Shown: piece after piece, positions 1-36,223 of the stretch
How positions within the stretch are numbered: the first letter of the stretch is position 1
Layout of the letters: each line of letters begins with the position of its first letter
NCBI GenBank assembly: GCA_040754375.1
Contig: JBFMCT010000033.1
Coordinates: 1 to 36,223, forward strand
Direction of reading: 5' to 3'
Origin: Actinomycetota bacterium
GTDB taxonomy: Bacteria > Actinomycetota > Acidimicrobiia > Acidimicrobiales > AC-14
DNA: 36,223 bases
Program-made: the position numbers and the translations under genes
Notes under the pieces: model-generated
What the model was told of the DNA's origin: nothing
Database searches by the model: none
What the model saw: only the letters and a program-made list of their open reading frames with translations

Positions 1-1
1 C

Positions 2-2632
2 GGTCCCTCGGGCCAGGTGGCCCACGGTCCCGGACAGCCAGGTCAGGCCAGCCCGGCCAGTCAGCCCGGACAGGCGGGACAGGGTGGACCGCAGGGCGGG
101 CAGCCGGGCGGGCCGACCGGTCCCCGGCCGGCGACCGCCACCGGCCAGCCGGGCCCCGGCGGCCAGGGCCAGCACGGCGCTGGGCGTGGGCCTTCGGCCG
201 GTGCTCCCGGGCAGGGCCGTCCCAGCCAGTCCCGGTCGGGCCCGGCTACCGGCCAGGGTGGTCCGGGCGGGGCCCGCTCGACCGCGGGAGCCGGCCGTCC
301 CGGTGCGCCCGCCCCCGGTGGCGCCCCCCGTTCACCCACCGGCCGCCCGATCCCGCCGCCGCCCGGTCTGCGCTCGGCCTCCGGCCGCCCGATCCCGCCC
401 CCGCCCGGTGGCCCGCCCCGCTCGGCCTCGGGCCGCGCCATCCCACCGCCTCCCGGCGGCCGGCCCACTACGGGAGGTCCCGGCGGTGCCGGCCGTCCCG
501 GCGGTGGCCCGCGTCCCGCCGGCGGCACCGGTCCTAGCCGTCCCGGCAGTGGCCCGTCTCGTCCCGGCGGCGGGCCCGGAGGCGGTGCCCGGCCCGGTGG
601 CGGGGGTGGTTTCGGCCGCCCGGCCGGAGGTCCCGGCGGCGGAGGTGGCGGTTACCGCCCCGGAGGCGGTCCTGGCGGCGGCCCCGGAGGTCCCGGTGGA
701 GCCGGGCGCCCGGGAGGTCCCGGCCGTCCCGGCGGTCCTGGTCAGGGCCGGCGCCCCCCCCAGCGCCGCCGCCGCCGGCGCCGCAGCTTCGAGGAGCTGG
801 AGCCGACCCAGGCGACCACCTACACCCGTTCGGACGCACCCATCCCCGAGGGAGAGGTCGTCATCGAGCGGGGGGCCACGGCCCAGGAGCTGGGCCCCAA
901 GCTGAACCGCACGGCGGCCGACGTCATCCGTTTCCTGCTCCAGCAGGGTGAGATGGTCACGGCCACCCAGTCGCTGTCCGACGACATGATCGAGCTGTTC
1001 GCCGCCGAGATCGGCGCCGACGTCCTGCTGGTCGACCCGGGCCAGGAGCAGGAGGTCGCCTTCCGGGCGTTGCTGGGTTACGACGAGGACGACGAGGAGG
1101 ACCTGCGGCCCCGGCCCCCGGTCATCACCGTCATGGGCCATGTCGACCACGGCAAGACGCTGCTGCTCGACCGCATCCGCGAGGCCAATGTCATCGCCGG
1201 CGAGGCCGGTGGCATCACCCAGCACATCGGTGCTTACCAGGCCGACAAGGACGGGCGGCTCATCACCTTCATCGACACCCCGGGCCACGAGGCGTTCACG
1301 TCCATGCGCGCCCGGGGAGCCGACGCCACCGACATCGCCGTCCTGGTGGTGGCCGCCGACGACGGCGTGATGCCCCAGACGGTCGAGGCCCTCAACCACG
1401 CCAAGGCGGCCGAGGTGCCGATCGTGGTGGCCATCAACAAGGTCGACCGGGAGGAGTCCGACCCCAACCGCGTTCGCCAGCAGCTCTCCGAGCTGGGCCT
1501 GGTGCCCGAGGAGTGGGGCGGCGACACGATCATGGTCGAGGTCAGCGCCCTCCAGAACCTGGGCGTGGACGAACTGCTCGAGCAGCTCCTGGTCGTGGCC
1601 GACGTCGAGGAACTGGTGGCCAACCCCGAGGGCCGGGCCTGGGGCGTGGTGCTCGAGGCCAACCTCGACGTGGGCCGGGGGCCGGTGGCCACCGTCCTGG
1701 TGCAGCGGGGCACGCTCCGGGTCGGTGACCCGATCGTGGCCGGCGCGGCCTGGGGCAAGGTGAGGGCCCTGATAGACGACACCGGTGCGCAGGTGAAGGA
1801 GGCTCCGCCCTCCACCCCCGTGCAGGTCCTGGGCCTCAACGAGGTCCCCGACGCGGGCGACGAGTTCCGGGTGGCCCCCGACGCCAAGCTGGCCCAGACG
1901 GTGGCCGAGGCCCGCGCCCATCGCCGCCGCCTGCGGGCCCAGCGCACCGAGCGGCACATGCCCGCGGCCCACGGGGCCGTCCGCTTGGAGGACATCTTCG
2001 AGCAGATCCAGCGGGGCGAGATGGCCACGCTGAACCTGATCCTCAAGGCCGACGTGCACGGTTCGCTGGAGGCCCTCACCGAGAGCCTGCGCAAGCTGGA
2101 GCGCGACGAGGTCAAGCTGGCGTTCCTGCACCGGGCCGTGGGTGGGATCAGCGAGTCGGATGTACAACTGGCGGCCACGTCCAACGCCACCATCCTCGGT
2201 TTCAACGTGCGTCCCGACCGCAAGGCCCGCGACCTGGCCGAACAGGCCGACGTCCAGATCCGTACCTACCAGATCATCTACCAGGTCATCGAGGACATCC
2301 AAAAGGCCATGGTCGGGCTCCTCAAGCCCGAGTTCGTCGAGGTAGTCACGGGCGAGGCCGAGGTCCGGGAGATCTTCCGGGTCCCCAAGGTGGGGGCCAT
2401 CGCCGGGTGTTACGTCCGCAACGGGGTCATCACCCGGGGGTCGAAGGTCCGGTTCCTGCGTGAGGGCGTCGTCATCTGGACCGGGGCCATCCAGTCCCTC
2501 AAGCGCTTCAAGGACGACGCCCGGGAGGTCGCCACCGGCTTCGAGTGCGGCATCGGTCTGACCGACTTCCAGGACCTGCGCCGGGGCGACATCATCGAGA
2601 CCTACGAGGAGCGCGAAGTCCCCCGCAGTTAG
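2..2632 (+). CDS. infB: Translation initiation factor IF-2 (5' end outside window)
   Basis: IF-2 is the GTPase that places initiator fMet-tRNA on the 30S subunit and promotes 50S joining. The frame is open to the left edge, so the true start and the first N-terminal helical module lie upstream. From the first in-window GTG (base 17), residues 1-260 are a Gly/Pro/Arg-rich disordered stretch ending in a run of arginines. An IF2_N-type module follows at about 290-335. The G domain has GHVDHGKT at 374-381, DTPGH near 420 and NKVD near 475. The remaining C-terminal part matches IF-2 domains II-IV in length and character. The stop is 4 bases before the DUF503 gene, so this heads an operon of ribosome and RNA genes. 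The identification is secure; only the start is missing. Confidence 0.97.
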
Positions 2633-2636
2633 CCTC

Positions 2637-2942
2637 GTGCCCGTGCATGTCGCGGTGGTGCAGGTCGACCTGCACGTCCCCCACAGCCGGTCGCTCAAGG
2701 AGAAGCGGGCGGCTGTCAAGCCGGTGGTCGAGGGGCTGCGCCAGCGCTTCTCGCTGTCGGTGGCCGAGGTGGGCTACCAGGACAAGTGGCAGCGCGCTCT
2801 CGTAGGGTTCGCGGTCGTGTCCGAGACCCACGCCCACGCCGCGGAAGTTGTGGCCGCGGCCGAGCGTTGGTTGTGGAGTAGGCCCGACATCGAGGTCTCC
2901 AGTTTCGGCACCGAGTGGTCGACCTACGAAGGAGATGGGTGA
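2637..2942 (+). CDS. ylxP: DUF503 / YlxP-family protein
   Basis: A 101-residue protein of the DUF503 family, which in many Gram-positive bacteria sits between infB and rbfA, as here. The N-terminal pattern (hydrophobic strand, then an HSRSLKEKR-type motif at residues 16-24) is typical of the family. The molecular role is not established; the constant position next to infB and rbfA suggests a link to ribosome maturation. The GTG start lies 4 bases after the infB stop and the gene ends 1 base before the rbfA start, so translation is probably coupled. An in-frame GTG two codons further in is an alternative start. Confidence 0.88.
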   Translation: MPVHVAVVQVDLHVPHSRSLKEKRAAVKPVVEGLRQRFSLSVAEVGYQDKWQRALVGFAVVSETHAHAAEVVAAAERWLWSRPDIEVSSFGTEWSTYEGDG

Positions 2943-2943
2943 T

Positions 2944-3327
2944 ATGGCCACCGACCGCCGGTACTCGAGGCTCGACCGCGTCAACGAGACCCTGCGCGAG
3001 GTGATCGCCGACCAGCTCGAGCGCATAGACGACGAACGCCTGGAGCTGGTGACGGTCACCGGGGTCAAGGTCGACGCCGGGTTGCGCCACGCCGTCGTCT
3101 GGTTCGACAGCTTGAAGCCCGCCGGCGAGGTCGGGGCTGCCCTGGCCGAGCACCGGGTGCGGCTCCAGGCCGCCATCGGCCGCCAGGTGCGCATGAAGCA
3201 CACCCCTGAACTTGCCTTTGTCGCGGACCCCGCTATAGCCGTAGGGACTAGAGTGGACGAGATACTCCGGGGCTTGCACCAGACCGCTGGGGAACCCCCT
3301 GCTCCGGGGGTGGAGGACAACCCATGA
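2944..3327 (+). CDS. rbfA: Ribosome-binding factor A
   Basis: RbfA binds the 30S precursor and helps 16S rRNA 5'-end maturation, especially in the cold. The 127-residue product begins with the family signature (R-x-x-R-V-x-E-x-L-R-E-x-I) and carries the KH-like core with strands LVTVTGVKV and HAVVWFDSL. I chose the ATG at 2944 over the in-frame ATG at 2935 because AAGGAG at 2929-2934 lies 9 bases before 2944 but directly abuts 2935. The stop overlaps the next start in an ATGA tetranucleotide, so rbfA and the phosphoesterase are translationally coupled. Length is normal for the family. Confidence 0.92.
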   Translation: MATDRRYSRLDRVNETLREVIADQLERIDDERLELVTVTGVKVDAGLRHAVVWFDSLKPAGEVGAALAEHRVRLQAAIGRQVRMKHTPELAFVADPAIAVGTRVDEILRGLHQTAGEPPAPGVEDNP

Positions 3328-4295
3328 CGCCCGAGTTAGAGCGCGCCGCCGAGGTGATCGCTTCGGCGCCCTCCCTGGCCCTGGCCTGCCACCAGATGCC
3401 CGACGGCGACGCCTTGGGCTCGATGCTGGCCATGGCCCACTTGGCCGGTGCCCAGGGCCGCAAGGTGGTGGCCTCGTGGCCCCAGCCGTTCATCGTGGCC
3501 CCTCATTACGACTTCCTGCCCGGCCTGGAGCTGGCCACCAAGCCCGGCGACTTCCCGGCCGCTCCCGACGTGATGGTCACCTTCGACTGCGGGTCGCTCG
3601 ACCGCCTGGGCGAGCTGGCCGGGCCGGCCAAGGCCGCCGGCGAGCTGATCGTGATCGACCACCACGTGTCCAACGACGGCTACGGCACCATCAACGTGAT
3701 CGACCCCGACGCGGCCGCCTCGGCCGTGGTGGTACGCCGCCTGGCCGGCGTGCTGGGGTGGCCCCTTACGCGCGATGCCGCCCTCTGCCTCTACACCGGC
3801 CTGGTGTGCGACACCGGCCGGTTCCAGTACGACAACACCACGCCGGCCGTCTTCGCCCTGGCCCAGGAGCTGGCCGGCTATGACCTGCCCATCGGCGACG
3901 TCAACCGCCAACTGTTCGAGAAGCACCGGCTCGCCTACCTGCGCCTGGCGGCCGTCGCCCTGGCCCGGGCCGAGTACGACCCCGACCGCCGGTTCGTGGC
4001 CACCTGGGTGACCCTCGACGACCTCGACGGCTTCGGGGTCGACGTGGAGGAGACCGAGGGCCTCATCGACCTGGTGCGCCGCACGGCCGAGGCCGACGTG
4101 TCGTGCGTGATCAAGGAGACCCCCGAGTGCACCCGGGTCTCCCTGCGGGCCGTGGGCGACTTCGACGTCAGCCAGGTGGCGGTGGCCATGGGCGGCGGGG
4201 GCCACCGAGCGGCTGCCGGGTTCTCGTCCGACCGGCCCGTGCGCGAGGTGCTGGAGGCTGTCCGGGCCCGCCTGCCCCTCGTCAGCGGCGGCTGA
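3324..4295 (+). CDS. nrnA: DHH/DHHA1 phosphoesterase, NrnA-like oligoribonuclease/pAp phosphatase
   Basis: 323 residues of the DHH-DHHA1 superfamily. Metal-binding motifs are visible: DGDALGS near residue 27, an Asp in FDCGS near 88, and the eponymous DHH in VIDHHVS near 111-115. The C-terminal DHHA1 substrate-binding loop GGGGHRAAAGF is near 292-302. NrnA-type enzymes degrade 2-5 nt RNAs and dephosphorylate pAp. This subgroup is regularly found between rbfA and truB in actinobacteria, as here. GGAGG at 3312-3316 precedes the ATG, which overlaps the rbfA stop by 4 bases. Substrate preference (nanoRNA, pAp or cyclic dinucleotide-derived pApA) cannot be read from sequence. Confidence 0.9.
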   Translation: MTPELERAAEVIASAPSLALACHQMPDGDALGSMLAMAHLAGAQGRKVVASWPQPFIVAPHYDFLPGLELATKPGDFPAAPDVMVTFDCGSLDRLGELAGPAKAAGELIVIDHHVSNDGYGTINVIDPDAAASAVVVRRLAGVLGWPLTRDAALCLYTGLVCDTGRFQYDNTTPAVFALAQELAGYDLPIGDVNRQLFEKHRLAYLRLAAVALARAEYDPDRRFVATWVTLDDLDGFGVDVEETEGLIDLVRRTAEADVSCVIKETPECTRVSLRAVGDFDVSQVAVAMGGGGHRAAAGFSSDRPVREVLEAVRARLPLVSGG

Positions 4296-4349
4296 GCCCG
4301 GGCGGCCGGCCTGTCCCGGGCCAAGTCGAGGCCGTCCGACGTCGACGGC

Positions 4350-5426
4350 TTGGTGGTGGTCGACAAACCCGCGGGCATCACGTCCCACGACGTGGTGGCC
4401 CGGTGCCGGCGGCTGTTCGGCCAGCGCCGGGTGGGCCACGGGGGCACCCTCGATCCCGACGCCACCGGCGTGCTCCTGGTCGGGTTGGGCCAGGCCACCC
4501 GCCTGCTGCGCTTCCTGTCCGAGCTGCCCAAGTCCTACGTGGGCGAGATCGTGCTGGGCACGGCCACGTCCACCCTCGACGCCTCGGGCGAGGTCGTGGG
4601 GGAGTGGGACATGGCGGCCGTGACCCCCGAGCTGGCCGCCAGGGTGGCCGCCGAACGCTTCACGGGCGCCATCGAGCAGGTCCCGCCCATGGTCTCGGCC
4701 CTCAAGGTCGGTGGCCGGCGCCTGCACGAGCTGGCCCGGGAGGGCGTGGAGGTCGAACGTGCGCCCCGGCCCGTCACCGTGTACCGCTTCGACGTGGCGC
4801 CGGGGCCGGCCCCCGGGGCCCTGTCGGCCCACGTAACGTGCTCGGCCGGCACCTACGTGCGCTCCCTGGCCGCCGACCTGGGGGAGGCCCTGGGGGGTGG
4901 CGCCCACTTGCGGGCCCTGCGCCGTACGGCGGTGGGCCCCTTCGGCGAGGCCGAAGCCGTGCCCCTCGACCGGCTCACCCGGGCCGATGTGCGCCCCCCG
5001 GTCGAGGCCCTCCGGGGCCGGCCCGTGGTGGAGGTCGAGGGCGACGACCTGCTGGCCGCCGTGGGCCACGGCAAGGTGCTCGAACGCTCGGTCCTGGGCA
5101 TCCCCGCCCGGGCCAGCGGCGATGAGCCCGGCTGGGCCAGCGGCGAGGCGGGTGAGGCCGGGACCGGTGACAGGGACGTGGCCGGTGGCGGGCCGGGCCA
5201 CGGCGATGGCACCGGGGCAGGCGGGCGGGATGGTGGTCCGCCGGGAGGCGCTAGCAGGGCCGGGGAGGACAGGGCCGGCCGGGGCGGCGCCCGGGGGCGC
5301 GCGCCGGAAGGGCCGTGGGCGGTGGTCGGGCCCGATGGGCGCCTGCTGGCCGTCTACGAGGCGTTCACGGCCACGACGGTGAAACCGGCGGTCGTCTTCC
5401 CATCGAGCCGCCCCGGGTCGTTCTAG
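4350..5426 (+). CDS. truB: tRNA pseudouridine(55) synthase TruB with low-complexity C-terminal insert
   Basis: TruB isomerises U55 in the T-loop of tRNAs. The catalytic loop GGTLDPDATG is intact with Asp35 in the nucleophile position, and the KPAGITSHDVV and VPPMVSALKVGG motifs are present. The start is uncertain: between the upstream stop (4293-4295, same frame) and the conserved core there is no ATG or GTG. The first usual start codon is TTG at 4350, immediately before VVVDKPAG, and GTG 4353 follows it. A CTG at 4311 would add 13 residues resembling the usual N-terminus (...DVDGL). Residues about 250-320 form a Gly/Ala/Asp/Arg-rich insert inside the C-terminal domain before the final WAVVGPDGRLLAVYE strand pair. 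The stop is 10 bases before the preferred ribF start. Confidence 0.93.
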   Translation: MVVVDKPAGITSHDVVARCRRLFGQRRVGHGGTLDPDATGVLLVGLGQATRLLRFLSELPKSYVGEIVLGTATSTLDASGEVVGEWDMAAVTPELAARVAAERFTGAIEQVPPMVSALKVGGRRLHELAREGVEVERAPRPVTVYRFDVAPGPAPGALSAHVTCSAGTYVRSLAADLGEALGGGAHLRALRRTAVGPFGEAEAVPLDRLTRADVRPPVEALRGRPVVEVEGDDLLAAVGHGKVLERSVLGIPARASGDEPGWASGEAGEAGTGDRDVAGGGPGHGDGTGAGGRDGGPPGGASRAGEDRAGRGGARGRAPEGPWAVVGPDGRLLAVYEAFTATTVKPAVVFPSSRPGSF

Positions 5427-5436
5427 CTTGGCGGCC

Positions 5437-6369
5437 ATGGGAGAAGGCACGGCCGTCACGATCGGGGCCTACGACGGTGTGCACCTCGGCCACCAGGCCG
5501 TGCTGGCCGCCCTGCGCCGGCTGGCTTCGGCGCGGGGCCTGGAGACGGTGGTCGTGACCTTCGACCGCCACCCCGCGACGGTCGTCCGTCCAGGCTCGGC
5601 GCCCAAGCTGCTCACCGGCCTCGACCAGAAGCTGGAGGCGCTGGCTGCCACCGGCTACGTCGACCGCACGCTGGTGGTGCCGTTCGACAAGGAGCGGTCC
5701 CAGGAAGAGCCCGAGGACTTCGTGCGCGAGGTGCTGGTCGACGAGCTCGGGGCCCGCCTGGTGGTCGTGGGCGAGGACTTCCACTTCGGGCGCGACCGGC
5801 GGGGCAATGTCGAACTGCTGGCCGCTTTCGCCGAGTTCGAGACGGTGGGGCTGGGGCTGGTGGCCGTCGACGGCCTCGACCGGCCCGTGTCCTCGACGGC
5901 CGCCCGGGCGGCGGTGGCGGCCGGCGACGTGGACCTGGCGGCCCGCCTGCTGGGGCGGCCCTTCGAGGTGCGGGGCGAGGTGGTGGCCGGCGACGGTCGG
6001 GGCCGCGACCTCGGGTTCCCGACGGCCAACCTGTTCGTGGCTTCCGACCTGCTGCTGCCCGCCATCGGGATCTACGCGGGCTGGTACCAGCGGCCCGACG
6101 GCTCGGTCCATCCCACGGCCGTGTCCGTTGGGCTGCGACCGACGTTCACCGACGGGGCGGCCGGCCCGCTGGTCGAGGCCCACCTGCTGGACTTCGACGG
6201 TGACCTCTACGGGGAGGCGGCCCGGTTGCGGTTCGTGGCCCGGCTGCGCGACGAGGAGCGCTACGGCTCGGTCGACGCCCTGGTCGAGCAGGTCGGCCGC
6301 GACGTGGCCGCCACCCGGGCCGTCCTGGGCGCGGCCCCGGTCACCCCCCAGGCCCAGGGCCCGACGTAG
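5437..6369 (+). CDS. ribF: Bifunctional riboflavin kinase / FAD synthetase
   Basis: RibF converts riboflavin to FMN and then FAD. The N-terminal adenylyltransferase domain shows the GVHLGH nucleotide-binding motif about 10 residues in, a TFDRHP strand and FHFGRDRRG. The C-terminal riboflavin kinase domain has GRGRDLGFPTAN and a LDFDGDLYG strand with the terminal RDE helix region. Length (310 residues) is normal. I prefer ATG 5437 to the in-frame TTG 5428; neither has a clear ribosome-binding site. This is the last gene of the infB operon. Its last 29 bases overlap, tail to tail, the 3' end of the YihY-type gene on the other strand. Confidence 0.95.
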   Translation: MGEGTAVTIGAYDGVHLGHQAVLAALRRLASARGLETVVVTFDRHPATVVRPGSAPKLLTGLDQKLEALAATGYVDRTLVVPFDKERSQEEPEDFVREVLVDELGARLVVVGEDFHFGRDRRGNVELLAAFAEFETVGLGLVAVDGLDRPVSSTAARAAVAAGDVDLAARLLGRPFEVRGEVVAGDGRGRDLGFPTANLFVASDLLLPAIGIYAGWYQRPDGSVHPTAVSVGLRPTFTDGAAGPLVEAHLLDFDGDLYGEAARLRFVARLRDEERYGSVDALVEQVGRDVAATRAVLGAAPVTPQAQGPT

Positions 6370-7255
6370 CGGGGCTGGCCTCGCCCGCCCGGGTGGCTTC
6401 CACCGGCACCTCGCCGGCCACCTTGGGCACGGCCAGCTCGACGGTGACCGTGCCGTGGCGGGCTTCCCAGGCGATCACGTTGGCCACCGCCGCGTAGACG
6501 ACCAGCCGCCCGAAGAAGAGCAGCCAGGCCAAGATGGCGAAGATCACCGCGAACGAGCCGTAGAGCACCGACGCGGACGCCACCAGGCGGGGTACGTAGA
6601 AACCCCCCACGGCCTTGAGGACGCCGAAGCCCACGGCGCCCACCACCGCTCCCGGAAGGTATGCCAGCCAGGGCAGGGACCGGTTGGTCAGCACCTTGAA
6701 CGTCCAGGTCCACAGGGCCACGTCGACGGCCAGGGCGGCCAACGGCCCGACCACGGCCAGCCACGGAGGCAGCAGCCCGGCCGCGGCCGTAGCCGCCAAG
6801 GACACGGTCAGCAGCAGCCCGGCGCCGGCCAGCCAGCCCACGCCCCGGGCCTTGTCGGCCAGGCCCCGGCCCTTCACCTGCCAGACGCCGTTGAGCACGT
6901 ACTGGGCGGCGGCCACCGCCCCCAGGCCTGTCCACAGCAGGCCGGCCAGCCCGACCACCGACGCCACCTGGCGGCTGTTCTCGGTCTGGCGGATGAGGTC
7001 GCCGACGAAGGTGGCCGCCTCCCCGGTCAGGCCCAGACGCTCGACCAGGTCACCGGCGAGGTCGACCCGCCCGGCCGAGACGAACCCGAGCACGGCCAGT
7101 CCCACCAGCAGCAGCGGGAACAGCGACAAGAAGCCGGCCAGGGTGACGGCCGCGGCCAGGTAGTTGCCGTTGAGCTCGCGGTAGCGGTCCTGGGCCTTCA
7201 GCACCCAGCCCAGCCAGGGCCACCGTTCGCCCAACCGGGCCAGTTTGGCCTTCAT
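6341..7255 (-). CDS. YihY/BrkB-family inner-membrane protein
   Basis: 304 residues with about six hydrophobic membrane segments. The family hallmark is the first part: a soluble N-terminal helix, then an N-x-x-L-A-A-A-V-T-L-A-G-F-x-S-L-F-P segment around residues 29-50. YihY/BrkB proteins were once called ribonuclease BN but are integral membrane proteins of unclear transport or envelope function. The C-terminal 40 residues are soluble and Gly/Pro/Thr-rich. The stop lies inside the ribF coding region (29-bp convergent overlap). The start is only 29 bp from the uppS start on the opposite strand, so the two promoters must share very little space. Confidence 0.85.
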   Translation of the reverse strand: MKAKLARLGERWPWLGWVLKAQDRYRELNGNYLAAAVTLAGFLSLFPLLLVGLAVLGFVSAGRVDLAGDLVERLGLTGEAATFVGDLIRQTENSRQVASVVGLAGLLWTGLGAVAAAQYVLNGVWQVKGRGLADKARGVGWLAGAGLLLTVSLAATAAAGLLPPWLAVVGPLAALAVDVALWTWTFKVLTNRSLPWLAYLPGAVVGAVGFGVLKAVGGFYVPRLVASASVLYGSFAVIFAILAWLLFFGRLVVYAAVANVIAWEARHGTVTVELAVPKVAGEVPVEATRAGEASPATSGPGPGG

Positions 7256-7271
7256 GGGCGGGCTGTACCCG

Positions 7272-7277
7272 TACGCT
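7272..7277 (+). promoter_or_regulatory. Candidate -10 box of uppS (leaderless)
   Basis: TACGCT fits the TANNNT consensus of the primary actinobacterial sigma factor and lies 7 bases before the GTG of uppS. Transcription would start at or next to the start codon. There is no Shine-Dalgarno sequence before the GTG, which agrees with leaderless translation. No convincing -35 box is seen. Confidence 0.4.
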
Positions 7278-7284
7278 CTGGCCC

Positions 7285-7992
7285 GTGAACCCGCCCCCGC
7301 CTCCGGCTCCTGTCCATGTAGGAATTGTGATGGACGGGAACGGCCGGTGGGCGCAGGCCCGGGGGTTGCCCCGCATCGAGGGCCACGCGGCCGGCGAGGA
7401 GTCGCTGTTCGACGCCGTCGAAGGCGCCCTCGAACTGGGGGTGAAGTGGCTCACGGTCTACGCCTTCTCCACCGAGAACTGGCGGCGACCGGCCGACGAG
7501 GTCCGTTACCTGATGAACTTCAACGAGGGCATCCTGGTCCGCCGCCGGGACGAGCTCAACGAGCGGGGGGTGCGCATCCGCTTCCTGGGCCGGCGCGACT
7601 GGCGTGTGCCCCGGCGCATCCTGCGCCGCATGGACGAGGCCCTCGATCTCACCCGGCGCAACCGCACGATGACGCTCAACATCGCCTTCAACTACGGCGG
7701 CCGGGCCGAGATCGTGGACGCCGTGCGCTCCCTGGTGGCCTCGGGCGTGGCCGCCGACAAGGTGGACGAGAAGGCCATCCGGGCGCACCTCTACGACCCC
7801 GACATGCCCGACCCAGACCTGGTCATCCGCACGTCGGGCGAGTACCGCATATCCAACTTCCTGCTGTGGGAGCTGGCCTATTCCGAGCTGGTGTTCTGCG
7901 ACGTGCTCTGGCCCGACTTCCGACGCCGCCACCTGTTCGAGGCGGTGGAGGAGTTCCGCCGGCGCGACCGCCGGTTCGGGGCCATCGGGTGA
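7285..7992 (+). CDS. uppS: Isoprenyl transferase (undecaprenyl diphosphate synthase)
   Basis: A cis-prenyltransferase that builds the C50/C55 lipid carrier for peptidoglycan and other cell-wall polymers. The five conserved regions are visible: IVMDGNGRWAQ (catalytic Asp near residue 17), YAFSTENWRRP, the central TLNIAFNYGGRAE, and the C-terminal PDLVIRTSGEYRISNFLLWELAYSE read in segments. The 235-residue length is normal. The GTG start has no ribosome-binding site but has a -10-like box 7 bases upstream. Its stop overlaps the recO start (GTGA). Chain length (C50 or C55) cannot be inferred from sequence by eye. Confidence 0.95.
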   Translation: MNPPPPPAPVHVGIVMDGNGRWAQARGLPRIEGHAAGEESLFDAVEGALELGVKWLTVYAFSTENWRRPADEVRYLMNFNEGILVRRRDELNERGVRIRFLGRRDWRVPRRILRRMDEALDLTRRNRTMTLNIAFNYGGRAEIVDAVRSLVASGVAADKVDEKAIRAHLYDPDMPDPDLVIRTSGEYRISNFLLWELAYSELVFCDVLWPDFRRRHLFEAVEEFRRRDRRFGAIG

Positions 7993-8714
7993 GCCTCTAC
8001 CGGGAGACGGGGGTGGTGCTGCGCACCATGCGCCTGGGCGAGGCCGACCGCATCGTGACGTTCCTCACCGGCGGCCGGGGCAAGGTGCGGGCCGTGGCCA
8101 AGGGCGTACGCAAGACCAAGTCCCGCTTCGGGGGACGGCTCGAACCGATGACCCACGTCTCGCTGCTGCTGTACGAGGGCCGGGAGCTCGACATCGTGAC
8201 CCAGGCCGAGACCCTGGACTCGTTCCGCGACCTGCGCGAGGACCTCGACCGCCTGGGTAAGGCCACCTCTCTCTTGGAGGTGGCCGACCAGGTGGCCCAG
8301 GAGCGCCACGCCGCTCCCCGGCTGTACTCCATGCTGCTGGGCGCCCTGCGGGCCCTGTCGGCCCACGACGGCCCCATGCTCGTGCCCGCCTTCTTCCTCA
8401 AGGTGCTGTCGCTGGAGGGGTTCCACCCCGTGCTCGACCAGTGCGCGGGTTGTGGCACGGCCGGCGAACTGGTCGCCTTCGACGTGGCCGAAGGCGGAGC
8501 CCTCTGCCGGCTGTGCGCCGGCCGGGTCTCGGCCGTGGCCCTGTCGGCCGACGGGCTGGCCCTCGTCCGCCGGGCCCTGGGCGGCGAACTGGGGCCCGTC
8601 CTGGGGGAGCCGCCGGGGCGGGCCACGGCCGAGGTCGACCGCCTGGCCACCAAGGCCCTCGAACACCACCTCGAGCGCCGCCTGCGCTCCGTCCACACCT
8701 TCGACCGCGCCTGA
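7989..8714 (+). CDS. recO: DNA repair protein RecO
   Basis: RecO loads RecA together with RecR during gap repair. The 241-residue product starts with the OB-fold region (YRETGVVLRTMRLGEADRIV), then GKVRAVAKGVRK, then a helical core, and a zinc-binding module with CxxC at residues 152-155 and a second CxxC about 20 residues later. The GTG at 7989 overlaps the uppS stop by 4 bases; the reading frame runs open further upstream through uppS, but that part is not coding. The uppS-recO pairing is common in actinobacteria. Confidence 0.93.
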   Translation: MSLYRETGVVLRTMRLGEADRIVTFLTGGRGKVRAVAKGVRKTKSRFGGRLEPMTHVSLLLYEGRELDIVTQAETLDSFRDLREDLDRLGKATSLLEVADQVAQERHAAPRLYSMLLGALRALSAHDGPMLVPAFFLKVLSLEGFHPVLDQCAGCGTAGELVAFDVAEGGALCRLCAGRVSAVALSADGLALVRRALGGELGPVLGEPPGRATAEVDRLATKALEHHLERRLRSVHTFDRA

Positions 8715-8771
8715 CCCCACCCCGCCGCCGCCTTCTCCCGGCGACGGCCCGGCTGCGGGGCCGGCCACGAT

Positions 8772-8808
8772 TGAGTAAAAATGAACCTCTCCGGTACATT
8801 TTTACTCA
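8772..8808. repeat. 37-bp AT-rich palindrome
   Basis: TGAGTAAAAATG at 8772-8783 is the exact reverse complement of 8797-8808. Inside it ACC (8785-8787) pairs with GGT (8793-8795) around a TCTCC loop, leaving one A-A mismatch. It is among the most AT-rich stretches of the window. It lies 29 bases before the preferred start of the AbiEi-like gene, over the expected -35 region, so an operator is the simplest reading. No T-run follows, which argues against a classical terminator. It could also be the leftover end of a mobile element. Confidence 0.75.
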
Positions 8809-8837
8809 CTGTCACACCGTTTCGGTACGGTACGGCC

Positions 8838-9179
8838 ATGGGCGACGACGAGCTGACCGCCGTGTTCGCACGGCAACTCGGCCTGGTGACCCGTACCCAG
8901 GCCCGTGACGCCGGGCTGACCGATCGCATGGTGCACCAGCGAGTGCGTTCGGGACGGTGGGTACGCGTCGGGGGAGGGGTGTACCGCGTGGCCGGCGTAC
9001 CGGTGACCTGGTCGCACAAGGCACTGGCTGCTTGCCTGGTCGCGGGACCGGGGGTCGCCGGGCGACCTCGGGGCGGTCGCCGCTGGCGCCCGTTCTCTCG
9101 TCCGCCGGGCCTCGTGACGGGCCACCCCCTGCCCCGCTGCGCCGGCCGCTTTCCCGGCCCGGGGGCGTGGGGCGCGTAG
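8838..9179 (+). pseudogene. Truncated AbiEi-like winged-helix protein
   Basis: The first 65-75 residues look like the N-terminal domain of AbiEi-type antitoxin/regulator proteins: a short helix, then RQLGLVTRTQARDAGLTDR, then a basic wing (VHQRVRSGRWVRVGGGVYRVAG). After LAACLVAGPG the sequence turns into Arg/Gly/Pro-rich filler that does not look like the usual SHRTAA helix and C-terminal domain. The ORF ends 11 bases before glyS. Full-length relatives are roughly 250-300 residues, so this looks like a remnant with a lost 3' part. The ATG at 8838 has TACGGT six bases upstream, a leaderless arrangement. An in-frame ATG at 8781 lies inside the palindrome and gives an unlikely N-terminus. No AbiEii-type toxin partner is visible. 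Confidence 0.55.
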
Positions 9180-9182
9180 CCT
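9177..9182 (+). promoter_or_regulatory. Candidate -10 box of glyS (leaderless)
   Basis: TAGCCT ends 8 bases before the glyS ATG, and no ribosome-binding site lies between. This is the same layout as at uppS. The first three bases also form the stop codon of the AbiEi-like remnant, so the glyS promoter sits at the very end of that reading frame. Confidence 0.4.
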
Positions 9183-9190
9183 GACCGGCC

Positions 9191-10486
9191 ATGGACCTCA
9201 CTGAACAGGTTGTGAACCTGTGCAAGCGCCGCGGCTTCGTGTTCCCGTCGAGCGAGATCTACGGCGGCTTCCGGTCCACGTACGACTACGGGCCGCTGGG
9301 CGTGCTGCTCAAGCGCAACGTCATGGAGGCGTGGTGGCGGGCCATGGTCACCGAGCGCGACGACATCGTGGGGCTGGACGCCGCCATCCTCATGGCCCCC
9401 AAGGTGTGGGAGGCGAGCGGGCACCTGGCCACGTTCACCGACCCGCTGGTCGACTGCCGCAACTGCAAGGAGCGCTCGCGTGCCGACCAGATCGCCGACC
9501 AGTGCCCCCGCTGCGGCAGCCGCGACCTGACCGAGGCCCGGCCCTTCCACCTCATGTTCAAGACCCACGTGGGCCCCGTGGAGGACGAGGGCGCTATCGC
9601 CTACCTGCGCCCCGAGACGGCCCAGGGCATCTTCGTCAACTTTGCCAACGTGCTGCAGACGGCCAGGCGCAAACCCCCTTTCGGGATTGCCCAGCAGGGC
9701 AAGTCGTTCCGCAACGAGATCACGCCCGGCAACTTCATCTTCCGCACCCGGGAGTTCGAGCAGATGGAGATGGAGTTCTTCGTTCCCCCCGACCAGGGCG
9801 CCAAGTGGTTCGAGTACTGGTGCGACGAGCGGCTGGCCTGGTACCGCGACCTGGGCATCCCGGCCGACAAGCTGCGCCTGCGCCACCACGACCCCGAGGA
9901 GCTGTCGCATTACTCGGCGGGCACGGCCGACGTCGAGTTCCTCTACCCGTGGGGCTGGGGCGAGCTCGAGGGCATCGCCAACCGCACCGACTACGACCTG
10001 ACCCAGCACTCGACCTTCAGCGGCGAGAAGCTGGAGTACTTCGACCAGGCGTCGGGCGAGCGCTACACCCCCCACGTCATCGAGCCCGCGGCGGGCGTGG
10101 GCCGCTCGATGATGGCCTTCCTGCTGGCCGCCTACGACGAGGACGACGTGGGTGGCGAGAAGCGCACGGTCCTGCGCCTCCACCCCCGGCTGGCTCCGTA
10201 CCAGGTGGCCGTGCTTCCGCTGTCCAAGAAGGCCGAGCTCACGCCGACCGCCCGCGAGGTGGCCCAGCTCCTGCGCCGCCATTTCTCCACCGACTACGAC
10301 GAGACGCAGTCGATCGGGCGCCGCTACCGCCGCCAGGACGAAGCCGGCACTCCGTACTGCGTCACCGTCGACTTCGAGTCGATCGAGGACCGGGCGGTAA
10401 CGATCCGCGACCGTGACTCGCTCTCCCAGGAGCGGGTGCCGATCGACGCTGTGGCCGAGGAGTTACGGGTTCGTCTCTATGGCTGA
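9191..10486 (+). CDS. glyS: Glycyl-tRNA synthetase, dimeric class II type
   Basis: Charges tRNA-Gly. The 431-residue single chain is the archaeal/eukaryal-like homodimeric form found in actinobacteria, not the alpha/beta tetramer type. Motifs seen: [21 protein letters not shown] at the N-terminus (split reading), a CxxC...CxxC zinc insertion at residues about 92-118, class II motif 2 ([23 protein letters not shown], read in parts) and motif 3 ([10 protein letters not shown]) near 300. The C-terminal anticodon-binding domain begins near PYQVAVLPL. The ATG has a -10-like box 8 bases upstream. The gene stands alone; the next gene has its own promoter. Confidence 0.96.
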
Positions 10487-10511
10487 CAGCGGAACTCTCG
10501 GCCGCTAAACT
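10483..10511 (+). promoter_or_regulatory. Sigma70-type promoter before the zinc-ribbon gene
   Basis: CTGACA (10483-10488) and TAAACT (10506-10511) are separated by exactly 17 bases. This is the best -35/-10 pair in the window. Transcription would start near 10518 and give a leader of about 43 bases with AGGAG at 10550-10554. The -35 box overlaps the glyS stop codon. Confidence 0.55.
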
Positions 10512-10560
10512 GCCGGCCCAACGCGGTATGTCGGGACGGAACACGAAGCAGGAGTGAACT

Positions 10561-10932
10561 GTGAGCGAGTCAGGTCACGGCCAGCACAACGGTGAGCACA
10601 CGCCGGTCTTCAGCTCGAGGGCCCCAGCCGGCGGCAACTGCACCGCGTGCAGCAAGCCGGTCGCCCTCAACCAGCGGCGTTGCCCGTCGTGTGGCGCGTG
10701 GCAGCGCCCGTGGAGCGTGGGCGGCAAGCCCGAGCGTTGGGCCAAGTACCCCGTCGGCGGGTCCGGCCGGCCCGACGAGTACGGCGGCAACACCGGGTCG
10801 CACACCGAGGTCCAGAGCTCGGTGTGGGTGCGGTGGGGCCCCAACGGGGAGTACGTGCGCCAGTCGACTCCCGACGGCAAGCCGGCTCCCTCGGGGGCGC
10901 ACACGCCCATCAGGCGCAAGCGCGGCAAGTAG
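10561..10932 (+). CDS. Small zinc-ribbon protein of unknown function
   Basis: 123 residues; I do not recognise a named family. A CTAC...CPSC pair (residues about 27-43) makes a treble-clef or zinc-ribbon likely, followed by a Trp-rich stretch (AWQRPWSVGGKPERW) and a second aromatic segment (SSVWVRWGPNGEYVRQ). The C-terminus is basic (RRKRGK). GTG 10561 is supported by AGGAG six bases upstream and by the promoter at 10483-10511. It lies alone between glyS and the structured element before ppdK. Zinc binding and a nucleic-acid or protein contact role are inference only. Confidence 0.7.
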   Translation: MSESGHGQHNGEHTPVFSSRAPAGGNCTACSKPVALNQRRCPSCGAWQRPWSVGGKPERWAKYPVGGSGRPDEYGGNTGSHTEVQSSVWVRWGPNGEYVRQSTPDGKPAPSGAHTPIRRKRGK

Positions 10933-10975
10933 CCGGGGCGGGGCCGGCGGGGCCCACGGTCGGCGTCACGTTCCT

Positions 10976-11110
10976 AGGAGGGTGGTGTCTAAACCCTCTT
11001 TCGGCGGCCGACCGCCCAGTTCGCGGCTCGGCGGCATCGCAAAGGTGCTGGTGGGGGGTAGGTCGGCCGCTTCGGCGCGCAGCGCCGAACGCGAAAGGCA
11101 CCAGCCTCCT
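10976..11110. ncRNA. Candidate structured RNA or foldback element upstream of ppdK
   Basis: Three nested helices can be drawn. P1 pairs 10976-10990 with 11096-11110 (13 Watson-Crick pairs, one G-U, one mismatch). P3 pairs GCGGCCGACC at 11004-11013 with 11061-11070, perfect. P4 is a perfect 8-bp hairpin, 11071-11078 with 11082-11089, loop GCA. CTTTCG (10998-11003) could also pair with CGAAAG (11092-11097) as an alternative to the P1 end. I do not recognise a known riboswitch, 6S, SRP or tmRNA consensus. The strand is undecided because the structure is nearly symmetric. A MITE-like element with 15-bp inverted ends is the alternative; no target duplication is visible. Confidence 0.5.
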
Positions 11111-11135
11111 CAATCGGGCGGGGTCACACGGGCAG

Positions 11136-11141
11136 TAGGCT
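11136..11141 (+). promoter_or_regulatory. Candidate -10 box of ppdK
   Basis: TAGGCT lies 36 bases before the TTG start of ppdK, giving a leader of about 30 bases that contains AAGGAG at 11162-11167. If this is the promoter, the structured element at 10976-11110 lies upstream of the transcript rather than in its leader. No clear -35 box is present. Confidence 0.35.
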
Positions 11142-11177
11142 CGGTCCCGAGCCAATCGCCCAAGGAGACCTCTGGCC

Positions 11178-13811
11178 TTGACGTACGTCTTCGCGTTCGA
11201 CCATCAACACGCCGAACCCCCCATGAACCTCAAGCACCTGCTCGGGGGCAAGGGGGCCAACCTGGCGGAGATGACCTCGGTCCTCTCCCTGCCCGTGCCC
11301 CCCGGGTTCACGATCACGACCGACGCCTGCCGCGCCTACATGGTCGCAGGCTGGCCCGAGGGACTGTCCGAGGAGGTGGCCGACCAGCTCTCCCGGCTCG
11401 AGACCACGATGGGCAAGCGCCTGGGCGACCCGGCCGACCCCCTGCTGGTCAGCGTGCGCTCGGGGGCCAAGTTCTCCATGCCCGGGATGATGGACACGGT
11501 CCTGAACCTCGGCCTAAACGACGAGTCGGTGCGGGGCCTGGCCGCCCAGACGAGCGACGAGCGCTTCGCCTACGACAGCTACCGCCGGTTCGTGTCGATG
11601 TACGGCCGCATCGTGCTCGACATCCCCGGGTCGGACTTCGAGGGGCTCTTCACCAAGGCCAAGGCGGCTGCCGGTGTGGCGGCCGATGCCGACCTGCCCC
11701 CTGACGTGCTGATGGAGCTGATCGACTCCTACAAGGACGTCGTTCTGGCCCGCACGGGGGAACCGTTCCCCCAGGCCCCGGCGGACCAGCTCCAGGGGGC
11801 CATCGAAGCGGTCTTTCGCTCGTGGAACGGTCCGCGGGCCATTGTCTACCGCGAGCACGAGCGCATCCCCCACGACCTGGGCACGGCCGTCAACGTCCAG
11901 TCGATGGTGTTCGGCAACCGCGACACCAACTCGGCCACCGGCGTGGGCTTCACCCGCGACCCCTCCACCGGCGAAGCCGCCCCCCAAGGCGACTTCCTGG
12001 TCAACGCCCAGGGGGAAGACGTGGTGGCCGGTACCCACCAGACGCTCAAGCTCGACGACATGCGCGAGCTGTTCCCCGATGGGTACGAGCAGCTCCTGGG
12101 CATCTTCGACCGGCTCGAGCGCCACTACCGCGACATGTGCGACACCGAGTTCACGATCGAGCAGGGCAAGCTCTGGATGCTCCAGACCCGAGTCGGCAAG
12201 CGGGGGGCGGTGGCCGCCCTGCGCATGGCCGTCGAGATGTGCGACGACCCCCGCACCCACCTGTCCCACGCCGAGGCCGTCATGCGGGTCACCCCCGACC
12301 ACCTCGACAACGTGCTTCACCCCCAGTTCGGCGAGGACCCGGCGGCCGACGTGGTGGCCACCGGCCTGGCTGCCTCCCCGGGGGCGGCCGTAGGCCGGGT
12401 GTACTTCACGGCCGACGACGCCGAAGCGGCCGCGGGCCGGGGCGAGAAGGTCATCCTGGTGCGCAACGAGACCTCGCCCGAGGACGTGCACGGCATGGCC
12501 GCGGCCCAGGGGATCCTCACCGCCCGGGGCGGGCTGGTGAGCCACGCCGCCCTGGTGGCCCGGGGTTGGGGCAAGCCCGCGGTGGTCGGGGCCGAGGCCG
12601 TGCGCATCTCCGACCGCACGTTCACGGCCGCCGGGCGCACGTTCAGCGAAGGCGACGTGATCTCCATCGACGGGTCCACGGGCCGGGTCGTGGGCCGGGC
12701 CGTGGCTCTCAGCCAGGCCGAGCCCCCGGCCGAGTTCAACACTGTGCTGGGCTGGGCCGACGAGATCCGCGCCGCCACCATGGCCGTGCGGGCCAACGCC
12801 GACACCGGGGCCGACGCCACCGTGGCCCGCGACTTCGGGGCCGAGGGCATCGGGCTGTGCCGAACCGAGCACATGTTCCTGGGGGACCGCCTGCCCATCG
12901 TGCGGCGCATGATCCTGGCCGACACCCCCGAGGAGGAGACGGCCGCCCTCGAAGAGCTGCGCCAGGCCCAGAAGGCCGACTTCCTCGACATCCTCGAGGC
13001 CATGGACGGCCTGCCCGTCACGGTCCGGCTGCTCGACCCCCCGCTGCACGAGTTCCTGCCTCGGGTGGAGGAGCTGGCCGTCAAGGAGGCCACCGGTTCG
13101 CTCACCTCCGACGAGAAGGCGGCCTACGCGGCGGCCCAGCTCTGGCACGAGATGAACCCCATGCTGGGCACCCGGGGCGTTCGCCTCGGGGTCATCAAGC
13201 CGGGCCTCTACGCCATGCAGGTGCGGGCGCTCATGGAGGCGGCCGCCGAGCGGGCCGAGGCCGGGGGCCGGCCCGTCATCGAGATCATGATCCCCCTCAC
13301 GGTGAGCCGCGAAGAGCTGGCCCTGGCCCGCTCGTGGGTCGAGGAGGCCGTGGGGGCGGTCGCGGCCGGCATCGACGTGACTATCGGCACCATGATCGAG
13401 ACGCCCAGGGCTGCGATCCGGGCCGACCAGATCGCCGAGGCCGCCGATTTCTTCTCGTTCGGCACCAACGACCTGACCCAGATGGTGTTCGGGTTCAGCC
13501 GCGACGACGTCGAGGGCCGGCTCATGTCGACCTACCTCGAGAAGGGCCTCCTGAAGCGCAACCCGTTCGAGACCATCGACCCTGACGGGGTGGGCGAGCT
13601 GGTGGCCGACGCCGTGCGCAAGGGGCGCTCGACCAAGCCCGGGCTCAAAGTGGGCGTGTGCGGTGAGCACGGGGGCGACCCCGAGTCGATCACCCTGTTC
13701 CACGCGGCCGGCCTCGACTACGTGTCGTGCTCGCCCTTCCGGGTCCCGATCGCCCGGCTGGCGGCCGCCCAAGCGGTGCTGGGCGCGGGCGGGGTCTCGT
13801 CGACCGCCTGA
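11178..13811 (+). CDS. ppdK: Pyruvate, phosphate dikinase
   Basis: Interconverts pyruvate + ATP + Pi and PEP + AMP + PPi. The 877-residue length is typical. The N-terminal nucleotide-binding domain begins with LLGGKGANLAEM and contains SVRSGAKFSMPGMMDTVLNLG (in segments). The phosphohistidine domain has catalytic His456 in GGLVSHAALVARG. The C-terminal PEP/pyruvate barrel ends with CGEHGGDP and SCSPFRVPIARLAAAQA. Position 454, normally the regulatory Thr of GGMTSHAA, is Val. The TTG start at 11178 is backed by AAGGAG 10 bases upstream. The gene stands alone, with tldD 41 bases downstream. Confidence 0.96.
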   Translation: MTYVFAFDHQHAEPPMNLKHLLGGKGANLAEMTSVLSLPVPPGFTITTDACRAYMVAGWPEGLSEEVADQLSRLETTMGKRLGDPADPLLVSVRSGAKFSMPGMMDTVLNLGLNDESVRGLAAQTSDERFAYDSYRRFVSMYGRIVLDIPGSDFEGLFTKAKAAAGVAADADLPPDVLMELIDSYKDVVLARTGEPFPQAPADQLQGAIEAVFRSWNGPRAIVYREHERIPHDLGTAVNVQSMVFGNRDTNSATGVGFTRDPSTGEAAPQGDFLVNAQGEDVVAGTHQTLKLDDMRELFPDGYEQLLGIFDRLERHYRDMCDTEFTIEQGKLWMLQTRVGKRGAVAALRMAVEMCDDPRTHLSHAEAVMRVTPDHLDNVLHPQFGEDPAADVVATGLAASPGAAVGRVYFTADDAEAAAGRGEKVILVRNETSPEDVHGMAAAQGILTARGGLVSHAALVARGWGKPAVVGAEAVRISDRTFTAAGRTFSEGDVISIDGSTGRVVGRAVALSQAEPPAEFNTVLGWADEIRAATMAVRANADTGADATVARDFGAEGIGLCRTEHMFLGDRLPIVRRMILADTPEEETAALEELRQAQKADFLDILEAMDGLPVTVRLLDPPLHEFLPRVEELAVKEATGSLTSDEKAAYAAAQLWHEMNPMLGTRGVRLGVIKPGLYAMQVRALMEAAAERAEAGGRPVIEIMIPLTVSREELALARSWVEEAVGAVAAGIDVTIGTMIETPRAAIRADQIAEAADFFSFGTNDLTQMVFGFSRDDVEGRLMSTYLEKGLLKRNPFETIDPDGVGELVADAVRKGRSTKPGLKVGVCGEHGGDPESITLFHAAGLDYVSCSPFRVPIARLAAAQAVLGAGGVSSTA

Positions 13812-13852
13812 TGGCACCCGGCGGGCCGTCGGCGCCCCGGGGGTAGGGCAGC

Positions 13853-15304
13853 TTGTTCGAGTACGCCCAGGCGGCGGTAGAGGGGGCGCTGGCGGCCGGG
13901 GCCACCTACGCCGACGCCCGCTTCGGCGTCAACACCTCCGAGGGGCTGCACGCCCGCAACGGCGTGCTCGACGGCCTGCGCCGCAGCGAGTCGGGCGGGG
14001 TCGGCGTGCGGGCGCTGATCGGCTCGTCGTGGGGGTTCATGGCGGTGGCCGAGCCGTCGGAGGCGTCGGCCCGCACGGCCGGGTTCGACGCCGCCGCCAT
14101 CGCCAAGGCGTCGGCCCTCGTGCCCGGCCCACCGCTGCACCTGGCGGCGTCCACCCCGGTCGAGGCCCAGTGGTCCTCGGGCTGGGAGGAGCACCCCTTC
14201 GAGGTCAGCCTGGCCGAACGGGCCGACCTGGTCATCGCGGCCACCTCCACCATGGCGGCCGTCAAGGGCGTGACCGTGGGCGAGGCCTACCTGAGCTCGT
14301 GGGACACCCAGAAGTGGTTCGTCTCCAGTGAGGGCCACCGCATCTTCCAGCACCTGGTCGAGACGGGGGCGACCATGAGCGCCACTGCGGTGGGCGAGCA
14401 CGAGACCCAGCGGCGGTCCTACGGGGGCGTGGGGGGCGCCTACGGCACCCGGGGCTTCGAGCTGGTGCGGGCGCTCGACCTGGTGGGCAACGCCGGGCGG
14501 GTGGCCGAGGAGGCGGTGGCCCTGCTGTCGGCCCCCGAGTGCCCGGCGGCCACCACCGATCTGGTGCTGGGCTCCGAGCAACTGGCCCTGCAGATCCACG
14601 AGTCGGTGGGCCACGCCATCGAGCTCGACCGCATCCTGGGGTGGGAGGCCGCGTTCGCTGGTACGTCGTTCCTCGAACTGGGGCGGCTGGGCACGCTGCG
14701 CTACGGCTCGGAACTGATGAACATCACCGCCGACGCCACCCTGGCGGGTGCCCTGGGCACGTTCGGCTACGACGACGAGGGCACGCCGGCCCAACGGGTG
14801 GACATCGTGCGCGACGGCATCTGGGTAGGCGTGCTGTCGGGCCGGGACACGGCCTCGATCTGCGGGGTCGCCCCCGGGGGCATGGTGCGGGCCGAGGGGT
14901 GGGACCGCCTGCCCATGGTGCGGATGACCAACGTGGGCATCCTGCCCGGCTCGTCGTCGCTGGAGGAGATGATCGCGGCCACCGACGACGGCGTCTTCAT
15001 GGAGACCAACCGCTCGTGGTCGATCGACGACAAGCGCCTCAACTTCCAGTTCGGCTGCGAGGTGGGCTACGAGATCAAGGGCGGCCGGCGCGGCCGCCTG
15101 CTGCGCAACCCGACCTACACGGGCATCACGCCCCAGTTCTGGGCCTCGCTCGACATGCTGGGCGGGCCGGCCGAGTGGAACCTGTGGGGGACGCCCAACT
15201 GCGGCAAGGGCCAGCCCATGCAGTACGGCCACACCGGCCACCCGGCCGTGCCCGCCCGCTTCCGGGGCGCCCGCGTGGGCGTGAGGAGCCGGGCCGGGGC
15301 GTGA
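13853..15304 (+). CDS. tldD: TldD family metallopeptidase
   Basis: One half of the TldD/TldE heterodimeric zinc protease, which degrades unfolded peptides and matures some ribosomal peptides. The metal motif HESVGH (HExxxH) is intact at residues 249-254, and the C-terminal NCGKGQP carries the expected Cys ligand near residue 450. At 483 residues it is of normal length. The TTG start follows a weak GGGTAGGG sequence. The stop overlaps the tldE start (GTGA), so the two subunits are translationally coupled. No RiPP precursor is seen next to it, so a housekeeping proteolytic role is more likely than peptide maturation. Confidence 0.92.
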   Translation: MFEYAQAAVEGALAAGATYADARFGVNTSEGLHARNGVLDGLRRSESGGVGVRALIGSSWGFMAVAEPSEASARTAGFDAAAIAKASALVPGPPLHLAASTPVEAQWSSGWEEHPFEVSLAERADLVIAATSTMAAVKGVTVGEAYLSSWDTQKWFVSSEGHRIFQHLVETGATMSATAVGEHETQRRSYGGVGGAYGTRGFELVRALDLVGNAGRVAEEAVALLSAPECPAATTDLVLGSEQLALQIHESVGHAIELDRILGWEAAFAGTSFLELGRLGTLRYGSELMNITADATLAGALGTFGYDDEGTPAQRVDIVRDGIWVGVLSGRDTASICGVAPGGMVRAEGWDRLPMVRMTNVGILPGSSSLEEMIAATDDGVFMETNRSWSIDDKRLNFQFGCEVGYEIKGGRRGRLLRNPTYTGITPQFWASLDMLGGPAEWNLWGTPNCGKGQPMQYGHTGHPAVPARFRGARVGVRSRAGA

Positions 15305-16659
15305 CCGACCACGACCCGTCGCTGTTGCTGGCCACGTGCGCCCGGGTGCTGGAGCTCGTGGGCGACCGGGCCGAGGCCGAGGTGACGGTGTCGGCCGGGC
15401 GCTCGGGGCTGACCCGGTTCGCCAACTCGTTCATCCACCAGAACGTGGCCGACAACAGCCAGTGGGCCCGGCTCAAGGTGGTGGTCGGGGGCCGCCAGGC
15501 CACCGCCGGCACCAGCCTGCTCTCGACCGGCCTGGCCGACATGGTGGCGCGGGCGTTGGCGGCCGCCGCCCTGCGGCCCCCCGACCCCGAGTGGCCGGGC
15601 CTGGTGCCGCCCGGCGGGCCGGTGACGGCCCAGCCCCGACCCGGCGCCGACCCCCGCTACGACGCCGCCACTCACGTGGCCGAACCCGGGGCGCGGGCCA
15701 CGGTGGTCAAGGGGTTCGTCGACCAGGGCAGGCGGGACGGGTTCGAGGCGGCCGGTTTCTGCCAGACGGCGGGCCACGAAGTGGCCTTCGCCAACTCTGC
15801 CGGCCACCGGGCCTGGGGCCGCACTACCCGCGCCCAGGTCGAGGGCATCCACCGCAGCCCGGTGGCCGACGGCGGGGCCCAGCAGGTCTCGGCCCGGCTG
15901 GCCGACCTCGACGGGGTGGCCGCCGGGAGGCGGGCGGCCGACAAGGCCCGCCGCAGCCTCGAGCTGGTCGACCTCGAGCCCGGCGACTACGAGGTGGTGC
16001 TCGAGCCGGGGGCGGTGACCGACGTGCTCGACTTCGTGATGGGCCACGGGTTCAACGCCAAGGCCCACGCCGAAGGCCAGTCGTTCGTCCGCCTGGGTGA
16101 GCAGCAGCTCGACCCCCGGCTCACGATCTTCGACGACCCCCTCGATCCCCGCATGATCGGCCTGCCCTTCGACGCCGAGGGGACCCCCCGGCGGCGCCTC
16201 GACCTGGTGCGCGCCGGGGTGGCGGTGGGCCTGTGCCACGACCGCCGTACGGCCCGGGCGGCGGGCGCCGAGAGCACGGGCCACGGGTCGCCGGGCAGCG
16301 AGATCGGGGGGCCGGGGCCGTCGCACGTCGTGCTCGAGGGGGGTGAACGTTCCCCCGAGGAGATCGTGGCCTCGGTGGGCCGGGGGCTGCTCGTCACCGA
16401 CTTCTGGTACACCCGGGTGCTCGACCCCAAGACGACGGTGGTGACCGGGCTGACCCGCAACGGCACGTTCCTGATCGAGGACGGGCGGGTGACCAGCGCG
16501 GTCCGCAACCTGCGCTTCACCCAGTCCTACTGCGAGGCCCTGGCCCCGGGGCGGGTGCTGGCGGTGGGCAACGACGGCCGCTTGGCCGGGGAGTCGATGT
16601 TCTTCTCGCCTACGCTGCACCTGGCTTCGTGGCACTTCAGCGGGGGGGCACGGGGATGA
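15301..16659 (+). CDS. tldE: TldE/PmbA family subunit
   Basis: The partner of TldD; it lacks the HExxxH motif, as expected for the non-catalytic subunit. The 452-residue product has the family pattern TRFANSFIHQNV near the N-terminus, a central SAGHRAWG, and the C-terminal GRGLLVTDFWYTRVLDPKTTVVTGLTRNG (read in parts) with the final FSPTLH segment. I place the start at GTG 15301, overlapping the tldD stop; the frame is open further upstream but there it runs through tldD. The stop overlaps the lipoprotein start (ATGA), making a three-gene unit. Confidence 0.9.
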   Translation: MTDHDPSLLLATCARVLELVGDRAEAEVTVSAGRSGLTRFANSFIHQNVADNSQWARLKVVVGGRQATAGTSLLSTGLADMVARALAAAALRPPDPEWPGLVPPGGPVTAQPRPGADPRYDAATHVAEPGARATVVKGFVDQGRRDGFEAAGFCQTAGHEVAFANSAGHRAWGRTTRAQVEGIHRSPVADGGAQQVSARLADLDGVAAGRRAADKARRSLELVDLEPGDYEVVLEPGAVTDVLDFVMGHGFNAKAHAEGQSFVRLGEQQLDPRLTIFDDPLDPRMIGLPFDAEGTPRRRLDLVRAGVAVGLCHDRRTARAAGAESTGHGSPGSEIGGPGPSHVVLEGGERSPEEIVASVGRGLLVTDFWYTRVLDPKTTVVTGLTRNGTFLIEDGRVTSAVRNLRFTQSYCEALAPGRVLAVGNDGRLAGESMFFSPTLHLASWHFSGGARG

Positions 16660-17333
16660 CCAGGCGGCTGACGGCTGTGCTGCTGCTGGTGCTGCTCGTG
16701 GCCTGCGGGGGCGGGGGCGACGGGCCGGGCGACGACGTCCTCGGCCCGGGCGAGCGCGACGACCAAGCCGTGGCCGAGGAGGCCAACCTGCGGCTCAGCG
16801 ACTTCCCCGACGAGTGGCGGGCCGACCCCGTGCCCGCCGGGGCCGAGGACGCCACCGCCGCCAGCGGGCGGACGTTCGCGGCCTGCGTAGGCCGCCCACC
16901 CCCCGAGGAGGGCCGCACCGCCCTGGCCGGGTCCGAGGACTTCAGCTCCCGGGAGACCCGCCGGGTCAGTTCCAGCGCGCAGATGGTGGAGTCGGTCGAG
17001 GCGGCCGTGGCCGATTTCGAGGCCCTACGCACCGACCGGGCCCTGCAGTGCCGCAAGGCCCAGATCGACGCCGAGTTCCTGCGCCAGCTCCCCGAGTCGG
17101 CCCCCGAGACGTTGATCGAACGGCTCGACCTGCCCCAGTTCGGCGACGAGACGGTGGCCTTCCGGGTCCAGGCCATGTCGCTGGCGGGCGGGTCGGCGGT
17201 CCGCACCTACATCGACCTGGTCTTCGTCCGCAAGGGCCGGGCCCAGCTCTCGGCCAGCTTCATCGATCGCAACACCCCGTTCCCAGCCGAGCTCCAGCGC
17301 TCCCTGCTGCAGCGCATGGTCGGCCGGGCCTGA
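16656..17333 (+). CDS. Putative lipoprotein of unknown function
   Basis: 225 residues with a type II signal peptide: MTRR, a Leu/Val-rich core and a lipobox LVAC with Cys17 as the lipidation site. A flexible Gly/Asp-rich linker follows, then a soluble domain with two Cys (in AACVGR and LQCRKAQ) that could form a disulfide. The ending (TYIDLVFVRKGRAQLSASFIDRN, in parts) resembles the strand-rich domain of several actinobacterial secreted proteins, but I cannot name a family. ATG 16656 overlaps the tldE stop by 4 bases; the longer GTG start at 16629 would put an unlikely extension before the signal peptide. Confidence 0.8.
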   Translation: MTRRLTAVLLLVLLVACGGGGDGPGDDVLGPGERDDQAVAEEANLRLSDFPDEWRADPVPAGAEDATAASGRTFAACVGRPPPEEGRTALAGSEDFSSRETRRVSSSAQMVESVEAAVADFEALRTDRALQCRKAQIDAEFLRQLPESAPETLIERLDLPQFGDETVAFRVQAMSLAGGSAVRTYIDLVFVRKGRAQLSASFIDRNTPFPAELQRSLLQRMVGRA

Positions 17334-17363
17334 ACCCCGGCCGCACTTACTCTCTGGGGGGCG

Positions 17364-17369
17364 TATCCT
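17364..17369 (+). promoter_or_regulatory. Candidate -10 box before the 62-residue protein gene
   Basis: TATCCT is the best -10 match between the lipoprotein gene and the ATG at 17417. It would give a leader of about 40 bases. TTACTC a few bases upstream is badly spaced for a -35 box. Confidence 0.3.
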
Positions 17370-17416
17370 GATGGGGGGCCAGTCCGAGGGTCACAGAGGT
17401 CGTTACACACAAGCCG

Positions 17417-17605
17417 ATGCCTAGAACCACAATTCGCTGCCCCGAGTGTTACGCCCGCGTCGTGGCCGGGGCCGAGGACGACGAGCAGACCGCCCTGTGG
17501 CTCCACGGCCTGAGCGGGCGCTGCCGGGCCAAGCAGACGCCCAAGACCGAGCGCCCTCGCCGCAAGGAACGTCTCGAAGCCATGCTCGGCGAAGAGTGGG
17601 GCTGA
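17417..17605 (+). CDS. Small zinc-ribbon-like protein
   Basis: 62 residues starting MPRTTIRCPECYARVV. The CPEC pair and a later single Cys in SGRCRAK suggest a metal-binding or disulfide-bearing N-terminus. The C-terminal half is strongly charged (PKTERPRRKERLEAM) and probably helical. No family is recognised. G/C at most third codon positions and a plausible promoter support that it is real. There is no clear ribosome-binding site. It faces the cupin gene tail to tail across a 118-base gap. Confidence 0.55.
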   Translation: MPRTTIRCPECYARVVAGAEDDEQTALWLHGLSGRCRAKQTPKTERPRRKERLEAMLGEEWG

Positions 17606-17646
17606 CCCCCGCTCCCTAGTCGGGTTTGTGCAAAGGGACAACCTCA

Positions 17647-17685
17647 CCGGTTGCGTCTTGCACAGTACGCAGTGTCAGCAACCGG
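17647..17685. terminator. Inverted repeat between convergent genes, possible bidirectional terminator
   Basis: CCGGTTGC (17647-17654) pairs perfectly with GCAACCGG (17678-17685) around a 23-base loop. Just upstream, TTGTGCAA (17626-17633) and TTGCACAG (17658-17665) give a second, competing pairing. The site lies in the gap between convergent genes, where termination is expected. No T-run follows, so Rho-independent activity is uncertain. Confidence 0.35.
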
Positions 17686-17723
17686 CGGGCGGCGATGGCG
17701 ACCCGGCCCGACGGCCTGTGTAC

Positions 17724-18149
17724 TCAGGGGGCGGGGGACCAGCCGGGGGGAGCGAGTTCGAAGCCGGACATCTCGAATGCGGGGGAGACGGTGCAACCCA
17801 CCAGCGCCCACGGCCCGAGGGGCCAGGCCGACTGCCAGGCGCCCGCGGGGACGACGGCCTGGGGGCGATGACCGGCGGCCACATCGTGGCCCAGTTCGTG
17901 GGTCGTGGGGGGCCGGCCGGGCTCGGCCACGACCAGACGCAGGGGGTCGCCGGCGTAGAAGTGCCAGAGCTCGTCGGCGTCGATACGGTGCCAGGCGGCG
18001 CGTTCGCCCGCGGCCAGCAGGTAGTAGATGGCCGTACCCGCGGCCCGCTGGCCGGCGCCCGTCTGGGCCCGCCACGTCTCGCGAAACCGGCCACCTTCGG
18101 GATGGGGCGAGAGGTCGAGGGCGAGGGCGATCTCGGAGGCGCTGGCCAT
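17724..18149 (-). CDS. DUF985 cupin-fold protein
   Basis: 141 residues with the DUF985 (cupin_5) pattern: LDLSPHPEGGRFRETWRA near the N-terminus, then AIYYLLAAGERAAWHRIDADELWHFYAG (in parts) and an ending with VGCTVSPAFEMSGFELA. The His and Glu residues in the HRIDADELWH segment match the usual cupin metal or ligand site. The biochemical role of this family is not defined. The ATG is 68 bp from the divergent penicillin-binding protein start. Confidence 0.85.
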   Translation of the reverse strand: MASASEIALALDLSPHPEGGRFRETWRAQTGAGQRAAGTAIYYLLAAGERAAWHRIDADELWHFYAGDPLRLVVAEPGRPPTTHELGHDVAAGHRPQAVVPAGAWQSAWPLGPWALVGCTVSPAFEMSGFELAPPGWSPAP

Positions 18150-18217
18150 TGGGGCATTGTGGCCTGCATTGGCGCCAGGGTTGAACCGCGAGCAGGTGTG
18201 GAAGAACCACGGGGACC

Positions 18218-20320
18218 GTGTCTGTCGCCCACGCCCCCGAACACCTCGCTGCTCCCGCCGGACCAGGCCCGCTCCAGTGGCCCGACGGTGAGTGGCCCGA
18301 CGGGCCCGACGAGTGGCCTGACCAGCCCGTCGAGCCGTGGTTCTGGAGGGCGGTGGGCCATGGGGTCGGGGTGGTCGTGCTGTGGGCCACGGCCGTCTCG
18401 CTGGTGGGTGGGGCGGTGGCCGGGGCCGTGCTGGTCACGGCCCGCACGACCAGCGAGATCGCCCGCCACGGGGCCACGGCCGCCCCCGCCGACCCCATCA
18501 AGCTCTCGCCCCTGGCCACCCGTTCGGTGGTCTACGCCCGCGACGGCAGCGTGCTGGCCGAGCTGCACGCCGAGCAGGACCGGGTACCGATCCCCCTCGA
18601 CCAGGTGCCCGACCACGTCGTGGCCGCCGTGCTGGCTGCCGAGGACGAGCGCTTCTACGAGCACGGCGCCCTCGATGCCCGGGCCATCCTGCGGGCGGCC
18701 GTGGCCAACGTCCAGAACGGCGAGGTGTCCCAGGGCGGCTCGACGATCACCCAGCAACTCGTCAAGAACGAGCTGCTCACGCCCGAGCAGGAGCTGGGGC
18801 GCAAGGTGCGGGAGGCGTTCCTGGCCCTGGAGATGGAGCGCCAGTTCACCAAGGACGAGATCCTCGAGCGCTACCTGAACGGCGTGTACTTCGGGAACGG
18901 GGCCTACGGGTTGGAGGCGGCCGCCCAGCGCTACTTCGGCACGGAGGCCCAGCACCTCGAGCTCGCCCAGGGGGCGCTGCTGGCCGGCCTGATCCGCTAC
19001 CCGAGCGGGTCGGACCCGTTCACCAACCCGGACGCGGCCCGCGAGCGGCGCGACTTGGTGGCCGACCGCATGCACTTCCTGGGCCAGATCGGCGCCGAGG
19101 AGGCCGAGGCGGTCAAGAGCGAGCCCCTGCCCACCCCGCCCCCCGACCCCGGCCCTCGCAGCACCGACTACTTCGCCGAGAAGGTGAAGCTCGAGCTGCT
19201 GGGTGCCGAGTGGCTGGGCGAGAGTGACCAGGAGCGTTACCAGGCCGTGTTCGCCGGGGGCCTGCAGGTCCACACCACCCTCGACCCCGTGGCCCAGCAG
19301 GCGGCCCACGCCTCGGTGGAGCGCATCGTGCCCGACGACCCCCGGGGGTTCACGGCCGCGCTGGCCGCCATCGAACCCCGCACCGGCGCGGTGAGGGCCC
19401 TGGTCGGGGGGCGGGACTTCGACCAGGCCAAGTTCAACCTGGTGACCGACGGGGACGGCCGCCAGACGGGTTCGTCGTTCAAGACGTTCACCTTGCTGGC
19501 CGCGCTGGAGTCGGGCATGGGAGTAGACGACACCATCTCGGGGTCGGCCCCGTGCCCCATCGACAACCCGGTGGCCGTCGACCCGATCTGGTCACCCCGC
19601 AACGTCGAGGGTATGGGCGGGGGCACCATGACGCTGGCGTCGGCCACGGCCAGCTCGGTGAACTGCGCCTACGCCCGTCTGATCAAGCTGGTCGGGCCCG
19701 AGAAGGTCGTCGACGTGGCCCAGCGCCTGGGCATCACCCACCCGCTCCAGCCCCACCTGTCGATCACGCTGGGCAGCGAGCCCGTCACGCCCCTGCAGAT
19801 GGCCACCGCCTACGCCACCTTGGCGGCCGACGGCGAGCGGCGTGACCCGTTCTTCATCGAGCGGGTGCTGGACCGCGACGGCAAGACTGTCTTCGAGCAC
19901 GAGGACGCCCCCGAACGAGCGGTGGCTGCCGGCCACGCCCGGGCCGTGACCTCGGTGCTGACCCAGGCCGTCTCCAGCGGGACGGGCGCGGGGGCCATCG
20001 TGCCCGGGCGGCCGGTGGCCGGCAAGACGGGCTCGACCGACGAGAACGCCGACGCCTGGTTCGTGGGCTACACGCCCCAGTTGGCCACCGCCGTGTGGAT
20101 GGGGGCGCCCGAGGCCCGGGTGCCGATGTACAACGTGGGCGGTTACCCCCGGGTGTACGGCGGGACGTTCCCGGCCATGGTCTTCGGCTCCTTCATGCGG
20201 GCCGCCCTGGCCGACCAGCCGGTCGAGCACTTCGGTGAGCCACCGCCGTCGGACCGCTGGCCCGAGCACCACCACCTCCCCGACCCGCCGGCCCGGCCCC
20301 GGGCCCCGGCCGGCTGGTGA
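18218..20320 (+). CDS. Class A penicillin-binding protein (glycosyltransferase/transpeptidase)
   Basis: Polymerises and cross-links peptidoglycan outside the membrane. A Trp/Pro/Asp-rich cytoplasmic tail of about 40 residues is followed by one membrane segment (about 45-75). The GT51 domain has EDERFYEHG near residue 141 and GGSTITQQL near 180. The transpeptidase domain has SSFK at 419-422 (Ser419 nucleophile), SVN at 480-482 and KTGS at 603-606, so both activities look intact. The last 35 residues are Pro-rich with His clusters. The GTG start has no obvious ribosome-binding site. Divergent from the cupin gene; 700 residues is usual for actinobacterial PonA-type proteins, but no PASTA domain is seen. 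Confidence 0.93.
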   Translation: MSVAHAPEHLAAPAGPGPLQWPDGEWPDGPDEWPDQPVEPWFWRAVGHGVGVVVLWATAVSLVGGAVAGAVLVTARTTSEIARHGATAAPADPIKLSPLATRSVVYARDGSVLAELHAEQDRVPIPLDQVPDHVVAAVLAAEDERFYEHGALDARAILRAAVANVQNGEVSQGGSTITQQLVKNELLTPEQELGRKVREAFLALEMERQFTKDEILERYLNGVYFGNGAYGLEAAAQRYFGTEAQHLELAQGALLAGLIRYPSGSDPFTNPDAARERRDLVADRMHFLGQIGAEEAEAVKSEPLPTPPPDPGPRSTDYFAEKVKLELLGAEWLGESDQERYQAVFAGGLQVHTTLDPVAQQAAHASVERIVPDDPRGFTAALAAIEPRTGAVRALVGGRDFDQAKFNLVTDGDGRQTGSSFKTFTLLAALESGMGVDDTISGSAPCPIDNPVAVDPIWSPRNVEGMGGGTMTLASATASSVNCAYARLIKLVGPEKVVDVAQRLGITHPLQPHLSITLGSEPVTPLQMATAYATLAADGERRDPFFIERVLDRDGKTVFEHEDAPERAVAAGHARAVTSVLTQAVSSGTGAGAIVPGRPVAGKTGSTDENADAWFVGYTPQLATAVWMGAPEARVPMYNVGGYPRVYGGTFPAMVFGSFMRAALADQPVEHFGEPPPSDRWPEHHHLPDPPARPRAPAGW

Positions 20321-20414
20321 CCACCGGTTCATAGCCTGCGCCCCGGCGCTACCCAGCGTGCGCTCAGGTCGGTGCCCGACTGTGCCGGTGTCCCACCGAC
20401 CAAGGAGAGAGTGC

Positions 20415-20735
20415 ATGGCCCGTCCCAGTAGAAGTTGGTTGGCCGCTGCGGCCGTGTCCGTAGCGTTGGCCGCCGGTGCCGCCGGAGCGTTGGTCGTCGG
20501 AGTGCCCGGCGTGTCGGGTGCCCAGACGAGCGAGGCCCCCACGACGACCGTGCCGCCCGCGGCCGAGCAGGAGGGCACCGGCGAGCGCCCCGGCCGGGGC
20601 CACGGTCACGGTCACGGCCAGAACTGCCCCGACAAGGAGGGCGAAGGCGGCGCCGAAGGCACCTCGATGCGGCTGCGCATGGCCGACGCCCACGAACGGA
20701 TGGGCGGGCCGGCCAAGGGGCATGCCAACCAGTAG
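20415..20735 (+). CDS. Secreted small His-rich protein
   Basis: 106 residues. A Sec signal peptide (MARPSRSW, Ala/Val-rich core, likely cleavage after VSGA near residue 36) leads to a mature part of about 70 residues. This begins with a Thr/Pro/Glu linker, has an HGHGHGQNCP cluster that could bind metal, and ends with a short charged helix. No family is recognised. AAGGAGA at 20402-20408, 6 bases before the ATG at 20415, supports this start over the longer upstream frame. It is followed by a small hairpin and the cold-shock gene. Confidence 0.7.
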   Translation: MARPSRSWLAAAAVSVALAAGAAGALVVGVPGVSGAQTSEAPTTTVPPAAEQEGTGERPGRGHGHGHGQNCPDKEGEGGAEGTSMRLRMADAHERMGGPAKGHANQ

Positions 20736-20741
20736 TGCGCG

Positions 20742-20755
20742 GGGCGGCTTCGCCC
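20742..20755 (+). terminator. Short GC hairpin after the secreted-protein gene
   Basis: GGGCG (20742-20746) pairs with CGCCC (20751-20755) around GCTT, 6 bases after the stop codon. It abuts the TACAAT box of the next promoter and has no T-run. It may be a weak terminator or simply a GC-rich spacer. Confidence 0.35.
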
Positions 20756-20761
20756 TACAAT
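20756..20761 (+). promoter_or_regulatory. -10 box of the cold-shock gene
   Basis: TACAAT is a near-consensus -10 box 55 bases before the GTG of the cold-shock gene. Its last two bases are the first two of the 16-bp palindrome, so transcription would start inside the left arm. No good -35 box is seen. Confidence 0.5.
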
Positions 20762-20800
20762 CTCGGCGCGAGCGGGCAATGGAACCGCTCGCGCCGAGAT
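20760..20800. promoter_or_regulatory. Perfect 16-bp inverted repeat in the cold-shock promoter/leader
   Basis: ATCTCGGCGCGAGCGG (20760-20775) is exactly complementary to 20785-20800, with a 9-base loop GCAATGGAA. It starts within the -10 box and ends 16 bases before the GTG. It could be an operator that blocks initiation, or, as RNA, a hairpin sitting just upstream of the AAGAGAG ribosome-binding region. Confidence 0.75.
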
Positions 20801-20816
20801 GCGAAGAGAGACCTAG

Positions 20817-21017
20817 GTGGCTACAGGAACCGTGAAGTTTTTCAATGCGGAGAAGGGCTACGGCTTCATCTCCCGGGAGCAGGGCGACGACGTGTTCGTG
20901 CACTTCTCCAACATCGTGGGGTCGGGCTACCGCACCCTCGAACAGGGCCAGCGGGTGGAGTTCGACGTGGCCCCCGGGCGCAAGGGCGAAGAAGCGCAGA
21001 ACGTCCGGGTCATCTGA
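20817..21017 (+). CDS. cspA: Cold-shock domain protein
   Basis: 66 residues, a single cold-shock domain that binds single-stranded RNA and DNA. RNP1 (KGYGFI, residues 13-18) and RNP2 (VFVHF) are intact, and the start [14 protein letters not shown] is canonical. The C-terminus is slightly divergent but of normal length. The GTG start is preceded by AAGAGAG. Expression is probably controlled by the palindrome between promoter and start. As with most Csp proteins, cold-specific expression cannot be assumed; the symbol is a family label. Confidence 0.93.
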
Positions 21018-21023
21018 CCTGAG

Positions 21024-21042
21024 GCCCGCCGGTGGGGCGGGC
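21024..21042. terminator. Hairpin between convergent genes
   Basis: GCCCGCC (21024-21030) pairs with GGCGGGC (21036-21042), loop GGTGG, 7 bases after the cold-shock stop codon. It lies in the 81-base convergent gap and could terminate both strands. No T-run is visible. Confidence 0.4.
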
Positions 21043-21098
21043 GCCACAGCCACCTGACCGGGCCGGCCCGGGACGGCTCGCGTCCGGGAAGAGCAGGC

Positions 21099-21425
21099 TC
21101 AGGCGGCGTCGGCCTGGGGGCCGGCCTCAGGCTCGGGTTCGAGCACCAGGCGGGCCATGCCCGAGACGATCTCGACCGACGGGCCCTTGGCCGTCTCGTG
21201 GATGACCACCTCGACCGTGGCGACCCGGCTGGCCCACTCGTCGAGCACCTCGAGGGCGGCGCGGGCCCGGGCGCGTCCCGGGAAGCGGGCCTCCAGGGTG
21301 ACCGGGAGCGACGGCCCGTCGGTGCCGGCACGAGTCAGCAGGCAGTCGATGGTGACTGTGCCCTCGCCCTGCTCGGCGAACAGCAGTTGCCCCGAGAGGG
21401 AGATGGTGGTGGTGGGCTTTCCCAT
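21099..21425 (-). CDS. Unknown 108-residue protein, last gene of the oxidase/hydrolase operon
   Basis: I do not recognise the family. The sequence alternates short strands (TTISLSGQLLFA, GTVTIDCLL, SLPVTLEARF, VATVEVVIHET, SVEIVSGMARLVL), so an all-beta or alpha/beta fold is likely. One helix contains a WASR motif. The C-terminal 12 residues are Glu/Pro/Ala-rich. There is no signal peptide. I start it at the ATG at 21425; the open frame upstream runs over the SDR gene in another phase. A 53-base gap separates it from the SDR gene. GATACA before the start could be a weak -10, so it may have its own promoter. Confidence 0.65.
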   Translation of the reverse strand: MGKPTTTISLSGQLLFAEQGEGTVTIDCLLTRAGTDGPSLPVTLEARFPGRARARAALEVLDEWASRVATVEVVIHETAKGPSVEIVSGMARLVLEPEPEAGPQADAA

Positions 21426-21478
21426 GGTCTCTGTATCGGCATATACCCCGCCGGACTGGAGCCCCACCCTCCGCCGGC

Positions 21479-22306
21479 TCATTCCGAGCTCCAGGTGGAG
21501 CGGAAGTCGGCGTAGAGGGTCAGCCCGCCGTCCACGTAGATGGTCTGGCCGCAGATGTAGGCGCCTCCGTCGGAGAGGAGGAAAGCTGTGACTTCGGCCA
21601 TCTCCTCGGCCGTGCCCGCCCGCCCTATGGGGATGTTGGCCGTGACCTGCTCGCGCTTGTGGGGGTCGTCGAGCCACGAGCGGTTGATGGGGGTGACCGT
21701 GGCGCCGGGGCCGATGCCGTTGACCCGGATCCCGCGACCGGCGTACTCCAGGGCCAGGGTGGTGGTCAGGTTGCCCATGGCCCCCTTGCTCAGGGCGTAG
21801 CTCAGGAACCGGGGCTTGGGGATGACCTGGTGCACTGACGACACGTTGACGATGGCCCCCGGGCGCCCGCCTTCCAGCAGGCCGGCGATGTGCTCGCGGG
21901 CGCACAGGAAGGCCCCCCGGATGTTGACGGCCATGACCCGGTCGAAGTCGGCGGCCGCCAGCCGGTGGGAGTCCTGGGCCGACTGGATTCCGGCATTGTT
22001 GACCAGGAAGTCGACCGGTCCCAGCTCGGCCCGGGCCCGGGCGAACATGGCCTTCACCTGGTCCTCGTCGGACACGTCCGCCCTGACCAGGACGGCCCGG
22101 CCCGGCCCGGGGCAGTTGTTGACCTCGTCGATGCAGCCGGCCACGCCCTCGTCGATGGCCTGGCGGGTGCTCTCGGCGCCGCCCGGCTCGCCGACGTAGT
22201 TGACGGCCACGTTGGCGCCCTCGTGGCCCAGCTTGACGGCGATGGCCTGGCCGATGCCCGAGCCTCCCCCGGTGACGATGGCGGTGCGTCCCTGGAGGCC
22301 CTCCAC
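21479..22306 (-). CDS. SDR-family oxidoreductase
   Basis: 275 residues of the classical short-chain dehydrogenase family: TGGGSGIGQ cofactor loop at about 12-20, NNAG near 106, catalytic Ser in NVSSVHQ near 155, and YALSK near 168-172. Cofactor preference is unclear; a neutral residue pattern after the second strand fits either NAD or NADP. An insert of roughly 15 residues with two Cys (GVAGCIDEVNNCPGPG) follows the second helix and is unusual. The GTG start lies 1 base after the hydrolase stop, so the two are co-translated. The closest family labels are glucose-1-dehydrogenase-like; the substrate is unknown. Confidence 0.85.
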   Translation of the reverse strand: MEGLQGRTAIVTGGGSGIGQAIAVKLGHEGANVAVNYVGEPGGAESTRQAIDEGVAGCIDEVNNCPGPGRAVLVRADVSDEDQVKAMFARARAELGPVDFLVNNAGIQSAQDSHRLAAADFDRVMAVNIRGAFLCAREHIAGLLEGGRPGAIVNVSSVHQVIPKPRFLSYALSKGAMGNLTTTLALEYAGRGIRVNGIGPGATVTPINRSWLDDPHKREQVTANIPIGRAGTAEEMAEVTAFLLSDGGAYICGQTIYVDGGLTLYADFRSTWSSE

Positions 22307-22307
22307 G

Positions 22308-23444
22308 TCAGACGGTCAGGGGGGGCCGGTCGAAACGCTGAGGCTCGTCCTTGCGGTGCTTCTCGATGAAGTCCAGGAGCCGGGGGAAGATGTCGGCCGC
22401 CACCCGCTCGCCCATGAACGGGTCCTGGTGGCCGTAGCCCCGGAAGACGTGCAGCTCGTGGCGACCGGGGGCCAGGCGCTCCAGGGCCTGGTGGCAGACG
22501 ACGTTGGAGTCGGTGAACACCTTGTTGTCGTCGCCCGTCATCAGCAGCATCGGGGTCTCGATGTCTCGGGCGTGGGTGAGGTAGTCGGCCGGCAGGCGGG
22601 AGTGGGCCGGCTGGTCGTCGTAGCGGACGGCCCGTCCCGCCCTGACCATCTTGGCCACGTGGCGGTAGTAGTTCATGCTGGTGGCCCCGTAGAGGTCGCC
22701 ACCGCGGCGGTGGGTGACCTCGGCCAGGTTCTCGTGGTGGTAGAGGGCGGGGCGTCCCGACCCCCACATCACGCTCAGCATATGGCAGGCGGGCACGTCG
22801 CACTCGGGGTGGAACAGGGACAGGAAGCGGCTCACGAGCTTGCCCCGGGTGATGCCCTTGTCCTGGCTCCAGCGGGGGTTGAGGTAGGGGAAGCCGAGCA
22901 CGTGCTCGACGAAGTTGGGCCCGAGGGTGAGCTTGACGTGCGACCAGCGGGGGATGCGGGGGGTGAGGGCCACGCTGTTGGCCACCACGCTCGACACCCC
23001 GTCGACCACCTTGGCGAACAGGCTCATGACGAACGAGTTGGCCCCCAGGCAGTGGGAGATCACGTGGACGGGCTTGTCGCCGACGTGGCGGCGCATCTCG
23101 GCCAGGGCGGCCGGGTAGTCGTAGAGGGCCACGTCGTCCATCGTGTACTCGTGCTCGAAGAGGTTGTAGGAGTGGCGGTTGCTCATCCGGAAGTCGAGGC
23201 ACCACACGTCGTGGTAGCCGTTGTCGAGCAGGTAGCTGACCAGGTTGTAGTGCTCGGGCATGATGAACATGTCCGTCGAGGTGGTCAGGCCGTGGACGAT
23301 CATCACCGCCTCGGTGGCCTCGTCGGGCAACCCTCGGCGGAACCGGGTGAACGACAGGCCGAGCTTGTCCTCGGTCCAGAACCAGTGGGTGGTCACCTCG
23401 GCGTCGCGTACGCCGTCGAGGGTGAACAGCGGGATCTCACGCAT
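22308..23444 (-). CDS. Alpha/beta hydrolase with Cys at the nucleophile position
   Basis: 378 residues of the alpha/beta hydrolase fold. An oxyanion-type HGLTTSTD segment occurs at about 51-58. The nucleophile elbow reads S130-H-C132-L-G134, so the expected Ser is Cys. The acid is probably in LLMTGDDNKVF and the base is the His of RGYGHQDPF. The start at 23444 is preceded by GGAGGAGG; it overlaps the 3' end of the oxidase gene by 8 bases. No signal peptide is present. The large cap region rich in Tyr/His/Trp suggests a bulky substrate. I recall similar Cys-elbow hydrolases near flavin oxidases acting on sterol-like compounds, but the substrate here is not known. Confidence 0.85.
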   Translation of the reverse strand: MREIPLFTLDGVRDAEVTTHWFWTEDKLGLSFTRFRRGLPDEATEAVMIVHGLTTSTDMFIMPEHYNLVSYLLDNGYHDVWCLDFRMSNRHSYNLFEHEYTMDDVALYDYPAALAEMRRHVGDKPVHVISHCLGANSFVMSLFAKVVDGVSSVVANSVALTPRIPRWSHVKLTLGPNFVEHVLGFPYLNPRWSQDKGITRGKLVSRFLSLFHPECDVPACHMLSVMWGSGRPALYHHENLAEVTHRRGGDLYGATSMNYYRHVAKMVRAGRAVRYDDQPAHSRLPADYLTHARDIETPMLLMTGDDNKVFTDSNVVCHQALERLAPGRHELHVFRGYGHQDPFMGERVAADIFPRLLDFIEKHRKDEPQRFDRPPLTV

Positions 23445-24840
23445 CGGGTACCTCCTCCCCCGCGGTGGAACACAGCGTATGAGGGTCGAGCCGGCGGCGG
23501 CGATCGGGGTCTCGGGTCGTGCGCGAGTGCATGTAGCGCAGCGAGCCCGTGTGGTCACATATCTCGTCGAACTCCTCGACGATGCGATCGAGCAGGGCGG
23601 GGGTCATGCGGTCGGGGGCCATGGCCACGAAGAACAGCACTTCGACCCACTGGTCGTCGCCTGGGCGACCGGCGGCCAGGTGGGCCGAGCGGATGCCCTT
23701 GAGGTAGAGGGTGATGACCGTGAAGCAGCCGGTGTCGTCGCGGTAGCGGCGCAGCAGGTCATTTAGCCGGCGGGCCACGGCGTCGAGGTCGCGCTGGCGC
23801 ACGATGGCCACCAGGTAGCGGGTGGGGTCGCCCACGGTGGAGTCGATGACCCGGTCGGAGAACGACTCGGCGTTCTTCTGGGCGGCGAAGGGCGGGGCGA
23901 ACACGATGCCGGCCAGGCCGACGTACTTGAGGGCGCGGTCGATGGCCGGGGGGAGGCGCCCGGCCACGTAGCCGATCCCGTTGAGGGCGCCGTAGGCCGC
24001 CTTGTCGGCCAGGCGGGCCACCGGGGTGGGCTCGGCGGGGACGTAGACGGAGAACTGGCCGATGGCCAGGCGGCCGGCGTCGACCCACATGCCCCGCAGG
24101 AACCGGGCCTCGGGCGGGGGGTCGGCCAGCAGGGCCCCGGCGGCCGCCAGGAAGGCGTCCAGGGAGCGGTAGAAGCTCTGACGGTTGCGCCAGATGGTGG
24201 CGTGCTTGTCGACCCGCTCGACGCGTACGGTGAGCGAGGTGATGACGCCGTAGCGGCCCAGGCCGAGCAGCACCTGGTTGAGCTCGGCGGCGTCGTGCGT
24301 GCGGCTGGCCCGGCGTACCTCGCCGTCCCATTTCACGTACTCGATCTCGGTGACCAGGTCGACGAACAGCCCGTGGCGGAACGACGAGGCGCTGATGCCC
24401 CCGACCGAGGCGAACCCCCCGGTGGTCACGTGGGCGTGGTCGCCGATGACGGGCAGGCCCAGGCCCCGGGCAGCCAGGGCCTCGTCGACGTCGGCCGACT
24501 GCGAGCCCGCCTGCACGGTGACGGTCATGGCCTGCTCGTCGATCTCGAGGACGCGGTCGAGCTTCTCGGTGAGCAGGACCGTGCCCCGGTCGCGCACCAC
24601 CAGGTCGTTGCTGGAGTGACCGTGGGCGCGGACGGTTACTTCGTGGCCCAAGGCCTTGGCCTCGGCGAGCACCTCGACCACGTCGTCGGTCGTCTGGGGC
24701 AGGTAGACGCGCAGGGGGAACCGGGGCGCGGCCGCGGGCTCGGCCACCCTCGACCAGTCGTAGCCCAGGCTGTCGATGCTGTCGTGGGTGAACCGTTCGT
24801 GGCTGTTGATGCGCCCGACCCAGGCCGGCGTCCTGCTCAT
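23437..24840 (-). CDS. FAD-binding (PCMH/VAO-type) oxidoreductase
   Basis: 467 residues. The N-terminal FAD-binding domain shows LPQTTDDVVEVLAEA, then VRAHGHSSNDLVV near 70-82, where the His of GHS is the position that carries covalent FAD in many family members. The loop GGFASVGGISASSFRHG follows near 140-156. The C-terminal half is the substrate domain and contains no BBE-type Cys motif that I can see. Candidate reactions are oxidation of an alcohol or lactone ring with O2 as acceptor. ATG 24840 is preceded by GAAGGGCGG. It sits 14 bases after the SRPBCC gene and overlaps the hydrolase start, which places it centrally in the operon. Confidence 0.85.
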   Translation of the reverse strand: MSRTPAWVGRINSHERFTHDSIDSLGYDWSRVAEPAAAPRFPLRVYLPQTTDDVVEVLAEAKALGHEVTVRAHGHSSNDLVVRDRGTVLLTEKLDRVLEIDEQAMTVTVQAGSQSADVDEALAARGLGLPVIGDHAHVTTGGFASVGGISASSFRHGLFVDLVTEIEYVKWDGEVRRASRTHDAAELNQVLLGLGRYGVITSLTVRVERVDKHATIWRNRQSFYRSLDAFLAAAGALLADPPPEARFLRGMWVDAGRLAIGQFSVYVPAEPTPVARLADKAAYGALNGIGYVAGRLPPAIDRALKYVGLAGIVFAPPFAAQKNAESFSDRVIDSTVGDPTRYLVAIVRQRDLDAVARRLNDLLRRYRDDTGCFTVITLYLKGIRSAHLAAGRPGDDQWVEVLFFVAMAPDRMTPALLDRIVEEFDEICDHTGSLRYMHSRTTRDPDRRRRLDPHTLCSTAGEEVPDA

Positions 24841-24854
24841 GGCCGGGCCGCCCT

Positions 24855-25313
24855 TCAGGCTCCGGCTCCGGGCCGTAGCCGGCGGGCCAGGGCCTCGGCC
24901 AGGTCGTCGTAGCCCCGGCGCACCGACCGCCCGATGACGGCCATGACCGGCCGGGCCAGCAGCCCGGTGGCCGTCTCGGTCTGGACGAGCCGGGTCTGGT
25001 CCTCGCCCACCGGTTCGAGCAGGAACGAGCGCAGCACGTCGAACAGCGACGCCGGCACCATCTGGCGGCTGCGCCACGTGAGCTGGCGGGGTGGGTCGAC
25101 GATGCGGACTTGCTGGCGCATGGGCACCTTCAACCGGCCCATGCGCAGCGTCATCCTCACCTCGGCCCCGGCCCGGGGCGGCCCGTCGGCCCCGAACAGG
25201 GTGGGGTTCCACCCGTCCCACCCCTCGAAGTCGGCCAGCACGTCCCACACCCTCTCGGGCGGCGCGCCGACCACGGTCTCGGTCCGCAGGGTGGGGAAGG
25301 GCCGGGTGCTCAC
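24855..25313 (-). CDS. SRPBCC (START-like) domain protein
   Basis: 152 residues with the helix-grip pattern of the Bet v 1/polyketide-cyclase superfamily: TETVVGAPPERVWDVLADFEGWDGWNP (in parts) at the N-terminus, alternating strands, and a long basic C-terminal helix (RSVRRGYDDLAEALARRL). Such proteins bind hydrophobic ligands. As first gene of the operon it may carry or sense the substrate used by the oxidase and hydrolase downstream (inference). The start is GTG at 25313. No clear promoter is seen in the 276-base gap upstream. Confidence 0.82.
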   Translation of the reverse strand: MSTRPFPTLRTETVVGAPPERVWDVLADFEGWDGWNPTLFGADGPPRAGAEVRMTLRMGRLKVPMRQQVRIVDPPRQLTWRSRQMVPASLFDVLRSFLLEPVGEDQTRLVQTETATGLLARPVMAVIGRSVRRGYDDLAEALARRLRPGAGA

Positions 25314-25589
25314 CTGGCTGCGAGGTTAGGCCCGCCCCGGCCCGCCGTACAGGGCCGCATCTGCTCGGGACCGAGCGGGTACCAGCCGATGACGCCGGCC
25401 TCGGCCAGGCCGTTTCGTGGTCCCACAGGGACCTGACAACCTCACGACCGTGCGAACGGAGGCCGTCGGGGACACCATCGGCCTGCTCTGACGACCAAGA
25501 GCCAGAGCTGGCGCTCGCCGTCAGTGCCGGCTTCGAGCTCGGCCTTGGGTAACCGCGGAGACCTGGCGGCCGTGAAGCGCGGTCGTCAC
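25314..25589. other. Intergenic stretch with possible decayed coding sequence
   Basis: 276 bases between the SRPBCC and msrA genes. On the minus strand one frame reads HGREVVRSLWDHET and another, just after it, GLAEAGVIGWYPLGPEQM. Joined by a single frameshift they look protein-like, which suggests a decayed gene, but I cannot name it. The stretch should also contain the promoter of the downstream operon; I see no convincing one. Confidence 0.25.
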
Positions 25590-26243
25590 CTACTCGGCCG
25601 CGGCCAATCCGATAGGGCAGCTGACACCTGTCCCGCCCAGGCCGCAGTAGCCGCCCGGGTTACGGGCCAGGTACTGCTGGTGGTAGTCCTCGGCGTAGTA
25701 GAAGGCGGGGGCGGGACGGACCTCGGTGGTGACCTGGCCGAAACCGGCGGCCGTGAGCTTTTCCTGGTAGGCGGCGCGCGACGCCTCGGCCGCTCGTTGC
25801 TGGTCGGGGCCGTAGGTGTAGACGGCCGAGCGGTACTGGGTGCCGACGTCGTTGCCCTGGCGCATGCCCTGGGTCGGGTCGTGGCCCTCCCAGAAGGCCC
25901 GCAGCAGGTCGTCGTAGGTCACCTTGGCCGGGTCGAAGACGACCAGCACGACCTCGGCGTGCCCGGTGCGCCCGCTGCACACCTCCTCGTAGGTGGGGTT
26001 GGGCGTGAACCCGCCGGCGTAGCCGACGGCCGTCGTGTACACCCCCTCGGTCAGCCAGAACTTGCGCTCCGCCCCCCAGAAGCAGCCCATGGCGAACACC
26101 GCCGTCTCGTGGCCCTCGGGGAAGGGCGGCTCGATGGGGTGACCGTTCACCAGGTGGGTGCCGGTGATGGGCATCGGGCGGCTGCGGCCGGGCAGCGCCC
26201 GCTCGGCCATGACCATCTCGCTCTTGTGCCTCGGGAAGAACAT
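25590..26243 (-). CDS. msrA: Peptide-methionine (S)-S-oxide reductase
   Basis: Repairs oxidised methionine (S-epimer). The catalytic motif GCFWG carries Cys54, and the resolving Cys residues lie in [14 protein letters not shown] near the C-terminus. At 217 residues it is the long actinobacterial form with a 45-residue N-terminal extension. I prefer ATG 26243 to the adjacent GTG 26246 because GAGGAG is 4 bases from the former and only 1 from the latter. It stands alone, head to head with the TIR remnant 92 bases away. Confidence 0.95.
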
Positions 26244-26321
26244 CACGCTCCTCAGTCTGTGTCTCGCTCCGCCCGTAACAACATCGGCCCCGGGCCGGCG
26301 GTTCCCGCCAGACCTTACGAG

Positions 26322-26327
26322 TAGCTT
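26322..26327 (+). promoter_or_regulatory. Candidate -10 box of the TIR fragment (leaderless)
   Basis: TAGCTT ends 8 bases before the ATG at 26336 and no ribosome-binding site lies between, the same layout as at glyS and uppS. If functional, the fragment is still transcribed. Confidence 0.35.
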
Positions 26328-26335
26328 GCGCTGCG

Positions 26336-26500
26336 ATGGCGGCGTTCACCCACGACGTGTTCGTGAGCTACGCATCGGCGGACCGCGCCGTGGCGACCGA
26401 CCTGGCCGCGCGCCTGCGCGGCCGGGGCCTGCGAGTGTGGTTCGACGAGTGGGAGATCGAGCCGCCTCGGATGTCGGTCGTACACGGGGCGAGCGGGTAG
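26336..26500 (+). pseudogene. TIR-domain N-terminal fragment
   Basis: 54 codons. HDVFVSYASADRAVATDLA is a textbook TIR strand A/helix A, and GLRVWFDEWEIEP matches strand B, the BB-loop and the Glu that lies at the catalytic position in NAD-cleaving TIR domains. The normal next residues (GD-x-I...) are replaced by PRMSVVHGASG and a stop, so about two thirds of the domain are missing. TIR domains serve as NADase effectors in several bacterial defence systems. Here the fragment lies alone between msrA and dnaG with no sensor or partner gene, so it is most likely the scar of a deleted gene. The dnaG promoter begins a few bases after its stop. Confidence 0.7.
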
Positions 26501-26507
26501 CTCGGGG

Positions 26508-26513
26508 TACCCT
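26508..26513 (+). promoter_or_regulatory. Candidate -10 box of dnaG
   Basis: TACCCT lies 12 bases before the dnaG ATG. Transcription would start about 5 bases before the start codon, giving an almost leaderless dnaG-rpoD transcript. No -35 box is recognisable. Confidence 0.35.
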
Positions 26514-26525
26514 CCGGCACTAACC

Positions 26526-28259
26526 ATGGGGATAATGCAGGAGGACGTGGCCCGGGTGAGGGCGGCGTCGGACCTGGCGGGCATCGCCGGGGAGCACATC
26601 GCGCTGAAGCGGGTGGGCCGGCGCTACCAGGGGCTGTGCCCGTTCCACGCCGAGAAGTCGCCGTCGTTCTCGGTCAACGCGGCCGAGGGGCTGTATTACT
26701 GCTTCGGGTGCGGGGCCAAGGGCGACGTGATCACCTTCGTGCGGGAGGTGGAGCACCTCGACTTCGCCGAGGCCGTGGAGCGGCTGGCCGCCCGGGCGGG
26801 GATCAGCATCCGCTACGACGACGCCTCGCCCGCGGCCGCGGCCGAGCGCAAGCGGCTGGGCGTGCTGCGCGACGCTTTGGCCCGGGCCGTGGAGTGGTAC
26901 CACGAGCGCCTGCTGTCGGCGCCCGACGCCGTACCCGCCCGCCACTACCTGCGGGCCGAGCGAGGCTATGGCAGCGAGGTGGTGCGGGCCTACAAGCTGG
27001 GCTGGGCGCCTCAGTCGGGCGACGCCCTGGGCCGGGCCCTGCGCCTGCCCGACGACGTGCTGCGCGACGCCGGGCTGGGGGCCGCCTTCCGGGGCCGGCT
27101 GCTGTTCCCCATCTTCGACTCCAAGGGCGACCCGGTGGGGTTCGGGGGGCGGGCGCTGCCCGGGGGGCCCGGCCCCAAGTACCGCAACTCCCCCGAGACC
27201 GCCCTCTACAAGAAGAGCCGGGTGCTCTACGGGCTGAACTGGGCCAAGGGGGCCATCGTGGCGGCCGGCGAGGTCGTGATCTGCGAGGGCTACACCGACG
27301 TGATCGGGCTGCACCAGGCCGGGGTGGGCCAGGCCGTGGCCACGTGCGGGACGGCCCTGGGCGAGGAGCAGGTGCAGATGCTCAAGAACTTCGCCCGCCG
27401 GCTGGTGCTGGCCTACGACGCCGACGCTGCCGGCCAGGCGGCCGCCGAGCGGGTATACGAGTGGGAGCGCAAGTTCGACATCGACGTGGCCGTGGCCGCC
27501 CTGCCCGCCGGCCAGGACCCCGCCGACCTGGCCCGGCGCGACCCCGAGGCCCTGAAGGGGGCCGTGGCCGAGGCCCGGCCGTTCCTGGAGTTCCGCCTGG
27601 GGCGGGTGCTGGCGGCGGCCGACGTCCGCTCGGTGGAGGGCCGGGCACGGGCGGCCGAGGCCGCGCTGGCGGTGGTGGGCGAGCACCCCAGCGAGCTGGT
27701 GCGGGACCAGTACGTAATGGTGGTGGCCGACCGTACGGGCATCGACCCCGACCGCCTGCGGGACCGGCTGGGGCGGAGGGGACGGGGGGCGCCGGGTACG
27801 CGGCCGGGCGGGGGGCCGCCGCCGGCCTCGTTCCTGCGCGCCCGTGACCCGCACCGGGCCGAGGTCGAGGCCTTGCGGGTGGCCGTGCACCGTCCCGAGG
27901 AGGTGGCCGACCGGTTGCACGAGGCCCTGTTCGAACCCGGGGTGGGGAGGCGGGCGTATGTAGCCCTGGCCTCGTCCGAGACCCTCCACGACGCCATCGA
28001 GGCAGCCGAGCCGGGGGCCGCCGCCCTGCTCCAGAGACTGGCCGTGGAAGACGACGACCCCGACCCAGACGGCGTGCTGGCCGCTCTGGCCGACAAGGCG
28101 GCCCGGGCCGCGCTGGCCGACCTCGAGGCCCGGGGGGCGACCACCGAGATCGCCTGGCTCAAGCCGACCATCGAGGAGCTGGGCGAATCGGCGACGAGGC
28201 CGGCAGCCACCGACCGGTTGGTACGCTGGCTGGCAGAACGGCCCGGGGGAGAAGCATGA
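26526..28259 (+). CDS. dnaG: DNA primase
   Basis: Makes RNA primers for replication. The CHC2 zinc module is complete: C38, H41, C59 and C62. The TOPRIM core has [18 protein letters not shown] (Glu as metal ligand), with [15 protein letters not shown] downstream. The C-terminal helicase-interacting region is Ala/Arg-rich and poorly conserved, as usual. The 577-residue length is a little short for the family. ATG 26526 matches the family N-terminus; ATG 26535 is three codons in. The stop overlaps the ATG of an 11-codon ORF that leads into rpoD, so primase and sigma factor form an operon, a classic macromolecular-synthesis arrangement. Confidence 0.96.
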
Positions 28260-28291
28260 AGTCCGGAGAGCGCCCCAGCGCAGACCAGTGA
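28256..28291 (+). CDS. 11-codon coupling ORF between dnaG and rpoD
   Basis: ATG at 28256 overlaps the dnaG stop (ATGA). The ORF reads 11 codons and its TGA overlaps the rpoD GTG (GTGA). GGGGGAG at 28246-28252 provides a good ribosome-binding site for it, whereas rpoD has none within 10 bases except GGAGAG further upstream. It may serve to hand ribosomes from dnaG to rpoD rather than to make a functional peptide. It could also be chance. Confidence 0.35.
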
Positions 28292-30021
28292 GCGACGACG
28301 CCGAGAGGACGGGGGTCGAGGCCCGCCCAGTTGGCGCCGACGTCGAGCTGTCGGTGCCGGTAGGGGTCCCCACCGAGGACTTCGGGCGTCTGCTGGAGGC
28401 CGGCCGCCAGAGCCGGGCACTGTCGCTCGACGACGTGATGGCCGTGCTGCGCCACGTCGAGCTGACCCCCGACGTGATCGACACCGTGCGCCACCGCCTG
28501 GCCGCCGAGGGCATCGAGCTCGACGAGTCCGTCGAGGAGGCCGACCCCGTCGAGCTACTGATGACCCTTCCGGCCGAGGAGGGGCCGGGGCTCTCCGTTC
28601 TGGCTGGCGAGGTCCCCGCCGGCGACGCGGGCGAGGACGAGCCCGGCCGGGCAGTGGCTCTCGACGTTGGCGGACCGGCACTGGCCGGCGGGCGCGACCC
28701 CCTCGACGACCTCAGGGACCGCGACCGCCTCGACGACCGCGACCGTCTCGTCGGCGACCTCGATCACCGGGATCGCCTCGACGGGCGCGGCCGCCTCGAT
28801 GCCGACGACGGCCTGATCGACGACGGCGAACGCCTCGACGGCCTCAGCGGCCGCGACCGCCTCGCCGACAGCGGCGGCCTGATCGACGACCTCGATGACC
28901 GCGGCCGCCTCGATGGCGGCGGCGGCGTCGATGACCCGGCCGGCCCAGCGCCCGCCGGCACCGTGGCCGGGCGCGCCGGGGCGGTTGGGGGCGGGCCGGC
29001 GACGGCGTCCCCGGCTTCGGGCACCGGCCAGTCGCCGGCCGCGGCCGCCGCGGCCGCCGCCCGTGAAGCCAACCGGGTGGGCGGGGCGGCCGCTGACCCG
29101 GTGCGGACCTATCTCAAAGAGATCGGCAAGGTCGACCTGCTCGACGGCGCCCAGGAGGTCGGGCTGGCCCGGCGCATCGAAGCCGGCCAGGAGGCCGAGA
29201 CCCTCCTGGCCGCCGAGGAGCTGCTGGAGGGCCTGGGGGCGCAGGCGTCCGACGCCCGGATGCGGGCCTTGCGTCGCCTCAAGGCCGACGGCGAGGTGGC
29301 CAAGCGTCTGCTGATCGAGGCCAACCTCAGGCTGGTGGTGTCGATCGCCAAGCGGTACATGGGCCGGGGGCTGATGTTCCTCGACCTCATCCAGGAGGGC
29401 AACCTCGGGCTCATCCGGGCCGTGGAGAAGTTCGACTACACCAAGGGCTTCAAGTTCTCGACCTACGCCACGTGGTGGATCCGCCAGGCCATCACCAGGG
29501 CCATCGCCGACCAGGCCCGCACCATTCGCATCCCCGTCCACATGGTCGAGACCATCAACTCTGTATTGAGGGTCCAGCGTCAGCTACTCCAGGAGCTTGG
29601 ACGTGAACCTACGGTCGAGGAGCTGGCCGTCAAGGTGAACATGGCCCCCGCCCGGGTGCGGGAGATCCAGCGCATCGCCCAGGAGCCGGTGTCGCTCGAG
29701 ACCCCGGTGGGCCAGGAGGACGACAGCCAGCTCGGCGATTTCATCGAGGACGTGCAGGCCGTGGCCCCGGCCGAAGCCGCCGCCCGGGCCATGCTCACCG
29801 AGGCCGTGCTCGAAGCCCTCGAGCAGCTCACCGACCGCGAGCGCAAGATCGTCCGGCTGCGCTTCGGCCTTGAGGACGGCCAGGTGCGGACCCTCGAGGA
29901 GGTCGGCCGGGAGTTCGGCGTGACCCGGGAGCGGATCCGCCAGATCGAGGCCAAGACCCTGGCCAAGCTCCGCCACCCCATGCGCAGCCAGAAGCTGCGC
30001 GACTACCTCGACGAGGAGTGA
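28288..30021 (+). CDS. rpoD: Primary RNA polymerase sigma factor (RpoD/SigA type)
   Basis: 577 residues. A region 1.1-like helical segment (about 25-90) is followed by a repetitive Asp/Arg/Leu-rich insert at 138-220 and an Ala/Gly/Pro linker. Region 1.2 begins near 270 ([16 protein letters not shown]). Region 2 has the conserved [16 protein letters not shown] and FDLIQEGN-like core (here FLDLIQEGN) with [10 protein letters not shown] for -10 recognition. Region 4 ends with the helix-turn-helix [17 protein letters not shown]. All parts needed for promoter recognition are present, so this is the housekeeping sigma factor. The GTG start is coupled to the short ORF before it. The 3' end overlaps the YtxH-like gene by 19 bases. 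Confidence 0.95.
28699..28947 (+). repeat. Degenerate CGCCTCGA-based repeat inside rpoD
   Basis: The core CGCCTCGAC or CGCCTCGAT recurs at irregular 18-60 base steps, and the 15-base word GGCCTGATCGACGAC occurs twice, 66 bases apart. It encodes a DRDRLDD/DGRGRLD-like charged stretch. The pattern suggests growth by slippage. Confidence 0.6.
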
Positions 30022-30395
30022 GGGCCGCCCGGCGGCGGGGGAGCGGCCCCGCCCGGGTTGGCGGCCGGGGGGATGGTGGCCGTGCCGTTGGGCGAACCGT
30101 CGGCGTGCCCGTTGCTCGGCGGGCGGTGGGGGAGGACCTTGTCGGGGATGTGGTCCCGAGCGGCCCGGGCTGTCTCGACCACCTTGGCCTTGACCGTGGT
30201 GGTCACGGCCTCGGTCGCTTTGCCCAACTGTTCGTCGACGGCCGTGCGCACCGTGGCGGCCAGGGCCTGGGCCCGGGGTGACTCGGCTATCGCCCGGAGG
30301 CGGCGGTTGATCTCGTCGTAGCGGGGGCGCCCGGCCTTGGCGCCCAGGTAGTAGCCGGCCGCGAAGCCGGCGCCGAAGGCGAGCTTGTACTTCAT
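30003..30395 (-). CDS. YtxH-like small membrane-anchored protein
   Basis: 130 residues. The N-terminus ([20 protein letters not shown]) is a short Gly-rich membrane segment ending in the AGR-x-R-Y motif of YtxH-type proteins. A long amphipathic Ala/Thr/Val/Lys helix follows (about 45-95) and the tail is Pro/Gly-rich. Such proteins are often linked to envelope stress, with no defined activity. ATG 30395 is chosen because the membrane segment starts right there; the longer frame upstream would run through a tRNA gene. Its 3' end overlaps the rpoD stop region by 19 bases on the opposite strand. Confidence 0.75.
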
Positions 30396-30437
30396 CGTTC
30401 TGGGGGTACCCGCCTCGGACGGATGCCAACCGGCACG

Positions 30438-30511
30438 CTCCGGGGGTGGGACTCGAACCCACAACAAACGGCTTAACAGGCCGCTGCTCTGCCGAATTGA
30501 GCTACCCCGGA
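30438..30511 (-). tRNA. tRNA-Asn (GTT)
   Basis: A complete 74-base cloverleaf on the minus strand: acceptor TCCGGGG/CCCCGGA, D-stem GCTC/GAGC, anticodon stem GCGGC/GCCGT with loop CTGTTAA, five-base variable loop, T-stem GTGGG/CCCAC with loop TTCGAGT, and G as discriminator base. The anticodon GTT is at 30475-30477 on the plus strand (as AAC). The CCA end is not encoded. Confidence 0.95.
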
Positions 30512-30576
30512 ATCGGCGTCGACGTTAGCAGTCTGCTTGCCGGGACGGCCCCGGGGGGCGAACATGGCGGGGCGTG

Positions 30577-30649
30577 GGGCCCGTAGCTCAGTGGTTAGAG
30601 CAGCGGACTCATAATCCGTCGGTCGCAGGTTCGATCCCTGCCGGGCCCA
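30577..30649 (+). tRNA. tRNA with CAT anticodon (elongator Met, or Ile2 read after lysidine modification)
   Basis: A complete 73-base cloverleaf: acceptor GGGCCCG/CGGGCCC, D-stem GCTC/GAGC, anticodon stem GCGGA/TCCGT with loop CTCATAA, variable loop CGGTC, T-stem GCAGG/CCTGC with loop TTCGATC, discriminator A. It lacks the three G-C pairs of initiator tRNA. The D-arm and variable loop resemble tRNA-Ile(CAT) of other bacteria as much as elongator tRNA-Met, so identity is left open. CCA is not encoded. Confidence 0.93.
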
Positions 30650-30973
30650 CGCACGTACCTCCCTTTGGGTCCATCACTCCAACACTTTGCGAAGTCGCTG
30701 GTCAACGGGAGGTAGAGGGTTGGGGGTAGGGCGGGGCGCGGCACCAACAGGTGCTTGCTCCCCCTGGGGCCCGGTGGTAGACCTCGCCTGCTTCGCGGGA
30801 CGTGTCGCGCGCCCGCACCAACCTTGTGGAGGATCGAGCGGGGCCCATGACCACAACGGAGACAACCGCCGGGGAGGTGCGGGCCACGTCGCCCGCCGCG
30901 CCCCGCCCGGGTCTGCGGTGATGGGCGCCACCTTCGCCCCGGGGGGCGGGACGGCGTGGTCCCCCGGCCGCCT
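30650..30973. other. Gene-poor leader region of the giant repeat gene
   Basis: 324 bases with no convincing gene. TACCTCCC (30656-30663) pairs perfectly with GGGAGGTA (30707-30714), and GCACC AACA GGTGC forms a small hairpin near 30743-30756. A 24-codon ORF starts at 30847 (MTTTETTAGEVRA...), without clear support. The region probably holds the promoter and a structured leader of the giant gene, but no -10/-35 pair stands out and I recognise no riboswitch. Confidence 0.4.
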
Positions 30974-33900
30974 GTGAGCCCCAAGGCCGCTCCGGTCCTG
31001 TTCACCCCTATCTCCCGGCCGCCGCAGTCCGTCTTCCGGGACCTGACGGCGCTGGTGGGGGCCGTGCTGTGCACCCTTCTCGTCTTCCTCGGGGCCGGCC
31101 CGGCGGTAGCCACCTCGGAGCCCGCCAACACCCCCACGACGGGCACGACCCTGGCCAACACCACGACCGGCACCACCCCTTCGGCCACGGCCAACGCGGG
31201 CGCTTCACCCCAAGCGACCAGCGCCGCCACCGGCCCGGCCTCGGCCAGCGCCAACGCCAGCAGCAGCGCCAACTCGGGTTCGAGCTCGTCGGCGTCGTCG
31301 CAGTCGGGGGCCACCGGGAACGCGTCCAACACCATCAACGGCGTGGTCGTCGGGGGCGACGGGGGCGCCGGGGGCACGGCCTCGCCCGTGGCCGGGCCGG
31401 GCGGGGCGGCCTCCAACAACGTGACCGGCGCCGTCGTGCCCGGTTCGTCGACCTCCACCGGCGGGGCGAGCATCGGGGCGGCCACGGCCAACGGCGGGGC
31501 GGGCGGGGCGGCCAGCGTGGTCCTCAGCCCCACGGCCCAGTCGGGTAGCAGCGGGGCGGCCACGGCCCAGTCGTCGGCCTCCAACAGTGGGGCCACGGGC
31601 AACGCCGTCTCCACGGCCATCGCCAGCCCCAGTGCCACCTCGGGTAGCTCGGGCGGCACGGGCGGGGCCCCGGCGGGCGGGGCGTCCAACCCCTTCGCGG
31701 TCAACACCGGCGTGCTCGGGATCGCCCCCGTCAACAACCGGCCGGTGAGCATGGTCTCCAGTTCGGCCGACTCCGGCGGCAGCCCCTTCGGCGGGGCGGG
31801 CACGGCCGCCGGCCCTCCCGGCCACGGAGGGGGGGCAGCCAGCGGCCAGGCCGCCACCGGGGGGCCGACGGGGTTCGGCGGCTTGGTGGCGCCCGGGGGC
31901 CCGGCACCTACCGCCAGCACCACTACGAACAACAGTGGGGCCAACCACAACAACCCGGCTGGGCCGGCGGGTGGGCCCAACGGCTCGGGGCTGACCCCCC
32001 TCGGCGGCCCCGGGGCCCCGGTCGCCCCGGCCCTGCCCACGGCCCCGGTGGCGCCCGGCCCAGCCGACGCGGCCGCCGGCAAGGTGACCCCGACGGGGGC
32101 CAACGCCCACGGCACCACGGCCGGCCAGGGACCAGCCAGCTCCAGCGGGCCGGTGGCCACCCTGGGCTCCGCCCTGGGCAAGGGCAACTCCGGTTCGACG
32201 TCGGGCTCGGGCGCGGCCTCGGGCACCACGGGTTCGGCCACCAACACGTCCTCGGTCGGCGCCCTCGGGGGCAACGGCGGGACGGGGGGCACGGCCGGCC
32301 CGGCCACCGCCGGGGGCGGGGACGCCACGGCGGCCGTGTTCGGCACCATCGGGCCCTCGGGTGCCAGCCCGTCGTCCACGGGAGGGGCCTCCATCTCGAC
32401 GGCCGACGCCAATGGCGGCATGGGCGGGGCGGCCACGGTCACCCTCGACGGCCCGACGGCCGTGAGCGGCAGTTCGGGGGCGTCCACCGCCCATTCCAGT
32501 TCCACCAACTCGGGGGCCACGGGCGACGCCGTGTCGTCGGCCACCTCCAGCCCGTCGTCGGTGTCGGGCGCCACCGGGGCCACGGGCGCCACCGGGGCGA
32601 CGACCTCGGCGCCGTCGGCCACCAACTCCGCCCCCCTGGGCAACGTGTCGGCCGCGGGCGGCGACGCCGCCTCGGGGGCATCGGGTAACTCGGGGGCCAC
32701 AGGCGGGGCCAGTGCCTGGGGCCAGGCCGAGAGCTCGGCCAACAGCGGCGCCCAGTCGGCCACCACCTCTCTTTCAGGCACGACCGGCGCGGCGTCCAAC
32801 TTCACCGACGTGGTGGTCACCGGCGGAGCGGGTGGGGCCGGGGGCACGGCCCTGCCGGTGGCCGGCCCCGGGGGCTCGGCCGCGGCCACCGTCATGGGCG
32901 GCCTCGGGGGCAGCGGCGGCGTGGGCGGGGCCATGGCCGGCGGAGCGGGTGGGGCGGCGGGGGCCGGAGGCTTCGGCCTGGGCAACCCCGGCGCGCCCGG
33001 AGGAACGGGAGGGACGGCCGGCCCGGTCGTGGGGGACATCGCCATCGGCGGCGTGGGCGGCCCCGGCGGCCCCGGCGGCCTGGGCGGGGACGGGTTCGGC
33101 GCACCGGGCGGGGCGGGCGGGGCCGGGGCCGGGGCCACGGCCGGCAACGGGTCGGCGGGCGGCGCCGGGGGTACGGCCTCGGGCAGCCCGGTGGCCCGGG
33201 GCGGGGCGTCCATCGCCAGCGGCACGGCTGACGGCGGGGCGGGCGGGGCGGCGTCGTTCAGCGCGGCGCCGGTGGCCACCACCGGGGCCTCGGGGGCCGC
33301 GACCGGCCAGTCCAGCGCCTCCAACACCGCGGCCACGGGGGCGGCGTCGTCGTCGTCGAGCTCCAGCCCTGTGGCCCAGAGCGGACGTTCGGGCGGCACG
33401 GGCGCCACCGGTGACGCCGATGCCAGCCCCACGGCTGCCAACTCGGGCGTGCTCGGCTCGGCCTCGGCCACAGGCGGGGACGCCACCTCGGGCCCCTCGG
33501 GCGACAGCGGGGCCACAGGCAGTGCCACGGCCATCGGTTCGGCCATCTCGAACGCGTCCACGGGCGCGACCGCCGAGTCGACGGCCCTGTCGGGTGCCAG
33601 CGGCGAGGCCAGCAACGAAACGTTCGCAACCGTGGCCGGCGGCACCGGGGGCAGCGGAGGCTGGGCTGCCCCTGTGGCCGCGGGCGGCGGGGCCGCCATC
33701 GCCGAGGTGGCGGGCGGCGCCGGGGGGACCGCAGGCGCGGGCGGGGCCGCCACCGGGGGCACGGGGGCGGGCGGCGGCGCCGGCGGTGACGGGTTCGGCG
33801 GCCCGGGCGGCGCGGGGGGTGACGGTGGCGGGGCAGGAGCGGTCACCTCGGTCGACGGCACGGCCGTCGGCGGCCTCGGGGGCGCAGGTGGCGCAGGCGG

Positions 33901-36223
33901 CGCCGGGGGCCTGGGCCTCGGGGGCGAAGGCGGGACCGGAGGCGAGGGCGGGCCGGCCACGGGGGGCGACGGCGCGGCGGGCGGCGAGGGTGGCGCGGCC
34001 TCGGGCAGCCCGGCGGCCACGGGCGGGACCAGCGTGGCTTCCGGCTCGGCGGCGGGCGGCGCCGGCGGGGCGGCGTCGATCGTGCTCGACGGGCCCCACG
34101 CCGCCTCGGGCCGCTCGGGTGCCTCCGACGCCCAGTCCTCGGCCACGAACACGGGCGAGACGGGCGCGGCCTGGTCCACCGCCGTCTCCAGCCCGACGGC
34201 CACCTCGGGCCCTTCGGGGGCCACGGGCGCCACCGGGGCGGCCACCGCCGGCCCGACGGCCACCAACACGGGGGTGCTGGGCACGGCCAGCGCGACCGGC
34301 GGGGCGGCCACGTCGGGCCCCTCGGGTGGGTCGGGGACCACGGGCGACGCCATCGCCGAGGGCGAGGCCACTGCCCGAGCGTCCACCGGTGCCCACGCCG
34401 GCTCGGCGTCGGAGTCGGGGGCCACGGGCTCGGCCACCAACACCTCTTTCATGAACGTCGTGGCCGGCTCCGGCGGGGACGGCGGCTCGGCCCAGCCCGT
34501 GGCCGGCCCGGGCGGTGACGCCCTCGCCACGGTGTCGGCCGGGGCCGGCGGAGCCGGTGGCCAGGGCGGGGCAGCCACGGGCGGGCCGGGTGGGGCCGGC
34601 GGTACTGGCGGCACGGGCCTGGGTGGCCCGGGCGGGGCGGGCGGGCCCGGGGGCAGCACCGGTGACGTCACGGCCGTGGCCGACATGGCCGACGCCGTGG
34701 CCCTGGGGGGGACCGGGGGTGACGGCGGGGCCGGGGCGGGCGGCGGCTTCGGCATCGGCGGCCAAGGCGGCGCCGGCGGCGCCGGCGGAGCTGGCGCTGG
34801 AGGGAACGGGGGGGCCGGGGGCGTAGGGGGGACCGCCTCGGGCAACCCGACGGCCACCGGCGGCACCAGCACAGCGACCGGCGAGGCGGGCGGGGGGGCT
34901 GGCGGGGCGGCCAGCCTCACCGCCGCCCCGTCGGCCCGCTCGGGCGAGTCGGGAGCCTCCGCGGCCCGATCGAGCTCGACCAACACGGGGGCCACGGGGG
35001 CGGCCACGGCGGCCGCCACCTCGGCGCCGAACGCCACTTCGGGCCCGTCGGGCGCCACCGGGGCGACCGGCGCCGCCACCTCGGCCCCCACGGCGTCGAA
35101 CACGGCCACCAATGGCACGGCCACGGCCACCGGTGGACCGGCCACCTCGGGCCCCTCCGGCGCCTCGGGGGCCACGGGCGAGGCCCGGGCCACGGGGACG
35201 GCCGCGGCGGCCGCGTCCTCGGGGGCGGACAGCGTCTCGGGCTCGTCCTCGGGTGACACCGGGGTGGCTGCCAACCTGACGATCGCCACCGTGGTCGGCG
35301 GGGCCGGGGGCGCGGGCGGGTCGGCCGACGCCATCAGCGCGGGCGGGGGGACGGCCGCCAGCACCGTGTCCGCCGGCAGTGGCGGCTCGGGCGGTCCGGG
35401 CGGGGCAGCCGCCGGCGGGGCGGGCGGCGCGGGTGGCGAAGGAGGGACAGGAGCAGGCGGTTTCGGCGGCGACGGAGGTGCGGGCGGCGCATCGGGCGCG
35501 GTGGTCGCGGCCGGCCAGGACGCCGGCTCGGTGGTGGCCGTCGGCGGGACGGGCGGCGCGGGCGGGAGCGGGAGCGAAGGCGGCATCGCTGTCGGGGGTG
35601 CTGGCGGGGCCGGGGCCGGGGGCGGCCAGGCCACCGGCGGCGAGGGCGGGGCCGGGGCGGCGGGCGGCCAGGCTGCGGGGGACCCGGTGGCCGTGGGCGG
35701 CGCGTCGATCACGTCGTCGGCCGCCGGTGGGGGCGCAGGGGGCTCGGCCCGGGCCGACTTCGGCAGCCCGGACGCCCGGTCGGGGGCCTCGGGGCCGTCC
35801 GACGCCCAGTCGTCGGCCACCAACACGGCCAGCACGGGTGGGGCCACGGCCACGTCCACTTCGGCGCCCACGGCTGTCTCCGGCCCCTCGGGGGCCAGCG
35901 GCTCGACGGGAGAGGCCTCTTCCGGCCGCCAGGGTGCCGCCACCTCGGGAGCGTCGGGGGCGACGGGCACGACCGGCGACGCCACTGCCACCGGGGGCGC
36001 GACGGCGACGGCCGCCTCGGGGGCGCACTCGGGTTCGGCGTCGACGACCGGGGCCACGGGCGACGCGTCCAACTTCAGCGACGCGCTGGTCACGGCCGGC
36101 AGCGGCGGGGCCGGGGGCGAGGCCGTGGCTCTGGCCGGGCCGGCCGGGGCCGCCGTCGCGGGCGTCGTCGGGGGCGCGGGCGGCAACGGGGGCGAGGGCG
36201 GGGCGGCCACCGCGGGTGCGGGC
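30974..36223 (+). CDS. Giant secreted Gly/Ala/Ser/Thr-rich modular repeat protein (3' end outside window)
   Basis: The frame is open for 1750 codons to the window edge. The N-terminus has a basic stretch and a hydrophobic core (TALVGAVLCTLLVFLGAG) with likely cleavage after AVA near residue 47, so it is exported. The rest is Gly/Ala/Ser/Thr with almost no Lys or Arg and only scattered Asp/Asn. Two modules alternate. Module B (GGASI...GGAGGAAS...AQSSA-N-GATG) begins at 31460, 32381, 33200, 34022, 34859 and 35699. Module A begins with A-x-N and then a collagen-like or PGRS-like glycine block. There is no PE or PPE domain and no visible anchor in the window. The start GTG 30974 (or GTG 30956) lacks a ribosome-binding site. 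A cell-surface, adhesive or structural role is inference. The opposite strand is also open over most of this stretch, purely from base composition. Confidence 0.8.
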   Translation, partial: MSPKAAPVLFTPISRPPQSVFRDLTALVGAVLCTLLVFLGAGPAVATSEPANTPTTGTTLANTTTGTTPSATANAGASPQATSAATGPASASANASSSANSGSSSSASSQSGATGNASNTINGVVVGGDGGAGGTASPVAGPGGAASNNVTGAVVPGSSTSTGGASIGAATANGGAGGAASVVLSPTAQSGSSGAATAQSSASNSGATGNAVSTAIASPSATSGSSGGTGGAPAGGASNPFAVNTGVLGIAPVNNRPVSMVSSSADSGGSPFGGAGTAAGPPGHGGGAASGQAATGGPTGFGGLVAPGGPAPTASTTTNNSGANHNNPAGPAGGPNGSGLTPLGGPGAPVAPALPTAPVAPGPADAAAGKVTPTGANAHGTTAGQGPASSSGPVATLGSALGKGNSGSTSGSGAASGTTGSATNTSSVGALGGNGGTGGTAGPATAGGGDATAAVFGTIGPSGASPSSTGGASISTADANGGMGGAATVTLDGPTAVSGSSGASTAHSSSTNSGATGDAVSSATSSPSSVSGATGATGATGATTSAPSATNSAPLGNVSAAGGDAASGASGNSGATGGASAWGQAESSANSGAQSATTSLSGTTGAASNFTDVVVTGGAGGAGGTALPVAGPGGSAAATVMGGLGGSGGVGGAMAGGAGGAAGAGGFGLGNPGAPGGTGGTAGPVVGDIAIGGVGGPGGPGGLGGDGFGAPGGAGGAGAGATAGNGSAGGAGGTASGSPVARGGASIASGTADGGAGGAASFSAAPVATTGASGAATGQSSASNTAATGAASSSSSSSPVAQSGRSGGTGATGDADASPTAANSGVLGSASATGGDATSGPSGDSGATGSATAIGSAISNASTGATAESTALSGASGEASNETFATVAGGTGGSGGWAAPVAAGGGAAIAEVAGGAGGTAGAGGAATGGTGAGGGAGGDGFGGPGGAGGDGGGAGAVTSVDGTAVGGLGGAGGAGGAGGLGLGGEGGTGGEGGPATGGDGAAGGEGGAASGSPAATGGTSVASGSAAGGAGGAASIVLDGPHAASGRSGASDAQSSATNTGETGAAWSTAVSSPTATSGPSGATGATGAATAGPTATNTGVLGTASATGGAATSGPSGGSGTTGDAIAEGEATARASTGAHAGSASESGATGSATNTSFMNVVAGSGGDGGSAQPVAGPGGDALATVSAGAGGAGGQGGAATGGPGGAGGTGGTGLGGPGGAGGPGGSTGDVTAVADMADAVALGGTGGDGGAGAGGGFGIGGQGGAGGAGGAGAGGNGGAGGVGGTASGNPTATGGTSTATGEAGGGAGGAASLTAAPSARSGESGASAARSSSTNTGATGAATAAATSAPNATSGPSGATGATGAATSAPTASNTATNGTATATGGPATSGPSGASGATGEARATGTAAAAASSGADSVSGSSSGDTGVAANLTIATVVGGAGGAGGSADAISAGGGTAASTVSAGSGGSGGPGGAAAGGAGGAGGEGGTGAGGFGGDGGAGGASGAVVAAGQDAGSVVAVGGTGGAGGSGSEGGIAVGGAGGAGAGGGQATGGEGGAGAAGGQAAGDPVAVGGASITSSAAGGGAGGSARADFGSPDARSGASGPSDAQSSATNTASTGGATATSTSAPTAVSGPSGASGSTGEASSGRQGAATSGASGATGTTGDATATGGATATAASGAHSGSASTTGATGDASNFSDALVTAGSGGAGGEAVALAGPAGAAVAGVVGGAGGNGGEGGAATAGAG
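31322..36223 (+). repeat. Two-module tandem repeat, period about 816-840 bp
   Basis: Module A starts (the Ala of A-x-N): 31322, 32237, 32792, 33608, 34433, 35267, 36065. Module B starts (GGAS/GGTS): 31460, 32381, 33200, 34022, 34859, 35699. Module B to the next A is 411, 408, 411, 408 and 366 bp in units 2-6, but 777 in unit 1. Module A is 138 and 144 bp in the first two units and 408, 414, 426 and 432 in the next four. All spacings are multiples of 3. Copies are similar at protein level but well diverged at DNA level. Confidence 0.75.

Follow-up and report, generated by a model that had tools for sequence, protein, structure and literature searches.

Chaplins are small amyloid-forming proteins. 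Among them, ChpA-C are substrates of class E sortases, enzymes which recognise LAXTG in soil and freshwater actinobacteria, and carry the LAXTG signal, as set out in the sections of PMC5148588 that concern them. The polyglycine-II sandwich is described in the parts of PMC7830552 devoted to it as two groups of antiparallel helices, six in all, each with a length of three to four triplets; in the same parts PGRS is modelled as polyglycine-II sandwiches, and the fold is linked to ice binding and serves receptor binding in phage S16. The locus that we set beside these systems is the 5' part of a gene for a giant repeat protein, lying at the end of a window of 36,223 nucleotides (the window being the whole stretch of DNA analysed), which corresponds to contig C33 of a 3.51-Mb draft genome assembled into 105 contigs. 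We find that it belongs to a real repeat family of giant and small exported-looking proteins; the kind of protein is known, and the family and the variant seen here are new as far as these searches go.

The plus-strand frame is free of stop codons for 1750 codons, from 30974 to 36223, the first possible start listed being the GTG at 30956 and the GTG at 30974 the one chosen in the preliminary description. Contig C33 itself stops at 36223, the same point as the window, so the giant gene is incomplete at its 3' end. Gly, Ala, Ser and Thr make up 0.75 of this frame. At its N-terminus (30974–31111, plus strand) is a probable signal peptide with an Arg-containing n-region, a LTALVGAVLCTLLVFLG core and an AVA end; judged by eye, and with the start codon uncertain, the hydrophobic core and AxA end are like those of a Sec signal peptide, and the N-termini of relatives are similar. 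The antisense frame is also open, and the coding frame was therefore tested. Third codon positions of the plus frame were the most variable in all four pairs of family members and all six pairs of window units compared, with 102, 61 and 418 changes at positions 1, 2 and 3 between two relatives and 66, 68 and 136 between window units 4 and 5. The plus frame is the coding frame, and the at least 1750 plus-strand codons of the preliminary description stand. The antisense ORF (1871 aa; window 30595–36210, minus strand) is open across the whole giant gene and is probably a by-product of GC-rich Gly/Ala codons.

A conserved upstream neighbourhood starts with dnaG, for DNA primase (26526–28259, plus strand), and continues with a sigma-70 family factor gene of rpoD type with regions 1.1 to 4 (28288–30021, plus strand), tRNA-Asn(gtt) (30437–30511, minus strand) and, just 5' of the giant gene, tRNA-Met(cat) (30577–30650, plus strand). 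In G006, a genome of another genus, the order is dnaG, the sigma factor gene, tRNA-Asn (here co-oriented with rpoD), tRNA-Met, a spacer of ~1 kb with one possible small ORF, and then a giant family gene of at least 2972 aa, which lacks Gly blocks and is cut at the contig end. By eye, a second sequence of that genome, G006:C76, is likewise similar to the beginning of window unit 1, so that strict orthology with the post-tRNA giant gene remains putative. In two genomes where the family was not found, G001 and G002, both tRNAs lie beyond rpoD and no giant gene was seen in the stretches examined.

The protein had been described as an alternation of two modules, A and B. Measuring A from A-x-N to GG[AT]S, with the GGAS at residue 470 as the anchor in unit 2, gives A lengths of 138, 144, 408, 414, 426 and 429 bp for units 1–6 and B lengths of 777, 411, 408, 411, 408 and 369 bp. 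The 408–411 bp reported for B in four of six copies is thus reproduced, as is the jump in A from about 140 bp to above 400 bp, except that the last A is 429 bp and not 432 bp. The steady rise of A (408–414–426–429) is real and small, amounting to 7 codons over four units. A-x-N was said to start every A and is found at the start of all seven window units. The first B is long because a Pro/Gly/Asn-rich non-repeat linker (31745–32116, plus strand) follows unit 1.

The alternation itself did not survive comparison with other family members. When twelve units from six other genes were combined into a profile, it matched the window protein with 475.8 bits, and no match was reported for any of the controls, which were 200 shuffled versions (100 full and 100 local), the protein read in reverse and the antisense translation. 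By this profile, A plus B is one conserved, family-wide unit of ~175–180 aa, with a Gly insertion in units 3–6 of the window; the giant, exported-looking protein of strict architecture that had been described holds, export again being judged by eye. Two alternating modules were rejected on the 65 units from other genes of the same and related genomes, in which A and B parts are joined in one unit of 152–180 aa; these belong to a set of 72 which required a continuous profile match, in which window units were cut by hand and from which 16 partial matches were excluded before lengths were counted, a selection favouring uninterrupted units. The partial matches include spans of ~240–265 aa in C21, G006:C29 and G007:C201 that repeat profile positions ~37–120 or 53–104; these look like duplicated A parts and not like GGX blocks.

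All window units are on the plus strand. Unit 1, placed by the unit profile (31205–31744, 180 aa), and unit 2 (32117–32665, 183 aa) lack the Gly insert, and units 3 (32666–33481, 272 aa), 4 (33482–34306, 275 aa), 5 (34307–35140, 278 aa) and 6 (35141–35938, 266 aa, with a shorter B) each have a Gly block. Unit 7 starts at 35939 and runs for 95 aa to 36223 (53 aa from A-x-N to the contig end), the contig ending inside the beginning of another Gly block. Units have a triplet-periodic start (SGxSGxSGxTG), a periodicity matched by 3 of 5000 shuffles, and one short GGxGGxGG run. Other segments look like alternating conserved small residues, weakly above shuffles: period-2 conservation was matched by 199 of 5000 at positions 13–50 and by 1433 of 5000 at positions 108–150. 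Alignments of 6 and 22 sequences contain invariant N, Q, P and G columns.

The unit alignment attributes the length of units 3–6 (266–278 aa) to a block of ~100 aa at one insertion site, some 20 residues after the short GGxGGxGG run, which is retained. The four blocks lie at 32897–33190 (unit 3; 98 aa, 50% Gly), 33713–34012 (unit 4; 100 aa, 54% Gly), 34538–34849 (unit 5; 104 aa, 52% Gly) and 35372–35686 (unit 6; 105 aa, 50% Gly), all on the plus strand, and every one has six GGX runs of 2–5 triplets each. A 3+3 split of the runs is clear in units 5 and 6 and looser in units 3 and 4; in units 5 and 6 the runs are at near-identical offsets, three either side of a central Val/Ala-rich stretch. 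In every block the number of residues within GGX runs was higher than in any of 5000 shuffles, the run count of six alone was reached by 66 to 391 of 5000, and the lag-3 autocorrelation of Gly was 0.32–0.55. Independently of the selection of units, GGX density sets the window gene apart: its richest 100-aa stretch has 69 GGX residues, and every other ORF of the set reaches 24 or fewer. The PGRS-like composition reported for these blocks is borne out, and no PE domain or other Pfam family was found at E ≤ 1. A Gly/Ala-rich stretch at the contig end of G006:C76 starts from about the same site of the unit, so the insert is perhaps not unique to the window gene.

As an anatomy of sequence, six GGX runs in all four blocks agree with the six helices of the polyglycine-II sandwich. 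AlphaFold2 (pTM 0.18) gave a mean pLDDT of 42.7 for window unit 4, with 58–62 at best within the Gly block, and of 30.4 for a complete two-unit relative; the confidence of these models is too low to display a fold or to speak against one, the proposed beta-solenoid included. Foldseek with the low-confidence window model returned no matches.

At E ≤ 1 the window protein and four paralogues from the same genome contained no Pfam family and none of the five matched NCBIfam; neither of two proteins matched PHROGs, and sequence searches of the PDB gave no match. For the proteins tested, the unit therefore matched none of these collections, the described repeat families in them included. A mobile origin was considered and rejected, there being no relatives in viral contigs, plasmids or phages and no PHROGs match for either protein. 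Of the same-genome paralogues, those on C1 (398 aa) and C4 (397 aa) have two units each and that on C21 has 1896 aa, and C11 carries a long gene (1099 aa) together with the start of a second family gene. Long members of the family span about 1360 to more than 2970 aa, mostly of tandem units.

A search with the 398-aa paralogue matched 8 of 41 genomes, namely 8 of the 10 of its own taxonomic family and none of the 31 elsewhere in the order. An alignment as query found the family at E ≤ 1e-8 in at least 7 of 248 genomes of the order and at least 1 of 396 of the phylum (its own), in searches that scored up to five, or three, candidates per genome, could miss distant relatives, and did not have the window's own gene among the matches listed. 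Among the genomes searched, the repeat family is, by these sequence comparisons, restricted to one family of uncultured Acidimicrobiia. Named relatives account for 12 loci, from nzgw82, nzgw83, nzgw84, AVDCRST_MAG10 (Acidimicrobiales), CP_BM_ER_R8_7, CP_BM_ER_R9_26 and Actinobacteria bacterium isolate 24, and their records read Acidimicrobiia or Actinobacteria. Three-unit orthologues of G004, G006 and G008 keep the identity of their units by position. The members are most likely located at the surface, a location that had been proposed as possible for the window protein. We found no literature on giant proteins, sortase or surface proteins, or glycine-rich repeat proteins of Acidimicrobiia. 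The family also bears on the quality of draft genomes: nine listed family ORFs reach contig ends and run past them.

The ends of family members vary. Four short members (L013:8671-9864, L029:5407-7152, L031:5915-7663 and L037:385-2130) end in hydrophobic residues (such as IVFFPFLLFFFI or MVFGTW) and have neither a sortase motif nor a basic tail. At the other end, the N-termini of three long members (L011:5845-7100, L032:6620-8000 and L036:5183-6300) have repeated NxTIAIGxGxAxGTAIGG-like motifs with a few Cys, of which none was seen by eye in the window gene; Pfam gave nothing above noise for these extra N-terminal regions.

Four relatives that match the unit profile end in LAxTG followed by a hydrophobic stretch and basic residues. 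The motifs are LAFTG (G007:C201), LATTG (G007:C87 and G009:C420) and LAATG (G003:C233); the last of these has the tail and GSTASG-type repeats in a single frame with half a unit (E 6.7e-14). The two LATTG frames extend 69 residues beyond the motif, compared with 32–44 in the other tails. The curated LPXTG_anchor model gave a best score of 11.0 against a cut-off of 15.9, for one of the five tested, and none of the curated anchor models reaches its cut-off. The window genome has four sortases (PF04203), and one of the three tested, encoded on contig C5, exceeds the NCBIfam cut-off for class E (173.6 against 160).

A search of the same genome with the tails of these relatives brought out two orphan C-terminal ends that begin where a contig is cut (C85:1-354 and one at the end of C21), both with LARTG, a hydrophobic stretch and RRR, and the genome also has two N-terminal halves that lack ends, C33 and the second gene of C11. 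G006 again has two of each, with the cut N-terminal halves on C29 and C76 and LARTG ends at the starts of contigs C24 and C16. Conserved downstream genes link G000:C85 and G006:C16. The 400-base ends of C33 and of the orphan contigs share no k-mer of 15 or longer, and none of 26 genomes searched has a C85-type gene and the best rpoD match on one contig. The unit profile found no repeat unit in the orphan LARTG ends (best E 0.012). Directly downstream of the LARTG ends are small exported-looking proteins with GSTASG or GSVASGCS repeats and Cys (G000:C85:442-921, L093; G000:C21 near 53322–53860, minus strand; G006:C24, L094; G006:C16, L095), which have their own tail of LALTG, a hydrophobic stretch and Arg; two of them tested against Pfam had no match. 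As the orphan ends lack the repeat unit and adjoin small proteins with similar tails, they could belong to other proteins. The two LARTG regions of this genome (L093:1-359 and L011:13844-14202) match at 99% of positions over 359 bases before diverging, a pattern suggestive of recent duplication or gene conversion. That the window gene would end in a LARTG tail is what we infer from counting ends in a draft genome.

The reading that we prefer, tentatively and at rather less than an even chance, is that the window encodes the N-terminal portion of a giant surface protein, probably anchored by a sortase, that acts as a stalk or adhesin and has inserts resembling polyglycine-II sandwiches. The C-terminal LAxTG, hydrophobic segment and Arg cluster, seen in four relatives, would be present in the window gene also, and this LAxTG tail would serve a class E sortase in linking the protein to peptidoglycan. 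After export, the tandem units would extend from the wall as a long stalk, on which the six-run Gly blocks of units 3–6, with the anatomy of a polyglycine-II sandwich some 20 residues past the short run, would sit as periodic rigid beads; the putative bead loops might be displayed for adhesion to surfaces or other cells. For the window protein, the wall anchoring and the stalk or adhesin function are both inferred.

A doubtful alternative, though the best of those we weighed, is a disordered, hydrated brush, in which the Gly/Ala/Ser/Thr units do not adopt a defined fold and nothing counts but their length and composition; it might serve to space, to coat the wall or to prevent fouling, perhaps with sugars on Ser/Thr. 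The low-complexity composition, with its high content of these four residues (0.75), would suit a brush, as would the lack of a confidently predicted fold. A brush, however, has no need of position-specific conservation or near-constant length, and for this reason its pure form is disfavoured: unit length is nearly constant, N, Q, P and G columns are invariant in both alignments, and orthologous short members retain the identity of units 1, 2 and 3 by position across genera.

A little less probable again is a protein that is secreted without an anchor and builds a matrix or a silk-like fibre outside the cell. Silks contain a mix of alternating and GGX segments, and the mix of such segments in the present family recalls them. 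None of the four complete members of this genome (C21, the long gene of C11, C4 and C1) has L[AP]xTG in its last 150 residues, and members of 397–583 aa lack a LAxTG end, most of them ending in hydrophobic residues. Against an anchorless fibre are the LAxTG tails of the four unit-bearing relatives, and the two contig-edge LARTG ends, which equal in number the two unfinished N-terminal halves. Very improbable, to our mind, is an ice-binding or anti-freeze surface protein like the snow flea antifreeze protein, a polyglycine-II bundle: the six-run GGX anatomy of the inserts and the link of the fold to ice binding, in the passages of PMC7830552 on the fold, speak for it, but the fold is putative here, with no sequence match to any solved structure, and the same passages have it giving receptor binding in phage S16, so that the fold does not give the function. 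It is barely credible that the plus frame is no gene and is open as a side effect of GC-rich codon structure, the real gene being the antisense frame (1871 aa), for although the latter is open over nearly the same stretch, it is the plus frame that varies most at third codon positions in all the pairs, that exclusively matches the unit profile and that has the signal-peptide-like N-terminus.

Returning to the anchored stalk with sandwich-like inserts, uninterrupted and interrupted units coexist in one gene and its paralogues, and hence offer a before-and-after view of the emergence of a PGRS-like, possibly polyglycine-II domain. Window units 3–6 cluster in a midpoint-rooted unit tree (support values were not looked at), which suggests that the insert arose once and was then duplicated along with its unit. 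In this tree unit 7, in which another Gly block begins, groups with a C11 unit and apart from units 3–6, and mean unit identity is 0.43 within the window gene compared with 0.48 to C4; on these comparisons the two observations do not fit neatly with a single origin. The block may have been copied from the short GGxGGxGG run, or from elsewhere. An unlikely scenario is that, in a clade-restricted giant wall-anchored family, six-helix polyglycine-II sandwiches arose in the unit, perhaps from GGxGGxGG, and multiplied with their host unit to give a stalk with regularly spaced PGRS-like beads. If true, a PGRS-type domain would have originated independently of the mycobacteria, and paralogues in this genome would still preserve the uninterrupted state.

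Of the known systems, the YadA-type trimeric autotransporters touch the family at its tails: the GSVASGCSxA or GSTASG repeats that precede several LAxTG tails presumably resemble, by eye, YadA-type head repeats. In contrast to those, the tail proteins tested had no Pfam match up to E 10, and their repeats are outside the part of the gene held by the window. The sortase-anchored surface proteins of actinobacteria are alike in the LAxTG, hydrophobic and Arg tails of four relatives and of the orphan ends, and in the class E sortase of the window genome; unlike theirs, the family tails pass no curated anchor model. The chaplins are small, whereas the long members of this family reach about 1360 to more than 2970 aa of mostly tandem units.

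The PE_PGRS proteins of mycobacteria share with the window protein Gly/Ala-rich PGRS-type blocks of GGX runs and are likewise a class of exported, surface-exposed proteins. They differ in that the window protein has neither a PE domain nor any Pfam family, that its Gly blocks are discrete inserts within a longer non-PGRS unit, that relatives of its gene have LAxTG ends, and that a search of 395 other genomes of the phylum, at E ≤ 1e-8 and with a limited number of candidates scored per genome, gave no match to its unit. Beside the polyglycine-II sandwiches of the snow flea antifreeze protein and the tail-fibre adhesin of Salmonella phage S16, the window blocks lack a sequence match to solved structures and a confident predicted fold; they are alike in their six GGX runs of 2–5 triplets, with the 3+3 arrangement clearest in units 5 and 6, and unlike in being embedded, repeatedly, in another repeat unit.
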